64,000 nt of DNA from Candidatus Gastranaerophilales bacterium. Its GTDB lineage: Bacteria; Cyanobacteriota; Vampirovibrionia; Gastranaerophilales; Gastranaerophilaceae. Shown here one piece after another: positions 1 through 64,000 of the stretch (within the stretch, counting starts at the first letter, position 1; every line of letters starts with the position of its first letter). The position numbers were made by a program, and so were the translations under genes. The notes beneath the pieces are model-generated. The model was given only the letters and a program-made list of their open reading frames with translations, did no database searches and was not told the DNA's origin. Location: positions 1 to 64,000 of the forward strand of contig CALUPY010000001.1 of NCBI GenBank assembly GCA_944322755.1. The letters are read 5' to 3'.

Positions 1-457
1 TCGCATGGGCACTTGCTTCGCATCGTGCCCGCCCGAATCCGCCGCAATGACGCACTATGTCATGCTGAAGCGATAATTTTGGAGCTCCATTATCATCGTC
101 TGTGTTCAGCATCTTACCGGCTCGGGGTTTTGTGTGATTTGCGGGGTGGGTAAGATCCTGAACAGACACGACTGTTGTTGCGTTCCGGATTTTGCGCTTC
201 AGGATGACAGAATGCTGTTGGGAAGGTTGCCGCGCATACCTTCGGCCCGAATCCGCCTTCTTTACTCCATAACCTTTTTTCTATTCCTTTGTCAACGAAC
301 GATACGGGGGATTATTTCTTTTCGTCGCAGCTTTGCGACTATATCTCTTCTTCTTGCCTGTTTATCGAGATTCTTTCCCTCTATTATATTATCTTACCTC
401 TGACTATCTTTGTGAATTGAACTTTAGTTTGAACTTTTTTATACTTTGGGTGGAAAA
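1..457. other. Gene-free stretch downstream of trmFO
   Basis: No convincing gene is present. The first 260 bases are visibly richer in G+C than the rest of the window and consist of repeat-like sequence: a small hairpin (GGGCAC at 7-12 with GTGCCC at 25-30), a 13-base direct repeat GCCCGAATCCGCC at 31-43 and 245-257, and the long inverted repeat listed separately. The rest (260-457) is pyrimidine-rich and includes a GTCGCA/TGCGAC stem at 324-339. Two open frames here (134-403, 333-593) lack ribosome binding sites and recognisable protein features, and I treat them as noise. The left edge of the window may cut a larger repeat cluster. Confidence 0.6.
54..213. repeat. Long imperfect inverted repeat, REP/MITE-like
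   Basis: The arm at about 54-118 reads, in outline, GTCATGCTGAAGCG ... GTTCAGCATCTTACC. The arm at about 149-213 is its reverse complement with scattered mismatches (GTCATCCTGAAGCG ... GTTCAGGATCTTACC). Each arm is itself a nested CTGAA/TTCAG palindrome, so the single strand can fold at two levels. A shorter related copy lies at 41548-41577. The arrangement is that of a dispersed intergenic palindromic element; no transposase is visible. Confidence 0.7.
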
Positions 458-1768
458 TTACACTCTTATATTTTCCATTAACCAATTCACTGATCTGTTG
501 GAGAGCATTTCTGTTTTTAATTTTTTATTCTTTTTAACTTTTTTATCCGCAATAAGTTCATCTACGATACCCCAGTTTGAATTAACCGGCTGAAAATTTT
601 TATGCTCCATTGACGATATATATCTTGTCAGCGCCCCAAGCATAGTCACACCGGAAAGCTCCAGCAGTGCTTCACCTTTTAAATATCTTGCCATATTTAT
701 GCCTGCAAGCATTCCTGTTGCAATAGATTCAGTATATCCTTCCGTGCCGGTAATTTGACCTGCAAAAAACAGATTTTCCCTCTTTTTGCACTGCAAAGCC
801 GGAGTCAAAAGTTTCGGACTATTTATAAAAGTGTTCCTGTGCATTACTCCGTATCTTAAGATATTTGCATTTTCAAGACCCGGAATCGAATGCACAAGTT
901 CTTTTTGGGCTCCCCATTTCAAATTCGTTTGAAAACCTACGAGATTATACATAGTTGCAGACAGATTATCCTGTCTCAGCTGGACAACCGCATAATTCTT
1001 TTCTCCTGTTCGTTTATCGATAAGTCCGACGGGTTTCATCGGCCCATATCTTAATGTATCAACACCGCGTGAGGCTAAGACCTCAACCGGCAAGCAAGAT
1101 TCAAAAAATTTAGCATTTTTCTCAAACTCTTTCAGCTCAATTCTCGGTGCATTAACAAGGATATTATAAAAATTTTCGTATTGTTCCTTATTCATCGGAC
1201 AGTTTATATAACAAGCCTCACCTTTGTCATAACGGCTCGCATAAAAAGCAATATCAAAGTTTATGGAATCTTTTTCAACAATCGGTGCGATTGCATCAAA
1301 AAAATGCAAATGCTCCTCTCCCGCAAACTCTTTTATATTTTCAGCAAGCGCCTCTGATGTCAGAGGGCCTGACGCAATAATGACAGGTATATTTTCAGGA
1401 ATTTTTGTCACTTCTTCTCTTACAAAATTGATTTTTTCATTTTCTTCAAGCAGTTTTTTTACATTCAAAGAAAAAGCTTCCCTGTCAATGGCCAGAGCAT
1501 TACCAGCAGGTACAGAAACATTCAGTGCTTCTTTAATAAGGAAGGAACCAAACATCTGTATTTCTTTTTTCAAAAGACCGCTTGCATTCGTCATATCAAG
1601 TGAGCCCAGACTGTTGCTGCAAACGAATTCTGCCGGATTATCCGTTTTATGCGCACCAGTTGTTTTTACTGGTCGCATTTCATATAAATCTACATCTATT
1701 CCATATTTTGCAAGCTGCAATGCTGCTTCAGAACCTGCCAAACCGGCGCCAATAACAGCAGCTTTCAT
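458..1768 (-). CDS. trmFO: TrmFO, folate-dependent tRNA m5U54 methyltransferase
   Basis: This enzyme makes 5-methyluridine at position 54 of the tRNA T loop, using methylenetetrahydrofolate and FAD. The 436-residue length is normal. The N-terminus carries the FAD-binding motif GAGLAGSE (residues 7-14), followed by the family-typical stretch ending in EFVCSNSLGS, where Cys50 matches the catalytic cysteine of the family. A second conserved cysteine lies in FESCLPVE, and the C-terminal part shows FAGQITGTEGYTE. The start codon overlaps the stop of the upstream HD-GYP gene by one base (TAATG), so the two are probably translationally coupled. The organism therefore uses the folate route (typical of Firmicutes and Cyanobacteria) rather than TrmA. 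Confidence 0.96.
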   Translation of the reverse strand: MKAAVIGAGLAGSEAALQLAKYGIDVDLYEMRPVKTTGAHKTDNPAEFVCSNSLGSLDMTNASGLLKKEIQMFGSFLIKEALNVSVPAGNALAIDREAFSLNVKKLLEENEKINFVREEVTKIPENIPVIIASGPLTSEALAENIKEFAGEEHLHFFDAIAPIVEKDSINFDIAFYASRYDKGEACYINCPMNKEQYENFYNILVNAPRIELKEFEKNAKFFESCLPVEVLASRGVDTLRYGPMKPVGLIDKRTGEKNYAVVQLRQDNLSATMYNLVGFQTNLKWGAQKELVHSIPGLENANILRYGVMHRNTFINSPKLLTPALQCKKRENLFFAGQITGTEGYTESIATGMLAGINMARYLKGEALLELSGVTMLGALTRYISSMEHKNFQPVNSNWGIVDELIADKKVKKNKKLKTEMLSNRSVNWLMENIRV

Positions 1769-2766
1769 TATTGCATCATCTCTTCAAATGTACTCAGGTC
1801 GTTGTAATTGAAGGTGTTGACGAATTTGTACAACAGTTCGGGGAAAAATCTTTTTGAACCGACTTCGAGCATTATTCTGAGCGCTTCTTTTGTGTTTTTT
1901 ACCTTATATGTTGTTTTACCTGATGTCAGGTCATCAAAAAAGCTGCACATCCCCACAACTCTGCTCAATTCGCTTATTTGTTCCCCGGAAAGCTTAAAAG
2001 GATAACCGGAGCCGTCGTTGTTCTCATGGTGTTCCAACGCTACAAGACAAATATCTTCTGGCATATTCATATCAAGTTTTAGTATTTTGTATCCGATTTG
2101 GGTATGACTCTGGATAATTTTTGTTTCCTGTGATGATGGATTTGTTTTTTTTAGCAAATCCTCAGGAATCCTTGTCATTCCTATATCATGCAGCAGCGCA
2201 CTTTTTGTTATTTTCGCAATTATATCTGAATCGTATTCCATCTTATAACCAAATGCGGTAGCAAGAATAGCGGTGTTCAGCGAGTGACAGTCAGCATAGC
2301 TTCCCAGCAGTTTCAGCTGTGAACAAAATTTTACATCCTCAATTACATTACCGATATCAGACAAAATTTTTGTTTTTATTTCATCTATCATCAGCGCTGC
2401 ATCTTTATTTTCATTATTATTAACTGCAAACATTGTAGTTGCATAGTAAGACTTCATATCAACCTGGGCCTGGGCTTTGATTTTTGAGGTTTTGTTTACT
2501 GTTTTATCAAAAATAATTTCCTTTGTATGTGTAGCCGGAGGCGGTATATATTCACTATCTGAGGGTTTACTTTCGCTTGAAGAAATTCTGGATGGACGCT
2601 GATTTTTTGGAGCATCTTTGTATAATTCGCTGTACTGTGAAATTCTTAAAAGTTTTCCGGATGTTAAAATTTCACCGGCACTGATAAGTTTTTCACCGCT
2701 GTCATTGTATATATCAAACGGCAGCATTTTAAATTTTACAAGATCTTCAACTAAAATTCTTTCCAT
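1768..2766 (-). CDS. HD-GYP domain protein, probable c-di-GMP phosphodiesterase
   Basis: The C-terminal half (about residues 155-330) is an HD-GYP domain with the metal and catalytic signature intact: HD at 193-194, His221, HHE at 246-248 and DGSGYP at 251-256. Such domains hydrolyse cyclic di-GMP in the cytoplasm. The N-terminal part (1-50) looks like the small all-beta module often found in front of HD-GYP domains, followed by a Ser/Pro-rich linker. No transmembrane segment or receiver domain is evident. The gene ends on the first base of the trmFO start codon, an unusual pairing of signalling and tRNA modification. Compare the degenerate HD-GYP protein at 61490-62863. Confidence 0.85.
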   Translation of the reverse strand: MERILVEDLVKFKMLPFDIYNDSGEKLISAGEILTSGKLLRISQYSELYKDAPKNQRPSRISSSESKPSDSEYIPPPATHTKEIIFDKTVNKTSKIKAQAQVDMKSYYATTMFAVNNNENKDAALMIDEIKTKILSDIGNVIEDVKFCSQLKLLGSYADCHSLNTAILATAFGYKMEYDSDIIAKITKSALLHDIGMTRIPEDLLKKTNPSSQETKIIQSHTQIGYKILKLDMNMPEDICLVALEHHENNDGSGYPFKLSGEQISELSRVVGMCSFFDDLTSGKTTYKVKNTKEALRIMLEVGSKRFFPELLYKFVNTFNYNDLSTFEEMMQ

Positions 2767-2831
2767 ACTGATATCCCACTATTCGTCTGTTTTGATTATA
2801 AAAGATTTTTCTCTTTTTTGAAACAATACGT

Positions 2832-2861
2832 TTGTATGATTTATTTGGATTCTGTTATAAT
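2832..2861 (+). promoter_or_regulatory. Probable promoter of the UPF0173 hydrolase gene
   Basis: There is a perfect TATAAT at 2856-2861 with an extended -10 (TG one base upstream, 2853-2854). A weak -35 (TTGTAT, 2832-2837) lies 18 bases before it. The site lies in the divergent gap between the HD-GYP gene and the hydrolase. Confidence 0.5.
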
Positions 2862-2893
2862 GCTAAAAAACATAAAAAAACAGGAGGATTTAA

Positions 2894-3571
2894 ATGGCTA
2901 ACTTAACATATATCGGACACAGCGCGTTTTTTATCGAAAATTCAACCTGCGGTATTCTAATCGACCCGTTTATTTCTCAAAATCCCCTGGCTAAATTCGA
3001 CATGAATAATAAAAAAATTACCGATATTATCGTAACGCACGGACATGGCGACCATCTTGGAGATGCTGTTCCCATATCAAAATCTACAGGTGCCGTTATA
3101 AGCGCCATTTTTGAACTTGCAAACTGGTGTGCAGCACATGGTGCAAATTCAAACCCCGTACAGATGGGTGGTCTCTTAAACTACAACTGGGGAAAACTCA
3201 GATTTGTGCCGGCTTTCCACAGCAACTCCACGCCGGATGGGAAATATGCGGGTATGCCGACCGGGGTTATTCTTGAAATCAACGGAAAGAAAATATATCA
3301 CTGCGGTGATACCTGCTTAAGTTCTGAAATGAAAGTAATCGGTGAAGTTTATAAACCTGATATAATGCTTGTTCCAATCGGCTCACATTTCACAATGGAC
3401 ATTGATGATGCTGTGATTGCTGCGGAATGGACTGGTGTTAAAACCGTTATACCTATGCATTACAACACTTTTCCGCCAATCCAGACAGACCCGCAAATGT
3501 TTAAAACAAAATTAAAGGATAAAGGTGTAGAATGTATTGTTTTAGCTCCGGGAGAAAAAATTTCGATATAA
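2894..3571 (+). CDS. UPF0173 metal-dependent hydrolase (beta-lactamase fold)
   Basis: This 225-residue protein is a stand-alone metallo-beta-lactamase-fold hydrolase of the UPF0173/YtkL type. The metal-binding motif HGHGDH lies at residues 49-54, with a further GDT motif near residue 140 and a late MHYNTFP histidine. Its substrate is unknown; the family is widespread in bacteria and archaea and is presumed cytoplasmic. A strong ribosome binding site (AGGAGG) lies eight bases before the ATG. The following DUF3326 gene begins 17 bases after its stop, so the two are likely cotranscribed. Confidence 0.9.
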   Translation: MANLTYIGHSAFFIENSTCGILIDPFISQNPLAKFDMNNKKITDIIVTHGHGDHLGDAVPISKSTGAVISAIFELANWCAAHGANSNPVQMGGLLNYNWGKLRFVPAFHSNSTPDGKYAGMPTGVILEINGKKIYHCGDTCLSSEMKVIGEVYKPDIMLVPIGSHFTMDIDDAVIAAEWTGVKTVIPMHYNTFPPIQTDPQMFKTKLKDKGVECIVLAPGEKISI

Positions 3572-3588
3572 ATCAGAAATTTGCAATC

Positions 3589-4530
3589 ATGGCTGTACCA
3601 ACAGGTATTGGTGCATCTGTCGGAGGTTACGCCGGAGATGCAAGCGGTGCTGCTCGTGAAATTTCTGAAAAAATCCCATTAATTGTTAACCCAAATGTAG
3701 TTAACGCTGCTGTATTTTCCGGAATTACAGACAATATGCTTTATGTTGAGGGCTGGAGTCTCAACGAATTTGTACGCGGAAATCTGGGACTGCTTCCCTC
3801 TTCAAACAACAAAATCGGAGTAATTTTTGACAAAGCAATTCCAAAAAATGTTTTAAATATTCACATTAACACGATTAATGCGGTAAAAACCGTGTACGGG
3901 ATTGACATTATAGGCTATGAAATTACTGATACGCCTGTCGGAGTGGAATTTTTTACTACCGAAAAGGATATATCTTCAGGTGCGCTGGATTGTCCCGAAA
4001 CTTTGATTGAAGCAGGGAAAAAGCTTATTAGTCGCGGCGCTCAGGTACTAGCAGTGGTTTGCCTTTTTGAAGAACCGCCTGAAGATGACTATGAATCAGG
4101 AGAAGGCGTTGATATAGTAGGTGGGGTTGAGGCAGTGATTTCTCATTATATTTCAAAAGAGCTGTTCTGTCCGTGTGTTCACGCCCCGGCATTTGCGGAC
4201 GTTTCAATACAAGACTCGATTGTCAGTCCTAAATGCAGCGCGGAATATATTACGCCGACATTTCTTCCGTGTCTTCTGTTCGGGCTAAATAATGCGCCTT
4301 TACTTACAAAAAATCTTGACAAAAGCATTACAAACAAAAATATTCATTCTCTTTTAATGCCTTATGATTCTCTTGGCAGCTCAATAGTTTTTGATTCTTT
4401 AAAAAACAATATCCCTGTTTATGCAATAAAAGAGAATACCTCTGTTTTGGGTGTAGACAAACAGACACTTGGGGTTGACAGCATTGTTGAATTGGAAACC
4501 TATTGTGACTTTATTCGTCTTTTAAAATAA
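3589..4530 (+). CDS. DUF3326-family protein of unknown function
   Basis: I recognise the N-terminus (PTGIGASVGGYAGDA followed by PLIVNPNVVNAAV) as the DUF3326 family, from memory conserved in cyanobacteria and plants with no known function. The 314-residue protein is soluble with no signal peptide. The frame is open back to an ATG at 3532 inside the upstream hydrolase gene. I chose the ATG at 3589 because the family motif begins right after it (MAVPTGIGAS), although no good ribosome binding site precedes it and translation may depend on the upstream gene. Glycine-rich loops near the N-terminus could bind a nucleotide or phosphate, but this is speculative. Confidence 0.75.
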   Translation: MAVPTGIGASVGGYAGDASGAAREISEKIPLIVNPNVVNAAVFSGITDNMLYVEGWSLNEFVRGNLGLLPSSNNKIGVIFDKAIPKNVLNIHINTINAVKTVYGIDIIGYEITDTPVGVEFFTTEKDISSGALDCPETLIEAGKKLISRGAQVLAVVCLFEEPPEDDYESGEGVDIVGGVEAVISHYISKELFCPCVHAPAFADVSIQDSIVSPKCSAEYITPTFLPCLLFGLNNAPLLTKNLDKSITNKNIHSLLMPYDSLGSSIVFDSLKNNIPVYAIKENTSVLGVDKQTLGVDSIVELETYCDFIRLLK

Positions 4531-4778
4531 TAACCTGTTCTTAAGGAGGGTTGACACGAAAAGATAATATACACAATACTTTTCAGAAGAGTATATACCT
4601 GTTTTCGGGATTTGTAAACAAATGTTTCGTTAAAATTTTGAAAATAGCCTGATTTTCTTGACTCACATGTTTTAGCGGATAAGATTGTAGAATGGTTAGA
4701 TATGAGTAAAACTATATTCGAATATCATAAACAAAATTTTATATATTAGTAGTACGCCACATTTAGCGAGGTAAATAA
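4531..4778 (+). promoter_or_regulatory. Leader and promoter region of the rpoB operon
   Basis: Two plausible sigma-70 promoters point at rpoB. The first is TTGACA at 4551-4556 with a weak AATACT about 18 bases on. The second is TTGACT at 4658-4663 with TAAGAT 16 bases on (4680-4685), nearer the gene. A perfect palindrome ATATTCGAATAT follows, centred near 4720. Ribosomal genes rplKAJL are not directly upstream of rpoB here, so RNA polymerase appears to be driven from its own promoter. Confidence 0.4.
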
Positions 4779-7700
4779 ATGTCGACAAAAAATCACGCAA
4801 CAAGAGTTACTCCGATGGGAATACCCAACACCCGTTTGGATGACTTGCCGGACTTAATTGAAGTTCAAAAGAAATCTTTTGAATGGTTTTTAAAAGAAGG
4901 CTTGAAGGAAGAATTGCTGTCTTTTTCTCCGATAAAAGACTATACCGGTCGTCTGGAATTGCATTTTCTTCCTAATTATACATTTGACAATCCGAAATAT
5001 ACTATCGAAGAAGCAAGAATTCACGACGCAACATACGCAAAACAGCTTCGTGTAATGGTCAGACTTGTTAACCGTGACACCGGTGAAATAAAAGAACAGG
5101 AAGTCTATATCGGTGACATACCGACTATGACTGACAAAGGTACGTTTATTGTTAACGGTGCAGAACGTGTTATTGTTTCTCAGATTGTCCGTTCACCGGG
5201 TGTATACTTCAAAAGAGAAATATCCCCGACCGGAAAACGTCTCTATAATGCTACATTGATTCCTAACAGAGGTGCCTGGTTAAAAATTGAAACAGACGCT
5301 AACGATGTTATATATGTAAAAATTGATAAAAACAGAAAAATCCTAGCCACTACGTTATTGAAGGCAATGGGTATTACTGTTTCCGAAATGGAAACTCTGT
5401 TTACACACGCAGATTTCTTAAAGAAAACTTTAGACAAAGACCCGACAGAAACAACAGACGACGCTTTAATCGAAATCTACAAAAAACTTCGTCCTGGAGA
5501 TCCGGCATCGGCTGCCGGCGGACGTTCTATCCTCGAAGCCCGTTTCTTTGATGAAAAGAAATACGATATAGGCAGAGTCGGTCGTTATAAATTAAACAAA
5601 AAACTCGGTTTGAACCTTCCTGAAACTCAGAGAACGGTTACAGTTCAAGATATTGTCGCATCGATTGAATACCTTATCAACCTTACATACGATGAAGGAA
5701 GCTGCGATGATATCGACCATCTCGGCAACAGAAGAATCCGTTCAGTTGGTGAATTGCTGCAGAACCAGTTCAGAGTGGGCCTTTCAAGAATCGAAAGAAT
5801 CGTTAAAGAAAGAATGACTCTCCAGGATTCAGACACTCTGACTCCGTTGAACCTCTTGAATACAAAACCGCTGGTTGCGTCTTTGAAAGAGTTCTTTGGT
5901 TCTTCACAGTTGTCCCAGTTTATGGATCAGGTTAACCCGCTTTCTGAGTTGACTCATAAAAGAAGAATTTCAGCATTAGGCCCCGGCGGTCTGGTCAGAG
6001 AAAGAGCCGGATTCGCAGTTCGTGACATTCACCCGTCCCACTACGGACGTATCTGCCCGGTTGAAACACCTGAAGGTCCGAACGCAGGTCTGATTGGCTC
6101 ATTAGCTACGCACGCCAAAGTTAATGACTACGGATTTGTTGAATCACCGTTCTTTGCAGTAAAAGACGGCGTTGTTACAGAAGAAGTTCATTACCTCTCT
6201 GCAGACGAAGAAGAAAATCTTCGTATTGCACCTGCAGATTTGCAGTTAAATCCTGACAGAAGTATCAAACACCCTTATGTACCAGTTCGTTATCGTTCAG
6301 AATTTACAATGGGAGAATCTACAAGGGTTGACTATATGGGTGTTTGCCCGATTCAGATTATCTCTGTTGCTACATCGTTGATTCCGTTCATTGAACACGA
6401 TGATGCTAACCGTGCACTGATGGGTTCTAACATGCAGCGTCAGGCTGTTCCTCTTCTTATTACAGACCGTCCTGTTGTTGGTACAGGTCTTGAAAAAAGA
6501 GCAGCTAAAGACTCCGGTATGGTAATTTGTTCTACCGTCGACGGTGTGGTTGAAAGAGTTGTCGGTGAAGAAATTATAATTAAGGACAAAGCCGGAAAAT
6601 TACACAAACATACTTTGATGAAATACGTAAGAAGCAACCAGGATACCTGCATTAACCAAAAACCGATTGTTCAGGCAGGTGATGAGGTCAAAGCCGGTGA
6701 TGTAATCGCTGACGGTGCTTCTACTCATATGGGTGAACTTTCACTCGGTAAGAATATTCTCGTTGCTTATATGCCCTGGGAAGGCTATAACTTCGAGGAT
6801 GCTATCCTTCTTTCCGAAAGATGCGTTATGGATGACATATTCACATCAGTTCACATAGAAAAATTAGAAATAGACGCAAGACAAACCAAACTCGGACCCG
6901 AAGAAATTACAAGAGAAGTTCCGAACGTTTCAGAAGAAGCTTTGAGACACCTTGACGAAAGAGGTATTGTAAGAATCGGCGCAAGAGTTTACGCTGACGA
7001 TATTTTGGTTGGAAAAGTTACTCCGAAAGGTGAATCGGAACATCCGCCGGAAGAAAAACTTCTCCGTGCTATTTTTGCTGAAAAAGCAAGAGATGTAAAA
7101 GACAACTCTTTAAGAGTTCCTCATGGTGAAGGCGGACGCGTTGTCGATGTTAAGGTATTTGACAGAGAAAAAGGTGATGAACTGCCTCCGGGTGCAAATA
7201 CCGTTATCAGAGTTTATATTGCACAGAAACGTAAAGTATCTGTCGGCGACAAACTCTCCGGTCGTCATGGAAACAAAGGTATTGTTTCTAGAATACTTCC
7301 GAAAGAAGATATGCCTTTCTTGCCTGACGGTACACCGGTTGATATCGTATTGAACCCGCTGGGTGTTCCTTCCCGTATGAACGTCGGACAAACTTATGAA
7401 TGCCTGCTCGGTCTTGCATCATACTTAACAAAAGACTATTACGAAGCTCCGTCATTTGATGAGATGTACGGTGATAATATGTCAGAAATCGCAACCAAAG
7501 CAGAACTTTTAAGAGGTATTAAAGAATCAGGATGCAACTGGGTAAGAGAAGACGGCAAAGTTCTTTTGATTGACGGAAGAACCGGCGAACCGTTTGATGA
7601 GCCTGTTGCTGTAGGTCTTTCCTACATCCTGAAACTTGTCCACCTCGTTGACGATAAAATTCACGCAAGAAGTACAGGTCCTTACTCACTGGTTACTCAA

Positions 7701-8093
7701 CAGCCTCTGGGCGGTAAAGCTCAATTCGGCGGTCAAAGATTCGGTGAGATGGAAGTTTGGGCTCTTGAAGCTTACGGCGCTGCTTACACGCTTCAGGAAA
7801 TGTTAACAATCAAATCTGACGATGTTAACGGAAGAAGCAGAGCTTACGAAGCAATTGTCAAGGGCGACAATATTCCGAGACCGGGTATCCCAGAATCGTT
7901 CAAAGTCCTCGTCAGAGAACTTCAATCTATCGGTTTGGATATCACTGTTGCTAAGAAAGGCGGCGAAGAAGTTGACCTTATGTCTGACACTGACGATTTG
8001 AGAAAGTCTGCTCCCAAGAGAACGCTTTCTGATATTGACTCAGAGTTGTTAAACATAAACTTCTTTGAAACCCCTGCTTCATTTAAAGATTAA
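4779..8093 (+). CDS. rpoB: RNA polymerase subunit beta
   Basis: This is the beta subunit of RNA polymerase, which forms one pincer of the enzyme and holds the rifampicin pocket. At 1104 residues it is close to the compact cyanobacterial/chloroplast form and lacks the large insertions of the E. coli protein. Conserved landmarks include the rifampicin region around [41 protein letters not shown], the [10 protein letters not shown] motif and the C-terminal clamp segment with [23 protein letters not shown] ribosome binding site precedes the ATG. It is followed after 21 bases by rpoC1. Confidence 0.99.
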
Positions 8094-8114
8094 TTAATAT
8101 AGGAGATAAGGACA

Positions 8115-9827
8115 TTGTCTACAAGCATAGATTATTTTGACTATATACGAATCAGTATCGCGTCACCCGAGCGAGTGCTGAAATGGTCATACGGTGAGGT
8201 TACAAAACCCGAAACAATCAACTACCGTACATTAAAACCCGAACGCGACGGTCTTTTCTGTGAAAGAATTTTCGGACCTTCAAAGGACTGGGAATGCTTC
8301 TGTGGTAAATACAAAAGAGTCAGACACAAAGGTATTATCTGCGAACGCTGCGGTGTTGAAGTTACTGACTCAAAAGTAAGACGTCACAGAATGGGGCACA
8401 TTAAACTGGCCGCACCTGTCAGCCATATCTGGTTCTTAAAAGGTATTCCTTCATATCTCGGACTTCTCCTTGATATGTCACTGAAAGACCTTGAACAGGT
8501 TATTTATTTCAACAACTATGTTGTAATTGATCCTGCTGATTCAGGATTTAAAAAATTGCAGCTCCTCTCAGAAGAAGAATATGATGATTTTATCATGGAA
8601 AATGAAGAATCAGCGCTTAAAGTTGGTATTGGCGCAGAAGCTATCAAAGAACTTCTCTCTGAAATTACACTGACAGAGCTTGCAGAAGAAATCAGAAATG
8701 AATTGGCGGCAGCAGGCGGCTCAGTTCAGAAAAGAGCAAAATTAATCAAGAGATTGAGACTCGTTGAATCTCTTATCGCTTCCAACACAGAACCGACCTG
8801 GATGATTATGGATGTTCTTCCTGTTACACCTCCTGATTTGAGACCGATGGTTCAACTGGACGGAGGAAGATTTGCTACATCAGACTTAAACGATTTATAC
8901 AGACGTGTTATTAACAGAAACAACCGTTTGTTAAGACTTATCGAGATGGGCGCTCCTGAAATTATCGTAAGAAACGAAAAACGTATGCTACAGGAAGCTG
9001 TTGATGCCCTTATTGATAACGGCAGACGCGGCAGAACGGTTGTCGGTCCGAATAACAGACCTTTGAAATCGCTATCTAATATCATAGAAGGTAAACAGGG
9101 TCGTTTCAGACAAAACCTTTTGGGTAAACGTGTTGACTACTCAGGCCGTTCTGTTATTGTAGTAGGTCCGAGCCTGCAGTTGAACCAGTGCGGATTGCCT
9201 AAAGAAATGGCAATAGAACTGTTTAAACCTTTCGTTGTAAATAAACTTATAGAACGCGGACTTGTTCAAAATATTAAATCTGCCAAGAAGAAGATTGAGC
9301 GTTCAGAACCCGTTGTATGGGATATATTGGAAGAAGTTATCGACGGACACCCGGTACTGTTGAACCGTGCTCCTACACTTCACAGACTCGGTATTCAGGC
9401 ATTTGAACCAAAACTCGTTGAAGGACGTGCAATACAGCTTCACCCGCTTGTATGTACAGCGTTCAACGCTGACTTTGACGGCGACCAAATGGCTGTTCAC
9501 GTACCGCTTTCAATCGAAGCCCAAACGGAAGCAAGAATGCTGATGCTTGCTACTAACAACATCCTCGCTCCTGCTACCGGCAAACCTATTATCACTCCTT
9601 CTCAGGATATGGTTTTGGGTATGTACTATCTGACAACAATCAAAGATCATTCAGCTCCTATAAAAGGCTATTTCTACAGCTTCCAGGATGCTATTGCAGC
9701 TCTTGAAGCGAAGGTTATAGAACTGCACGACAAAATTATTGTCAGAAATGAACAAGGCCAAAGAATAGAGACGACTGTCGGAAGAATAATATTTAACGAA
9801 ACAGTCAGAAAATCTCTGGCACTTTAA
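8115..9827 (+). CDS. rpoC1: RNA polymerase subunit gamma (N-terminal half of beta')
   Basis: This gene encodes the N-terminal part of beta', separated from the rest as in Cyanobacteria and plastids. The zinc-binding site of the clamp is seen at Cys61, Cys63, Cys76 and Cys79, and the catalytic magnesium motif [16 protein letters not shown] is at about residues 450-465. It is 570 residues long, somewhat shorter than the roughly 620 of typical cyanobacteria. The start is a TTG at 8115 preceded by AGGAGA; no in-frame ATG fits the family start. The product must assemble with RpoC2 to make an active polymerase. Confidence 0.98.
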
Positions 9828-9878
9828 TTAAATGCACAAAACCGTTAAATTAGAAGAAATTAAAGGGAAGAATATAAA

Positions 9879-12800
9879 ATGAACAATACATTAATTCCTC
9901 ATAACAAAAAACAATTTGACTTTATTAACAAAGTCATGGATAAAGGCGCATTAAAAGACCTGCTTGCTCAGATTTATCTTGAGTTTGGCGGTGCAAAAGC
10001 TGCTGACTTAGCAAATAACCTGAAAAACCTTGGTTATAAATACGCAACCAAATCCGGTGTTACTATTTCAATTCAGGATTTGAGCGTACCTCCGGAAAAG
10101 AAAGAACTTCTTGCCGAAGCAGAAAAAGAAATCGAGAAATCAACAAACAGATACCTTAAAGGTGAAATCACCGAAGTAGAAAGATATACAAAAGTTATCG
10201 ACACCTGGTCTGAAACTACAGCCAGATTGACAGAGCAGGTTGTTAAAAACTTTGATAAACTAAACCCTGTTTATATGATGGCATTCTCCGGTGCTAGAGG
10301 TAACCTTTCACAGGTATCACAGCTGGTCGGAATGAGAGGTTTGATGGCTGACGCACAGGGACAAATCATCGACCTTCCTATTAAATCAAACTTTAAAGAA
10401 GGTCTGTCAGTTACGGAATACATCATTTCATCATACGGTGCACGTAAGGGTCTTGTTGATACTGCGCTTAAAACGGCGGACTCCGGTTATTTAACAAGAC
10501 GTCTTGTTGACGTAGCACAGGATGTAATCATCAGAGAAGATGACTGCCACACAACAAAACATATTGTTATGTCTGCAATTTCTGACGGTGAAAAAGTTGT
10601 TGCAAAATTGACGGACAGACTTTTAGGCAGAACTATTGCCGAGGATATTAAGGACAAAGACGGTAATGTCGTTATCCCTACAAATACTACAATTGACAGA
10701 AATGATATTAAGAAAATCGAACCGCTTGGACTTACCTCTGTTAAGGTTCGTTCTCCGTTGACCTGTGCGCTTGAATACGGTGTATGCCGCAAGTGCTACG
10801 GATGGGCAATGACGACGCAAAAAATGGTTGATGTAGGTGAAGCAATCGGTATTATTGCTGCCCAGTCTATCGGTGAACCCGGAACACAGCTTACAATGAG
10901 AACATTCCACACAGGTGGTGTATTCAAAGGTTCCGGTGCAATGAAACACATTATTGCAGAAATCGACGGTGAAGTTGTTTCTAAATTCAAAACAAAAGAA
11001 ATGAGAACCCGTCACGGTGATATAGTTCAAGTAATGATTCAGGAAGCTGACGTTGAAATCAAAGGTGAAAAATATTCAAGAAAATATCACGTACCAACCG
11101 GAGCAAAAATGCTTGTGGCAACAGGCTCTGTTGTGAAAAAAGGCGATGAAATTGCGGAATTTGAACCAGCATCAGCCGGCGACGGAAGCCGTTTGACAGA
11201 AAAAGCAACAAAGGATATCAATTCTGATTTGTCAGGTGAAGTTCTTTTTGAAGACTTCGTTGCAGATGAAAAGAAAGACAGACAGGGCAACGTTTCAAGA
11301 ACAGCTAACAAAAATGGTATCGTTTGGGTGCTTGGCGGTGATGTGTACAGCTTACCGGGCGGTTCTAAGGTTCTTGTAAAAGACGGTCAAAAGATAAAAG
11401 CAGGTGAAAAACTTGCAGAAACACATATTTCTTCAGAACACGGCGGTGAAGTAAGAGTCGGGGACAATCTTGAGATTGAAGAAGTCAAATTTGACGGAAA
11501 GAAAATCAAAAAGATTGTTCAGGGTAAAGAATTAACAATTGTTATTGCCTCAATTGCTCCTTCTAACGCTGTATTTGAATCAACAAAGAAAGAACAATTC
11601 TGGACAGTTGAATCTACAGGTGAAAAATATATTGTAAAATCTCCTGCAGACACAACTGTCGAAAACGGAATGATTATAGCAGAACTTATTGACGATGAAT
11701 ATGCAGTAGAATCTGCAGGTGAAATCAGATATATGGGCATTGAAGTTGATGATAATCAAATCATCACAAACCCAGGCTCTGTTGTTTTTATTCCTGAAGA
11801 AGTTCATCAGATTAATAAAGATGCAAGTCTTAAAATGGTGGAAAACAATACTTTTGTTACAGCAGGTACAGAGGTTGTAAAAGATCTATATACCCACATT
11901 GACGGTATTGTTGAATTCAAAGAATTCAATGATATTATCCATGAAGTAATCATCAGACCAGGTGAAATATATACACTTGAAAATATAGGCGACTTGAAAG
12001 TTGAAGAGGGTGAAATTGTAGAAGAAGGAACACAAATTGCTCCAAAAATCAAAGCTAAATCTACTTCAATTGTTACAATAATGGAAAGTGAAGATACAAG
12101 TCTGGATATTGACGATTTGGATGAAGATATGGATGTTGCTTCTCTTGATGAAGAAACTATCACAAATCAGCCAATTCAGATTCTCGTCAGACCTGTACAG
12201 CAGTTTGATATTAAACCAAAATCAGTTTCAATTGAATTTGAAAGTACTGATGAAGCAATCAGCATCGTTCCTGTAACACAATTGCAATACAAAGACGGAG
12301 CAAGAGTCCGAAATCTTGACGGTGCAACATTAACAAGAACAAGTCTTGTTCTTCAAATGCAGGGTTATTTAAGCCATCTTAAAGGTATGGTAGAAATGAC
12401 AGCAGACAATGCACTTAAAGTTGTGGTACTTGAAACATTAATTGTCAGAAGAGAAATCGAAGGTTCCAATAAAGCATCATTACAAACTGAACTTCTTGTT
12501 GAAAATGGACAAATTATTGAACCTAAAGAACCTGTTGCAAAAACCCAGGTACTTGCAGTTAATGACGGTATTGCAAGTATAAAGGGCGACAGTGATGAAC
12601 TCAGAAGACTTCTTCTTATTTCAGCAAACTCGGAAAAAGAAGTTGCGTTAAAAACAAAACCTGTTGTTTCCGTTGGTGAAATGATTAGAATGGATTCTGT
12701 TCTGTCCGAAAGCGGGGAGAAATCACCTGTTTCGGGCCAGGTTGTTGATATAAACAAAAATACGGTAAAAATCCGGGTCGGCAGACCTTACTTAATCAGC

Positions 12801-13715
12801 CCCGGTACAATGTTGCAGGTTGACAACGGTTCTCTGGTGCTCAGAGGTGATATGCTTGCTTCACTGGTATTTGAAAGACAAAAGACAGGTGACATCGTAC
12901 AAGGTCTTCCGAGGGTTGAAGAACTTCTTGAAGGTCGTAAACCAAAGGATTCTGCTATTCTTTCAGAGATTGAAGCAGTTGCGGAAATCGAAATAGAAGA
13001 CGATGTGCCAAGACTTTATCTTGTCAACGAAAACGGCAGAACAGAAATCAAATATCCGATAGACTCTAACATCATTGTTCAGGATAAACAGAAGATTTCT
13101 ATAGGTCAGCCTTTAACAAGCGGTCCTTTGAACCCGCACGATGTTATCAGACTGAACGGTATTGAAGCTGCGCAGCAGTATCTTGTAGACGAAGTACAGA
13201 GAGTATATCGTTCACAAGGTGTTGAAATTGCAGATAAACACGTTGAAATCATTGTTCGTCAGATGACTAAGAAAGTTAAAGTAGTTGAATCCGGCGACAC
13301 AAAACTTCTTCCAGGAGAACTGGTAGAAATCCAGCTTCTCGAACAGGAAAATGAAGCTGTTGAAGCAGCAGGTGGAGAAAAGGCAACATTCGAACCCGTA
13401 CTTCTGGGTATTACAAAAGCATCTTTGAACACTGAAAGCTTCATATCAGCTGCATCCTTCCAAGAAACTACAAGAATTCTGACGGAAGCAGCAGTAGACG
13501 GAAAGAAAGATTTGTTAAGAGGTTTGAAAGAAAACGTAATCATCGGTAGATTGATACCTGCCGGTACAGGTTACTACCACTTAACACACGCTTCAGAAGA
13601 AAAAGACAGAGAAGCACAGAGAAGAGCAGCGCAGAAAAACAACGCGCGTAAACCTTCAGCAATCCTTGAAGAAATTGAAGGTATGTTCGGCGCACCTGAT
13701 TTTACTGTTGAATAA
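9879..13715 (+). CDS. rpoC2: RNA polymerase subunit beta' C-terminal half, with giant SI3 insertion
   Basis: This 1278-residue protein is the C-terminal part of beta'. The zinc site is formed by Cys223, Cys296, Cys303 and Cys306, with the same spacing as in E. coli beta'. The trigger-loop segment ending in LTMRTFHTGGVF (near residue 345) is separated by about 650 residues from its continuation GLPRVEELLEGRKPK (near residue 1005). This insertion corresponds to the cyanobacterial SI3, a chain of sandwich-barrel hybrid motif repeats; glycine- and valine-rich beta repeats are visible, with an acidic segment near residues 735-765. The gene ends the operon at a strong terminator. Confidence 0.98.
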   Translation: MNNTLIPHNKKQFDFINKVMDKGALKDLLAQIYLEFGGAKAADLANNLKNLGYKYATKSGVTISIQDLSVPPEKKELLAEAEKEIEKSTNRYLKGEITEVERYTKVIDTWSETTARLTEQVVKNFDKLNPVYMMAFSGARGNLSQVSQLVGMRGLMADAQGQIIDLPIKSNFKEGLSVTEYIISSYGARKGLVDTALKTADSGYLTRRLVDVAQDVIIREDDCHTTKHIVMSAISDGEKVVAKLTDRLLGRTIAEDIKDKDGNVVIPTNTTIDRNDIKKIEPLGLTSVKVRSPLTCALEYGVCRKCYGWAMTTQKMVDVGEAIGIIAAQSIGEPGTQLTMRTFHTGGVFKGSGAMKHIIAEIDGEVVSKFKTKEMRTRHGDIVQVMIQEADVEIKGEKYSRKYHVPTGAKMLVATGSVVKKGDEIAEFEPASAGDGSRLTEKATKDINSDLSGEVLFEDFVADEKKDRQGNVSRTANKNGIVWVLGGDVYSLPGGSKVLVKDGQKIKAGEKLAETHISSEHGGEVRVGDNLEIEEVKFDGKKIKKIVQGKELTIVIASIAPSNAVFESTKKEQFWTVESTGEKYIVKSPADTTVENGMIIAELIDDEYAVESAGEIRYMGIEVDDNQIITNPGSVVFIPEEVHQINKDASLKMVENNTFVTAGTEVVKDLYTHIDGIVEFKEFNDIIHEVIIRPGEIYTLENIGDLKVEEGEIVEEGTQIAPKIKAKSTSIVTIMESEDTSLDIDDLDEDMDVASLDEETITNQPIQILVRPVQQFDIKPKSVSIEFESTDEAISIVPVTQLQYKDGARVRNLDGATLTRTSLVLQMQGYLSHLKGMVEMTADNALKVVVLETLIVRREIEGSNKASLQTELLVENGQIIEPKEPVAKTQVLAVNDGIASIKGDSDELRRLLLISANSEKEVALKTKPVVSVGEMIRMDSVLSESGEKSPVSGQVVDINKNTVKIRVGRPYLISPGTMLQVDNGSLVLRGDMLASLVFERQKTGDIVQGLPRVEELLEGRKPKDSAILSEIEAVAEIEIEDDVPRLYLVNENGRTEIKYPIDSNIIVQDKQKISIGQPLTSGPLNPHDVIRLNGIEAAQQYLVDEVQRVYRSQGVEIADKHVEIIVRQMTKKVKVVESGDTKLLPGELVEIQLLEQENEAVEAAGGEKATFEPVLLGITKASLNTESFISAASFQETTRILTEAAVDGKKDLLRGLKENVIIGRLIPAGTGYYHLTHASEEKDREAQRRAAQKNNARKPSAILEEIEGMFGAPDFTVE

Positions 13716-13735
13716 TATATTCTAATTTGTTAACA

Positions 13736-13772
13736 AAAGAGCTGTATCAATTGATATAGCTCTTTTTGTTTT
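13736..13772 (+). terminator. Terminator of the rpoBC1C2 operon
   Basis: AGAGCTgTATCAATTGATAtAGCTCT forms a long stem followed directly by TTTTTGTTTT. This is a classic Rho-independent terminator, 20 bases after the rpoC2 stop. Confidence 0.9.
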
Positions 13773-13779
13773 GTATAAT
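13751..13779 (+). promoter_or_regulatory. Promoter of the M48 protease gene, nested in the terminator
   Basis: TTGATA at 13751-13756 and TATAAT at 13774-13779 are separated by exactly 17 bases. The -35 lies in the right arm of the rpoC2 terminator stem. A ribosome binding site (AAGGAAGGGAG) follows before the ATG at 13806. Confidence 0.65.
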
Positions 13780-13805
13780 TTTATAAATAAGGAAGGGAGT
13801 TAATT

Positions 13806-14660
13806 ATGAAAAAGATTCTATTATTTATTTTTTCATTGATTGTATTGTCTTTTGCCGCCCCTGTAATAGCTGCATCTTACAATACATCAACAAACTGGTT
13901 TGACTCAGCCAATGTCAACCACCTAAACACAATAGGACAGAATATCATTAAGGCAAACAAAATGCCTTCAACCGTTACCTTTAAAGTAACCGACAACCCC
14001 TATATGAATTCAACCAATGAAAACTATACGCAATATGTATATATTTATGCAGGTGATTTAAAGTATGTAGAAAATGATAACGAACTGGCAGGTGTAGTTG
14101 CGCACGAAATAGGACATCTAGTTAACGGGCATTATTCAAAATCCTCACTTTTAAACAATATTATCTCTGCATTTAATCCGAATACAAAAACAGAAACTGG
14201 CTCGACAACTGTTAATTTAATAAAAACAGTTTCATCAAATAAGGTAAATAAAGAAAATGAAAAAGAAGCTGACATAACAGCTGTTGACCTGATGATGAAC
14301 GCCAAATACAATCCTCTTGCGCTGATTTCAGTCGTTTACAAATCAGATATAGCTGAAAACGGAGGTATTCTTTCAGAAGATTTGTCATGTGAAGAAAGAA
14401 TTATGAATATTTATGACTACGCCAACTATAACTATCCGGCGCAAGTAAAAGCTAATTACAAAACTAATTCTTACCAGTCTGCATTGAACCTTATATATGC
14501 AAATTTAAAAATAAGAAATGCTGACTCCAAAAAGCTAGAAAAAGCAAAAAAAGAACAGGAAAAACTCCAGAAAGATAAGCTTAAAAGAATGCGAAATATG
14601 GCTAAATCAACAAATCCCTGGAGTGCAGCATATAGTATGCTAGAAATGTCCGGTAATTAA
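13806..14660 (+). CDS. Secreted M48-family metalloprotease
   Basis: A cleavable signal peptide (residues 1 to about 23, ending in APVIAASY) is followed by a peptidase M48 domain. The zinc motif HEIGH occupies residues 100-104 and the third ligand is expected in the NEKEADITAVD segment. Proteins of this type (BepA/YcaL-like) act in the periplasm on misassembled outer-membrane proteins; that role is inferred from the family. The C-terminal 40 residues are a Lys/Glu-rich helix. At 284 residues it lacks a TPR domain. It has its own promoter and its own terminator, so it is monocistronic. Confidence 0.9.
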   Translation: MKKILLFIFSLIVLSFAAPVIAASYNTSTNWFDSANVNHLNTIGQNIIKANKMPSTVTFKVTDNPYMNSTNENYTQYVYIYAGDLKYVENDNELAGVVAHEIGHLVNGHYSKSSLLNNIISAFNPNTKTETGSTTVNLIKTVSSNKVNKENEKEADITAVDLMMNAKYNPLALISVVYKSDIAENGGILSEDLSCEERIMNIYDYANYNYPAQVKANYKTNSYQSALNLIYANLKIRNADSKKLEKAKKEQEKLQKDKLKRMRNMAKSTNPWSAAYSMLEMSGN

Positions 14661-14669
14661 CCTTTTGAT

Positions 14670-14700
14670 AAAAAACCGCTATTATAAAAGCGGTTTTTTT
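14670..14700 (+). terminator. Terminator after the M48 protease
   Basis: AAAAACCGC and GCGGTTTTT form a stem around a short AT loop, followed by a run of T, nine bases after the stop codon. Confidence 0.85.
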
Positions 14701-14702
14701 AT

Positions 14703-14733
14703 ATAAAAAAAACCGGAAAACTGCTTTTCCGGT
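14703..14733 (-). terminator. Terminator for the minus-strand small membrane protein
   Basis: ACCGGAAAA (14712-14720) pairs with TTTTCCGGT (14725-14733). Read on the minus strand the stem is followed by eight T residues. It faces the neighbouring plus-strand terminator and supports the gene at 14879-15106 being transcribed. Confidence 0.75.
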
Positions 14734-14834
14734 GAATTATCGTTAACATCTCTTATTCAATATTTGTATGAAATATTTTTCCTATCCTTTACATTATTAT
14801 AATACACCACTAATTAGTATAAATTAACTATACG

Positions 14835-14865
14835 AAAGTATGATTTTTCTACAACTAAAGTATGA
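14835..14865. repeat. AAAGTATGA direct repeat with 22-base spacing
   Basis: The nine-base word AAAGTATGA occurs at 14835-14843 and 14857-14865, exactly 22 bases apart (about two helical turns), each followed by T-rich sequence. A near copy (ACGAAAGTATAATTT) lies at 15149-15163 on the other side of the small gene, and a reverse-complement copy at 62981-62989. Confidence 0.45.
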
Positions 14866-14878
14866 ATTTTACGAACTG

Positions 14879-15106
14879 TTATTTTTTTATACAATCCCGA
14901 TATTGCTTAAACGCCCACAGGTTTCTTAATTCACTTGAAAAAACTGTAAGTTTTTCTGTTATTTTGTCATTCAAATAACAAATTCCTCTGGGATAAAAGG
15001 AAGGTGCTAATGTAAGAAACACTGTTTTGGTAAATTCAATCCCGAGCATAATGCAGGCAAAAACTAAAAGAACACTTAGAAGTCTTATAAGAAGTTTAGT
15101 ATTCAT
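14879..15106 (-). CDS. Small single-pass membrane protein, unknown
   Basis: This 75-residue product starts MNTKLLIRLLSVLLVFACIM, which reads as an uncleaved or lipoprotein-like N-terminal membrane segment, followed by about 50 residues rich in charged and aromatic positions. I do not recognise a family. No strong ribosome binding site precedes the ATG, so the call rests on the open frame, the membrane segment and a well-formed minus-strand terminator downstream (14703-14733). It lies alone between convergent M48 protease and upstream rpmE, whose terminator isolates it. Confidence 0.5.
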   Translation of the reverse strand: MNTKLLIRLLSVLLVFACIMLGIEFTKTVFLTLAPSFYPRGICYLNDKITEKLTVFSSELRNLWAFKQYRDCIKK

Positions 15107-15170
15107 AGTATTTAAATTGTAGAATAGTGTTATGCAGCTTAAAATGGACGAAAGTATAATTTAGAACATA

Positions 15171-15197
15171 AAAAAACGGATATATTTATCCGTTTTT
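15171..15197 (-). terminator. Terminator of rpmE
   Basis: AAAACGGATA (15173-15182) and TATCCGTTTT (15187-15196) form a stem around TATT. The minus-strand reading ends in a T run downstream of rpmE. Confidence 0.8.
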
Positions 15198-15233
15198 GAA
15201 AATAATAATATAAAAAATTGCCAAAGACAAAAA

Positions 15234-15437
15234 CTATTTCTTTTGCTCGTATCTTTTTTTGAATCTTTCTACACGTCCTTCTGTATCCATAATTTTTTGG
15301 GTTCCTGTGAAGAACGGATGACAGTTATTACAAATTTCAACTGTAATATCATCCATAACAGAACCTGTTTCAATTTCGTTTCCGCAGACGCATTTGATTT
15401 TCATCTTTTTATATTCCGGATGTATATCTTTTTTCAT
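15234..15437 (-). CDS. rpmE: 50S ribosomal protein L31
   Basis: The 67-residue protein starts [10 protein letters not shown] and carries the L31 signature [13 protein letters not shown]. Cysteines in the CVCGN segment and in CNNC indicate the zinc-binding (C+) form, so this is the zinc-replete variant rather than the cysteine-free paralogue made under zinc starvation. A good ribosome binding site (AGAAGGGA) lies just before the ATG. It is a single gene with its own terminator, divergent from proS. Confidence 0.97.
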
Positions 15438-15567
15438 TGTTATTCCCTTCTTTCGTATTCTGATTTAATTTTATTGTAGTTTGCTCAAAAATTAATATCA
15501 AGTTTTTTTATGATAATATTAAATTGTATTAATAGGAATAAACAAGATATATAAAAGGAATGCCGAT

Positions 15568-17334
15568 ATGAAAATGTCAAAACTCTTTGTACAAACTCTC
15601 AGAGACTATCCCTCGGATGCAGAAGTCATAAGCCACAAGCTTCTTGTAAGAGCAGGTTATATCAGAAAACTCTCAAACGGAATCTATAACTACCTGCCAT
15701 TGATGTGGCGCGTGTTAAAAAAGGTAGAAAATATTGTTCGTGAGGAGATGGATGCATCAGGTGCACAGGAACTGCTTATGCCATTTGTACAACCTGAAGA
15801 ACTATGGAAAGAATCAGGCAGATGGGATGTTTACGGCAAAGAGTTAATGAGACTTAAAGACAGACACGACAGAGGAATGTGCCTAGGGCCTACACATGAA
15901 GAGGTCATTACTTTTATAGCAAGAGAAGGCATTAAATCATACAAACAGCTTCCTGTTAATTTATACCAGATACAGTCAAAATTCAGAGACGAAGTCAGAC
16001 CCAGATACGGGCTTTTAAGAGGCCGTGAATTTATTATGAAAGACGCATACAGTTTTGACGTAAATCAGGAGGGGCTTGAAAAGTCATACAAAATTATGGC
16101 AGACGCGTATACAAGGATTTTTGACCGCTGCGGATTGGAGACAAAAGCTGTACAGTCAGACTCCGGCGCAATCGGAGGGGCTGTTTCACACGAATATATG
16201 GTTTTGATTGATGATAACGAAAACAATGCCGGAGAAAATGACGTATTTTTCTGCAAAAACAAATCCTGCGGATATGCAGCAAACGCAAACCATGCCATAT
16301 CAGTGCTTGAGCCAGTGGAAACAGATGGTTCAAAATACTTTAACGAATTCCAAAAGGTTGATACTCCCAGCACAACAACAATTGATGAACTTGCTGCATT
16401 TTTGAATATTCCACAGACCATTATTCTTAAATCAATGATTTATATAGCAGACAACAAAGTCGTTATGGCTTTAATCAGAGCAGACAAGACTTTTGAAGAA
16501 ACAAAAGTTATGAATGCAGTTAAAGCACATGACATAAGAAGTGCAGCACCGGCTGAACTCGAAGCTATCTTCGGTGCAAGCAAAGGATTTGTCGGGCCAA
16601 AAGACATTGAAAAAGTAAAAATACCGGAAGAATATGATGGCGAAACGATTCAAATTGTTGCTGATTTGACAGCAAAAGAAATGAAAAATTTTGTAATTGG
16701 CGCAAATGAAACAGACAAGCATTTTACGGGTGTCAATTGGTCAGATTTAAAAGAACCGGTATTTGCGGATATAAGACTTGTAGAAAAAGGCGAAAAATGC
16801 CCTGAATGCGGTGAACCATTGTATGTAACAAAGGGGATTGAGGTAGGAAATATATTCCAGCTGGGAACAAAATACTCAAAGGCAATGAATGCCGTATTTT
16901 TGGATGAAAATGGAAAAACGCAGCCGTTCATTATGGGCTGCTACGGTATAGGTATATCAAGAACCGCTGCAGCGGCAGTAGAAAGACATCATGACGAACA
17001 CGGAATAAAATGGCCGGTTTCTATTGCTCCTTATCACGTTGATGTAGTTCCGGTAAATGTACAAAACGAATTGCAGTCAAAAGTTGCAAATGAAATTTAT
17101 GAAAAACTTCTGCAAAATAAGGTAGAAGTTGTAATAGACGACAGGGATGAACGTGCTGGTGTAAAATTCAAAGATGCGGACTTAATCGGATTTCCGTTTA
17201 GAATTACAGTAGGCAAAACTATAGATGAAGGACTTGTTGAGTTTAAGACAAGGGAAACAGGTGAAGTTATTACGCTATCACCTGATGAAGCAGTAGAAAA
17301 AGTCCTTTCTATTCTTGCAAATAATATTGCCTGA
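15568..17334 (+). CDS. proS: Prolyl-tRNA synthetase, bacterial type with editing domain
   Basis: This enzyme charges tRNA-Pro. The 588-residue protein has the bacterial (ProS type 1) architecture. The N-terminal class II core includes motif 2, FRDEVRPRYGLLRGREF (near residue 145). A YbaK-like editing insertion spans roughly residues 225-400 and clears mischarged alanine. Motif 3 is GCYGIGISRT near residue 455, followed by the anticodon-binding C-terminal domain. It is preceded by an AAAGGA ribosome binding site. The stop is 44 bases before the MetE-like gene, so it could lead that cluster's transcript. Confidence 0.98.
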   Translation: MKMSKLFVQTLRDYPSDAEVISHKLLVRAGYIRKLSNGIYNYLPLMWRVLKKVENIVREEMDASGAQELLMPFVQPEELWKESGRWDVYGKELMRLKDRHDRGMCLGPTHEEVITFIAREGIKSYKQLPVNLYQIQSKFRDEVRPRYGLLRGREFIMKDAYSFDVNQEGLEKSYKIMADAYTRIFDRCGLETKAVQSDSGAIGGAVSHEYMVLIDDNENNAGENDVFFCKNKSCGYAANANHAISVLEPVETDGSKYFNEFQKVDTPSTTTIDELAAFLNIPQTIILKSMIYIADNKVVMALIRADKTFEETKVMNAVKAHDIRSAAPAELEAIFGASKGFVGPKDIEKVKIPEEYDGETIQIVADLTAKEMKNFVIGANETDKHFTGVNWSDLKEPVFADIRLVEKGEKCPECGEPLYVTKGIEVGNIFQLGTKYSKAMNAVFLDENGKTQPFIMGCYGIGISRTAAAAVERHHDEHGIKWPVSIAPYHVDVVPVNVQNELQSKVANEIYEKLLQNKVEVVIDDRDERAGVKFKDADLIGFPFRITVGKTIDEGLVEFKTRETGEVITLSPDEAVEKVLSILANNIA

Positions 17335-17378
17335 AAGTGACATGTGAGATAAAATTATAGATTATACAGGAGTTCTGA

Positions 17379-18461
17379 GTGGATAAATTATCTTTAAAAG
17401 CTACAGCAATAGGAAGTCTGCCATACAAAGACCCGCAGGCTGCTATTGATATAATATTTAAAAAATTCAAAGATATTCCCTTCTGGCCGCAGCTAAGCTC
17501 TTTGGACAGACGTGAAGATATGACGATTCAATACATTCAAGGCATTCCTGGCATAATTTATGATGACAATAAAGAAAAGTATATCTTTGAAACTTCATCT
17601 GATGAATTTTTCATTGCGCTTGAAGAATTCTTTATAGATTATGAGTCTATTATCAATGAAAAGGATTTTACAAATCTTGAAAAATACGCGATCACTCAGC
17701 CATACTCAAGTGCCGTGGATTTATTTTTAGATAATCTCAAAAACAAAGACTATAAATACGCGAAAGGTCAGGTTATAGGGGCATTCACCTGGGGTACGAG
17801 TATTTGCGACTCAGACTCACAGTGCTCATTTTACGATGAAACATGCAGGGAAATACTGGTCAAAGCTGTGATATTAAAAGCAGTATGGCAGATTCAAAAA
17901 ATGAAAGAAGCAAATCCAGGTATAACACCGATAATATTTTTTGATGAGCCGGTGATGTCACAATACGGCACATCAGCATTTGTCACAGTCAAAAGAAAAG
18001 ATATAGTTGACGTCTTTTCCGAAGTAGTAAGAGTCGTAAAAGAATTCGGCGCATTAAGCGCAATTCACTGCTGTGGAAAATCTGACTGGTCAGTATTAAT
18101 AGATTCCGGAGTCGATATAATTAATCTTGATGCTTTTTTCTTTGCAAAAAGCCTTGTTCCTTATGCAAATAAACTGGAAGAATTTTTAAAAGACGGAAAA
18201 TATATTGCGTGGGGCATTGTGCCGACATTAGATTCTGAAGCATTGAAACAAACTGATTGTTCAAAGCTTACGAAAATGTATGACGATGCAATAAAGGCTC
18301 TTGAAGAAAAAGGTATATCACGCGAATTAATAATTTCAAGAAGTCTTTTTACACCATCTTGTGGTGCGGGTTCACTCCCCGTTGAACTTGCAGATAAAGC
18401 AATGACGCTTGTAAATGAACTCTCGGCAGACTTAACAGCAGGAGGTTCAATATGCCGATAA
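17379..18461 (+). CDS. Core MetE-like (UROD/MetE family) methyltransferase
   Basis: This 360-residue protein matches only the C-terminal catalytic barrel of cobalamin-independent methionine synthase. Seen: IGSLPYKDP at the N-terminus, the acidic DEP motif at residues 189-191, and the zinc ligands HxC at His230 and Cys232 with a late Cys328 in FTPSCG. The N-terminal folate-binding half of full MetE is absent. Core-MetE proteins are reported to take methyl groups from corrinoid proteins rather than folate; applying this here is inference. It starts at GTG 17379 after AGGAG and overlaps the next gene by 10 bases. A corrinoid methyltransferase of the UROD family is the alternative. Confidence 0.75.
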   Translation: MDKLSLKATAIGSLPYKDPQAAIDIIFKKFKDIPFWPQLSSLDRREDMTIQYIQGIPGIIYDDNKEKYIFETSSDEFFIALEEFFIDYESIINEKDFTNLEKYAITQPYSSAVDLFLDNLKNKDYKYAKGQVIGAFTWGTSICDSDSQCSFYDETCREILVKAVILKAVWQIQKMKEANPGITPIIFFDEPVMSQYGTSAFVTVKRKDIVDVFSEVVRVVKEFGALSAIHCCGKSDWSVLIDSGVDIINLDAFFFAKSLVPYANKLEEFLKDGKYIAWGIVPTLDSEALKQTDCSKLTKMYDDAIKALEEKGISRELIISRSLFTPSCGAGSLPVELADKAMTLVNELSADLTAGGSICR

Positions 18462-19210
18462 CATTTGCTGTAACAGGAAAAGGCGGAAGCGGAAAAACTA
18501 CACTGGTAAAGGGTTTTGTAAAGCTTTTTAAGGAAATCTATCCTGACAAAAATATACTGCTTTTCGACAATGACCTCTCAGGAGAACTCGGACATACCTA
18601 CGGCAAAGATATAAGAAAAACAATTTACGGCATAAGAAGCGGAAAACACGAATTAAAAACCGGACTTCCTGAAAAAATGTCGAAACAAGAGTATATCGAA
18701 TGGGCTCTTGAAGATATAATAGTCAGTGTAGATGAAAATGTTGATTTAATAGTTTCTTGGCTTGTGCCGTCTAAAGATTGCCGCTGTCCGGTAACATCAT
18801 TGATGAGAGATGCGGTAACAAAATTAATATCAGCCTACGACATTGTTATATTTGATTGTGAGTTTGATTTAAAATACTTAAATCAGGTTGTAGACACAGA
18901 TATAGATGTTACACTGATTCTGGCATTGCCCACAGAAGAGTCTGTCCTGCTTGCAAAGCGCATAGAAGAATTTTCAGCAAAATATGCAGCAGGCGGACAA
19001 ATGGGACTTGTTATTAACCGTGTAAAAAACAGCGATAAAGCCACTGTTCATGAACTGCTTACAAAATATGAACTAGAAATGCTGGGTATGGTTCCTGAAG
19101 ATGAAAATCTTGCAGGTCATTCATTGAGCAGAAATTCTGATATTGTTTCAGACGCACTTAAACAGTTCTACTTTAGACTAAATCTTCCTGACTTAAGAAA
19201 TAAGGGGTAA
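18452..19210 (+). CDS. CooC/AcsF-type maturation ATPase
   Basis: This 252-residue P-loop ATPase of the MinD/CooC group has GKGGSGKT at residues 9-16 (deviant Walker A) and a CxC motif at Cys110-Cys112. In CooC that motif binds nickel at the dimer interface. CooC-type proteins insert nickel into carbon monoxide dehydrogenase/acetyl-CoA synthase or assist corrinoid Fe-S proteins. No such enzyme is in this window. An AGGAGG site precedes the ATG, which lies inside the end of the MetE-like gene. The stop is one base from the folD start, so the trio forms one translational unit. Confidence 0.8.
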   Translation: MPITFAVTGKGGSGKTTLVKGFVKLFKEIYPDKNILLFDNDLSGELGHTYGKDIRKTIYGIRSGKHELKTGLPEKMSKQEYIEWALEDIIVSVDENVDLIVSWLVPSKDCRCPVTSLMRDAVTKLISAYDIVIFDCEFDLKYLNQVVDTDIDVTLILALPTEESVLLAKRIEEFSAKYAAGGQMGLVINRVKNSDKATVHELLTKYELEMLGMVPEDENLAGHSLSRNSDIVSDALKQFYFRLNLPDLRNKG

Positions 19211-19211
19211 T

Positions 19212-20054
19212 ATGGCAGTAATTATTGATGGAAAAGCTGTTTCAAAGAAATTATTGGAACAAATAAAAAATGAAGCAGAACTTTATGAGAAAAAGCCTTG
19301 TCTTGCGGTAATCATTGTCGGAAATGATGCAGCAAGCAAAATATATGTCAACAATAAACGTAAAACAGCTCTGGAACTTGGTTTTAAATCTATAGTAACA
19401 GAACTTCCTGAAGATGTAACAGAAACAGCTCTTATAAAAGAAATTGAAAAGCTGAATAATGACACAACAGTGAATGCTATTCTTGTCCAGCTGCCTCTTC
19501 CGAAACATATCAACAGCGCAAAGATTCTTGAAACAATAAAACCTGAGAAAGATGCTGATTGTTTCCATCCATCGAATGTAGGCAAAATAGCTGTCAACGG
19601 AAAAGTATTTGTATATCCTTGTACTCCTAAAGGCATATTGTCGCTCTTAGACGAATATAAAATTTCAGTTGCAGGGAAAAATGTTGTTGTTGTCGGACGT
19701 TCAAATATAGTTGGCAGACCCTTGGCAATGATGCTCTTAAACAAAGATGCAACAGTAACTATATGTCATAGTAAAACAAAAAATCTTTCGGAAATAACAA
19801 AACAGGCGGATATTTTGATATCAGCGGCGGGAAATCCAAAATTTATAAAAAAAGATATGGTAAAAGACAGAGCAATTATAATTGATGTAGGAATAACAAG
19901 AGACAGTAACGGAAAACTTTCCGGTGATATAGATTTTGAAAATGTAAAAGAAAACTCATCATACATAACTCCCGTACCGGGCGGCGTTGGGCCAATGACT
20001 ATATGCAGCCTAATGCAAAATACTCTGGACTTGTTCAAACTACAAAACAAATAA
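19212..20054 (+). CDS. folD: FolD, methylenetetrahydrofolate dehydrogenase/cyclohydrolase
   Basis: FolD interconverts methylene-, methenyl- and 10-formyl-tetrahydrofolate. The 280-residue length is normal. Seen: the substrate-site segment YVNNKRKTA with the catalytic Lys, VQLPLPKHIN, the dinucleotide-binding region VVVGRSNIVGRPLAMML, and the C-terminal TPVPGGVGPMT. It starts one base after the ATPase stop and closes the MetE-CooC-FolD cluster at a strong terminator. Products feed purine and formyl-methionine synthesis and the folate pool used by TrmFO. Confidence 0.97.
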   Translation: MAVIIDGKAVSKKLLEQIKNEAELYEKKPCLAVIIVGNDAASKIYVNNKRKTALELGFKSIVTELPEDVTETALIKEIEKLNNDTTVNAILVQLPLPKHINSAKILETIKPEKDADCFHPSNVGKIAVNGKVFVYPCTPKGILSLLDEYKISVAGKNVVVVGRSNIVGRPLAMMLLNKDATVTICHSKTKNLSEITKQADILISAAGNPKFIKKDMVKDRAIIIDVGITRDSNGKLSGDIDFENVKENSSYITPVPGGVGPMTICSLMQNTLDLFKLQNK

Positions 20055-20089
20055 AAAATCCCCTCTTATTATAAAAGAGGGGATTTTTT
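20053..20089. terminator. Bidirectional terminator between folD and the Cys-rich gene
   Basis: AAAAAATCCCCTCTT (20053-20067) and AAGAGGGGATTTTTT (20075-20089) form a 15-bp stem flanked by A and T tracts. It can serve both convergent genes. Confidence 0.92.
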
Positions 20090-20091
20090 GT

Positions 20092-20379
20092 TTAGTAACC
20101 GAGCATTGAAGTAAAGAAGGTTCCTACTGTAGAATTGTAAATATTTTTTGTTCTATCCCAAATTGTTTTTTTCTGGGTTATAGGAGCAGCAGCACCGGTA
20201 CAGCAAGGTTTAGGTTCAACTTTGCAGCAGCAGGGGTTTGCCGGAGCAACATATGTAATTTTTTGTACCGGAGCTACTGGGATATATGCCTTTTGCTGCA
20301 ACTGACAAGGACAGGCGGCAAATGCGCTAGTAGCGGCTAATGACATAACAAGAGCTGATAATGCAATTACTTTTTTCAT
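20092..20379 (-). CDS. Small exported Cys/Pro-rich protein
   Basis: The 95-residue product has a clear signal peptide (residues 1-21, cut after AFA) leaving about 73 residues. The mature part begins CPC and contains CCC and CC clusters spaced by proline- and alanine-rich segments (VAPVQ, VAPANP, VEPKP), ending in a hydrophobic tail. The many cysteines could make disulfides or bind metal. I recognise no family. A strong ribosome binding site (AAGGAG) is present and a terminator follows, so it is a real single gene. The repeated VAP/Cys pattern hints at a surface or envelope coat component, which is inference only. Confidence 0.8.
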   Translation of the reverse strand: MKKVIALSALVMSLAATSAFAACPCQLQQKAYIPVAPVQKITYVAPANPCCCKVEPKPCCTGAAAPITQKKTIWDRTKNIYNSTVGTFFTSMLGY

Positions 20380-20723
20380 ACTTTTCTCCTTAGTAATCTG
20401 TTCTATTCAGAACACACTTTCAAATATAAACAATAAGAATATGTCCTGATTTATTCGGGTAGTGATTAACCTCATTTACATTTTTGCATTTCTGAAAAAT
20501 TTTTCATTAGACAGATTACCTAACCAAAAGTTGCACAATTGTGCAGTTTTTATAAAAAACAAAATACTATGAACCAGAGACACTGCATTCAGTTTTAATT
20601 ACTCAATTTTATATTTCTCCCATCTGGTATCAGCAGTTAATAAAGAACGATACACTTGAGCAAAGCAAAGACACCTTACTTAGTAAGATTGTATTTTATA
20701 TAGTTACATCATACCGATGGTGA
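20380..20723. promoter_or_regulatory. Intergenic region with two palindromes
   Basis: No gene is evident between pth and the Cys-rich protein. It holds GTTCTATTCAGAAC at 20400-20413 just upstream of the Cys-rich gene, a perfect 14-base palindrome TGCACAATTGTGCA at 20532-20545, and CTTACT-T-AGTAAG at 20675-20687. These could be operators; none is followed by a T run that would make it a terminator for pth. Confidence 0.35.
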
Positions 20724-21287
20724 TTAACCGTTAAACTTGCTTTGCGTCAGTGTAATACCGTTTTCCAGATAAAATTCAACCGCTTCATTGGCTCTTTGAA
20801 GAGCCGGTTTAAGGTCTTTCAGCTGCTCGTCTGTAAAATTTTGCAAAACAAAAGCTTCTGATGGAATAGGAGGCTGAGGGCCTATGCCTATTTTTAACCT
20901 GTCAAAAACTGTACTGCCGCCAAGCACTTTTATTATAGACTTTATTCCATTATGCCCGCCATCAGAACCTTTTGCCCGAAAACGCAAGGAGCCTAACGGC
21001 AGCGACAAGTCATCGTATGCAACAAGAATATCTTCCGGAGAAATTTTGTAAAAATTCATTACCGCAATCAAAGCATTGCCTGAAAGATTCATATATGTGT
21101 GAGGTTTTAGGAATATAACGCTCTGAGTGCGGATAGAAGTTTTAGCAATTTCTGCGTTAAACCTTGACTCAAATTTAAATTCAAAAGAATGTTTGTATTT
21201 CATGTAATCTAAAAGCATAAAACCGGCATTATGACGAGTAAAACGGTATTTTGCATCTGGATTTCCTAATCCTGCGATAAGTTTCAT
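20724..21287 (-). CDS. pth: Peptidyl-tRNA hydrolase
   Basis: Pth releases tRNA from peptidyl-tRNAs that drop off the ribosome. The 187-residue protein is of normal length. It shows the substrate-binding GLGNP (Asn9), the catalytic His19 in TRHNAGF, KPHTYMNLSG (residues 61-70), and the YDDL aspartates at 92-93 that orient the histidine. The C-terminal GSDGGHNGIKSI loop is also present. It stands alone on the minus strand with no obvious terminator. Confidence 0.97.
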   Translation of the reverse strand: MKLIAGLGNPDAKYRFTRHNAGFMLLDYMKYKHSFEFKFESRFNAEIAKTSIRTQSVIFLKPHTYMNLSGNALIAVMNFYKISPEDILVAYDDLSLPLGSLRFRAKGSDGGHNGIKSIIKVLGGSTVFDRLKIGIGPQPPIPSEAFVLQNFTDEQLKDLKPALQRANEAVEFYLENGITLTQSKFNG

Positions 21288-21534
21288 ATAGTATAATCCG
21301 TCCTATTGTTTTGTAACTGTATTATTAAAACTTTTATTATAAGAAGATAGCCTGAAAGTTCGACACTACTTACCAATAAAAAAAAGATAAATACAGTTTA
21401 ATCTAATTTAGTGCTGCAGTTGCCGTTAGTTTCCCCAAAAGACAGCTGCTTACTATAAGTCAGTCAAAATTTTAAAGAAATATTATCAAAATTTTTTCAG
21501 ACATCTATCTATATATTAGAGACGGAGGAGAGCT

Positions 21535-22101
21535 ATGTCAACCAAAAGTAAATCTATAGTAAACTTGAAAAGCAGTGAAAAGGTTGCGAACTTTCTGGCT
21601 TCAAACCACCTGCATAAAAAAGACTTTGCTGAGATGATTGGCGTTACCTTGTCATATGTTTATAACTTAATCGATAACGCTATACCTTTTTCCACAAGAG
21701 GGATTACCCTTGAAAGAATTGCAACGGTAATGGATGTTTTACCAGAGGAATTTGATGAATACAAAATTCCTCAAGAACCTGTTGTTATTGATGAATCAGT
21801 CGAATTTTTACGGGACAAACAGGCAGAAAAAGGCATCACTACTGTACAATTTTTAAAAAGTTTTCCAAGAAAGAAGCGAGTGGAGATAGTAGATATTTTA
21901 AGAGGCGCAAAACCTATTCCTTTAGACTGGAAAGAGCTGTCACTCATTGCGCAGATTCTCGATATTTCAAAAGAAGAAATATATCCGTACTGGGAATCAA
22001 GACTCAGACAGCTTTTACAAACCGCCGGTGTAAATTTACAGGCTAATAACGGACTTATCAATGCAATGTTTGATTGTGCCCGCAATTATGTACATTCATA
22101 A
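21535..22101 (+). CDS. DNA-binding protein with tandem HTH modules
   Basis: The 188-residue protein reads as two XRE-like helix-turn-helix units in a row. The first, about residues 15-75, contains DFAEMIGVTLSYVYNLID; the second, about 85-155, contains an EISLIAQ-type equivalent (LSLIAQILDISKEEIYPYW). Both end with the same logic (LPEEF and SKEEIYPYW), as in phage-repressor-like proteins. A strong site GGAGGAG lies just before the ATG. There is no sensor domain. The target is unknown; the gene stands alone and is closed by a hairpin at 22127. Confidence is good for an HTH regulator, moderate for the duplication. Confidence 0.65.
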   Translation: MSTKSKSIVNLKSSEKVANFLASNHLHKKDFAEMIGVTLSYVYNLIDNAIPFSTRGITLERIATVMDVLPEEFDEYKIPQEPVVIDESVEFLRDKQAEKGITTVQFLKSFPRKKRVEIVDILRGAKPIPLDWKELSLIAQILDISKEEIYPYWESRLRQLLQTAGVNLQANNGLINAMFDCARNYVHS

Positions 22102-22126
22102 ATTTATTAATATTTCTATATATTAC

Positions 22127-22171
22127 AGCCGGATAATTTATTTTTTATCCGGCTATAAGTCTGGCTTTTTT
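22127..22171 (+). terminator. Hairpin terminator after the HTH gene
   Basis: AGCCGGATAA (22127-22136) pairs with TTATCCGGCT (22145-22154). An eight-base T run follows ten bases later (from about 22164), so it is an imperfect Rho-independent terminator. Confidence 0.6.
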
Positions 22172-22216
22172 TTAAATAATAGTGTATGATAAGAAAAAAT
22201 TAGGAGAGATTGGGAT

Positions 22217-22750
22217 ATGAATATGAAAGAAATGAACGGGTTTACACTTGCTGAAGTTCTTGTAACAATAATGGTTATCGGGGTTTTATGCGTGATGATT
22301 ATTCCTCCATTAATGACAAATACTGCCCAGCAGGAACATATTACAGTCTATAAAAAGGCTGTTGCTATTCTTGGACATGCCATTGAACAGAGTTATGCAT
22401 TAGACGGAGAAGATGCATCATGTTTTACGGGTGCAAAGTTTGTACATTTAATGACACGCAAACTTAACTTGGCAACTCATGTCGGAAATACGGTTTATAC
22501 AGCTGACGGCATTAAATTTACCGTACAGGATTCAGGCGGAGATTGCACAACAGACGGTCCGAATTCAAAAATTGTCTGTGCTGTAGTTGACGTTGATACA
22601 AATGGAGACAAAGGCCCCAATAAAACAACAGAAGCAGTGAACTCTGTTTATGACCAATTCACTATCTCCGTATATCCAAGAAGAGTCGAACCGGCAACTC
22701 AGGCTCAAAGAGATGTTCTATATATGACAGGAAGACACAGAAACAGATAA
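22217..22750 (+). CDS. Type IV pilin-like / pseudopilin protein
   Basis: The N-terminus MNMKEMNGFTLAEVLVTIMVIGVL is a class III prepilin signal: a short basic leader, Gly8-Phe9 cleavage site, Glu at position 5 of the mature protein, then a hydrophobic helix. The 177-residue length suits a type IV pilin or type II secretion pseudopilin. The mature domain has paired cysteines and a DTNGDKGPN loop resembling the calcium-binding loop of GspG-like major pseudopilins. It would be processed by a prepilin peptidase and methylated, neither encoded here. A good AGGAGA site precedes it. Converges on the GT9 gene with only seven bases between stops. Confidence 0.85.
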   Translation: MNMKEMNGFTLAEVLVTIMVIGVLCVMIIPPLMTNTAQQEHITVYKKAVAILGHAIEQSYALDGEDASCFTGAKFVHLMTRKLNLATHVGNTVYTADGIKFTVQDSGGDCTTDGPNSKIVCAVVDVDTNGDKGPNKTTEAVNSVYDQFTISVYPRRVEPATQAQRDVLYMTGRHRNR

Positions 22751-22757
22751 TCAGGAA

Positions 22758-23741
22758 CTACAAATATTTTATAACTTCATCTAAATTTATTTTTAGACAA
22801 TCCAGCTTTTCACATGTAGTCTGTCGTTTATCCCACAGACAAGGACGACAATGAATATTGTTTTTGATTGCGATAAACTTCGCATCATCAGGTATCAGTT
22901 TTTTCTCGTCAGTCGGACCAAACAGCGCTAAAGTTTTTGTTCCGACCCCTACTCCTATATGCATAGGGGCTGAATCTGAACATATCAAAACTTCTGCTTT
23001 CTTTGTCAATTTAGCTAAATCCATAATATTCCCGGTAGTTCCGTATAGATTTTTATAGTTTGGATATCCGTTTAATACTGCATCAATTTTTTCTATGCAC
23101 TCCTTATCATCAGGCCCGCCAATTAAATACACCTTTTTACCTTTTTCTATTATCCTCTTTATTAATTCTGCCCAAACTTCAGGAGTCCAAGTTTTTATCA
23201 TTTTTTTCTGTACACTCATTTTGCTGACACCGGGGTGTACAAGAACACTGTTAAATTCCTTTTCGGCTTCACCAACTCTGATTTCAGGTAAAAGTGTAAC
23301 TTTGTCTGTAACAGGAGTCACCAGTTCATGGTACATAGCAGAGGCATAACGGTTTTTGTCAAGTTTAACAGCCTTTGTAAGCAATATTTTACTTAATCTG
23401 CCGCTGTCAAAGCCGTATCTTTGCTTTATTCCGGTCATAAATAACAGCAAAGGAATAAGCGAATTTGCACCTGACGAAAAAACCATATCAAATCCTGAAA
23501 AAAGAGCTTTCTTAAGAAACTTCAAAAGTTCAATATATTTATGTTTTCCTTTTACATCAACACAAATAACATCATCTATCAAATCAGTTAAATCTTTTAT
23601 GCTTTTGCTTCTTGGTTCAAGACAAAGAGTAATTTCTGCATCAGGGAATTCTTTTTTTAGACTTGAAATTGCAGGCAAAAATAGGATTTCATCACCAATC
23701 CCGCCAAAATTAACAACAAGAATTTTTTTCGGCTTTTTCAT
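22758..23741 (-). CDS. GT9-family (heptosyltransferase-like) glycosyltransferase
   Basis: The protein (327 residues) starts with ILVVNFGGIGDEILFLPAI, the donor-domain opening of GT9 ADP-heptose:LPS heptosyltransferases. It continues with VHPGVS, the KTWTPEVWAELIKRI helix and the C-terminal SDSAPMHIGVGVGTKTLALFGPTD, all typical. It probably adds a sugar to an LPS core or other surface glycan on the cytoplasmic face of the inner membrane. It follows a 115-residue gene on the same strand after 22 bases. The ribosome binding site is weak. Confidence 0.9.
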   Translation of the reverse strand: MKKPKKILVVNFGGIGDEILFLPAISSLKKEFPDAEITLCLEPRSKSIKDLTDLIDDVICVDVKGKHKYIELLKFLKKALFSGFDMVFSSGANSLIPLLLFMTGIKQRYGFDSGRLSKILLTKAVKLDKNRYASAMYHELVTPVTDKVTLLPEIRVGEAEKEFNSVLVHPGVSKMSVQKKMIKTWTPEVWAELIKRIIEKGKKVYLIGGPDDKECIEKIDAVLNGYPNYKNLYGTTGNIMDLAKLTKKAEVLICSDSAPMHIGVGVGTKTLALFGPTDEKKLIPDDAKFIAIKNNIHCRPCLWDKRQTTCEKLDCLKINLDEVIKYL

Positions 23742-23763
23742 AATTTCACAATCTATAATAAAA

Positions 23764-24111
23764 TTAGAATGGTTTTGTCTGGCTCAGTTTATTTCTCAGC
23801 TCTCTAAATCGTGCAATATCTTCCTGTGCCTTTGACGCTTCTTTAAATACAACCTGCGAAGAAGGATGAACCATAAGCACATAGTCCATATGAATTTCCA
23901 GAAAATTATATCTTCTTGGCGGAGTATTGCCGTTTCTCGGATAAATTTCCACGTTCGTAACAGCGAGGAATCTTCTTTCCTTATCATTCAACAAATCTGT
24001 TAATTCACGGTTTGTATTAGTATACTTTGAAACGTGAACCGTGCCTTTTATATCGTGATCTACTGTCAAGATGCAAACTTCTATAGGTATTGTGTCTAAG
24101 TGCTTTGCCAT
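23764..24111 (-). CDS. Conserved small protein, DUF6812-like
   Basis: This 115-residue soluble protein contains a beta-rich core: GTVHVSKYTNTNRELTDLLN, then RRFLAVTNVEIYPRNG, then a C-terminal charged helix (KAQEDIARFRELRNKL). The TVHVS...TDLLN...FLAVT arrangement resembles DUF6812 proteins, which is a recollection I hold with modest confidence. A good ribosome binding site (AAGGCGG) lies before the ATG. It is the first gene of a two-gene unit with the GT9 transferase. Function unknown. Confidence 0.7.
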   Translation of the reverse strand: MAKHLDTIPIEVCILTVDHDIKGTVHVSKYTNTNRELTDLLNDKERRFLAVTNVEIYPRNGNTPPRRYNFLEIHMDYVLMVHPSSQVVFKEASKAQEDIARFRELRNKLSQTKPF

Positions 24112-24384
24112 ATATCCGCCTTATCAAAATATCTAACTATATCGCAGCTGCCACCTGCTCTAAAGGGTCTGAGCCTGCTCATATTAAGTCGCTCAAAAAA
24201 TTCATTCTAATTATTTTGCTCTTTATCTCGAATTTTTCTCGGACAAACTATATCAAGATTATATTATATTTTTATATTATTCGCAATGATTTAATTCTAG
24301 CCGCCCGGATTAACCCGAATAAGCAGGATACCCGGAGAGTTTCTGTGTTTATATAATATTATCACAGTTTTAATGGAGGTTTTT

Positions 24385-24924
24385 ATGGAGTTTAAAGGTT
24401 CTAAAACAGAAAAGAATCTGATGTGTGCTTTTGCCGGAGAATCAGAAGCAAGGAATAAATACACATTCTGGGCAAAAAAAGCAAAAGAAGAAGGATATGT
24501 TCAGATTTCCAGAATTTTTGAGGATACGGCAAATAACGAAAAAGAGCATGCCAAAATCTGGTTTAAACTCCTAAACGGAGGAGAAATAAAAACAACTATT
24601 GAAAACCTGAAATGTGCTGCAGAAACAGAACATTATGAATGGACAGACATGTATGCAAAATTTGCAAAAGAGGCAAGAGAAGAAGGTTTTGATGAAATTG
24701 CATTTTTGTTTGAAAAAGTAATAAATGTAGAAAAAATGCATGATTCCAGATACAGCAAACTCCTGCTCGATATTCAAGATAGCAAGGTCTTTGAACGAGA
24801 CAGTGAAATCGTTTGGGAGTGCGCGGTTTGCGGATACACAACCGACAGTAAAAAAGCACCGGAACTCTGTCCTTTGTGCAAACATCCTAGAGCATACTTT
24901 TTTGAAAAAGCTTATAACTACTAA
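24385..24924 (+). CDS. Rubrerythrin
   Basis: Rubrerythrin reduces hydrogen peroxide in anaerobes. The ferritin-like four-helix domain shows the two paired ExxH-type iron motifs ([13 protein letters not shown] and [11 protein letters not shown]; then AETEHYEW and [12 protein letters not shown]). The C-terminal rubredoxin-like domain has CAVC and CPLC, the FeCys4 site. Length is 179 residues from this start. I prefer ATG 24385 over the ATG at 24373 because GGAGG at 24375-24379 fits the later start. A TATAAT lies at 24352-24357. It is monocistronic, suggesting stress-controlled expression. Confidence 0.95.
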
Positions 24925-24992
24925 ATAATAAGGATTTTTAGATATTACGTATATACTTTTGTAAATAATACCAGAGAATTAGTTCAAAAGGG

Positions 24993-25021
24993 TTATATTT
25001 TCTGCCGGTTTGTGTTATAAA
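24993..25021 (+). promoter_or_regulatory. Possible promoter of the GH57 gene
   Basis: TATAAA at 25016-25021 carries an extended -10 (TGT before it). A poor -35 (TTATAT) sits at 24993-24998. The gene's AAAGGAGAG ribosome binding site follows about 70 bases on. Confidence 0.35.
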
Positions 25022-25104
25022 AATAATAATCGGGAACTATAAGCATGGTTCTATGAAATATAGAAGAATAAATTAAAGCGTTTACACGCAAAGGAGAGAT
25101 TTTT

Positions 25105-26826
25105 ATGACAGTTGGTCAATTCGTATTTATGTTACACTCCCATCTTCCATACTACCGAAAAGCCGGTATGTGGCCGTTTGGAGAAGAAAACTTATATGAA
25201 TGTATGGCAGAAACATATGTTCCGCTTTTGAATGCAATTTCTGAATTGTATGAAGATGAAGGTATAAAAGCAAAGCTCACTGTCGGCATCACACCTATTC
25301 TTGCAGAACAGTTAAATGACGAACATTTGAAAAACGGTTTTATCGAATATTTAGATGCCCGCATAAAAGCAGTATCAGGAGACCTTGAAAGATATCCGGA
25401 TCCTGAAGTTGCTCATTCTCAGCATTTAAAATATCTGGCAAAATATTATTTTGACTGGTTTAATCACATTAAAGACTCATTCATTAACAAATACAACAAA
25501 GATTTAATCAGTGCATTCAAAAAATATCAGGATCTAGGCTGTATAGAAATTACAACATCAGGCGCAACACACGGATTTTCTCCGCTACTTGCTACTGATT
25601 CCAACCTGAATGCCCAATTCAAAATCGGCTCAGATACAACGAAACGTCTTTTCGGCAAAAAAGCTAAAGGATGCTGGCTGCCTGAATGTGCATACAGACA
25701 AGGCTATGAATACATAGGAAAAGACGGAAAGAAAAAATGGAGACCTGCTATAGAAGTAACTCTCCAGAATAATGATATCGAATATTTCTTTACTGAATCC
25801 CATGTAATTGAAGGCGGAAATTCAATAGGCAACAGACGTGTAATCGGTGTTTACGGCAACATTGAATACATTCCTCTGCCGGAAAGAGAACCGACCGGAT
25901 ATGATACATATTCAGCATACTGGCTGCCTGATGCGCAGGTTGCAGTAATGGGCAGAAATGACAGAGCAGGATTTCAGGTCTGGTCTGCGGCTGACGGATA
26001 TCCTGGCGACGGCTGCTACAGAGAATTTCACAAAAAAGATGACAAATCAGGTGCTCACTACTGGAGAATTACCTCATCTGCAACAGACCTGGGTGACAAA
26101 ATGCTTTACGACCCCGTACTCGCTATGTCACAGGTTAATCTGAATTCCGATCACTATACGACATTGATTTATCACTTATTGAACGATTACAAGATTGCAC
26201 ACAACAAAGAAGGTCTTGTAATGGTTTCATTCGATACTGAATTGTTCGGACACTGGTGGTTTGAAGGTGTTGAATTTATTAAACAGGTTATCAGAAAATT
26301 CAACAACTATCTGCCCCAGGTTGAAAGAATGACAGCAGGTGAATATCTTAAAGCTCATCCGCCGACAGAAGCTATCCAGATTCCTGAATCTTCCTGGGGG
26401 CAGGGAGGCCATTTCTATGTATGGCAGAATCACCTGACAGAATGGATGTGGCCGATTATTCACGGATGTGAAAAACGTATTATTGATATTGTATCTAAAT
26501 ACGAAAAAGTACCGGAAGATAAGCTATTACATAGAGCGCTCAATCAGCTCGCAAGAGAAAATCTTCTTCTCCAGAGTTCTGACTGGCCGTTCTTAATCAC
26601 TACATGGCAGGCAAAAGATTACGCAACAGACAGATTTAGAGAGCATGTTGACAGATTTGAAACTATTGCAGACATGATAGAATCAGGCAACATTGATGAA
26701 GGCAAACTCTCAGAAATCGAATCGATTGACAACTGCTTCCCTGTAATCGATTACAGAGCATATCTTCCGATAGAAGAGGGAAAAATCCCGCAGCAGGAAG
26801 AAAAACTAAAACCGTTATATCAGTAA
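25105..26826 (+). CDS. GH57 1,4-alpha-glucan branching enzyme
   Basis: This enzyme transfers glucan chains to form alpha-1,6 branches in glycogen. The 573-residue protein opens with FMLHSHLPYYRKAGMWPFGE, the GH57 conserved region 1. The nucleophile is Glu194 in CWLPECAY and the acid/base Asp377 in SFDTELFGHWW. A C-terminal helical DUF1957-type domain (about residues 420-540, with WGQGGHFYVW) completes the branching-enzyme architecture. A strong ribosome binding site is present. It stands alone between promoter and terminator and implies glycogen storage. Confidence 0.93.
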   Translation: MTVGQFVFMLHSHLPYYRKAGMWPFGEENLYECMAETYVPLLNAISELYEDEGIKAKLTVGITPILAEQLNDEHLKNGFIEYLDARIKAVSGDLERYPDPEVAHSQHLKYLAKYYFDWFNHIKDSFINKYNKDLISAFKKYQDLGCIEITTSGATHGFSPLLATDSNLNAQFKIGSDTTKRLFGKKAKGCWLPECAYRQGYEYIGKDGKKKWRPAIEVTLQNNDIEYFFTESHVIEGGNSIGNRRVIGVYGNIEYIPLPEREPTGYDTYSAYWLPDAQVAVMGRNDRAGFQVWSAADGYPGDGCYREFHKKDDKSGAHYWRITSSATDLGDKMLYDPVLAMSQVNLNSDHYTTLIYHLLNDYKIAHNKEGLVMVSFDTELFGHWWFEGVEFIKQVIRKFNNYLPQVERMTAGEYLKAHPPTEAIQIPESSWGQGGHFYVWQNHLTEWMWPIIHGCEKRIIDIVSKYEKVPEDKLLHRALNQLARENLLLQSSDWPFLITTWQAKDYATDRFREHVDRFETIADMIESGNIDEGKLSEIESIDNCFPVIDYRAYLPIEEGKIPQQEEKLKPLYQ

Positions 26827-26847
26827 TAATTAGTTCATAATACTGTA

Positions 26848-26880
26848 AATCGCCGGATTTCTAACCGGCGATTTTTTTAT
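26848..26880 (+). terminator. Terminator of the GH57 gene
   Basis: AATCGCCGG (26848-26856) pairs with CCGGCGATT (26865-26873), followed by a T run. Confidence 0.9.
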
Positions 26881-26950
26881 AATATGTATAAGCAATGTCT
26901 TTCCGCTTTAATAATCAATCGTTACAACGCCATTAAAAATGCATTCCTGG

Positions 26951-27829
26951 TTATTTATAATTTATTTCATAATAGCCGTCATTTATATAAAAAGTCATTG
27001 TAAATAGCTCGCCTTTATACGCTTTTGGCGGGGGGTAGTACTGTGGAAGACTCATAAACATATAATATACAGCATCGTTCATGCTTTTATTGTCAGAAAG
27101 TTTTGAAAAATTTCTGTTAACAAGTTTACCTGTAGAATCAATGGAAAAACTGACTTCACATCGACCTTCACCTTTTACTGACGTTACCTTTAAATTTGAA
27201 AACAGGGCACTCCTCAATGAAACTTTATAGTTATTCAGTTCCTCTTCTGCAGCTTTTTGTGCTTGCGTTTTTGATGGAACAGGAACTTTAGTTTTATGTT
27301 CTTTGACCTGTGTTTTGACAGATGATGTATTTATTTTGGGTTCCGCTTTTTTGACCGGAGCTATTGCCTTTGGCAGCTCAGTTTTGACTGATGTCTGTGT
27401 CTTCGTATCCGGTTGAACTATTACATTCTTTATTATCCTTATTACCTGCTGCTGTGAAGTATTCAGCGGTTGTTCATTTTTTTTTTGCTCTGCCGATATC
27501 TCAGGTGCCGCAGACTCATCATTCCATATCGTGTCTATATCAGGAATCAATATTTTTTCTGTTGATTGTTGAGTCGTTTTTTTCGTATTTTGTACAGGTG
27601 TATCATTCCAGGCAAAAATCCATACAAATATAGAAAGAAGTATACATAATACAAAAATACTCCAGGAAATTATTTCTTCCTTGTTTGCTGTGATTTTTGG
27701 CAAGTATACATCATTTTTTATAGCAGAAGCAGCTTTTATTCCTGCAATTTCGATAAATTCATTGTTTCCGCAATCACAGTAATCAGGTTTTGTCTCAAAT
27801 ATTTGACCGCATTCTGTACATTTATACAT
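26951..27829 (-). CDS. Zinc-ribbon/transmembrane/TonB-like protein
   Basis: The 292-residue protein has three parts. Residues 1-27 form a cytoplasmic zinc ribbon (CTEC ... CDCGN). One transmembrane segment lies at about 55-75 (SWSIFVLCILLSIFVWIFAW). A long Lys/Pro/Gln linker then leads to a TonB C-terminal-like domain at about 205-290 (RSALFSNLKVTSVKGEGRCEVSFSIDSTGKL). The order is unusual because TonB proteins normally have nothing of note before the membrane anchor. It is the last gene of a four-gene operon, 49 bases after the preceding TonB-like gene. It could link a cytoplasmic event to the periplasm or outer membrane, which is inference. Confidence 0.75.
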   Translation of the reverse strand: MYKCTECGQIFETKPDYCDCGNNEFIEIAGIKAASAIKNDVYLPKITANKEEIISWSIFVLCILLSIFVWIFAWNDTPVQNTKKTTQQSTEKILIPDIDTIWNDESAAPEISAEQKKNEQPLNTSQQQVIRIIKNVIVQPDTKTQTSVKTELPKAIAPVKKAEPKINTSSVKTQVKEHKTKVPVPSKTQAQKAAEEELNNYKVSLRSALFSNLKVTSVKGEGRCEVSFSIDSTGKLVNRNFSKLSDNKSMNDAVYYMFMSLPQYYPPPKAYKGELFTMTFYINDGYYEINYK

Positions 27830-27878
27830 ATATTCTGCCTCTTATTCGCCTGACAGGATTATTTTATCATAAAAAATC

Positions 27879-28643
27879 TCATTTTATTCTTTCATAATCA
27901 GAATAATCGGACGGTGTCGAATATCTTGAAGTCCAAGCAATGGTAAATCCTCCATTTACATTGGTTATTACTCTCTTTGATTTTTCAGGAAATTTCAAGA
28001 TACTTTGTCCCTGATAGCTGAGCAGCACCGGTTTTATTTTTCTTACTGCCATATCTGTATACTGAGGGTTCTTTGACCAAACTTTTAAGTTCGAGATGCG
28101 CCCGAACTTATCCACAGTAAAAGAAAATTCAAATCTGGTACCTACAGGAGCAGCCAGCACAACATCTCTCATAACCTGATTTTGCAGATTGCTGCGCCAT
28201 TCATTCCAGGCAATAATTTCCTCTTCTTCCGGAGTCAGCTTTTTAACCTTTTGAGGTTGTTGTGTTTGTACTTTTTGTTTTATGACAGGTTCTTGCTGCT
28301 TAATTTCTTTTGATTCCTGTTGTTTAGGTGTACTTGAAGTTTTTTGGGACTGCGGAACTTTAGTTTCCGGCTGTTTTTGAACAATAAATCTCGTTTCAGT
28401 AATTATCTTAGGCTCCTGTTTTTGGGGAGCAATCACCGTTTCTGTGTTTTGGGCATATTTTTTTACTGTTTCAGCCTGTTGTTTTAATGTATTTTGAACC
28501 GGAGCAGGAGGATTCTCCGTTATTACAGAAAGTTTAAAGTCTGCACTTTCAGTCCGAAACGGCTTATGCATATCCGGTTTTGTTAGGACAACAGCAATAG
28601 TTACAGCAATTATTAAGGCTATAAACACTTTAAAAAAATTCAT
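27879..28643 (-). CDS. TonB-like periplasm-spanning protein
   Basis: Residues 4-22 are a hydrophobic anchor. They are followed by a 110-residue linker rich in Gln, Pro and Lys, then a C-terminal domain (about 140-245) with FEFSFTVDKFGRISNLKVW and an AVRKIKPVLL helix, the pattern of TonB C-terminal domains. The protein has 254 residues. Its ATG overlaps the stop of the upstream FHA/membrane gene (TAATG), indicating translational coupling. There is no ExbB/ExbD pair nearby, so it may be structural rather than an energy transducer for TonB-dependent receptors. Confidence 0.75.
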   Translation of the reverse strand: MNFFKVFIALIIAVTIAVVLTKPDMHKPFRTESADFKLSVITENPPAPVQNTLKQQAETVKKYAQNTETVIAPQKQEPKIITETRFIVQKQPETKVPQSQKTSSTPKQQESKEIKQQEPVIKQKVQTQQPQKVKKLTPEEEEIIAWNEWRSNLQNQVMRDVVLAAPVGTRFEFSFTVDKFGRISNLKVWSKNPQYTDMAVRKIKPVLLSYQGQSILKFPEKSKRVITNVNGGFTIAWTSRYSTPSDYSDYERIK

Positions 28644-30256
28644 TAATCTTTATCCAGCTTTGAGTTAATTTCGTCTAAAACATAAATATCGAATTTTGTC
28701 TGGCTAAGCATGTATGTTTCTGCAATAAGCAGAGCTGTCGGAACAAGCGCAGCAACCAGACTGAGAAACAGACCCTGTAAATCTCCGCCGATTTCTGTCA
28801 TAAAATAGGAAATATTCATTGAAAATTCAATAAATATAATTGCAACAGCAATAACCAGCGAACGGATTCTTTCAGAATTAAGCTTTCTGACTGCCTGAAG
28901 CCCGTATATAGTGACACCATGATGTTGATAATCACTAAAACCGTCATTTTTTATTACATCTGATGCCTGAATTTTTTTGCTGCAGAAGAATGCATTTACA
29001 AAAGTGAAAAACGCAAAAATAATCAGAAAAGTAGCAAGTACAAGAAAAACCGGGCTCAAACGCAAGCCTGAAATTCTGACCCATCCTGCGGCTTCAGGGA
29101 AACACATAGCAAGAGTATTAGATACCCCGTATGCAAGAAACGGCGCGGTCAGTATACCTATGACTATTTCTCCTACTGATTTTAACTGTAAATTAAATAT
29201 TTTGTCCTTTATATATCTGATTTTTGAAGAACTGAGACAATTTATGTATCTTTCAATCCATAGCTGATATTCTTTTATTATTGTCTCAAAATCCTCACGG
29301 TATTCGTATTTGTCGAGTTCTTTTGACATTTCGGTGTTACTGCTTTTAAAGTAGCCGCTTGCAATTGCAAGACTAGCCATAACACCGGTAAAGAGCAACG
29401 AGACAATAGCCGCAAACAATGTCATTTTGTTCATGTTCATATAGTATATGAGGTTTATAGCATAGAATGCGACTATAAAAAGACCCGATGTAATCAGCAT
29501 AAATTTTTCGGCAATAGAGGAAGCAGTTGAAACCTGTTTGTTTATTTTATTCTGCAAATACAAATACACACCCTGCTTCAAAACAAGACAAATACCAAAA
29601 ATAAGGATTGTGAAAATAACAAGTGCCTTAATATTTGTCGGAAGGTGAAGATAATTTTTTGATTCAACGATTGAGAGTCCCGTAAGGTAGTTTGATACTC
29701 CAAAAGCACACACAAAAGAACTGAAAAGCAGTGCTATATGGAGAAAAATTCCTGTTTTATAATTCATTGATATCTTATTCTTCAGGTCATTTATTACATA
29801 TCCTACCTGTTTAATTATAGAAACGCGTGCTTTTTCTATATCGGATTTTTGTTTTTCGATTTTAACCCGAACTGCAGCATTTGAATCTTTTCCGTACAAA
29901 CCGCTCATTTCCTCTTGGGTCAAATCTTCTTCTGCTATCATAGATATGGTTCTTTGCGAAGAAGCAGGGGCTTGTGCAAGTTTTATACTTATATATTCAT
30001 CTGTGCCATCTAAAATTAGTTTACTGATTTTATCGATTCTAAGCTTTTGAAAAGTCTGACCTTTAAAGAGCACTTTGTTGTTTGCAAAGGTGTTTACAAG
30101 AGTACAAACATTTTCAGCCTGATTATACTCAAGCGTCAAAAACAGTTCGAAATCCAGATGGAGCTGAAAATCACAGTTGTCAGACGTTCCAATGTTTATT
30201 ACTTCTTTGTCCTGAAATTCTTTTGTAATTTGAGATGATGTAATTATTACAGACAT
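28643..30256 (-). CDS. FHA-like domain fused to polytopic membrane protein
   Basis: The 537-residue protein begins with a beta-rich domain (residues 1-95) whose INIGTSDNCDFQLHL and following strands look like a degenerate FHA domain of the kind seen in secretion-system proteins; the Arg and Ser of phosphothreonine-binding FHA are not evident. After a charged linker come about eight hydrophobic segments, with a cytoplasmic loop in the middle (KELDKYEYREDFETIIKEY). I do not recognise the family. It is cotranscribed with the VWA gene upstream (nine bases) and coupled by TAATG to the TonB-like gene downstream. It would be the membrane platform of this operon. Confidence 0.6.
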   Translation of the reverse strand: MSVIITSSQITKEFQDKEVINIGTSDNCDFQLHLDFELFLTLEYNQAENVCTLVNTFANNKVLFKGQTFQKLRIDKISKLILDGTDEYISIKLAQAPASSQRTISMIAEEDLTQEEMSGLYGKDSNAAVRVKIEKQKSDIEKARVSIIKQVGYVINDLKNKISMNYKTGIFLHIALLFSSFVCAFGVSNYLTGLSIVESKNYLHLPTNIKALVIFTILIFGICLVLKQGVYLYLQNKINKQVSTASSIAEKFMLITSGLFIVAFYAINLIYYMNMNKMTLFAAIVSLLFTGVMASLAIASGYFKSSNTEMSKELDKYEYREDFETIIKEYQLWIERYINCLSSSKIRYIKDKIFNLQLKSVGEIVIGILTAPFLAYGVSNTLAMCFPEAAGWVRISGLRLSPVFLVLATFLIIFAFFTFVNAFFCSKKIQASDVIKNDGFSDYQHHGVTIYGLQAVRKLNSERIRSLVIAVAIIFIEFSMNISYFMTEIGGDLQGLFLSLVAALVPTALLIAETYMLSQTKFDIYVLDEINSKLDKD

Positions 30257-30265
30257 ATTTACCTC

Positions 30266-30940
30266 TTATCTTCCGATTGCTTTTAAAAACTCTCTTGACG
30301 CTCTGTCCGCGTTCTGAGCAGGTGACACAATGAGTTTTCTTTCACCAAGAACTGGTGTAAGTTTTTCTTTTACCAAATCAAGTTTTTCCGGATGTGCGTA
30401 TACAAACATCATAGCTATATCCGGAGCATATTTTTTTACCGAAGAAACATTATCTGGTAACGTATCCCAGTTGATTTGTTTTTGGATATTACCTTCATTT
30501 TCAAGATCCCCGATAACAACAACTGCAGGAGTATAGCCTTCTGCCTTCATAGTCAGACAGTGAGAGAAGGCTTTCTTTATAGCTTCGCCATAAGCAGTTC
30601 CGTATTCTTCCGGATTATACTGCGTAAAAGCCTCCATAGCTTTCTGTATACCGCTGTTGTTGTGAGGTGTTCCTTCATAGATAAGATATGAAGTTTCAGA
30701 GACTTTAAGAATTTTTATTTTGTCCTCCGGATCCAGCAATGCACAAAGCTGTTTTAGATATTTTTTCTGTTCTGTTAATTCTTCCTGATTTGAGGCAGAA
30801 GAATCAACAACAAAAATAACGGCAGCAGGTTTGAAGTCATCTATTTTAATATTTTTCAAACCTCTGTATAATAACTTTGTCACTACTGCAAGTATAAGAA
30901 TAATTATTCCTAATATTATAATTCTTCTGTTTAATTTCAC
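30266..30940 (-). CDS. Membrane-anchored VWA-domain protein
   Basis: One N-terminal transmembrane helix (residues 6-24) is followed by a von Willebrand A domain. The MIDAS metal motif DxSxS is present as Asp46, Ser48 and Ser50 (FVVDSSAS), with a later Thr (GTAYGEAI) and Asp (VIGDLENEG). At 224 residues it is essentially a bare VWA domain that should face the periplasm. It starts with GTG at 30938-30940 after GAGGGAAAAGG. It is the first gene of the VWA/FHA/TonB operon. VWA proteins commonly mediate protein-protein contacts in multi-subunit complexes. Confidence 0.8.
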   Translation of the reverse strand: MKLNRRIIILGIIILILAVVTKLLYRGLKNIKIDDFKPAAVIFVVDSSASNQEELTEQKKYLKQLCALLDPEDKIKILKVSETSYLIYEGTPHNNSGIQKAMEAFTQYNPEEYGTAYGEAIKKAFSHCLTMKAEGYTPAVVVIGDLENEGNIQKQINWDTLPDNVSSVKKYAPDIAMMFVYAHPEKLDLVKEKLTPVLGERKLIVSPAQNADRASREFLKAIGR

Positions 30941-31040
30941 ACCTTTTCCCTCAAAAAATTTTACCCAATTTTAGTTCAGTATATCACAAATCGGCGTTCA
31001 TTTTATATAACGAAAAAGAAATGCAAAAAGTTCATATAAA

Positions 31041-31664
31041 TTATTCAAAATCCTTGCAAGCAAACTGAACAAAACTGGCTATCAAATTTTCATTCCAGAC
31101 TTTAATATGAGGAGGAACTTTTAAGACAGCCGGTGTGAAATTCCAGATATATTTTATTTGGGAGGACTGGATAATATAATCAGCAACCTGCTGGGCAAAC
31201 TGTCTCGGAACAGTAAGTATTGCAATTTCCACATTCAATCTTTCCGCAAGATTCGGCAGTTTTGAGATATGAAAAATTTGTTTATTATTGACCTGAATAT
31301 CAATTTTATGCGGGTCATTGTCAAATAAAGCAAGAATATTCAAACCGTAACTGTTGAAATTGTCATATTTGGCAAGAGCAAGTCCCAAGTGCCCGGCACC
31401 GACAATAAAAGCATCTTTCACAGTAGCAAATCCCAATGTTTTTTCTATTGAGTCTTTTAATTCAGAAACCAAATATCCTACTCTGCACTTACCGGCATTG
31501 TTCAAGAGTTTAAAATCTTTTCTTACCTGAGAATCATCAATACCTAACCTCTGGGCAATCTGCGGGCTGGAAATTGATTCAATCCCCTCTTCCATATACT
31601 CCGCAAGAATGCTGTGATAAAGAGTCAATCGATTAGATACTTTTTCAGGAATATTTTTACTCAT
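31041..31664 (-). CDS. rex: Redox-sensing transcriptional repressor Rex
   Basis: Rex senses the NADH/NAD+ ratio and represses fermentation genes when NADH is low. The 207-residue protein has the N-terminal winged helix (ISSPQIAQRLGIDDSQVRKDF) and a Rossmann domain with FIVGAGHLGLALAKY (GxGxxG) and a C-terminal domain-swap helix ending FVQFACKDFE. A GAGGA ribosome binding site precedes the ATG. I could not find a convincing TTGTGAA-type Rex operator by eye in this window, so its targets are probably elsewhere. Confidence 0.95.
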   Translation of the reverse strand: MSKNIPEKVSNRLTLYHSILAEYMEEGIESISSPQIAQRLGIDDSQVRKDFKLLNNAGKCRVGYLVSELKDSIEKTLGFATVKDAFIVGAGHLGLALAKYDNFNSYGLNILALFDNDPHKIDIQVNNKQIFHISKLPNLAERLNVEIAILTVPRQFAQQVADYIIQSSQIKYIWNFTPAVLKVPPHIKVWNENLIASFVQFACKDFE

Positions 31665-31954
31665 AGAATCCTCACTAATTATGTATGAGTATAAAACAAA
31701 TAAAGAAAAAAATCACGATTTAAATTTTTCCAATGAGAATTATTATTCAAAGAATATAACAAAATGCAAAATAAACAGAAACATAATCCGCACTGTAAAG
31801 AACGTTTTAGTCATTTCAAAAAAAAATAGTACATTTATACAGCTAACCTATAATACGTTGGTCTATTTTATCTTTTCCATAATCCCGTTAAAATACCTGT
31901 AAATCAAAATTTATGCTTCAAAGAGAAGCATGGAAAGGATTAAGGAGTCTGATT

Positions 31955-32260
31955 ATGCTTAGCGAAAAATACACCGAACTAAATCAGCGAAAACAGCTGG
32001 AATTCAACAACCTGAGCAAAGAAATCGTTCCATGGCTCGAAGATCTCGCTTTAGAAACAAACTGCAAAATTGAGAGAAAAGAGTGGAAAAGTAAATATAA
32101 CAGCTATGTTATTTATGATTATGAACCGTTTTGCTCGGATGGATTCGAGATAAACCTTGTTGTATCTTCAAACAGCAGAGAACATCTTGAATTTTTAAAA
32201 TATCTTTATGACAACAAAATAAATACTATAGAATATCTCAACAACTGCGTTATAAGCTAA
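31955..32260 (+). CDS. Small acidic/basic protein of unknown function
   Basis: The product is 101 residues from ATG 31955, chosen because AAGGAG at 31942-31947 fits it; the frame is open back to 31913. It appears to be an alpha/beta fold: an N-terminal charged helix (SEKYTELNQRKQLEFNNLSKEI), then strands (CKIERKEW, SYVIYDYEPF), then FEINLVVSSNSREHLEFLKYL. No membrane segments, cysteine motifs or known domain were recognised. It ends at a strong terminator shared with clpX. Confidence 0.65.
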   Translation: MLSEKYTELNQRKQLEFNNLSKEIVPWLEDLALETNCKIERKEWKSKYNSYVIYDYEPFCSDGFEINLVVSSNSREHLEFLKYLYDNKINTIEYLNNCVIS

Positions 32261-32297
32261 AGAAAAGCCCTCTGATAACGAGGGCTTTTCTTTTATG
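32259..32297. terminator. Bidirectional terminator between the small gene and clpX
   Basis: AAAGAAAAGCCCTC (32259-32272) and GAGGGCTTTTCTTT (32280-32293) form a 14-bp stem with flanking A and T tracts. The clpX stop codon lies at its edge. Confidence 0.9.
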
Positions 32298-33618
32298 CAA
32301 TCTCTTCGTGTGTTTCTGCAAGTTTTACAGGTTCTGATGTTTTGTGCGGCAATTGAATTAACTCTGCCACATTATCACGTTTTTTCACCATTTCTGCTGT
32401 CACAACAAATTCTTTAACATCTTCCTGAGACGGAACCTCATACATTATGTTGAGCATAAGTTCCTCAACAATAGAACGCAAAGCTCGCGCACCTGTTTTA
32501 CGCTTTATTGCCTCTTTTGCTATTAAATCAATTGCTTCCGGCTCAAATTTCAAATCAACATTATCCATTTTCAGCAGGCATTGATACTGTTTCAGAATAG
32601 CATTCTTAGGCTCGGTCAGAATCATTTTCAGAGTCTTTTCATCAAGCTGATCCAAAACTGCATATATAGGAACTCGACCGATAAATTCAGGAATCAAACC
32701 AAATTTCAGCAAATCTTCAGGCTGCAGTTTTTTTAACATTTTCTGCGCAGCAGCCTCTTTTTCTGCAGTAGTGGCCGGAGCCTTCGCGCCAAAGCCAAGT
32801 GAAGTACCGTCATCAGCACGTCTCTCAACGATTTTGTCAAGCCCGACAAATGCACCGCCAACAATAAACAGAATATTTTTCGTATCTATTTGAATGAATT
32901 CCTGATGGGGATGTTTACGACCGCCCTGAGGAGGAACATTCGCAACCGTTCCCTCTATCATCTTCAATAGAGCTTGTTGAACACCTTCACCGCTAACATC
33001 TCTTGTAATACTCGGATTTTCTGATTTTCTTGCAATTTTATCTATTTCGTCTATATAGATAATGCCACGCTCAGCTTTCTGGGCATCATATTCCGCACTT
33101 TGATATAACCTCAAAAGAATATTTTCAACATCATCACCTACATATCCAGCCTCTGTCAAAGTAGTAGCATCAGCAACAGCAAAAGGCACATCCAGCATTT
33201 TTGCCAGAGTCTGTGCAAGAAGTGTTTTTCCGCTTCCGGTCGGTCCGACAAGAAGAATATTACTTTTCTGAATTTCTATACCGTTTTCAGCAGCCTCAGA
33301 AGAATTATGTGCTATCCTTTTGTAATGGTTATACACAGCAACAGAAAGAACTTTCTTTGCATCATCCTGACCAACTATGTTTTCATCAAGGTATGCTTTA
33401 ATTTCATGCGGCTTGGGAACCTTCGACAAATCAGCTTCCGGTTTTTCCGATTTTTCGCCACGTTCTTTGTTTTCAAAAAATTCTTCATCTAGAATTTCAT
33501 TACAAAGTTCGACACATTCATCACAGATGTACACCTCGGGCCCGGCAATAAGTTTTTTTACCTGATCCTGAGTTTTTCCGCAAAATGAACATTTTAAACG
33601 GCTGTCATCGTGTTTCAT
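32293..33618 (-). CDS. clpX: ClpX, ATPase subunit of the ClpXP protease
   Basis: ClpX unfolds substrates and feeds them to ClpP. The 441-residue protein has the N-terminal zinc-binding domain (Cys10, Cys13, Cys32, Cys35), Walker A GPTGSGKT at 125-132, pore loop GYVG at 158-161 and Walker B IIYIDEID at 186-193. The ClpP-contact IGF-type loop region is present as [10 protein letters not shown]-adjacent sequence. AGGAGA precedes the ATG. It is encoded with clpP 21 bases upstream and tig beyond, the usual tig-clpP-clpX order. Confidence 0.99.
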
Positions 33619-33639
33619 TATTTTTCTCCTGATTTTAGC

Positions 33640-34239
33640 TTATTCAGCTTTTGCATGTTTGTCAATAGAGACAACTTTGTCAATCATACCGTACTCAAGT
33701 GCTTCTTCCGGAGTCATAATATAGTCTCTGTCTGTATCTTTTTCAATTTTTTTGATAGACTGACCGGTATTTGAAGCAAGAATTTCATTAAGTGCTTTTT
33801 TAATTCTGATGATTTCAGCTGCCTGAATTTCTATATCCGTAGCCTGCCCTTGTGCACCGCCTAACGGCTGGTGAATCAAAACTCTGGAATGAGGCAGAGC
33901 AAGCCTTTTTCCTTTTGTACCGGACGACAACAGAAATGCACCCATACTAGCTGCCTGACCGAGACAAATTGTAGAAACATCAGAACGTATGTGCTGCATT
34001 GTATCATAAATTGCAAAACCGGCAGTAACGCTTCCTCCTGGGCTGTTTATGTAGAGCATAATATCTTTTTCTGGATTTTCACTATCCAGCAGCAGCATCT
34101 GTGCTACAACAAGATTCGCAACCATATCATCTATGGGGGTGCCAAGGAAGATAATTCTTTCTCTGAGTAACCTTGAAAAGATATCAAATGCGCGCTCACC
34201 GCGACTCGACTGTTCTACAACTGTTGGTACAAAGCTCAT
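33640..34239 (-). CDS. clpP: ClpP, proteolytic subunit
   Basis: This is the serine protease that forms the two-ring degradation chamber. The 199-residue protein has the catalytic triad Ser98 (GQAASMG), His123 (LIHQP) and Asp172. The N-terminal hairpin region ([17 protein letters not shown]) is typical. Being within tig-clpP-clpX, this is the principal ClpXP pair rather than one of the paralogues common in Cyanobacteria. Confidence 0.99.
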
Positions 34240-34291
34240 AATTTATTTGCCTTTCCTTATTTAAATTAAATGTTCTGGTATTTATTATAGT

Positions 34292-35596
34292 TTATTTTTC
34301 AGATTTTACAAAATTAAATTTGTTATTATCAAGAAGGAATCTAGTAACTTTCTGGCTTAATGCTTGCTGTGAAAGTGATTGAATCAGTGTAGCATTTTTT
34401 TGAATTTCCTTCAATATAACACTTCTGTCAGCCCCATACATAGCCGCAAGGTCGTTTAATTTCTGTTCAATATCAGATGCTGTAACCTGAATATTTTCCA
34501 GTTTCGCAATTTCTGATACCAAAAGGGAATTTTTAATACGATTCAATGCTTCAACCCTAAGCTCTTCCCATATTTTCTCATGACCTTCTTTTTCTACGAC
34601 TTTATCCCATTCAACGCCTGAAGCTTTAATTTTTTGTTTAAATTCATCAAGCAGTGCCTGAGCCTCTCTGTTAATCATTGAATCTTGAACATCAACAGTT
34701 ACTTTAGAGAGAACTGTTTCAAAAATTTTATTTGTTTTTCTTTTATCATTTTCAGCTTTTGCCGTATTATCAAGATATTTTTGAATATCAGCTTTTAAAT
34801 CTTCTATTGTTTTAAACGGTCCCACTTTTTTAGCAAGTTCATCATTTATTTCAGGAACCATTTTTTCTTTTATTTCGTTGATTTTTATTTTAAACTGAGC
34901 CGGCTGTCCTTTTAATTTTTCATCGTGGTATTCGTCAGGGAATTTTACATCAATTGTAAATTCTTCACCAATTTTTTTGCCGACAAGCTGTTCTGCAAAT
35001 CCGGGGATAAAATTGCTGTTTCCTAAATCAAGCATATAATTTTTTGAAGAACCGCCTTTAATCAGTTCCCCGTTAGCGCTGCCTTCGAAATCCATCAGAA
35101 CAATATCCTTATCTGTTGTTTCTCTGTTAATTACAGGCTCTAAAGTGGCATATTTTTCAGCAAGTGATTTCAATTCTTTATCCATTGCATCTTCAGGATT
35201 TTTGAACTCTTCAACATCTACTTCAAGGTCTTTGTACTGTTCAATTTTCACTTCCGGTTTAAGTTCAATTTTTGCTACTATTTCAACCGGTTTTCCGAGT
35301 TCAAATTTATATGACTCAAGATAAGGCTCTGTAATAATATTCAAATTATTTTCTCTTATAGCCTGTGCAAAAATCCCCGGAAGCATATAGTCAAGAGCAT
35401 CTCTTTGAATAGCTTCTATACCTACAAATTTTTCTATAACATTTCTCGGTGCTTTACCTTTTCTAAAACCGGGAATATTTACTCGCTGTGCTAATCTTTT
35501 ACAAGATTTGCTATATTCTTTCATTGCTGTATCTGTGTCGATTTCTATATCGAGTTTAACCATGTTGTTATCTTGTTTTTCAATTTTTACAGTCAT
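34292..35596 (-). CDS. tig: Trigger factor
   Basis: Trigger factor is the ribosome-bound chaperone and peptidyl-prolyl isomerase. The 434-residue protein has the ribosome-binding signature GFRKGKAP near residue 44, a central FKBP-type domain (about 150-240, with DIVLMDFEGSANGE and the family-typical FIPGFAEQLVG), and the long helical C-terminal arms. It lies upstream of clpP by 52 bases on the same strand. Confidence 0.98.
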   Translation of the reverse strand: MTVKIEKQDNNMVKLDIEIDTDTAMKEYSKSCKRLAQRVNIPGFRKGKAPRNVIEKFVGIEAIQRDALDYMLPGIFAQAIRENNLNIITEPYLESYKFELGKPVEIVAKIELKPEVKIEQYKDLEVDVEEFKNPEDAMDKELKSLAEKYATLEPVINRETTDKDIVLMDFEGSANGELIKGGSSKNYMLDLGNSNFIPGFAEQLVGKKIGEEFTIDVKFPDEYHDEKLKGQPAQFKIKINEIKEKMVPEINDELAKKVGPFKTIEDLKADIQKYLDNTAKAENDKRKTNKIFETVLSKVTVDVQDSMINREAQALLDEFKQKIKASGVEWDKVVEKEGHEKIWEELRVEALNRIKNSLLVSEIAKLENIQVTASDIEQKLNDLAAMYGADRSVILKEIQKNATLIQSLSQQALSQKVTRFLLDNNKFNFVKSEK

Positions 35597-35725
35597 TTTT
35601 CCAATCCTTTAGACAACTTTACTAATAAACATAAAGTTATTATATTATAAACGGATTTTTTGTAAAACATCACACAATATTTATTTTATTAATATATAAT
35701 ATTTTTTATAAACAAGGAAAAATTT

Positions 35726-36313
35726 ATGATAAAAAATGTTTGTATCTTTGCATCTTCATGCAATTTTTTAGAAGAAATTTATTATAAAGAAGCAAAAGAG
35801 TTAGGGGCATTACTTGCAGAAGAAGGTTACGACATTGTATACGGAGGAAGCTGTCTCGGATTGATGTGGGCATGCGCAGGCGAAGCAAAAAGCAAAGGTA
35901 GCAAACTAACAGGAATCATGCCCGAAAAACTAAAGCAATTCGATGTTCACACGAATTATTGTGACAGTTTCTTTGAAACATCCTGCATGAGAACAAGAAA
36001 AGCAAAAATGGATGAAATGTCTGATGCACTCATTGCTCTGCCGGGCGGTTTTGGTACACTGGAAGAGTTAAGCGAAATGATTGTACAAAAACAGCTTGGG
36101 TATAACAACAAAGCTATTGTTATACTTAATACAAACGGATTTTACGATAATCTTCTCAAATTTTTTGATGATATTATTGAACAAAAGTTTGCTAATAAAA
36201 AAGCAGAAAAAATTTATTTTATAGCAAAAACACCATCTGAAGCCATACATTACCTTAAAACATATACACAGACAGATGTTGAAATAAAAAAAGAAGATAT
36301 TTATTCAAGATAA
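35726..36313 (+). CDS. LOG-family nucleotide 5'-monophosphate phosphoribohydrolase
   Basis: The 195-residue Rossmann-like protein has the LOG motifs PGGFGTLEE (near residue 110) and MRTRKAKM just before, matching the conserved PGGxGTxxE and the upstream Arg/Lys. LOG proteins hydrolyse N6-modified AMP or related nucleotides to free base; bacterial roles vary. It is divergent from tig across an AT-rich gap with TATAAT at 35695-35700, and has an AAGGA site before the ATG. Confidence 0.92.
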   Translation: MIKNVCIFASSCNFLEEIYYKEAKELGALLAEEGYDIVYGGSCLGLMWACAGEAKSKGSKLTGIMPEKLKQFDVHTNYCDSFFETSCMRTRKAKMDEMSDALIALPGGFGTLEELSEMIVQKQLGYNNKAIVILNTNGFYDNLLKFFDDIIEQKFANKKAEKIYFIAKTPSEAIHYLKTYTQTDVEIKKEDIYSR

Positions 36314-36392
36314 AAAATTAACCTTCATAATCTCTTTTTGGCTAAACATATATCCTATTTTTCGTCTTATCCTGTAAAAAAACAGAGGTAAT

Positions 36393-36953
36393 ATGAACGA
36401 AAAAGAAAAAATGGGAAAAGGGCTTTTATACGACCCGAGTACGGATAGAAAACTTTATGCAGAAAGAATAAAATGTAAAAATCTCTGCCACAAATATAAC
36501 AGGATATACCCTGAAATGGTCGGACACAAAAGGGATATGGCAGTACGAATACTTGGAAAAACAAAAAATCTATTCTATATAGAATCACCTTTTTACTGTG
36601 ATTATGGATATAACATCGAAATCGGGGACAATTTTTATTCAAACCACAATCTTGTCATACTTGACGCAGGAAAAGTTGTCTTTGGCGATAATGTTTTTAT
36701 AGGACCAAACTGCGGATTTTATACCTCTCGACATCCCATAAATACAGAATCGAGAATACAAGGGTTTGCTTATGCCTCCCCAATAAAAGTCGGAGATAAT
36801 GTCTGGATAGGAGGCAATGTAACAGTGCTTCCCGGTGTATCAATCGGAAACAATACAATTATCGGTGCAGGCAGTGTTGTTACAAGAGACATTCCAGAAA
36901 ATGTTATAGCAATAGGCAATCCCTGCAAAGTTATAAAAAAAACTACAGAATAA
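36393..36953 (+). CDS. Maltose/galactoside O-acetyltransferase-like protein
   Basis: The protein has 186 residues with the N-terminal Maa motif (MGKGLLYDPSTDRKLYAERIK) and a left-handed beta-helix of hexapeptide repeats. Seen: IEIGDNFYSNHNLVILD, the catalytic His in TSRHPI, and IGGNVTVLPGVSIGNNTIIGAGSVVTRDIP. This is the LacA/Maa/NodL group, which acetylates a sugar hydroxyl with acetyl-CoA as trimers in the cytoplasm. Exact acceptor unknown. AGAGG precedes the ATG. Confidence 0.92.
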   Translation: MNEKEKMGKGLLYDPSTDRKLYAERIKCKNLCHKYNRIYPEMVGHKRDMAVRILGKTKNLFYIESPFYCDYGYNIEIGDNFYSNHNLVILDAGKVVFGDNVFIGPNCGFYTSRHPINTESRIQGFAYASPIKVGDNVWIGGNVTVLPGVSIGNNTIIGAGSVVTRDIPENVIAIGNPCKVIKKTTE

Positions 36954-37203
36954 ATAATAAATAGTTTTACGTAAAACTGCTCAATTTTCTCTCTAACAAG
37001 ATTAACTCCCTCAGAGCGCAGTCCATATGGAAATCCGCTAGAACTACTGAAAGAGCTCTGCTTTCTGTGATTATCTTATAACTTATTTTAACTAATAAAA
37101 AGATGAGTTTATTAGTTTGTGCAGGGATAAAGACTCCGTTTAAAAGCTGACAAAATTCAGGTTTTAAATGGAGGAAAAAACCACAGTAGTGTGAAACATC
37201 TCT
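36954..37203. other. Intergenic gap with a 16-base palindrome
   Basis: AGTTTTACGTAAAACT at 36963-36978 is a perfect palindrome just after the acetyltransferase stop, without a T run. I see no gene in the remainder; the open frame 36967-37317 on the minus strand reads through the tRNA-Tyr gene and is not credible. Confidence 0.4.
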
Positions 37204-37233
37204 AATAAAAAAGACCCCTTGCGGAGTCTTTTT
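37204..37233 (-). terminator. Terminator of the tRNA-Tyr transcript
   Basis: On the minus strand AAAGACTCC and a matching GGGGTCTTT arm form a stem followed by a T run, five bases after the tRNA 3' end. Confidence 0.8.
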
Positions 37234-37237
37234 ATAA

Positions 37238-37323
<86 letters not shown>

Positions 37324-37327
37324 ATTT

Positions 37328-37399
37328 TGCCTTTGACGGGACTTGAACCCGTGACCTCTCCCTTACCAAGGGAGTGCGCTACCACTGCGCCACAAAGGC
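37328..37399 (-). tRNA. tRNA-Thr (GGT)
   Basis: Acceptor GCCTTTG pairs with CAAAGGC, anticodon stem CTCCC/GGGAG encloses TTGGTAA (anticodon GGT), and the T arm GGGTTCAAGTCCC is intact. CCA is not encoded. It lies four bases upstream of tRNA-Tyr on the same strand. Confidence 0.95.
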
Positions 37400-37670
37400 A
37401 CAAATTAGAATAATCAAGTACCAAGGAAACTGCTGCCTTCTGCCATTTTCAACCTGACATTTAGCCAGCTCAAATAACTGCTATCTGTATTATTTTCTAA
37501 ACAGACATTGCACCAGCCTTCAATCGAACCTTGTCACAAAGTCGTTAATCAAGTTTTTTTAAAAAACGAACATTTCCTTCTTTTCCAAAACAGATATTTC
37601 ACTATTTTTTCAGAAAGCGTTGAAACAAGTGTTTGTATTGCCCGTCAAATTTTATTTAATTGTCAAAAAA
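37400..37670. other. Spacer between the two tRNA-Thr genes
   Basis: No gene seen. The spacer is AT-rich with a T7-A6 run near 37554-37566. An open frame on the plus strand (37508-37759) runs through the second tRNA and is rejected. Confidence 0.4.
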
Positions 37671-37742
37671 TGCCGAAGATAGGAATCGAACCTACAACCT
37701 ACGGTTTACAAAACCGTTGCTCTACCATTGAGCCACTTCGGC
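37671..37742 (-). tRNA. tRNA-Thr (TGT)
   Basis: Acceptor GCCGAAG pairs with CTTCGGC, anticodon stem ACGGT/ACCGT encloses TTTGTAA (anticodon TGT), and the T arm contains GGTTCGATTCC. CCA is not encoded. Confidence 0.95.
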
Positions 37743-37795
37743 GTAATGAAGTATTATAATAATATTAAGGATATATCACTGTGTCAAGTGCCGGA

Positions 37796-39361
37796 TTAAA
37801 ATTTCTTTGAAATTCTATCTATAACATCATTCCAATTGCCTTTTTCACCTTGCCTGAAGATTTCCACGCTATCGTACCATAGTGTCTTCTTGCAGTCCTC
37901 AAACCAACGCCACTCTGATACTGAAGGCAGCATCAAAAAAGTTTTTACCCCCAATGCTCCCGCCAAATGAACACAAGCGCTATCTATCGTAATCATTATA
38001 TCCAAATTTTTCATAGCACAAGCCGTATCATAAAAATCAGATAAACAAGGTGCAAGGTTTATAAGATTTTTATGTTCATGTTTTTTTTCTTCATCTTTTT
38101 GGAAGGAATAGAATTGAATATCTTTATCAAAAAAAGCCCGTATTTTATCAAACGGTATCGAACGATTTTTATGAACTCTTTGATTGCCATGCCAGAAGAG
38201 CCCTACCTTTAATCTGTCAGTATTAAACAAATCCGACTTTGATTCCGCTATAACATTCATATATCCTTCAGAACAGGGGATATTATCAAAATCGATTCCA
38301 AGCAAATAAGGTAAGTCCATTACGCTTGCTGAACAGTCATAGCAAATACAATTATTGTTAATTTCTATGTCAGCAAAAGAAAAATTATGCCTAAACAAAC
38401 GTTCCAACTCAGGCGGAACAAGAAGAGTAATTTTTGAAAAAACAGCCTTTAATTTATAAATATATCTTACAAACATTATATAATCACCAAAACCGCCATC
38501 ACAGAATAGCAGTATATGTGAATCCGAATAGCTTTTTCCGTCCCAGCAGTTTTTGTACTGTTTTTTTATTTCCGGATTTTTTAGAATATAGTGTTCATAC
38601 CCCTCATAAAAGTTTTTTTGAACGAGATAAGTCATTCCGAGACTCAGATGCGTCTGCACATCCTCAGGATTCATTATAAGAGCTTTTTTAAGATACTCCT
38701 CCGATTTTTTATATTCTTTTTCTTTTCTATATAAAACACCGAGATTTTTATTGGCCTCAAAATTATTTTTTATTTTTAATGACAGAAGATAACAGTTCTT
38801 TGCCTGTTGAACATCCGAAAGTTTTTCATAAATCAGTCCGAGATTATTTTCTGCAATAAAATCATTTTTATCCAATTTCAAACTTTTTTTGTAAAATTCT
38901 ACTGATGTATCATAGTCACCGGTTGTATCAGCCAGAACAGCAATCTCTCTTATCAAATCCAGATTTTGTTTATCATTTTCATACAAGATTTTTAAATACC
39001 CGAGTGCTGCCTGAGAATTTCCAATATACTTGTATGATTCAGCAAGTTTTTCTATAGTTTCTTTATACGGCTCTTTTTGAACAGAAGCTTCAAAATATTT
39101 TATTGCATTAAAATAATCTTTTTTTAAATAATACACAAGCCCGAGATTATCCAAAAAAGCCGGCGAAAGTTTTATCTTCACAGCCTTTAGTAAAAAATCT
39201 TCTGCTTCATTAAGTTTCCCCATCTGCATTTTTAAAACCCCAAGAAGGTTTAGCAGGTTTGCATCATCAGGATTTTGTTTCAACAGTTCAGAATAAGCCT
39301 GTTCTGCTTTTTCAAGCTGTCCGTTTCGATGAAAATTCAATGCTGTGTCTAAATCTGTCAT
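37796..39361 (-). CDS. TPR-repeat glycosyltransferase
   Basis: The 521-residue protein has about seven tetratricopeptide repeats (residues 1-255; for example LLNLLGVLKMQMGKLNEAE and AENNLGLIYEKLSDVQQAK). A C-terminal domain follows, with LLFCDGGFGDYIMFVRYIYKL, VGLFWHGNQRVHKNRSIPF, DFYDTACAMKNLDIMITID and SACVHLAGALGVKTFLML. The second half matches the TPR-linked GT9/GT41-like transferases common in bacteria, which glycosylate proteins or surface glycans. The gene is preceded after seven bases by an unknown gene on the same strand, probably cotranscribed. The acceptor cannot be predicted. Confidence 0.85.
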   Translation of the reverse strand: MTDLDTALNFHRNGQLEKAEQAYSELLKQNPDDANLLNLLGVLKMQMGKLNEAEDFLLKAVKIKLSPAFLDNLGLVYYLKKDYFNAIKYFEASVQKEPYKETIEKLAESYKYIGNSQAALGYLKILYENDKQNLDLIREIAVLADTTGDYDTSVEFYKKSLKLDKNDFIAENNLGLIYEKLSDVQQAKNCYLLSLKIKNNFEANKNLGVLYRKEKEYKKSEEYLKKALIMNPEDVQTHLSLGMTYLVQKNFYEGYEHYILKNPEIKKQYKNCWDGKSYSDSHILLFCDGGFGDYIMFVRYIYKLKAVFSKITLLVPPELERLFRHNFSFADIEINNNCICYDCSASVMDLPYLLGIDFDNIPCSEGYMNVIAESKSDLFNTDRLKVGLFWHGNQRVHKNRSIPFDKIRAFFDKDIQFYSFQKDEEKKHEHKNLINLAPCLSDFYDTACAMKNLDIMITIDSACVHLAGALGVKTFLMLPSVSEWRWFEDCKKTLWYDSVEIFRQGEKGNWNDVIDRISKKF

Positions 39362-39368
39362 TGGTTTT

Positions 39369-40004
39369 CTACTTTAATAACTTCTGAGGCAGTTCTTCAT
39401 GATAGATACCTCCGCCACAAATAGTTTCGATAACTTTTAACATAAACTCTCTGGGTGCATCCATCTGGTTTATATAAAATTCTTTATTTCCAAGGTGATT
39501 GATTTTAATGATACCGGTTTTGCTTTTTTCAGCAGGAACAAACAGTGAAGCAACCTCCTGCTCAAGCACAGCCTGCAATTCATTTTTGGGGTTTCTTTTA
39601 ACAATTTCGTTAAAATCACCTTTCATTGCAATAATTCTTCCTGAAATCATAGGTGGTTCAACACCTCTAAAAAGAGCCTGGGGCTGGTTATTCCATCTTG
39701 TTGTAAAACTTATTGTATGCCACAGAATATTCAGCACGAGAACAGTTTGGGCATCATCAACCGAATAATAAATATTATCAGTTGCAACACCTCTCGACCC
39801 GAAAGACTGTTTAAGATAATCGACAGTTGCCTGCATATTGTCAATTATTTTCAAAAAAGTCTCCTGACAGTTAATGGTTGAGTGCTGATATTCCAAAAAC
39901 TGTTTATACATATGAGTGGAAACCAGATTAATCCTCTCCTGAATTACCGAGGATTTTCTAATGGACGTTTCCATATTATCAAAACTATTAAAATTATTTT
40001 CCAA
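39369..40004 (-). CDS. Conserved protein of unknown function next to TPR-GT
   Basis: This 211-residue soluble protein has no signal peptide or membrane segment. It begins with a helical stretch (SVIQERINLVSTHMYKQFLEYQ) followed by an alpha/beta part with DDAQTVLVLNILWHTISFTTRW and PMISGRIIAMKGDFNEIV. I recognise no domain. Position suggests it works with the TPR-glycosyltransferase, as a partner or substrate chaperone, which is inference from adjacency only. Confidence 0.65.
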   Translation of the reverse strand: MENNFNSFDNMETSIRKSSVIQERINLVSTHMYKQFLEYQHSTINCQETFLKIIDNMQATVDYLKQSFGSRGVATDNIYYSVDDAQTVLVLNILWHTISFTTRWNNQPQALFRGVEPPMISGRIIAMKGDFNEIVKRNPKNELQAVLEQEVASLFVPAEKSKTGIIKINHLGNKEFYINQMDAPREFMLKVIETICGGGIYHEELPQKLLK

Positions 40005-40118
40005 TTTTATATTCTCTCTATGCTAATATTGTATACAAAATTTTACATTTATTGTATATATTTAATATTTTTTTTTACAATACAAAACACTTTGTTAAAA
40101 TTTTCGTTACAAAGTATC

Positions 40119-40148
40119 TTGACTTTTTAGAAACAAGTCAGATAATAT
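40119..40148 (+). promoter_or_regulatory. Possible promoter of the zinc-ribbon/formyltransferase pair
   Basis: TTGACT at 40119-40124 and TAATAT at 40143-40148 are separated by 18 bases, about 30 bases before the ATG at 40179. Confidence 0.4.
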
Positions 40149-40178
40149 TTTACTATATAGTATGGAAAGAAACAGTAT

Positions 40179-40520
40179 ATGCCAAATGTAGCTAATTGCA
40201 GAAAGTGCGGAACATTATTTATTCAAAACGGGAAAAAAGAACTCTGCGACAAATGTATTGATGCACAGAATAAAATGATAGCAGACATGAATTCATATGT
40301 TATAAATTCACCCGCTGAAACATTGACTATTGATGAACTTTTAACAAAGTTTCAAATGAGCAGAAAAGAATTTGAAAATTTATATTTTGCCGGAAAATTT
40401 GTAAGGGTAGCAAAAAAACTGACTACAAAATGTGCAAAATGCGGAAAAGAAATTCTTATTGAAGGAAGTTCCAATTTTTTATGTAACGAATGTGCCAAAA
40501 AGTTACAAAATCAAATATAA
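40179..40520 (+). CDS. Double zinc-ribbon protein, YvyF/TIGR03826-like
   Basis: The protein has 113 residues with two CxxC pairs at each end: CRKC...CDKC near the N-terminus and CAKC...CNEC near the C-terminus. Between them lies a helix-turn-helix-like middle (TLTIDELLTKFQMSRKEFENLY). The layout resembles YvyF-type regulators near flagellar genes of Firmicutes, but no flagellar genes are here. It may bind DNA or act as a structural zinc protein. The next gene starts seven bases after its stop. Confidence 0.7.
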   Translation: MPNVANCRKCGTLFIQNGKKELCDKCIDAQNKMIADMNSYVINSPAETLTIDELLTKFQMSRKEFENLYFAGKFVRVAKKLTTKCAKCGKEILIEGSSNFLCNECAKKLQNQI

Positions 40521-40527
40521 TTAAACA

Positions 40528-41487
40528 ATGAAAATAGTTGTAGTCGGATACGGAAAAATGTTTTCTAATCTTATACTGGGCACTCTTGACTCAGGACATA
40601 AGGTTGCAGCTGTTTTTCGTTCTGAAAGGTTAAAATATCCGGGCTGGATATTGTTTTTTAAAGATATTTTTGCACCATCAACAGATTATTCTTTTTTGAA
40701 AAGTTTAAATTTAAAAGAAATAAAAGCAAACAGCGTAAATTCTCAAAAATTCAAAAAAGAAATACTGCGATTGAATCCGGATATTATACTTGTAGGCTCG
40801 TGGGGTGAAAAATTCAAAAAAGAGACTATTGATTTACCCAAAATTGCCTGCATTAATACACACCCGTCCCTTCTGCCTAAATACCGCGGTCCAAATCCAT
40901 ATACCAGAACTATTATGAATGGAGAAACCGAATCAGGTTTAACATTTCATATAATGGACGAAAAGTTCGACAGAGGCCCTATTCTTATGCAGAAAAAAGT
41001 GGATATTATACAGGGAATTTATGGAGATACCGGCGGATCTTTAAAAAACAAAACGTGCAACTTAGCAAAATCTGCAATCAGCGAACTTTTAGCATCACTT
41101 GATTCTCAAATAATCATTCCAATTCAGCAGAAGGAATCAGAATCCAGTTATTACCCCCAAATAAACGAAAATGATATACTTATTGATTTTTCCCAGTCTT
41201 CTGAGGAAATAAACCGTTTTATCAGAGCTCTGTCACCGTGGCAGTCTGCATATTTTGCATATGAAAACGAATTCTTTAAAGTCAGTACTCATGAAATTGA
41301 AGAGAACGATACGAAATATAATAAACCAGGTACTGTAGTAAATAAAACAAAAAACTCGATTTCTATATTGAGTGGAGACAACAAAATCATAAAATTTATA
41401 AAACCGAAACTTTTCGGGAAGTTTAAAAAATACATGACAGGTTTTTACATAAGATTTGTATTAAAAAAAGGTAATATTGCAGGATAA
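40528..41487 (+). CDS. Formyltransferase-family protein (Fmt-like)
   Basis: The 319-residue protein has the 10-formyl-tetrahydrofolate hydrolase/transferase fold. The catalytic Asn and His are in INTHPSLLPKYRGPNPY, the catalytic Asp in DEKFDRGPIL, and a C-terminal Fmt-like barrel follows (residues about 205-310). The N-terminus (VVVGYGKMFSNLILG) differs from classic methionyl-tRNA formyltransferase, so it may be a divergent Fmt or a sugar-amine formyltransferase that modifies surface glycans. No strong ribosome binding site is seen, so it may be coupled to the zinc-ribbon gene. Confidence 0.75.
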   Translation: MKIVVVGYGKMFSNLILGTLDSGHKVAAVFRSERLKYPGWILFFKDIFAPSTDYSFLKSLNLKEIKANSVNSQKFKKEILRLNPDIILVGSWGEKFKKETIDLPKIACINTHPSLLPKYRGPNPYTRTIMNGETESGLTFHIMDEKFDRGPILMQKKVDIIQGIYGDTGGSLKNKTCNLAKSAISELLASLDSQIIIPIQQKESESSYYPQINENDILIDFSQSSEEINRFIRALSPWQSAYFAYENEFFKVSTHEIEENDTKYNKPGTVVNKTKNSISILSGDNKIIKFIKPKLFGKFKKYMTGFYIRFVLKKGNIAG

Positions 41488-41547
41488 AAATGGGACTTAC
41501 ATACCAACTTTACACCAAATACACTCGAAATAGAGGTATAATATAAC

Positions 41548-41590
41548 GTCATTCCGCACTTTTCGGTATCTTACCGGTAGCAAGCCCCTG
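41548..41590. repeat. Short copy of the 54-213 dispersed repeat
   Basis: GTCATTCCG ... CGGTATCTTACCGG keeps the outline GTCAT-(palindrome)-ATCTTACC seen in both arms of the repeat at 54-213. The ten bases ATCTTACCGG at 41568-41577 are identical to 111-120. It follows a TATAAT at 41537-41542. Confidence 0.5.
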
Positions 41591-41730
41591 TGGAAAACCA
41601 GACATTTTACACGAAATCAAAGATTTCGGCAAAAGCAGTCAAACAAATTCATGGTAACAATTTTAACCTTTTTAGTGTAAACATAAACATAATAGCAATT
41701 TTTTCCATTCATTTGTTTTATGAAAATACT

Positions 41731-42357
41731 ATGAGTGAAAAAGTATCTTTTAAATCAAGAATAAATTTTGTTGACCGTGCAATGTTTGATAAAATCAAAC
41801 GCGGCACAAAAATTTTATATAAACATGACACACCTAACATTATAAAAGACAACGAATTTTTCACAGAAGAAATCAGGACATGCTCCGGCGGAGGACTGGT
41901 AAAACCATTCGTTGAGGCTGACGGATTCCATTTAATGGATGATGTTATTAACTTTAATAACTTACATGACTTTCTTGTGTATTTATTCAGATATGTCAAA
42001 AATGCAGACAGAGGACTCTTACTGGGGTCTAAAGAACTTGGAACAAGACCATATTCCGTTAAAGTCTTTGAAAAAATAAAAAAAGCATTTCTTGCCAGAA
42101 TTCCAAATGTCTCCCTTTTTGAAGGCCACACGTACAGTCAGGCACAAACTCATTTTAATTATTCACTAAAAGACGACACCTGGACGATTTGTTCAGAATA
42201 CAGACCATTAAATACCAAAGCATTGCTGCCGGTAAGAACATTATCTGAACTAAAAAAAGTATACAGAAATGTTTCAATAGCAGACGGAGATACTTTGTTT
42301 ATTAACGGAAAACAAATAACTCCAGACATGGCGCCGGAGATTTTTCAATCTAAATAA
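41731..42357 (+). CDS. Unknown protein with VSFKSRINFVD N-terminus
   Basis: The 208-residue product is read from ATG 41731; the frame is open to 41590 but that part overlaps the repeat and reads as non-coding. It begins MSEKVSFKSRINFVDRAMFD and is a soluble alpha/beta protein with no known domain. The charged patch CSGGGLVKPF and a C-terminal NGKQITPDMAPEIF element are the most distinctive parts. The ribosome binding site is weak. It precedes the YifB/ComM gene by 21 bases on the same strand. Confidence 0.6.
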   Translation: MSEKVSFKSRINFVDRAMFDKIKRGTKILYKHDTPNIIKDNEFFTEEIRTCSGGGLVKPFVEADGFHLMDDVINFNNLHDFLVYLFRYVKNADRGLLLGSKELGTRPYSVKVFEKIKKAFLARIPNVSLFEGHTYSQAQTHFNYSLKDDTWTICSEYRPLNTKALLPVRTLSELKKVYRNVSIADGDTLFINGKQITPDMAPEIFQSK

Positions 42358-42378
42358 TTGTGATAAACTAAAGATATT

Positions 42379-43932
42379 ATGGTATCACATGTAACAACAG
42401 CTACGGTTCTGGGTCTGGAAGCCTATAAAATATCAGTTGAAGTGGATTTAATTCAGTCCATTCCCGGCGTCACTATAGTCGGGCTGCCTGATACTGCCAT
42501 TTCAGAGGCAAGAGAACGTGTTCGCTCTGCAATAAAAAACTCCGGCTATCAGTTTCCAAATAAAAAAGTAGTAGTAAATCTTGCTCCAGCTGACATCAGA
42601 AAAGAAGGTACAAATTACGATTTGCCTATTGCTATAGGCATACTTACCGAAGATGGAATACTTGATAATGAAGAAATAAAAGATACGGCATTTCTCGGAG
42701 AATTGTCGCTAGACGGCTCATTAAGAGCAGTAAACGGAATTTTACCGATTGTATCAGGTTTAAAAGATATGGGAATAAAACAGGTAGTAGTTCCGGCTGA
42801 AAACGCAAAAGAAGCGGCATTAATCCCTGATATAAAAGTACTGAAAGCAGAGAGCCTTTGTGATGTAGTCGACCATTTTTCGAACAATCCCGAAGCCACA
42901 AAAAAACTGGAAGTCTGCGAAGTTGACATAGAAGACTATTTAAATAAATATACAACCACAAATTACACATATGATTTTAAAGATATAAAAGGACAGAACA
43001 AGGCCAAAAAAGCTCTTGAAATAGCAGCAGCAGGCGGACACAATATCCTGATGTCAGGCCCACCCGGTTCGGGCAAGACTTTGTTATCAAAAACGTTTGC
43101 CTCAATTCTTCCTCCTTTAGAGCTGGAAGAAGCAATTGAACTTACTAAAATATACAGTGTCAGCGGCCTTCTTGACAAGGACAATCCTCTTGTGAGTAAA
43201 CGTCCGTTCAGAATTGTTCATCATTCAGCGTCAGCTATAGGAATAATCGGCGGCGGCTCCAATCCAAAACCCGGTGAAATCACACTTGCTCACAGAGGAG
43301 TATTATTTCTCGATGAATTTGTCGAGTTTCCAAGAAATGTTCTTGAAGTTTTAAGACAACCGCTGGAAGATGGTGAAGTAAGAATATCGAGAGCACAGAC
43401 CAGCGTCAAATATCCTGCGGATTTTATTCTTCTCGCGGCAATGAACCCATGCCCGTGCGGATACCTCGGAGATTCGCAAAAACGCTGTACATGTTCTGAA
43501 TTCCAGATACAAAGATACCGCTCGAGATTATCAGGCCCGATGCTGGACAGAATTGATATCCAGATAGAAGTACCGCGTTTGTCTCCGGATGAACTTCTAA
43601 ATAAAAATTTCAAATCAGAATCCTCGGAAGAAATACGAAAACGAGTAATCAGAGCAAGAAAACGCCAGTCAGAAAGATATAAAAATTATCCAATTTTAAC
43701 AAACTCGCAACTGACTCCGGAATTGATAAAAATATTCTGTAAACTGGATGAAAACAGTGAAAAACTCTTAAAAAGCGCAGCCTTAAAGTTTAATCTATCC
43801 GGACGTTCTTATGACAGAATACTTAAGCTTGCAAGAACTATTGCGGATATAGAAAACTCTGACAACATAGAGAGCATGCACATTGCTCAAGCATTACAGT
43901 ATAGAAATTTTGTTAATTCTGATAATATTTAA
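42379..43932 (+). CDS. comM: YifB/ComM-family Mg-chelatase-like AAA+ ATPase
   Basis: The 517-residue protein has an N-terminal Lon-like domain (LEAYKISVEVDLIQSIPGVTIVGLPDTAI), a central Mg-chelatase AAA+ module with Walker A GPPGSGKT near residue 228 and Walker B LFLDEF near 312, and a zinc-like CPCGYLGDSQKRCTC element. ComM is a helicase that extends heteroduplex during natural transformation in species where it was studied. Its presence fits a genome that takes up DNA, together with the pilin-like protein at 22217. Confidence 0.93.
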   Translation: MVSHVTTATVLGLEAYKISVEVDLIQSIPGVTIVGLPDTAISEARERVRSAIKNSGYQFPNKKVVVNLAPADIRKEGTNYDLPIAIGILTEDGILDNEEIKDTAFLGELSLDGSLRAVNGILPIVSGLKDMGIKQVVVPAENAKEAALIPDIKVLKAESLCDVVDHFSNNPEATKKLEVCEVDIEDYLNKYTTTNYTYDFKDIKGQNKAKKALEIAAAGGHNILMSGPPGSGKTLLSKTFASILPPLELEEAIELTKIYSVSGLLDKDNPLVSKRPFRIVHHSASAIGIIGGGSNPKPGEITLAHRGVLFLDEFVEFPRNVLEVLRQPLEDGEVRISRAQTSVKYPADFILLAAMNPCPCGYLGDSQKRCTCSEFQIQRYRSRLSGPMLDRIDIQIEVPRLSPDELLNKNFKSESSEEIRKRVIRARKRQSERYKNYPILTNSQLTPELIKIFCKLDENSEKLLKSAALKFNLSGRSYDRILKLARTIADIENSDNIESMHIAQALQYRNFVNSDNI

Positions 43933-44041
43933 ATTTGATAAATCTTTATAAAAGTTTAATTTCTATCACTTTAAAAATGAAATATTTTAAAGTAGAATAC
44001 TCATTATAAAATCCGTTATAGTCAATTGAGGGAAAGAACGT

Positions 44042-45880
44042 ATGTGCGGAATAGTAGGATATGTCGGTTCAAAAAATGTTGTAAAAATATTACTGGATGG
44101 TCTAAGCAAACTGGAATACAGGGGGTATGACTCTGCCGGTCTTGCGGTAAACAGCGACGGGAAAATTAAAATTTTTAAAGCAGAAGGCAAACTTCAAAAT
44201 CTTAAAGATCTTATGGAAAAAAATCCTGTAACTAACACAACTATGGGTATCGGCCATATCAGATGGGCGACTCATGGCGCCCCGACAAAAGTAAATGCCC
44301 ATCCACATTCGTGCAATTGCGGAAAACTTGTTGTTGTTCATAACGGAATTATCGAAAACTTTAAGGAGTTGAGAGAAGAACTTGAGGGATACGGTTGTGT
44401 TTTTAAAACAGAAACTGATACAGAAACCGTTGCGCATTTGATAGCCCATGAGTACGGAAAGCTTAATTCGCTGCCCAAAGCAGTCAGAGCTGCGGTAAAA
44501 CAACTAAAAGGCGCTTACGCTTTATGCGTAATGCATCAGGATGAACCCAATGTCCTTGTTGGTACAAGAAAAAATGCTCCGCTTATCGTTGCACTCGGAG
44601 AAGGAGAAAACTATCTGGCAAGCGACTGTCCGGCAATTATCGAGTATACAAAACGCGTAATTTATCTTGATGACGATGAATTTGCGGTTTTGACACCTGA
44701 CACTGTCCTGATTACTGATATCGACGGAAAACAAGTCATAAAAAAAGAAGAAATTCTCCCTTGGGAACCCGTTGCTATCAGCAAAATGGGATACAAACAT
44801 TTTATGCTGAAAGAAATTCACGAGCAGCCAGATGTGATAAGAAATGCACTTGCCGGCAAATTGCATGATATAAATTCACCGGTAAAACTCGATGAGGTAA
44901 AACTCACACCGGAGCAAATTAAAAATCTGAAACGCATTGAAATCATAGCCTGCGGAACTTCGCTGCATGCAGCAATGATTGCAAAATATATAATAGAAGC
45001 GTTTTGTAATATACCCGTGGATGTTGAAGCGTCGAGTGAATATATTTATAGAAAAACTGTTACTGATAAGGATACACTTGTTATCGGTATTTCCCAATCA
45101 GGCGAGACATCGGACACTATCACAGCAATAAGACAGGCAAAAGCTGTAGGTTCGCATGTTCTTATTATCACAAACCGCCCTGACTCTATAATGGCACGTG
45201 AAGCAGACAGTCTTATTCCTGTAAATGCAGGTATTGAAGTAAGTGTTGCAGCTACAAAATCATTCAATGCCCAGCTCATCGCACTTTATCTGTTCGCTAT
45301 TTATATTGCTGAAATCAAAAACTCATTTGATAAAGTTCACATAAAAAACTTGAAACAGGAAATGCTGGAACTTCCGGCAAAAGTCGAAGTAATCCTTTCA
45401 CACAAAGAAAATATTATGAAGTGTGCAAAAGCATTTGCAACATTCAGAAATTTTATTTACATTGCAAGAGGGATAAATTATGCAGCAGCGCTGGAAGGTG
45501 CCCTCAAACTTAAAGAAATCAGCTATATCAATGCAACAGGGTATCCTGCAGGAGAGTTGAAGCATGGGCCTATTGCCATGCTTGATGAAACGATGCCGGT
45601 GCTTGCAATTTTAATGCCGGGTGTCGTTTATGATAAAGTTCTATCAAATGCTGAAGAATCAAAAGCAAGAAATGCCAGACTAATCGCTTTGACTTCATCA
45701 GAAGACAAAGAACTTGAGAATCTTTTTGAGTACATATTGAAAGTTCCTACTGTCGATGAATATCTGTCACCTGTATTAACATCTGTTCCTTTACAGCTTC
45801 TGGCTTATTACATTGCTGAATTTCTCGGAAAAGATGTTGACCAGCCCAGAAATCTTGCAAAATCAGTTACGGTAGAATAA
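44042..45880 (+). CDS. glmS: Glucosamine-6-phosphate synthase (isomerizing)
   Basis: GlmS converts fructose-6-phosphate and glutamine to glucosamine-6-phosphate, the first step to peptidoglycan and LPS sugars. The 612-residue protein has Cys2 as the glutaminase nucleophile (MCGIVGYVGS), the class II amidotransferase domain (1-240) and two SIS isomerase domains (about 285-425 and 455-600, ending PRNLAKSVTVE). Upstream there is only a 109-base gap with TATAAA near 44006 and no glmS ribozyme, so it is not ribozyme-controlled. Its stop overlaps the next gene. Confidence 0.99.
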   Translation: MCGIVGYVGSKNVVKILLDGLSKLEYRGYDSAGLAVNSDGKIKIFKAEGKLQNLKDLMEKNPVTNTTMGIGHIRWATHGAPTKVNAHPHSCNCGKLVVVHNGIIENFKELREELEGYGCVFKTETDTETVAHLIAHEYGKLNSLPKAVRAAVKQLKGAYALCVMHQDEPNVLVGTRKNAPLIVALGEGENYLASDCPAIIEYTKRVIYLDDDEFAVLTPDTVLITDIDGKQVIKKEEILPWEPVAISKMGYKHFMLKEIHEQPDVIRNALAGKLHDINSPVKLDEVKLTPEQIKNLKRIEIIACGTSLHAAMIAKYIIEAFCNIPVDVEASSEYIYRKTVTDKDTLVIGISQSGETSDTITAIRQAKAVGSHVLIITNRPDSIMAREADSLIPVNAGIEVSVAATKSFNAQLIALYLFAIYIAEIKNSFDKVHIKNLKQEMLELPAKVEVILSHKENIMKCAKAFATFRNFIYIARGINYAAALEGALKLKEISYINATGYPAGELKHGPIAMLDETMPVLAILMPGVVYDKVLSNAEESKARNARLIALTSSEDKELENLFEYILKVPTVDEYLSPVLTSVPLQLLAYYIAEFLGKDVDQPRNLAKSVTVE

Positions 45881-46044
45881 TGAAAATAGTAAACAAACAG
45901 GTTTGTATTAAAACGGTTTCTGAAATAAGCTCAAAATATATTGAATCGGAACTGGAAAAACAAAATATAAAACCGTTAAGATGGGCAATTGTTGCAGTGA
46001 ATAACGGCTTTTATACAGTTAACGTTTCTTGCTGTGAAGAGTAA
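45880..46044 (+). CDS. 54-codon gene coupled to glmS
   Basis: An ATG overlaps the glmS stop (TAATG at 45878-45882) and opens a frame of 54 codons, ending TAA at 46044 one base before the convergent unknown gene. The product starts MKIVNKQVCIKTVSEISSKY and ends NGFYTVNVSCCEE. It has a mixed alpha/beta composition with a charged N-terminal helix and a Cys-Cys tail. The overlapping start and the fit between two stops argue for a real gene. Function unknown. Confidence 0.6.
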   Translation: MKIVNKQVCIKTVSEISSKYIESELEKQNIKPLRWAIVAVNNGFYTVNVSCCEE

Positions 46045-46045
46045 T

Positions 46046-46513
46046 TTAGACGGTCTTGTGCACATTTAGAATTTTATAAATATCTTTATATTTACCGTTG
46101 ATTTTTGTTGTTACCAATTCAGCATCTATTGCAATATGCCCAAGATAAGAATGTTTCAGCATTTTCGCAATAGCTTCACCTGCTTTTTGAGCTTTTTCTT
46201 TAGCGGTAAGCGCAGAATTTTTATAAATATTTTTTCTGACAAAGGCGTCTTGTCCTGTTAATAAATTAACTTTTTTGTCTATTTGATTTAAACGCATAAC
46301 AGAAACCGGCTGCCAGCCTTCCTTCACAAAATAATCAGGCATTATCTGAGCCATCTTTCTTTTTATTTCGACTCCTCCATGCTCTTTTTGCATAAGATGA
46401 GAAAGTGCCTGAGCAACTTTATACATAATTTCCGGATTTTTTGTAGTGCAACCGTTTACCCTCACACCTCGTATTGAAACCATTTTGCCAAAAGAAACAG
46501 ATGATGAATCCAT
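46046..46513 (-). CDS. Unknown protein with N-terminal SVSF motif
   Basis: The 155-residue product begins MDSSSVSFGKMVSIRGVRV and continues with a helix-rich region (NPEIMYKVAQALSHLMQKEHGG, KEKAQKAGEAIAKML) and a beta-rich end. There are no transmembrane segments. The SVSF start resembles that of the unknown protein at 41731 (KVSF), so these may share an N-terminal element. It converges on the glmS-coupled gene. The ribosome binding site is weak and the call rests on length and codon-like composition. Confidence 0.55.
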   Translation of the reverse strand: MDSSSVSFGKMVSIRGVRVNGCTTKNPEIMYKVAQALSHLMQKEHGGVEIKRKMAQIMPDYFVKEGWQPVSVMRLNQIDKKVNLLTGQDAFVRKNIYKNSALTAKEKAQKAGEAIAKMLKHSYLGHIAIDAELVTTKINGKYKDIYKILNVHKTV

Positions 46514-46596
46514 AGTATTTGATACCTTTTATGTTTGATTAAACGTTAATAATTTAAAATGCGTAAAAAATTTTTTTGTTTATTTTTAAAAATGAT

Positions 46597-46626
46597 TTTA
46601 CAAAACTTTAATTTTTATTCTATAAT
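46597..46626 (+). promoter_or_regulatory. Promoter of the MFS transporter gene
   Basis: TTTACA at 46597-46602 and TATAAT at 46621-46626 are 18 bases apart. A GAGG ribosome binding site precedes the ATG at 46672. Confidence 0.6.
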
Positions 46627-46671
46627 TAATAAGTAACAAAAATTTCAGTTTAATAGTATATGTGAGGTTTT

Positions 46672-48045
46672 ATGGGAGATAGTGTTAAAGGGTTAAGACG
46701 ATTGACATCTGCGCAGCTTCTGAACTTTTGTCTAGGATTTTTTGGGCTTCAATTTGCCTGGCAGATGAGAATAATTTTGTCAGGGCCTGTTACGGAAGAA
46801 CTTGGAGCGTCTCCTTTTATCTTCGGACTAATTTGGCTGGCAGGACCGGTCACAGGTATGGTTGTCCAGCCGATAATAGGCGCAATGAGTGACCATACAT
46901 ATACAAAATTTGGAAGAAGAAGACCTTACCTTATACTCGGAGCAGTGCTTGCAGCTATTGCACTGTGGGCATTTCCGAATTCAGAACCTATTGCAAACTT
47001 TATCGCTGACAAGCTACATATTCCAATGCCTGCCATTGCAGGACTGCTTGTCGCAGCCGTAATGATTTGGATTATAGATGCTTGTGTAAATGCAGCACAA
47101 GGACCGTACAGAGCACTCATACCAGACAATATCGTTCCTGAACAGCATGCTATTGCTAACTCTTATCTGAGTTTTGCAATCGGTTTGGGCTCAGTCATTG
47201 CAGCCGGTACAGCACCGTTTTTAAACTGGGCATTTGATTATCAAATGTCAGTAAATGCACAGTTCGTAATGGCGGCTTTAGCTTTCTTGCTCGGAATGCT
47301 TTGGACATGTGTAACTTTCACAGAATCACCTGTTGAAAAAACAGAACAGGAAAAGGGGCAGGAGAAATCATTCATAGAAAATTTCAAAGAATTTTTTGCC
47401 TCTTCACCGGAAGTATTCAAAATTTGTCTTGTTCAATTTTTTACCTGGATTGGTGTAATGAGTATGTTCATATTTTTTACACAATTCTCTGTTCACACAG
47501 TATACGCCGTACCAGATTTAACGAATGTTCCTGATGAAATACAGACTTATTACGATTCTACTATTGCTATTGCTACGAATTTTTCATCAATTTGTTTTGC
47601 AATATTTAATCTGGTTTGCTTTATGGTTTCTTTGCCTATTGGTATATTATCTACAAAATTTGGAAATAAAAAAGTACATATGACGGCTCTTGCCATAATG
47701 GCGGTATCCTACCTTATGATGGTATTTACTAACAATCCTAAACTTATTATGTTATTTATGGCACTTGCAGGTATTGGCTGGGCTAGTATACTTGCTCTGC
47801 CATTTGCAATGCTTACCGATTATATCAAAAAGGGCTCAGAAGGCTCAGTAATGGGTATTTTTAATATATTTATTGCTGGACCACAGGTGCTTGTTTGCAC
47901 ATTACTTGCTTGGTTTATTTCAAAATGCATTATTGATTCACCGGAAGGATTAAATTATCACTGGGAATATGCATTTTTGGTAGGTGCAATTGTGCTAATT
48001 CTATCTGTAATCGTGACTAATTCTATCAAAGAAAAGCAACATTAG
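46672..48045 (+). CDS. MFS sugar transporter (SLC45/sucrose-maltose type)
   Basis: The 457-residue membrane protein has about 12 hydrophobic helices and the family motif SDHTYTKFGRRRPYLILG after the third, typical of the sucrose/maltose:proton symporters and SLC45 proteins. A hydrophilic loop between helices 6 and 7 (EKTEQEKGQEKSF) is as expected. It would import a disaccharide by proton symport, feeding glycolysis and possibly glycogen (the GH57 gene). The substrate is inferred from family only. No regulator is adjacent. Confidence 0.88.
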   Translation: MGDSVKGLRRLTSAQLLNFCLGFFGLQFAWQMRIILSGPVTEELGASPFIFGLIWLAGPVTGMVVQPIIGAMSDHTYTKFGRRRPYLILGAVLAAIALWAFPNSEPIANFIADKLHIPMPAIAGLLVAAVMIWIIDACVNAAQGPYRALIPDNIVPEQHAIANSYLSFAIGLGSVIAAGTAPFLNWAFDYQMSVNAQFVMAALAFLLGMLWTCVTFTESPVEKTEQEKGQEKSFIENFKEFFASSPEVFKICLVQFFTWIGVMSMFIFFTQFSVHTVYAVPDLTNVPDEIQTYYDSTIAIATNFSSICFAIFNLVCFMVSLPIGILSTKFGNKKVHMTALAIMAVSYLMMVFTNNPKLIMLFMALAGIGWASILALPFAMLTDYIKKGSEGSVMGIFNIFIAGPQVLVCTLLAWFISKCIIDSPEGLNYHWEYAFLVGAIVLILSVIVTNSIKEKQH

Positions 48046-48055
48046 TTTTTAAGAT

Positions 48056-48274
48056 TTAATATTTATTTTTTTTGATGAATATTTCTTGCGCAATAATATG
48101 GTAATGCATCTGTACATAATTGTTTAATATATTAGTTGAAATCTTGCGGTAATTAGATACAATTTTTTGCTCAATAGGCACATTTACTAAATTTTCTATC
48201 TTATTAATTTTTTGTATACAGTTTTTTATCAATAACAGAAAATATCTACATGCCGCCTTTTCTGTTTTCATCAT
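48056..48274 (-). CDS. Small basic protein, unknown
   Basis: The 72-residue product, with GGAGAG just before an ATGATG, is Lys/Asn/Ile-rich (KNCIQKINKIENLVN) and helical. It lies 32 bases downstream of another small gene on the same strand. No family recognised. Such AT-rich small genes could be noise; the ribosome binding site is the main support. Confidence 0.4.
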   Translation of the reverse strand: MMKTEKAACRYFLLLIKNCIQKINKIENLVNVPIEQKIVSNYRKISTNILNNYVQMHYHIIAQEIFIKKNKY

Positions 48275-48306
48275 TCTCTCCGGTTTTTCCGATTTTGCAA
48301 AATAAA

Positions 48307-48660
48307 CTATCGGATTTTATAATTAGAGTTTATTACATAATTTTGTATGTTATCAAAATCAAATTTTTCTTTTGTTTTATCAGAATTATCTGCAGTTTTC
48401 AGAATAAGAGAGTTAATAAAATCCTGAATTTTTGTTATCTCATCTGATGTATAATCATGCTCAAGCGAACGAAGAATAGATTTTGCAGGATTACTGAAAT
48501 AGTAGTCTGAAATATTTGCATAAATTTTATGAGAATATAGTGCAGTAGAAATCGGTTGAAAATCTTCTTTAGATTTGTGATGACTAAACATCTCAGCCAA
48601 TTTTTTGTAATTAAACTTAGCTATTTTAAATAGCTTAAATACAGAATTTGTTGTTTTCAT
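48307..48660 (-). CDS. Small protein of unknown function
   Basis: This 117-residue soluble protein begins MKTTNSVFKLFKIAKFNYKKL, then is mostly helical with a serine- and tyrosine-rich middle (SKEDFQPISTALYSHKIYANISDYYF). A strong AAGGAGAA site precedes the ATG, so it is likely translated. No transmembrane part or known domain was identified. It is followed by the 72-residue gene, and the two probably form an operon. Confidence 0.6.
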   Translation of the reverse strand: MKTTNSVFKLFKIAKFNYKKLAEMFSHHKSKEDFQPISTALYSHKIYANISDYYFSNPAKSILRSLEHDYTSDEITKIQDFINSLILKTADNSDKTKEKFDFDNIQNYVINSNYKIR

Positions 48661-48821
48661 AATTTTCTCCTTCTCTTTTCTTTTTAGGATGCGTAAAGTT
48701 TTAATATTTATTAATACACTTGTAATACTTTATTAAGAATTTGTATATTACCGGAGTGGATATTTGTTAAATTATGTAACACACATGTTTATTCACTTGT
48801 ATTATTAAACATTAGAAATGT

Positions 48822-48843
48822 ATATTGCCCGACTGGGCAATAT
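48822..48843. repeat. Stem-loop ATATTGCCC/GGGCAATAT
   Basis: A nine-base-pair stem with a GACT loop in the 280-base gap upstream of the small genes. There is no adjacent T run, so it is more likely a regulatory structure than a terminator. The rest of the gap (48661-48940) shows no gene. Confidence 0.45.
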
Positions 48844-48940
48844 TTATAAGTGAATAGTCTTTCAATAAGCGATAAATGCAAATACAATAGGGTATTTTAT
48901 CTCGCTTTAGTGATTGTTTGAACATTATCCTTCTGTCTAT

Positions 48941-49429
48941 CTAAACATTTATTTCTGTTATTTTAAAAATGGGAATAAAAAAATTATTATATTCAGACAG
49001 TACAGTATCTGAAAGTTCAGAAAACAAAACAATAAAATCAGCTTTTTCTCTCAGTGCTTTTTCCATATCATCTTTTGTGTACACAAAAAAACCAGCAATA
49101 GATTGTTCACCCAGCAGATGCCTTGCTGAATTAATATCTATATCGCCAGGTTCAAGACTAATACCATCAGCCTGCAAAATATGACCTATATCAGCACGAC
49201 TACGCACAATAAATAAAGCATTATATATTGAACAAAGCTCACGGAGCTTTTTGCCATACTTGACCAGCTTAGATGCATTTGAGTTTGTTGTTTTTAATTC
49301 CATTATATCTGCACCTTTTTCTAATTCTTGTGCGGCAGTATTGAGAAAGTTATCCTCTGAATCAAAGTCATCAGGATCTACAATCCGATATATTTTTCTC
49401 TGTCTTAATATATAATCTTTTAACTGCAT
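48941..49429 (-). CDS. Truncated ThiE/TenI-like protein
   Basis: The 162-residue protein aligns by eye to the first two-thirds of the thiamine-phosphate synthase/TenI barrel: KGADIMELKTTN, FIVRSRADIGHILQADGISLEPGDI and SARHLLGEQSIAGFFVYTKDDMEKAL. The C-terminal phosphate-binding GxxxPTxTK and AIGGI segments are absent, and the pyrophosphate-binding Arg/Lys near the start is not conserved. It is probably not a working ThiE. Start support is poor: no ribosome binding site. Confidence 0.6.
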   Translation of the reverse strand: MQLKDYILRQRKIYRIVDPDDFDSEDNFLNTAAQELEKGADIMELKTTNSNASKLVKYGKKLRELCSIYNALFIVRSRADIGHILQADGISLEPGDIDINSARHLLGEQSIAGFFVYTKDDMEKALREKADFIVLFSELSDTVLSEYNNFFIPIFKITEINV

Positions 49430-49487
49430 AAATATATAATATTTTATTAATACTAAAATAATAAATCAATGATAAAATGCATGCAAA

Positions 49488-49527
49488 AAGAAACGTTCTG
49501 CATCAATACAGAACGTTTCTTCTTTTT
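49488..49527. terminator. Strong hairpin terminator after the ferritin/DUF2769 pair
   Basis: AAGAAACGTTCTG (49488-49500) pairs perfectly with CAGAACGTTTCTT (49509-49521), flanked by A-rich and T-rich sequence. It ends the minus-strand DUF2769 operon. Confidence 0.85.
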
Positions 49528-49809
49528 TTAGTATGTTCCACCATCATACAGGCAGTAACTCTGGTTTTCAAGATCATACTTTTCATGAACCTCGCATTCA
49601 GAGCACAGACATCCTTTATCTTCATCTATACATCTGCTTGTACTATATGCACAAAACATTCCTTCGAGATCATCTATCTTTTCAATACCTTTCATCATAT
49701 CAAGAATATTATGAGGCATTTCTTTTATTTTACACGTTGTTGTGTAAGACGGACAGCTCAGGCATTTGCAATGTTCAAGATTTTCTTTTGTTCTGTCAAC
49801 AATACTCAT
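49528..49809 (-). CDS. DUF2769-family Cys-rich protein
   Basis: The 93-residue protein has eight or more cysteines in a pattern matching DUF2769 (HCKCLSCPSYTTTCK, then FCAYSTSRC, then GCLCSECEVHEKYDL, then SYCLYDG). The family is small, anaerobe-associated and of unknown role; cysteine spacing suggests metal or Fe-S binding. AAGGAG precedes the ATG. It starts ten bases after the ferritin-like gene's stop, implying a shared role in iron or oxygen handling. Confidence 0.8.
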   Translation of the reverse strand: MSIVDRTKENLEHCKCLSCPSYTTTCKIKEMPHNILDMMKGIEKIDDLEGMFCAYSTSRCIDEDKGCLCSECEVHEKYDLENQSYCLYDGGTY

Positions 49810-49819
49810 TTTTTTCTCC

Positions 49820-50122
49820 TTATTTAATTTCTTTCATTATTTCTTCGACTTCTTTTGCTCCTTCAGCATAATGTTTGGCTTCATCCGGCTCCAGAGTAAC
49901 AAGAAGCTTCATCAATTCTCCTGCATGTACTCTTTCTTCATCGGCAATATCTTTTAAAACTGCTTTTACCAATTCATTATTCGTACATTCTATAACTTCG
50001 TGATAAAACTGTATTGCCTCGTATTCTGCCGCTATATTGAACCTAATAGAACGTACAATTTCTTCATGAGTCAAGGTTCTTTCCGTTTTTAAAATATTGT
50101 AAGGTGTTCCAAATTTAGGCAT
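49820..50122 (-). CDS. Small ferritin-like/rubrerythrin-type protein
   Basis: The 100-residue protein, read from ATG 50122 because GAGAGGAG lies just upstream (the frame is open to 50167), has a two-helix ferritin-like motif: FNIAAEYEAIQFYHEVIE and IADEERVHAGELMKLL, giving the E, ExxY and DEExxH residues for a diiron site. Such one-motif proteins resemble the encapsulated ferritins and Pyrococcus encapsulin-linked domains and need to dimerise to complete the site. No encapsulin gene is in the window. Confidence 0.8.
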   Translation of the reverse strand: MPKFGTPYNILKTERTLTHEEIVRSIRFNIAAEYEAIQFYHEVIECTNNELVKAVLKDIADEERVHAGELMKLLVTLEPDEAKHYAEGAKEVEEIMKEIK

Positions 50123-50274
50123 ATTGACTCCTCTCAGGTCTATAGCACGATTTAATTTTATCAGCACTCGCCCATTTTTTTATGCGAAAACAAGGTTAAC
50201 CCAAAAGTAGTTATTTTAATTTGCATGATTTGTTTTAAGATATAATTAAAAAATAGACAAAGCAGGATTTAAAA

Positions 50275-50946
50275 ATGAACAATATCCAAATATTTTGTGA
50301 TTTTGACGGAACTGTTTCAAAAATAGACACTTTAAACAATTTTTTGCACATTTATGGAGACAAAGAATGGTTAGAGATTGAGAAACAATGGGAACAAGGA
50401 CTTATCGGCTCCAGAGAATGTCTTTCAAAACAGATGAAAGTCGTATCTGATATGTCAGAACAAAAACTGGATGAATTTCTAAACAGGGTTGAAATTGATG
50501 AACATTTCTGCAAATTTTTGAATCTTATCAGAAAAAACCATATTGATTTTTATATAGTGAGTGACGGATTTGACTATTTTATAAATAAAATACTTGAAAA
50601 CAACGGAATAAAAGACATAAAAGTTTTTGCAAATAAGTTAACATTATCTCATGGCAAGTTTATAACAGAATTTCCATATAATGAAAAAAAGTGCTCAACT
50701 TCTGCCGGTGTTTGTAAATGTGAAATTATAAAAAAATATTTTAATGCAACAAAATCACTTTTCTACATAGGTGACGGTGTTTCTGATTTTTGTGCTTCAA
50801 AAATGGCTGATTTTTTATTTGCAAAGGGAAGGTTGTTGGAGTATTGTAAAAAGGACAAATATAGCGGTAAATATCCTAACCTTATCGGTTTTTGTGATTT
50901 TAATGATATTATTTGTTATTTAAAAAAATATCTGAGAAATAATTAG
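50275..50946 (+). CDS. MtnX-like HAD phosphatase
   Basis: This HAD-superfamily phosphatase (223 residues) has motif I DFDGT (nucleophile Asp9, Asp11), motif II VSDGF, and motif III FYIGDGVSDFCASK. Overall it resembles MtnX (2-hydroxy-3-keto-5-methylthiopentenyl-1-phosphate phosphatase) and other HAD-IB enzymes such as phosphoserine phosphatase. A TATAAT at 50241 precedes it. It leads a five-gene plus-strand run, 15 bases before the aminotransferase. The substrate is unknown. Confidence 0.85.
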   Translation: MNNIQIFCDFDGTVSKIDTLNNFLHIYGDKEWLEIEKQWEQGLIGSRECLSKQMKVVSDMSEQKLDEFLNRVEIDEHFCKFLNLIRKNHIDFYIVSDGFDYFINKILENNGIKDIKVFANKLTLSHGKFITEFPYNEKKCSTSAGVCKCEIIKKYFNATKSLFYIGDGVSDFCASKMADFLFAKGRLLEYCKKDKYSGKYPNLIGFCDFNDIICYLKKYLRNN

Positions 50947-50961
50947 TATAAGGAGAAAAAA

Positions 50962-52353
50962 ATGTCTGATACAAAAATCTTATTATCTGATAGTGAGATA
51001 AAAGCCCTGGATGCGGAATACTGTTCCTGGGGAGATACGGTTCACTATCATGATGAGCAGACTATATTCAGAAATTGCGAAGGCTCCTATATGTACGACA
51101 GCAAGGATACGCCGTATCTGGATTTACAAATGTGGTATTCAAGCTGCAACCTCGGGTACAAAAACAAAAGAATCCTTGATGCAGTCATAAACCAATACCA
51201 AACAATGCCGCAGATTTCATCAAGATTTGTATATGACTATAAAGCCCTGCTGGCAGAAAAAATAGCAAAAGCAAACTTAAAAAGATACGGAATTAAAGGA
51301 CGTGTTCAGTTTAATGTCGGAGGAGCCCAGGTCAATGAAGACATGCTGAAATTAATCAGAAATTATACTAAAAAACCGAGAATGTTTGCATTTATGGGTG
51401 GTTATCACGGTAGAACAATCGGAACAACGGCAGTAACCTCCAGTTATAGATACAGAGAACATTTTGGACATATTTCGGATACAGCACATTTCGTCCCATT
51501 TCCGTATTGTTTTAGATGTCCGTACGGAAAAAAATGCGAAAACTGTGATATGTATTGCGTAAAACAGTTTGCACGCCTTTTTGAAAGCGAATATCATGGT
51601 GTTTACGATCCAAATACAGGTGATTGTGAATTTGGCGGATTTATTGCTGAACCGATTTTAGGTACAGGAGGTTATATTGTTCCGCCAAAAAATTATTTCA
51701 AAGAACTCAAAAAAGTACTCGATGAATTTAATATACTGTTTATGGTTGATGAAGTCCAAATGGGATGTTTCAGAACAGGTAAATTATGGGCAATGGAACA
51801 TTTCGGAGTAAAACCTGATGCAATGACATTTGCAAAATCAATTACTAACGGTATGAATCCGCTTGCCGGTATGTGGGCAAAAGAAGAACTTATAAACCCG
51901 AAAGTCTTCCCTGCAGGAAGAACGCATTCAACATATGCGGCTAATCCGATAGGAACACGCGCCGGATACGAAGTTATGTCTATCTTTGAAGAACAGCAGC
52001 AAGAACTGGAATCAGAAATAGCAAGAAAAGGAGAAAAATTCCTGGACGGTTTAAAAATGCTTGAGAAAAAATATAAAAATATCGGAACGGTTAACGGACT
52101 GGGATTTGCATTAAGCATAGAGGTCACAGAAACAGATGGATTCACTCCCGCTAAAAAGCTCTGTGATGATATTATCGAAGCAGGTTTAAGAGGAAATTTA
52201 TCATACAAAGGGAAAAAATGCGGGCTTATTCTTAACAATGGAGGATATTACAAAAATATTATAACTATAGTTCCTCAATTGTACATAACTGATGAAGAAA
52301 TAGATATGGCAATTGAGCTTATTGACCAGTTGTTTTCGAGGTTTGCAAATTGA
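50962..52353 (+). CDS. Class III PLP-dependent aminotransferase
   Basis: The 463-residue fold-type I enzyme of the GABA/ornithine/diaminobutyrate aminotransferase group has the catalytic Lys292 in FAKSITNG, GGYHGRT, and MVDEVQMG with the cofactor Asp. A CFRCPYGKKCENCDMYC cluster (near residues 182-198) resembles the Cys patch found in 4-aminobutyrate aminotransferases of anaerobes. An AAGGAG site precedes the start. The stop overlaps the next gene's TTG start (TTGA), so the hydrolase is coupled. The natural amine donor is not predictable. Confidence 0.88.
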   Translation: MSDTKILLSDSEIKALDAEYCSWGDTVHYHDEQTIFRNCEGSYMYDSKDTPYLDLQMWYSSCNLGYKNKRILDAVINQYQTMPQISSRFVYDYKALLAEKIAKANLKRYGIKGRVQFNVGGAQVNEDMLKLIRNYTKKPRMFAFMGGYHGRTIGTTAVTSSYRYREHFGHISDTAHFVPFPYCFRCPYGKKCENCDMYCVKQFARLFESEYHGVYDPNTGDCEFGGFIAEPILGTGGYIVPPKNYFKELKKVLDEFNILFMVDEVQMGCFRTGKLWAMEHFGVKPDAMTFAKSITNGMNPLAGMWAKEELINPKVFPAGRTHSTYAANPIGTRAGYEVMSIFEEQQQELESEIARKGEKFLDGLKMLEKKYKNIGTVNGLGFALSIEVTETDGFTPAKKLCDDIIEAGLRGNLSYKGKKCGLILNNGGYYKNIITIVPQLYITDEEIDMAIELIDQLFSRFAN

Positions 52354-53180
52354 CAGAGAAACTGAATTTTCAACTAAAACATGAAAATTGCAAAAGAGCC
52401 GTACTGTTATTTCACGGTATGACCGGCAGTCCTTTTGAAATGAAAAAAATCGGCCGGGCACTTTTTGATGCAGACTACGATGCCTATTGCTACTGCTTGC
52501 CGGGACACGGAACAAGCCCTATAAGTATAAAAGAAGTCAAATGGGAAGACTGGTATCACGACTCTGAAAAACACTACCTTGAACTCAAAGAAAAATATGA
52601 AGAGGTGTTTCTGGGAGGTCTTTGTATGGGAGCCGTACTGGCATTATGTATTGCAATGAAACATCCCGAAGTAAAGGGTATATTGGGTCTTTCAACTACG
52701 TTATATCTCGATGGATGGACTATTCCGTGGTATAATTTTTTAATGCCGATAGGTTTACATACAATTTTAAGATACTATTATTCTTTTCCGGAAAGAGAAC
52801 CTTACGGGCTTAAAAACGAGGCTCTCAGAAAAAAAATTGCAGCACTTCAGAAAAAGAATACAGTTGCTCTTGACAACTATCCTATGAGCTGCATATACGA
52901 GCTTTTAAAAATGTCAGGACTTGCACGCAGACATATGTCTCAGGTGCATACTCCAGTACTTTTAATTCATTCAAAAGAAGATGATTTAACCAGCTCAAAA
53001 AGTGCTGACTTTGTTTATAAACACATTTCATCTGAAATTAAAGAGTATATCAAACTCGAAAACAGCTATCATCTTGTCGTAATGGATAATGAGAGAGAAT
53101 TCGTTTTTGCAAAATGCATAGGATTTTTAAATAAACTTTCGAATTACAATATTTCCCCAAAAACGGAGGTGGCTGTATGA
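52350..53180 (+). CDS. Alpha/beta hydrolase with Cys nucleophile
   Basis: The 276-residue alpha/beta hydrolase resembles the Est30/carboxylesterase group (LLFHGMTGSPFEMKKIG, CLPGHGTSP). The nucleophile elbow reads GLCMG with Cys92 where Ser is usual. The acid (Asp211 or Asp212 in SKEDDLT) and His241 are in place, so the triad would be Cys-Asp-His, as in dienelactone hydrolases. The start TTG at 52350 overlaps the aminotransferase stop and has a GAGG site. The stop overlaps the next gene (ATGA). Confidence 0.82.
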   Translation: MTEKLNFQLKHENCKRAVLLFHGMTGSPFEMKKIGRALFDADYDAYCYCLPGHGTSPISIKEVKWEDWYHDSEKHYLELKEKYEEVFLGGLCMGAVLALCIAMKHPEVKGILGLSTTLYLDGWTIPWYNFLMPIGLHTILRYYYSFPEREPYGLKNEALRKKIAALQKKNTVALDNYPMSCIYELLKMSGLARRHMSQVHTPVLLIHSKEDDLTSSKSADFVYKHISSEIKEYIKLENSYHLVVMDNEREFVFAKCIGFLNKLSNYNISPKTEVAV

Positions 53181-53551
53181 TTGAATTTATAAAACATATT
53201 GGAACTTATCCAACCTCTTTGTTAACTGTCATTTTTTCTAATATATTCTTAATAATTGGTTTCAGTATAGGTAAATTTGCTCTGGCAAAGTGGGAAAATG
53301 CAGTGAAATTTTTTGCAGTATTCTCTGTTATTATGTCATTTTTAATTGCTGTTTATTTTATAGGGATTATCTGGTTTTTAATACACAGCCTTACCACTGG
53401 TAACAGTCTGCAAGGCGCTGTCTTTTTAATATTTTTATTTCTTCCATTTATTATCGGCTACTTTGCTTCATATAAAAAAATTCAGATGTATTCAGATATT
53501 CAGATTTTGACACTGGTAATCAGTCTTGTGGTTGCTATGTCCTTTATGTAA
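53177..53551 (+). CDS. Small four-helix membrane protein
   Basis: This 124-residue protein has about four transmembrane segments (LLTVIFSNIFLIIGFSIG, FFAVFSVIMSFLIAVYFIGII, GAVFLIFLFLPFIIGYF, ILTLVISLVVAMSFM) and almost no soluble domain. Its ATG lies in the hydrolase stop (ATGA). No family recognised; a transporter accessory or membrane anchor for the cluster product is possible. Confidence 0.7.
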   Translation: MIEFIKHIGTYPTSLLTVIFSNIFLIIGFSIGKFALAKWENAVKFFAVFSVIMSFLIAVYFIGIIWFLIHSLTTGNSLQGAVFLIFLFLPFIIGYFASYKKIQMYSDIQILTLVISLVVAMSFM

Positions 53552-53579
53552 ACAAAATTTATAAAGAAAGGTCATCATT

Positions 53580-54155
53580 ATGAAAAAAGTTATTTTACTA
53601 AATGGAAGCCCCAGAGTAAACGGAAATACAAACTATTTGCTTGAGGAATGCAAAAAATCAATCGAAGAAAACGGAGTCGACGCGGAAATCGTCCAGCTTG
53701 CCGGAAAAAACGTCCACTCCTGTATCGAATGTCTGAAATGTGCTGAATTAAAACGCTGCGTGTTCAATGATGACGGTATTAATGATATTATTGAAAAACT
53801 AAAAACAGCAGACGGTTTTATCATTGGCGCCCCTGTATACTACGGTACAGCAAGAGGCGACATCATGTCTGCAATTCAAAGAATAGGCTATGTTTCTGCA
53901 AGAAGCGGCTTAAATTACCTTCAACACAAGGTCGGCGGCCCAATAACAGTCGGCAGACGAGGAGGACACACTGCAACCATTCAGGAAATGCTTATGTTCT
54001 ATTTTATAAATGAAATGATTGTCCCGGGTTCAAATTACTGGAATATAGCCTTCGGCAGAGAAATAGGCGCAGTTCAGGAAGATAAAGAAGGCATTGAAAC
54101 AATAAAGCGTTTCGGCAGAAATGTTGCACAGCTTATTAACAAACTAAAAGACTAG
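53580..54155 (+). CDS. Iron-sulfur flavoprotein / NADPH-FMN reductase family
   Basis: This 191-residue flavodoxin-like protein has the FMN phosphate loop LNGSPRVNGNTNYLL and a Cys cluster CIECLKCAELKRC (near residues 48-60) that would bind an Fe-S cluster, as in the Isf family. GAPVYYGTARG supports the flavin site. It presumably transfers electrons from a low-potential donor. A GAAAGG ribosome binding site precedes the ATG. It is the last of the five plus-strand genes. Confidence 0.88.
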   Translation: MKKVILLNGSPRVNGNTNYLLEECKKSIEENGVDAEIVQLAGKNVHSCIECLKCAELKRCVFNDDGINDIIEKLKTADGFIIGAPVYYGTARGDIMSAIQRIGYVSARSGLNYLQHKVGGPITVGRRGGHTATIQEMLMFYFINEMIVPGSNYWNIAFGREIGAVQEDKEGIETIKRFGRNVAQLINKLKD

Positions 54156-54827
54156 CTATCTTATATTAAAAAATTTGTGAACCTGCCCGATTAATCTTGT
54201 ATCTTTATATCGAGCAGTAAATTTTTTCATTGTTTCTTCAATAAAATCTGGCGGCACAGCAATATTATTACCTTCCATTCTCGGCTGTAAAATGAGGGGC
54301 ATTTCATACTTTTGAGCAAGTCTTACGCTCTCATTAATCTCAAAATCCCTTATATCAGTGTCAAAAACTATTTTGGCAAAAATTTCTTTACGATATTTAA
54401 CAACCGTTTCAATAAATTTTTCATGCTGCAGAAAAATATCACCAATTTTAGAAGAAGAATCGAGTTTTATATCCATTGATATAATATCAATATTGTGAAT
54501 AACCTCTTCAAGTGCATGCGCCATAGTTCCATTCGTTTCCAGATAAACTTTGCAGCCGGTCAGAGGCAAAAATTCTTTCAAAAATTCAAAATGAATAAGA
54601 GGTTCACCGCCTGTTAGACTAATACTGTGTATTGTCTTTAAATCATATGTTTTTACTTTTTTTATAAGTTCGTCTGTTGTATAAATTGTACCGGTTTTAA
54701 ATTCTGTGTCGCAGTATGCACAGTTTATATTACACCCGCAAAATCTTATAAATAGCTGTCTATACCCGATATAGGGGCCTTCTCCCTGTATAGAGTCAAA
54801 TATTTCATTAATTTGGGCTGTTTTCAT
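54156..54827 (-). CDS. queE: QueE, 7-carboxy-7-deazaguanine synthase
   Basis: QueE is a radical SAM enzyme making the deazaguanine core of queuosine. The 223-residue protein has the iron-sulfur CxxxCxxC motif at Cys32, Cys36 and Cys39, the SIQGEGPYIG N-terminus and SLTGGEPL. Other queuosine genes are not in the window. It overlaps the DnaJ gene's stop by four bases (ATGA), so the two are cotranscribed. Confidence 0.95.
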   Translation of the reverse strand: MKTAQINEIFDSIQGEGPYIGYRQLFIRFCGCNINCAYCDTEFKTGTIYTTDELIKKVKTYDLKTIHSISLTGGEPLIHFEFLKEFLPLTGCKVYLETNGTMAHALEEVIHNIDIISMDIKLDSSSKIGDIFLQHEKFIETVVKYRKEIFAKIVFDTDIRDFEINESVRLAQKYEMPLILQPRMEGNNIAVPPDFIEETMKKFTARYKDTRLIGQVHKFFNIR

Positions 54828-55867
54828 TTCAAATTCTCCCTGATTTTCTGAGTAGAATGTTTTTTCAACTCCTCATACAATCCTTTTTCCTTTTCAGACA
54901 AATCTTTTGGCATTTCTATTTTTACAGTGACTATTTCATCGCCTGTAATCCCCTTTTTTTCATCTTTCAATCCCTGACCTGATATCCGGAATTTTTGACC
55001 GGAGGTAGTAAGCGGAGGAATTTTCATAGATATATTCCCTGACACGGAAGGGATTTCTATATTAGCGCCGAGAGCCGCTTCGTAAGGTGTTATCGGAATT
55101 TCACAAAGAACATTAAGACCGTCAAACTTAAACAATTGATTGTCTTCTATTTCAATAGTAAGAAACAAATCTCCGTTTTTTCCACCGTTATAACCCTTAT
55201 CTCCTTCATTTGCAACTCGGATTTTCGAACCTTTTTTCACACCAGCAGGGATTTTTACATTTATACGTTTGTGAATAGAAATTTCTCCGGTACCTTTACA
55301 CATAGGACACTTTGCACCGTTAATAAACTTTCGTCCTTCGCATTTAGGACATTTCTCGGTATGCAGAACATTAACAGTTCTTGTCGTTCCGTTTATTGCT
55401 TCTTCGATTTTTATTGCTACAGTAAAATTTATATCTCTTCCGTTTTCAGGTTTTTGTTTTTTCTTGTGCTCTTTATTGGGATGTTCATTTTGAAACAATC
55501 CATCCATAATATTGTTAAAAATTTTTGAAAAAGAATCTTTATTTTCTGTTTTTTTCTGTCTCGGTTTTTCATTAGAAACAGAAGAATAAGCTTTATGAGC
55601 CTGAGTTCTGCTGGTTTCTGTATTTTGGGATTTTCTTCTGGAATATCCTCTCAGTGTATCATATTCTTTTCTTCTGTTTACATCCAAAAGAATCTCGTAT
55701 GCTTCTGTAATTTCTTTAAATTTTTCAATGCTTTCCTGCGTATTGTTGTTTACATCAGGATGATACTTTCTTGCCATTTTTCGGTAGGCAACTTTAATCT
55801 GCACCTCGTCAGTGTCCGGGGTGATACCAAGAATTTCATATAAATCTTTGTTCAAATATTCTTTCAA
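54824..55867 (-). CDS. DnaJ variant with a half zinc finger
   Basis: The 347-residue co-chaperone has a J domain with HPD at residues 36-38, then a linker and a C-terminal DnaJ substrate domain (VKIPAGVKKGSKIRVANEGDKG). Ordinary DnaJ has four CxxCxGxG motifs binding two zinc ions; here only two remain (Cys173, Cys176, Cys187, Cys190), enough for one site. It starts with TTG at 55865-55867 after AAGGAT. It stimulates the Hsp70 partner DnaK, which is not in the window. Confidence 0.88.
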   Translation of the reverse strand: MKEYLNKDLYEILGITPDTDEVQIKVAYRKMARKYHPDVNNNTQESIEKFKEITEAYEILLDVNRRKEYDTLRGYSRRKSQNTETSRTQAHKAYSSVSNEKPRQKKTENKDSFSKIFNNIMDGLFQNEHPNKEHKKKQKPENGRDINFTVAIKIEEAINGTTRTVNVLHTEKCPKCEGRKFINGAKCPMCKGTGEISIHKRINVKIPAGVKKGSKIRVANEGDKGYNGGKNGDLFLTIEIEDNQLFKFDGLNVLCEIPITPYEAALGANIEIPSVSGNISMKIPPLTTSGQKFRISGQGLKDEKKGITGDEIVTVKIEMPKDLSEKEKGLYEELKKHSTQKIRENLK

Positions 55868-55879
55868 TGTTAATAATCC

Positions 55880-57061
55880 TTATATGGCAAGTTTAATGTC
55901 ATTTTTAGAAATTTCAACATGTTCTTTAATTAATTTCGGAATATTTTCTATTTCTTCAAAATTAATATCCGCCCTTAATGAAATTCTAATTCTTGATGAG
56001 TTTAAAGCAACCGTCGGATGGCGTATCGGCAGAAGGTAGTATCCTGCATCGATTAATTTGTTGGCGCAGTTCTGCGCATTTTCATTACATCCGAGAATAA
56101 CAGGCACTATATGGCTTGTGCCAATATATGGCAGACCGTATTCTTTTAAAACTCCTCTGAATTTTTCTGCAGTCTTTATCAAATTTGTCCTTTGCGAAGA
56201 CATATTTGGTAAAATCTCCGTGATAACATAATAGGTAAAAGCAATGTTTATTTCCGGCAGTGCTGTAGAAAAAATCAGTGAACGGGATTTATTTATAAGG
56301 TAATCAATTAGAACTCCGTCGCCTGTACAAAATGCTCCCATCGATGCAATAGATTTTCCAAATGTTCCAACTACTAAATCAATATCAGCTATTGCACAGG
56401 CATCTTCAGCAGCACCCAATGCATTTTTTCCGTAAACCCCGACCGCATGCGCCTCATCAATAACAAGAAATGCATTATATCTATTCTTTAATTCTATTAA
56501 TCTTTTAAAATCACAAAAATCACCATCCATGCTGAATAGTGATTCAGAAACAATTATTGCATTCCTATATTCGCTTCTGTGTTTTTCAAGAAGTTCTTCA
56601 AGATGATTATAATCAAGATGTTTATATCTGAACATTTTAGCTTCAGAAAGTTTTATACCGTCTAGAATGCTCGCATGATTAAGCTTGTCCGAAAACACAA
56701 CATCTTTTCTGTCTAAAAGCGCTGACATTATCCCGACATTGGCATGGTATCCGCTGTTAAAGAGAAGTGCCTTCTCTTTTTTATAAAGACATGCCAATAG
56801 AGATTCAAGCTCATGATAAATACAAGAATTGCCTGTAAGCAGTCTGGAAGAAGCAGACCCCAAAGAAAAACTGCAATCTTTTAAAAAAGAATTTATAACC
56901 TCTCTGTTCTCTGCTAATCCCAAATAATCATTCGACGAAAGGTTAAGATAAGTTTTATTGTCTATGTCAATATATTTTCCATGTTTTTTTATCGGATTGA
57001 TATTACGATGAAGAGAGTTTTCTTTTAGTTCAGCCAGAATTTTTTTGTAATTATCATACAT
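55880..57061 (-). CDS. bioF: BioF-like alpha-oxoamine synthase
   Basis: The 393-residue PLP enzyme of the AONS/KBL family has the Schiff-base Lys236 in FGKSIASMG, Asp202 and His205 in IDEAHAVG, His129 in LNHAS and the glycine-rich LGSASSRLLTGN. It is probably BioF (8-amino-7-oxononanoate synthase, biotin pathway); 2-amino-3-ketobutyrate ligase and other oxoamine synthases look alike. A biotin cluster is not visible and no BirA operator is clear. AAGGC precedes the ATG. Confidence 0.85.
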   Translation of the reverse strand: MYDNYKKILAELKENSLHRNINPIKKHGKYIDIDNKTYLNLSSNDYLGLAENREVINSFLKDCSFSLGSASSRLLTGNSCIYHELESLLACLYKKEKALLFNSGYHANVGIMSALLDRKDVVFSDKLNHASILDGIKLSEAKMFRYKHLDYNHLEELLEKHRSEYRNAIIVSESLFSMDGDFCDFKRLIELKNRYNAFLVIDEAHAVGVYGKNALGAAEDACAIADIDLVVGTFGKSIASMGAFCTGDGVLIDYLINKSRSLIFSTALPEINIAFTYYVITEILPNMSSQRTNLIKTAEKFRGVLKEYGLPYIGTSHIVPVILGCNENAQNCANKLIDAGYYLLPIRHPTVALNSSRIRISLRADINFEEIENIPKLIKEHVEISKNDIKLAI

Positions 57062-57116
57062 GCCTTTTGGATTTTCCTTTTGGTGATGTGTCTAATATTT
57101 ATAATACTACCAATAT

Positions 57117-57180
57117 ATCTTTATATCATTACCTGGTGAAAACCCTTGTAAATTCTACATCTTTACATGGATATAAAGAT
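57117..57180. promoter_or_regulatory. Eleven-base inverted repeat between bioF and the HEAT gene
   Basis: ATCTTTATATC at 57117-57127 and its reverse complement GATATAAAGAT at 57170-57180 flank a 42-base centre. Inside it a second pair, TTGTAAA (57146-57152) and TTTACA (57162-57167), is inverted. This may be an operator shared by the divergent genes. Confidence 0.4.
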
Positions 57181-57256
57181 TTTATAAGGAAATCCTGATT
57201 TGAAAAATATTCAGATTATAATGAGTACATCGATAATAAAGAATGGAGAAAGAAAA

Positions 57257-57550
57257 ATGCACGCAGACGCTATTAAACATTTTTTAACACAACTTGAAAA
57301 TGCTGACAATAAAAGCAAAAATGAAATAGAAAATATTCTGGTAAATATTGGTTCAGCAGCAGTACCTGTTCTCGTCGAAGAACTTCAGTGTGTAAAAGGT
57401 GTTGTAAGAGGCGTTGTTGCTATGAGTTTAATAAGAATCGGCGAACCCTCTGTAGAATGTTTGAAAAAAGTCGCTGAACAAAATAAAGATTTTGAATGGG
57501 TTGCTAAATATCTCATTTCCGAAATTAAAGCAGATCGCAAAGCTGCTTAA
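57257..57550 (+). CDS. Small HEAT-repeat-like protein
   Basis: The 97-residue product is from ATG 57257, chosen because GGAGA at 57245-57249 fits it (a TTG at 57200 is the longer alternative). Helical repeats of the HEAT/PBS-lyase type are visible: ENILVNIGSAAVPVLVEELQ and VRGVVAMSLIRIGEPSVECLKKVA. Such modules bind proteins or phycobilin-type lyases in Cyanobacteria; here a scaffold role is more likely. A terminator follows at 57611. Confidence 0.75.
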   Translation: MHADAIKHFLTQLENADNKSKNEIENILVNIGSAAVPVLVEELQCVKGVVRGVVAMSLIRIGEPSVECLKKVAEQNKDFEWVAKYLISEIKADRKAA

Positions 57551-57610
57551 TCAAATTTTGCACAAGTTAGAGAGAATAAAGCGGCTCATATGTATAGCCG
57601 AAATTAATAA

Positions 57611-57643
57611 AAAGACCGCATAAAAATTTAAGCGGTCTTTTTT
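57611..57643 (+). terminator. Terminator of the HEAT-like gene
   Basis: AAAGACCGC (57611-57619) pairs with GCGGTCTTT (57632-57640), then TTT. Confidence 0.85.
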
Positions 57644-57686
57644 ATTTTTCTTTATTTTATTTTTCTTTGTTGATATCTTGATGTCC

Positions 57687-58751
57687 TTACAATGCAGTTC
57701 CCATAGGTGCTGCCGAATTCGCAATCATATCCGATACAATGTACACGATATATACAAGATAGAATGCACCGCAATACAACAACATTCTCGGACAGAACTT
57801 TTTATCTTTATACAAATCAATAAAGATAATGATTGTTGAAATATAAACAAGTCCGATATTTACAAGTGATTCCATACCAAAAACCCAAGGAGTCAAAAGT
57901 ATGCCTATAGCCGTAGGTATACAGCTTTGAAACACCATCGCACCTGTGATATTACCGAGTGCCAGAGTATCTTTTGACTGGCTTATCCAGAGTACACTGT
58001 TAAACTTCTCCGGTAGTTCTGTTGCAATAGGAGCTAGGATAAGACTTAAAATAAGCGGATTAATTGAAAAAACGTGGGCAAAGAATTTTATCTGCTCTAC
58101 AAAGAAGTGTGAAAATACTATCAACGCAGCTACTGATACAATTGCCTGAATCCATATAAGAAATATATTGTAACATCCGCCAAACAGTCTGGAACAAAGT
58201 AAATCATCAAGCTCTGCATGTTCGCAGCTTGCAGCATGAGAACAGTTCAGGGTTCTGTATACATAAAACAGGTAATAACCTATTAATGCAGCAGCAATTA
58301 TATATCTCAAAGGCTGTACAGGAATAAAAGCGGCAACTATAGCAAGTGTATAACTGATAAAAAAGAACTTTAAGTCTCTGAACATGACAGTATAGTTTGC
58401 GTTCATTTCCCGTTCTCTTTTTTTCATCTTTGAAAAAATGATTACAGCCAATCCGGTAACGAACATAGCCAATGTTGAAAGCAGAAACGGTGCACCAAGA
58501 ATTGCCCCTATACCGATTTCTTTTCCTGCTTCAATATCAGATCCGACAAGATAAGCCCCAATAATAGCAACAAGCGGTACAATTGTTTCAGGAAGTGCGG
58601 TTCCAACTGCAGCAAGTATACTGCCTACTGCTCCTTCATTAAGTTTGTAAGCTTTGCCCATGTGTTCCACTGCATTTGTAAAAACAACACAGCAGCCTAC
58701 GATAAGCAGCAAGTTGAGAATTGTCAGAATTAAATGTAAAATTTGTTCCAT
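57687..58751 (-). CDS. CaCA-family cation/Ca2+ antiporter-like protein
   Basis: The 354-residue membrane protein has about ten hydrophobic helices and two inverted alpha repeats: GSILAAVGTALPETIVP near residue 42 and LILAPIATELPEKFNS near 239. Both carry the acidic residue typical of sodium/calcium exchangers (TALPE and TELPE). A cytoplasmic His/Cys-rich loop (CSHAASCEHAE) lies between halves. The protein probably exchanges Na+ or H+ for Ca2+ or another divalent ion. Ribosome binding site weak. Confidence 0.88.
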   Translation of the reverse strand: MEQILHLILTILNLLLIVGCCVVFTNAVEHMGKAYKLNEGAVGSILAAVGTALPETIVPLVAIIGAYLVGSDIEAGKEIGIGAILGAPFLLSTLAMFVTGLAVIIFSKMKKREREMNANYTVMFRDLKFFFISYTLAIVAAFIPVQPLRYIIAAALIGYYLFYVYRTLNCSHAASCEHAELDDLLCSRLFGGCYNIFLIWIQAIVSVAALIVFSHFFVEQIKFFAHVFSINPLILSLILAPIATELPEKFNSVLWISQSKDTLALGNITGAMVFQSCIPTAIGILLTPWVFGMESLVNIGLVYISTIIIFIDLYKDKKFCPRMLLYCGAFYLVYIVYIVSDMIANSAAPMGTAL

Positions 58752-58833
58752 TTTTCCGTCTTTCTATTTGTTCTACTATTTTTAAATTTTTGATTTATAA
58801 TATACCAATAAGTTAAATTAAAGACTAAAATCT

Positions 58834-59796
58834 ATGAACTATCAAGACTTTACAAAAAATATCGTCGAGGCGGATGATATCGTTATATTTTCACATGTTA
58901 ACCCGGATGGTGATACATTGGGCAGCATGGTTGCTTTATATCAGATAATAAAAAACAATTATAAAAAAGAGCCTGTAATGGTAGTGGCCGGAGACATACC
59001 GGATATTTACAAATTTCTGCCTGATATAAGCAAAGCAGTAACCTTTGATAAAATTTCCAAAGATAAAGTATTTTCACTTGCTATTGCCATAGATATTGCA
59101 GCAAAAGACAGAATGGGAATGGGCACAGCTATATTTGACCGCGCAAAAGTCAAAATGAATATTGACCATCATAAAACAAATAACGGCTTTGGCGATTATT
59201 CACTAATACGACCGGAGGCGTGTTCAGCCGGAGAGATACTTTTTGATATGTTTGAAGAGCTCGGACTCAGTATTAATAAAGAAATTGCGGATTCTTTGTA
59301 TACATCCATAGTAACTGATACAGGCGGATTCAGATTTGAAAACACGACAGCAAAAACTTTTCAAATTGCATCAAAACTCGTAGAGTACGGCGTGCATGCC
59401 GGAGAAATCGCCAGATACTGTTTTGAATCCAAACCAAAGCCTATGGTTTTATTACAGGCAAATGCACTTATGAATGCAGAATTTTTAGAAAATGAAAAAA
59501 TTGCATATACCTGTATAACAATTGCAGATATGGCTCAATTGCACGCAAAAGAAGATTACACAGAAGGTATAGTTGGAGCTTTAAGACAGATAAAAACTAC
59601 TGAAGTTGCTGCTGTATTAAAAGAAGTTACATCCCAGAGTACCAAGGTAAGCCTCAGAAGCAAACATGTTGATGTCAGTAAAATTGCTGCGGCATTTAAC
59701 GGCGGAGGACATGCCTTTGCTGCCGGATGTACTATTCAAAAACCTATACAAATAGCAAAAGATAAACTGATTGAAGAGATAAAAAAATACCTATGA
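58834..59796 (+). CDS. nrnA: DHH-family phosphoesterase, NrnA-like
   Basis: The 320-residue protein has the DHH motif set: HVNPDGD (His21, Asp25, Asp27), DHH at residues 111-113, and the C-terminal DHHA1 domain with FNGGGHAFAAG. NrnA degrades nanoRNA, pAp and linear pGpG from c-di-GMP hydrolysis, which links it to the HD-GYP proteins here. There is no good ribosome binding site. The stop overlaps the next gene (ATGA). Confidence 0.93.
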   Translation: MNYQDFTKNIVEADDIVIFSHVNPDGDTLGSMVALYQIIKNNYKKEPVMVVAGDIPDIYKFLPDISKAVTFDKISKDKVFSLAIAIDIAAKDRMGMGTAIFDRAKVKMNIDHHKTNNGFGDYSLIRPEACSAGEILFDMFEELGLSINKEIADSLYTSIVTDTGGFRFENTTAKTFQIASKLVEYGVHAGEIARYCFESKPKPMVLLQANALMNAEFLENEKIAYTCITIADMAQLHAKEDYTEGIVGALRQIKTTEVAAVLKEVTSQSTKVSLRSKHVDVSKIAAAFNGGGHAFAAGCTIQKPIQIAKDKLIEEIKKYL

Positions 59797-60668
59797 AGTT
59801 TATAAATATTTTTGAAATTGTAAAAAAATATATGACAAACCTGATTAATCGTATTATTATTGACGATTTTCTGGGAATGGCTGCAGAAATGGGATTCTGG
59901 TTCGCTATCGGAATTTTCCCGTTTATGTTGTTTTTAATGGCAATGTTTGGATGGCTTGGAAAAAAATCCCTGATTCTGCCAATACTTCATTTTCTTGATA
60001 CAGTTGCCCCCACTGATTCGGTAAACCTCATAAAAGAGGTACTGGAAGAAGTTATGATTTTTCAAAACGGAGGTATCATTGCAGTGATAGGTTTCTTTGT
60101 CACTGTTGCCCTTGCCTCAAATGCAATTTTCGTTATTATAAAAGGTCTAAACAGAGCACTTGGCATAGAAGAAAGAAGAAATCTTTTAACCACCAGGGCT
60201 TTGTCTGTATCAATGGTTTTTGTAAATGCCTTTATTTTATTTCTAAGTGTAAATTTAATTATCTTCGGTAAAGTTATATTTGCATTTTTGCTTAATTTCA
60301 TCAACTTCTCCGCGAATTTTGTAAATATTGTACTTATCACAAGATGGCCTGTTACCTTCCTTGCGCTTTATGTTATGGCATTTTTAAACTACTACATCCT
60401 GCCTGCATGGGAAGGAAATGACAAATTCAAAGGAAAGAGTGCACTTCCAGGAACTCTATTCTTCTGCATATGCTGGCTGCTTGGTTCTTGGTGCTTTTCC
60501 ATTTATATTAACAATTTACATACATACAACAGAGTATACGGCTCTATAGGGGCTTTTGCAATGCTTATGGTCTGGCTTTATTACACCTCTTTAATTATGT
60601 TAATAGGCGGAGAAATAAATTCACAGGTTTACAACAAAAGTATCGGAAAAACCGCAAAAAATAGTTAA
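59793..60668 (+). CDS. YihY/BrkB-family membrane protein
   Basis: The 291-residue polytopic protein with about six transmembrane helices is of the YihY/BrkB (UPF0761) family. Recognisable parts are DDFLGMAAEMGFWFAIGIFPF near the start and the C-terminal YGSIGAFAMLMVWLYYTSLIMLIGGEINSQ. Function unclear (once annotated RNase BN). It is translationally coupled to nrnA by a four-base overlap. Confidence 0.9.
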   Translation: MKFINIFEIVKKYMTNLINRIIIDDFLGMAAEMGFWFAIGIFPFMLFLMAMFGWLGKKSLILPILHFLDTVAPTDSVNLIKEVLEEVMIFQNGGIIAVIGFFVTVALASNAIFVIIKGLNRALGIEERRNLLTTRALSVSMVFVNAFILFLSVNLIIFGKVIFAFLLNFINFSANFVNIVLITRWPVTFLALYVMAFLNYYILPAWEGNDKFKGKSALPGTLFFCICWLLGSWCFSIYINNLHTYNRVYGSIGAFAMLMVWLYYTSLIMLIGGEINSQVYNKSIGKTAKNS

Positions 60669-60688
60669 CTGTCAGTTCTTTAAATCAG

Positions 60689-61462
60689 TTACTTCAATAC
60701 AGAGCCTATCCAGTTAGCGATATCAGAAGCCATAGACGGGTTTGCTTTTAACATTAACATGCCTGCACCGCCTATGGGATATATTTTTTCATCATATTTA
60801 CCCTGTGCAAATTTTTTCAGTTCAGATATCTGGTTAAAAGAATAATTATCCCTTTTGCTCGCAATAGCCATAATAGGTGTCGAACCGAGATTTGTCATTG
60901 CTATCGGTGTATAAAGACCTTTAAATTTTAAAGACGCAGAAATGAGAACTATGCCTTTTGGTTTTACTTTCATTTTTTCAGCCGCAAGAATAGCAGTGTT
61001 TGCTCCTATATCTGCCCCGACAATAACATAATCCTGAGCTGAAATATTTTTGTATGCATAAAGAACATAGCTGATTAATTCTATTACATCTGTCGGATAT
61101 TTAGAAAACTGCAAATCCGAGTATTTTGTCCAATAGTGTATACGAAAGTTTGAATCATACAGACTTTGTCCATGACCTCTAAGGTCAACAAGCAAAACAG
61201 CATACCCTTTGTCATTTAAAAGCTTAGGCAGTGATGTCCAGTAAGAACTTGAATACCCAAGGGAATGCAGTAAAATAACAACAGGATACGTTGTTTTTTT
61301 CACTTTTGGATACAAAATTTTTGATTTTATAATAAAACTGTCTTTAGTTTCATAGGTCAGAGTTAGTGTGCTTTTCTGCTTTTTGGGCGCAGCATTTGCG
61401 CCTGCCGGTACAAGCAGAAAGGCTGTTATTATAAAATATATAACAAATTTTTTCATTTTCAC
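60689..61462 (-). CDS. Exported alpha/beta hydrolase-fold protein with altered triad
   Basis: The 257-residue protein has a signal peptide (about 1-25) and an alpha/beta hydrolase fold (VVILLHSLGYSSSYW, LLVDLRGHGQS). The nucleophile elbow reads GADIG with Asp151 instead of Ser, and the position where the catalytic His should fall reads GGAGMLML with no His. Asp205 (SKRD) is a plausible acid. Either it uses Asp like dehalogenases and lost the His, or it is a non-enzymatic binding protein. It starts at GTG, with AAGGA 11 bases before. Confidence 0.8.
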   Translation of the reverse strand: MKMKKFVIYFIITAFLLVPAGANAAPKKQKSTLTLTYETKDSFIIKSKILYPKVKKTTYPVVILLHSLGYSSSYWTSLPKLLNDKGYAVLLVDLRGHGQSLYDSNFRIHYWTKYSDLQFSKYPTDVIELISYVLYAYKNISAQDYVIVGADIGANTAILAAEKMKVKPKGIVLISASLKFKGLYTPIAMTNLGSTPIMAIASKRDNYSFNQISELKKFAQGKYDEKIYPIGGAGMLMLKANPSMASDIANWIGSVLK

Positions 61463-61489
61463 TCTGACTCAATTCCTTAAGGATATGTT

Positions 61490-62863
61490 CTATGCTTTAT
61501 TAAGTAAATTTACAAGTGAATTCACCAGCACAGGATCCCATTTTATTTCTGATTCCTGAGAAATTATTTCCAGTGCTTTTTGTTTTGACATTGCCAGTCT
61601 GTACGGACGATCTTCTGTCAGTGCACAGTACGCATCAGCTATGGCAATAATTCTTGAGCCAAGAGGAATACTGTGTCCCTTGAGACCTTCGGGTTCGCCT
61701 TTGCCGTCCCAGCGTTCTTTATGATAGTGGATATACGGAATGACCTCAGAAAGGAAGTTTATACTCATAAGCAAACTTACGCCGACATTCGGGTGGTTCT
61801 GCAATTTTTCCCACTCTTCTTTCGACAGCTCGCCTTTTTTATTGAACAATTCCGCAGGCAGGGTAATTTTACCTATATTCTGCAACAGACCTGCATAATA
61901 TATCAAATCTTTTGTCTTTTCATTGAGCTCTAAATAATTGCACAGCTCTTTAGCAAGATTAGCAACATTCTGGGAATGATTGTTGCTGTACCGGCTTTTT
62001 GCATCAACAGCTTTAGCAAGCATTTCAACAAACTGCTGCTGCTGCTCACCGAGATCACCGATAGTTGCAGTTAATTCCGCTCTTAAATGCTGCAGTTCAG
62101 AGCTTGAAATGATCTCATCAGTTATTGTTCTTCCGGTTTCCTCCGTAAGTTTTTGCAATAGCATTGAAGTTGCAAAGAGTCTTGCCGTTGTTTTTACAAG
62201 CATTACAAATTCCGACGACAAAGCTTTTGCTGTTTCGTTCTGTAATAAAACAACCCCGACTGATTCTGCGTTATTGTGCATAGGAATCGCAATAAACTCT
62301 GAATTTTCCAGATTACCTGTAGCAAGTTTTTGTAGAATCGCAGGAACCTGCCTTGCGGGTATAATTATAGTCTTTTTCTTTTCAAATGCTTCTGCAACAA
62401 AATTTTCATCATCTGCATTACAGCCGATTTTAAAAGAATATATATCATCGTCAAAGTCAACGGATGAACCAACAAGCACAATATCCTGTTCTTCCGATTT
62501 CAGACCTTTGGCATATTCTTCAGCCAAAAATATATGACATGCATCGATATCGAGCATCTGTACTATGGTTTTGGCAATAGAGTTGTATATTACGTAGTCT
62601 TCCTTGCTGCTAAAACCTAATACGCTCAGGGTATTGTTGATTGAATAAATTGAAATCAACTCTTTCAATTGCTTTTTAAGCCCGTCTGATTTGTCATTTG
62701 CATCATGTTTCTTGATTTTTTTTGCAAGCTCATCCGAAATAAGATGTTCTGTTAAAAAATCACCTAGATTTAGTGCAAAAATCTCTTCAAGAGGGTCTTC
62801 TCCCAAAAGCTCTGTGGTTCTCGCAAAGACTGAGACACCATTTTCCATTTTCTTTTCTGTCAT
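61490..62863 (-). CDS. GAF domain protein with degenerate HD-GYP
   Basis: This 457-residue protein has a GAF-like sensor domain (about residues 70-235) followed by a coiled segment and an HD-GYP domain (about 275-457). In the HD-GYP domain the metal-binding HD is QN (328-329, AGLLQNIGKI), the second His of the HHE triplet is Lys (YHKERW, residues 380-385), and GYP reads GEP (389-391). It therefore should not bind the metal pair and may be a c-di-GMP or protein sensor rather than a phosphodiesterase. AGGAAG precedes the ATG. Confidence 0.85.
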   Translation of the reverse strand: MTEKKMENGVSVFARTTELLGEDPLEEIFALNLGDFLTEHLISDELAKKIKKHDANDKSDGLKKQLKELISIYSINNTLSVLGFSSKEDYVIYNSIAKTIVQMLDIDACHIFLAEEYAKGLKSEEQDIVLVGSSVDFDDDIYSFKIGCNADDENFVAEAFEKKKTIIIPARQVPAILQKLATGNLENSEFIAIPMHNNAESVGVVLLQNETAKALSSEFVMLVKTTARLFATSMLLQKLTEETGRTITDEIISSSELQHLRAELTATIGDLGEQQQQFVEMLAKAVDAKSRYSNNHSQNVANLAKELCNYLELNEKTKDLIYYAGLLQNIGKITLPAELFNKKGELSKEEWEKLQNHPNVGVSLLMSINFLSEVIPYIHYHKERWDGKGEPEGLKGHSIPLGSRIIAIADAYCALTEDRPYRLAMSKQKALEIISQESEIKWDPVLVNSLVNLLNKA

Positions 62864-63005
62864 ACTTACTTCCTATTTGATTTCGTATTTTTATTATCGG
62901 CATAATTAGTCAAAAACTTTATAGACTTTTACAAAAATTTATACTTTTGTTTAAAAAAGTTTATAATTTAGTTTAAATTTTCATACTTTAGGTCATAATA
63001 AAATT

Positions 63006-63737
63006 ATGAGAATAGTTAAAAGGTTTTTACTTAGTATTACAGTGATGGCTGCAATACTAGCGAATTTTAATGTCTGTGAAGCAAAACAGACTATAATTAC
63101 TATTCCCTCATCTGACGTCCTGCCTGGAGGAGAGGTTATTCTTAAACAGTCTAACCGTTTTTCCACTTTCGGAAACGGAAAGTATGTTTCACTCACTCCG
63201 CAAGTTACAATAGGTACAGGTAAAGACACCGAAATATCAATTGGAGCAGGCACTAATATAGACTCAACAGAAACCAATGTAAGGCTTAACCTTGCAGCAA
63301 AAAAAGTCTTTAAGATAAATCGTGCAGCCAGACTTACAGTAGGGGGAGAAATAAACCCGTCTCTCACGGCAGGAGAAAAGCCTGAAAGTATGGTATTTTC
63401 ACATGGTTCGTATTTGATTAGAAAAACCAGAACGACTCTCACATCAGGTATGTATGTTTCCGGAGACCAGCGTCTGCCAAACCATACAGGCGTCATGCTG
63501 GGTATTGACCAGACAATTATACCTAACAAATTCAGGTTTGTTGCTGACTGGATGTCCAGAGGAGATTCAGGGTGTGCACTTGCGGCAGGCTTTAAGATTC
63601 GCCCTGAAGCTACTACATCTATCACAACAGCAGTTATTATCCCTAACAATCAAGAGGACAGAGTTGCTTTTTCTATATCAATTTCTAAATATATAGGAAG
63701 CATATTGCCGGAAAAGAAAGATAAGGAGCAGTTATGA
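63006..63737 (+). CDS. Exported beta-rich protein, unknown
   Basis: The 243-residue protein has a signal peptide (cut near residue 26). The rest is beta-strand-rich with alternating polar/hydrophobic pattern (VSLTPQVTIGTGKDTEISIGAG, RLTVGGEINPSLTAGEKPES, VAFSISISKYIG) and no long helix. The pattern suggests a small outer-membrane beta-barrel or adhesin. The promoter region has TATAAT at 62962-62967. It ends with an ATGA overlap with the following pentapeptide protein, and AAGGAG for that gene lies within its tail. Confidence 0.7.
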   Translation: MRIVKRFLLSITVMAAILANFNVCEAKQTIITIPSSDVLPGGEVILKQSNRFSTFGNGKYVSLTPQVTIGTGKDTEISIGAGTNIDSTETNVRLNLAAKKVFKINRAARLTVGGEINPSLTAGEKPESMVFSHGSYLIRKTRTTLTSGMYVSGDQRLPNHTGVMLGIDQTIIPNKFRFVADWMSRGDSGCALAAGFKIRPEATTSITTAVIIPNNQEDRVAFSISISKYIGSILPEKKDKEQL

Positions 63738-64000
63738 AAAAAACAATGCTTTTAATTTGTACTATTCTATATGTTTGCAGCTATTCCGTTTGTTTAGCAT
63801 CGGAAGAATACAAAATGTCAGTATCTGCCGGCGGAAAGAATTATGCTGGTGCGGATTTAGAAGGTCACGATTTTTCCGGACAGGATTTAAGCGGCGCTAA
63901 TTTTAGCGATGCAGATATGGACGAAGTAAATTTTTCTAACGCTAATCTTTCAGGTGCAACTTTCGAAGGTGCGGATGTTGAAAATGCAAACTTTATGAAC
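63734..64000 (+). CDS. Exported pentapeptide-repeat protein, cut by the window edge
   Basis: The partial gene (89 codons to the edge, no stop) starts at an ATG overlapping the stop of the previous gene. The signal peptide (about residues 1-22) is followed by tandem A(D/N)LXX-type pentapeptide repeats: GADLEGHDFSGQDLSGANFSDADMDEVNFS, continuing to the edge. Such quadrilateral beta-helices are structural modules, often exported in cyanobacteria. It forms a two-gene unit with the beta-rich protein upstream. Confidence 0.8.
   Translation, partial: MKKTMLLICTILYVCSYSVCLASEEYKMSVSAGGKNYAGADLEGHDFSGQDLSGANFSDADMDEVNFSNANLSGATFEGADVENANFMN

Follow-up and report, generated by a model that had tools for sequence, protein, structure and literature searches.

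A conserved VWA–FHA–TonB gene cluster of Gastranaerophilaceae, a candidate trans-envelope coupling system

The four-gene cluster

The window, meaning the whole stretch of 64,000 nucleotides analyzed here, comes from a Candidatus Gastranaerophilales genome of 2.19 Mb with a completeness of 99.97%. The closest named homologues are in genomes of Candidatus Gastranaerophilales and Melainabacteria, which are non-photosynthetic relatives of cyanobacteria inferred to be diderm (PMC3787301, PMC4040986). Four open reading frames at 26951-30940 all lie on the minus strand, in the order VWA, FHA8TM, TonB1, ZnTonB. VWA and FHA8TM are spaced by 9 bp, the stop codon of FHA8TM overlaps the ATG of TonB1 (TAATG), and a gap of 49 bp separates TonB1 from ZnTonB. 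A promoter scan gave hits no more numerous than in shuffled sequence. The features are these:

30266..30940, minus: VWA protein, 224 aa, GTG start, N-terminal membrane anchor and periplasmic von Willebrand A domain (Pfam VWA_2, 7.7e-9)
30506..30805, minus: MIDAS metal site of the VWA domain, D46-x-S48-x-S50, T115, D145 (alignment of members)
28643..30256, minus: FHA8TM, 537 aa, degenerate FHA domain joined to a membrane protein of eight helices (AlphaFold model, pLDDT 83)
29972..30256, minus: FHA-like domain, residues 1-95, cytoplasmic (PDB fold match)
28712..29167, minus: TM5-TM8 core of FHA8TM, residues 364-515 (conservation in 38 sequences)
27879..28643, minus: TonB1, 254 aa, membrane anchor, KPxMHK motif, Gln/Pro/Lys-rich linker, TonB-like C-terminal domain (AlphaFold and PDB folds)
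28563..28637, minus: TonB1 membrane helix and membrane-proximal KPxMHK motif (recurs in small peptides of related loci)
27942..28232, minus: TonB1 C-terminal TonB-like domain, residues 138-234 (AlphaFold model, PDB fold matches)
26951..27829, minus: ZnTonB, 292 aa, cytoplasmic zinc ribbon, membrane helix, linker, TonB C-terminal domain (TonB_2, 3.1e-5)
27752..27829, minus: ZnTonB zinc ribbon CxxC...CxCGN, C4, C7, C18, C20 (invariant in 19/19)
27524..27547, minus: IPDIDxIW motif directly after the ZnTonB membrane helix, with invariant Trp102
26966..27232, minus: ZnTonB C-terminal TonB domain, residues 200-288 (TonB_2, profile matches)

In comparison with a congener, the dN/dS ratios are 0.037 (VWA), 0.041 (FHA8TM), 0.081 (TonB1), and 0.147 (ZnTonB). 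These values indicate strong purifying selection on all four genes, with the tightest constraint on the membrane pair VWA and FHA8TM and the fastest evolution in the two TonB-like arms.

The original prediction, made from the letters of the window, was that the cluster looks like no known system, and searches of Pfam, NCBIfam, PADLOC, PHROG, and PDB bear this out in that no match assigns it to one. For anti-phage defence, PADLOC matches to the cluster reach E = 0.04 only, and the PHROGs search with the cluster proteins gave nothing meaningful. A literature search found no paper on the VWA–FHA8TM–TonB1–ZnTonB cluster.

The membrane pair VWA and FHA8TM

The MIDAS pattern DxSxS...T...D is complete in 20 of the 21 aligned VWA members, in agreement with the original prediction of an anchored periplasmic VWA domain having this site intact. 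The Pfam search also returned a very weak match of VWA to TssR.

FHA8TM has no Pfam family, and no PDB relative was found by sequence. Its AlphaFold model compared with PDB identifies the N-terminal beta-sandwich as an FHA fold, with probability 1.00 and a TM score of 0.79 to 6ccd, while for the long helices Foldseek finds no meaningful PDB match. Hydropathy and the model agree on eight transmembrane helices, so that the fusion of an FHA-like domain to an eight-helix membrane protein stands as it was first proposed. The domain shares the beta-sandwich of the phosphothreonine-binding FHA domains but not their binding residues: the canonical Gly-Arg and Ser-x-x-His are missing in 38/38 FHA8TM members, and because of this the domain probably binds protein without phosphothreonine. 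The same absence leaves unsupported the suggestion that the cluster has cytoplasmic sensing modules in the phospho-sensing sense.

Genus g50 encodes the FHA-like domain in a separate gene of 99 aa adjoining an efflux cluster of MarR, HlyD-like, EmrB-like, and TolC-like genes (L086:6539-6838, L087:5798-6097, L088:6021-6320, L089:5957-6256, L090:342-641, and L091:6387-6686). Most g50 genomes with this stand-alone gene do not have the 8-TM protein.

Conservation within FHA8TM is very uneven. Over the 38 sequences, near-invariant positions number 73/152 in TM5-8, 8/130 in TM1-4, and 5/95 in the FHA domain. The invariant polar residues of TM5-8 include T370, S379, T381, E477, N481, S483, T507, and E513, 2 of which (E477 and E513) are membrane glutamates. 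We take TM5-8 to be the likely functional core of the protein, possibly an ion or conformational pathway. TM1-4 and TM5-8 have an internal similarity of P = 8.5e-4 and have GVSN and N-x-x-Y motifs in common, which looks like an old 4+4 duplication. FHA8TM resembles none of ExbB, TolQ, and MotA in sequence or in fold, and ExbB homology of either half was rejected, there being none by hhalign against the genome's own ExbB as a single sequence.

The two TonB-like arms

ZnTonB is the more easily recognized of the arms. TonB_2 is found at the C-terminus in 18/19 members, a Helicobacter TonB profile aligns with E = 0.008, and the C-terminal domain matches the genome's own TonB with P = 1.6e-7. Against PDB, the zinc ribbon gave short zinc-finger and designed-protein matches only, which we take as chance. 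TonB1 has no Pfam match and the sequence identity of its C-terminal domain is low. The AlphaFold model of that domain has the alpha-beta-beta-alpha-beta TonB fold, and its top 9 matches among PDB folds are without exception C-terminal domains of TonB or TonB homologues (FusB, HasB), at modest E values, the best being 0.012. Because direct profile alignment of TonB1 with ZnTonB is weak (probability 8%, E = 0.0043), the identity of TonB1 rests on the predicted fold. With that qualification, the expectation of 2 TonB-like proteins, one of them having a zinc ribbon, is confirmed.

The His in the membrane helix of the genome's canonical TonB is missing from the membrane helices of both arms, except that 2 TonB1 members have one toward the segment's end. 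The lack of this residue fits a motor other than ExbBD.

Some related loci encode small membrane peptides of about 46-77 aa that have the membrane helix of TonB1 and its KPxMHK, located upstream of F4, a gene described below, or between TonB1 and ZnTonB. Examples in the direction of the cluster are at L095:6973-7293, L096:6883-7232, and L098:6548-6897; those upstream of F4 are in L103, L105, L106, L109-L111, and L124. Some of these loci have another small membrane protein after the peptide.

Distribution and gene order in relatives

VWA and FHA8TM co-occur exactly, in the same 27 of 59 relatives. Within the family of the source genome the cluster is present in 26 of 36 genomes and absent from 10. 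One further cluster lies outside the family in G051:C152 (L107), a fragmentary genome 66% complete, and is possibly a mis-binned contig or a transfer. Profile searches found matches in 138 of 289 class genomes and in 128 of 386 phylum genomes, and among the matches listed all are in this same family, Gastranaerophilaceae.

Gene order was counted over 37 FHA8TM loci. VWA is directly upstream of FHA8TM in 33 of them, TonB1 directly downstream in 32, and ZnTonB is recognized in about 29. On these counts, the recurrence of the order is far above chance, and the 4 genes named as coupled in the original prediction are joined by strand, by spacing, and by conservation of order across genomes. F4 is directly upstream of the cluster in 24/37 loci and missing from 13/37, including the window locus. 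Flanking genes vary between genera, and adjacency to Rex is found in the genus of the window only.

Departures from the standard arrangement give an indication of which parts are central. In 2 congeners (L042:7657-7854 and L093), the first cluster is without TonB1 and has a shortened ZnTonB, and VWA and FHA8TM are kept; a second cluster elsewhere in each has both arms. Because the arms are lost or shortened in this way, the core of the cluster looks like VWA plus FHA8TM. There are also 4 second copies without an anchored VWA, and all of those genomes carry VWA in the first cluster.

A secreted VWA gene (sVWA) adjoins the cluster in 12 of the 37 loci. The idea that it stands in for a missing or degenerate anchored VWA was promising in the first 29 loci and failed in 37, where 8 of the 12 sVWA loci also hold the anchored VWA. 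Some other neighbors were seen in passing. At L120:178-3939, 4 tandem secreted VWA genes lie on the opposite strand, divergent to a second cluster. One second-copy cluster has a gene with an MlaD domain (lipid transport) directly after ZnTonB (L058:9315-10199). In the window, 22217-22750 encodes a 177-aa protein with a type IV pilin-like N-terminal signal (GFTLAEVLVTIMVIGVL), and similar genes (family F9) are near the cluster in several relatives.

F4, the canonical ton operon, and receptors

F4 is a secreted protein in which a distantly VirB10/TrbI-like region leads into a glycine-zipper hairpin, with a strand region at the end. TrbI matches are found in 11 of 15 F4 members with a best E of 4.7e-6, although the scores seen fall below the Pfam cut-off, as in the L060 copy with 23.7 bits against a cut-off of 35. 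VirB10 was not found with F4 by solved-structure profile search or by single-sequence search, and PDB gave 2 matches only, at E = 0.19 (SlyB, a glycine zipper) and E = 0.48. The likeness of F4 to TrbI/VirB10 is, at this level of sequence matching, a distant resemblance only. F4 shares with VirB10/TrbI of type IV secretion the weak TrbI-like domain, the hairpin, and the final strand region, but has a secretion signal in place of an inner-membrane anchor. No other type IV secretion gene was recognized beside F4 in the cluster neighborhoods.

F4-like genes are found in 59/59 relatives. The longest F4 of the window genome is at C1:157220-158386, on the same contig as the cluster and about 127 kb from it. 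The canonical operon of this genome has the order F4-like, tonB, exbB, exbD, exbD (L073:12903-16660, on G000:C8), and comparing the positions of F4 and ExbD shows the same arrangement in most relatives, throughout the order. An F4-like protein may generally serve TonB as an outer-membrane partner in this group. Since F4 adjoins both of the TonB-type clusters, we infer from gene neighborhood that it is the best candidate partner of the arms.

The original prediction noted that no ExbB or ExbD is nearby. That is correct for the locus, but the genome carries both elsewhere, on contig C8 only, where they accompany the canonical tonB; C4 has further MotA/ExbB copies. ExbD is in 57/59 relatives, including every well-assembled one. 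No TonB-dependent receptor plug domain is in the window genome, and only 11/59 relatives have one. With plug domains so scarce and ExbD so widespread, the TonB arms of the cluster probably do not serve the usual receptors. This absence of receptors, the ton operon, F4, sVWA, the KPxMHK peptides, and the focus of conservation on TM5-8 were not part of the original prediction.

Comparison with known systems

TonB, Tol, and Agl-Glt share one type of proton-driven inner-membrane motor. The cluster resembles TonB-ExbB-ExbD and TolA-TolQ-TolR in its arms, single-anchor proteins in which one membrane helix leads through a flexible linker to a C-terminal domain of TonB type (by sequence for ZnTonB, by predicted fold for TonB1), and in pairing a multi-helix inner-membrane partner with a single-anchor periplasmic partner. 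It differs in having no ExbB/TolQ or ExbD/TolR and instead an unrelated 8-TM protein and VWA, and in having 2 arms in a genome with no receptor.

By analogy, the closest working system is Agl-Glt, which has an FHA module and 2 TonB-like envelope-spanning arms, as the cluster does. GltJ carries a zinc ribbon and a GYF domain, and 0/19 ZnTonB members have a GYF match, though the zinc ribbon is present. GltG has FHA and TonB on one protein, whereas the FHA domain of the cluster is fused to the 8-TM protein and there is an extra VWA. No AglRQS (TolQR-type) motor or other Glt gene was recognized in the cluster neighborhoods. In Myxococcus, a TolQR-type motor drives the TonB-like GltG, which includes the FHA domain, and GltJ (PMC3169522, PMC5349195); because motor, domain combination, and gene set differ, we do not place the cluster in Agl-Glt.

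Within the phylum, Anabaena SjdR is a TonB-like protein with a role in septal peptidoglycan (PMC8262864), and Anabaena TonB2 has an envelope rather than a transport role (PMC8597729). The cluster is likened to these by description, as TonB-like proteins of the same phylum with envelope and not transport roles; no VWA/FHA8TM cluster is reported for them.

Function of the cluster

The 4 proteins very probably form one functional complex. Our preferred reading of it, to which we give a little under even confidence, is a lineage-specific trans-envelope machine coupling energy or force, a transducer of the TonB/TolA type with a different inner-membrane unit. The conserved order, the co-occurrence, the domain folds, the conservation and membrane glutamates of TM5-8, and the 4+4 repeat would all fit this, and we also count for it the presence of F4 at both the cluster and the ton operon, the scarcity of receptors, and the arm helices without the TonB His. 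On the other side are the absence of ExbB/TolQ/MotA similarity in FHA8TM, the loci from which F4 is missing and its sub-cut-off TrbI matches, the failure to find VirB10 with F4, and the low identity of the TonB1 C-terminal domain.

Several other explanations compete with this one. A static or regulated tether, linking inner membrane, peptidoglycan, and outer membrane so as to hold or shape the envelope without energy coupling, in the manner of Tol-Pal or of SjdR, would suit the non-transport roles of SjdR (PMC8262864) and TonB2 (PMC8597729) in related cyanobacteria, the lack of a TonB-dependent receptor, and the lack of recognizable motor homology. A passive scaffold has no obvious need, though, for 73/152 near-invariant membrane positions with buried acidic residues, and a cluster absent from 10/36 family genomes is not an essential part of the envelope; we regard the tether as unlikely, without dismissing it. 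Somewhat less likely still is a signalling device in which VWA and the TonB-like domains act as sensors for the periplasm or outer membrane and FHA and the zinc ribbon report to the cytoplasm. It is true that 2 of the 4 proteins carry cytoplasmic protein-binding modules, and that in g50 FHA occurs by itself, as a cytosolic protein. The FHA domain lacks the phosphothreonine-binding residues, however, and no conserved kinase, phosphatase, or regulator is beside the cluster, the Rex adjacency being confined to one genus. Of the original proposal of a signalling or force-coupling assembly, the coupled envelope assembly therefore stands and phospho-sensing is probably wrong.

That the arms are TonB paralogues of the ordinary kind, driven in trans by the products of the genome's ExbB and 2 ExbD genes, with FHA8TM and VWA merely docking them, we hold to be improbable. 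ExbD is available in every well-assembled relative and the C-terminal domain of ZnTonB is clearly TonB-related, but ExbBD is present regardless of the cluster, the arm helices do not have the His of the genome's TonB, and the arms have conserved membrane-proximal motifs of their own. It is very improbable that the cluster is a divergent part of some known machine for secretion or motility, whether Agl-Glt gliding, the flagellum, or type IV or type VI secretion. The points in its favor are that GltG joins FHA and TonB_C (PMC3169522), that GltJ is TonB-like (PMC5349195), that F4 is distantly TrbI-like, and that VWA has its very weak TssR match. Against these, no TolQR-type motor, type IV secretion ATPase, or type VI secretion gene was recognized beside the cluster, and the FHA and TonB domains are on separate polypeptides. 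A flagellar link was considered and rejected, FliG being found in 10 of the 26 family genomes that have the cluster versus 7 of the 10 that do not, and so not tracking it. Homology to a known secretion or motility system, which the original prediction had set as a check on itself, was not found, and its other check, a four-gene order not kept in relatives, also went in its favor, since the order is conserved.

Returning to the coupling machine, its working may be imagined as follows. FHA8TM would be the inner-membrane platform, in which the invariant polar and acidic residues of TM5-8 would couple ion flow to movement; that the platform is an ion-driven motor is a tentative part of the scheme. 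VWA would sit on the periplasmic face of FHA8TM, roughly in the place of ExbD, and make a metal-dependent protein contact. TonB1 might dock by KPxMHK and ZnTonB by IPDIDxIW, both arms then crossing the peptidoglycan and either gating an F4 assembly in the outer membrane or exerting a pull on it. On whether F4 is the outer-membrane partner our opinion is evenly balanced. The FHA domain and the zinc ribbon would be cytoplasmic protein-binding modules controlling assembly. Energy source and output alike are putative. The most specific form of the proposal is a new class of transducer confined to Gastranaerophilaceae, with an ion-coupled 8-TM platform unrelated to ExbB, TolQ, or MotA, VWA in place of ExbD, and 2 arms driven onto a VirB10-like outer-membrane assembly, in bacteria most of which are without TonB-dependent receptors, and in that full form we think it unlikely.

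The cluster appears, from its genes and their predicted folds, to be conserved, previously undescribed, and lineage-specific, and of a TonB-type trans-envelope kind with a putative function. If the coupling reading is true, TonB arms can couple to another platform and to another outer-membrane target. It would make testable the role of TonB proteins in bacteria that have no receptors, for which the F4 family is a concrete candidate.
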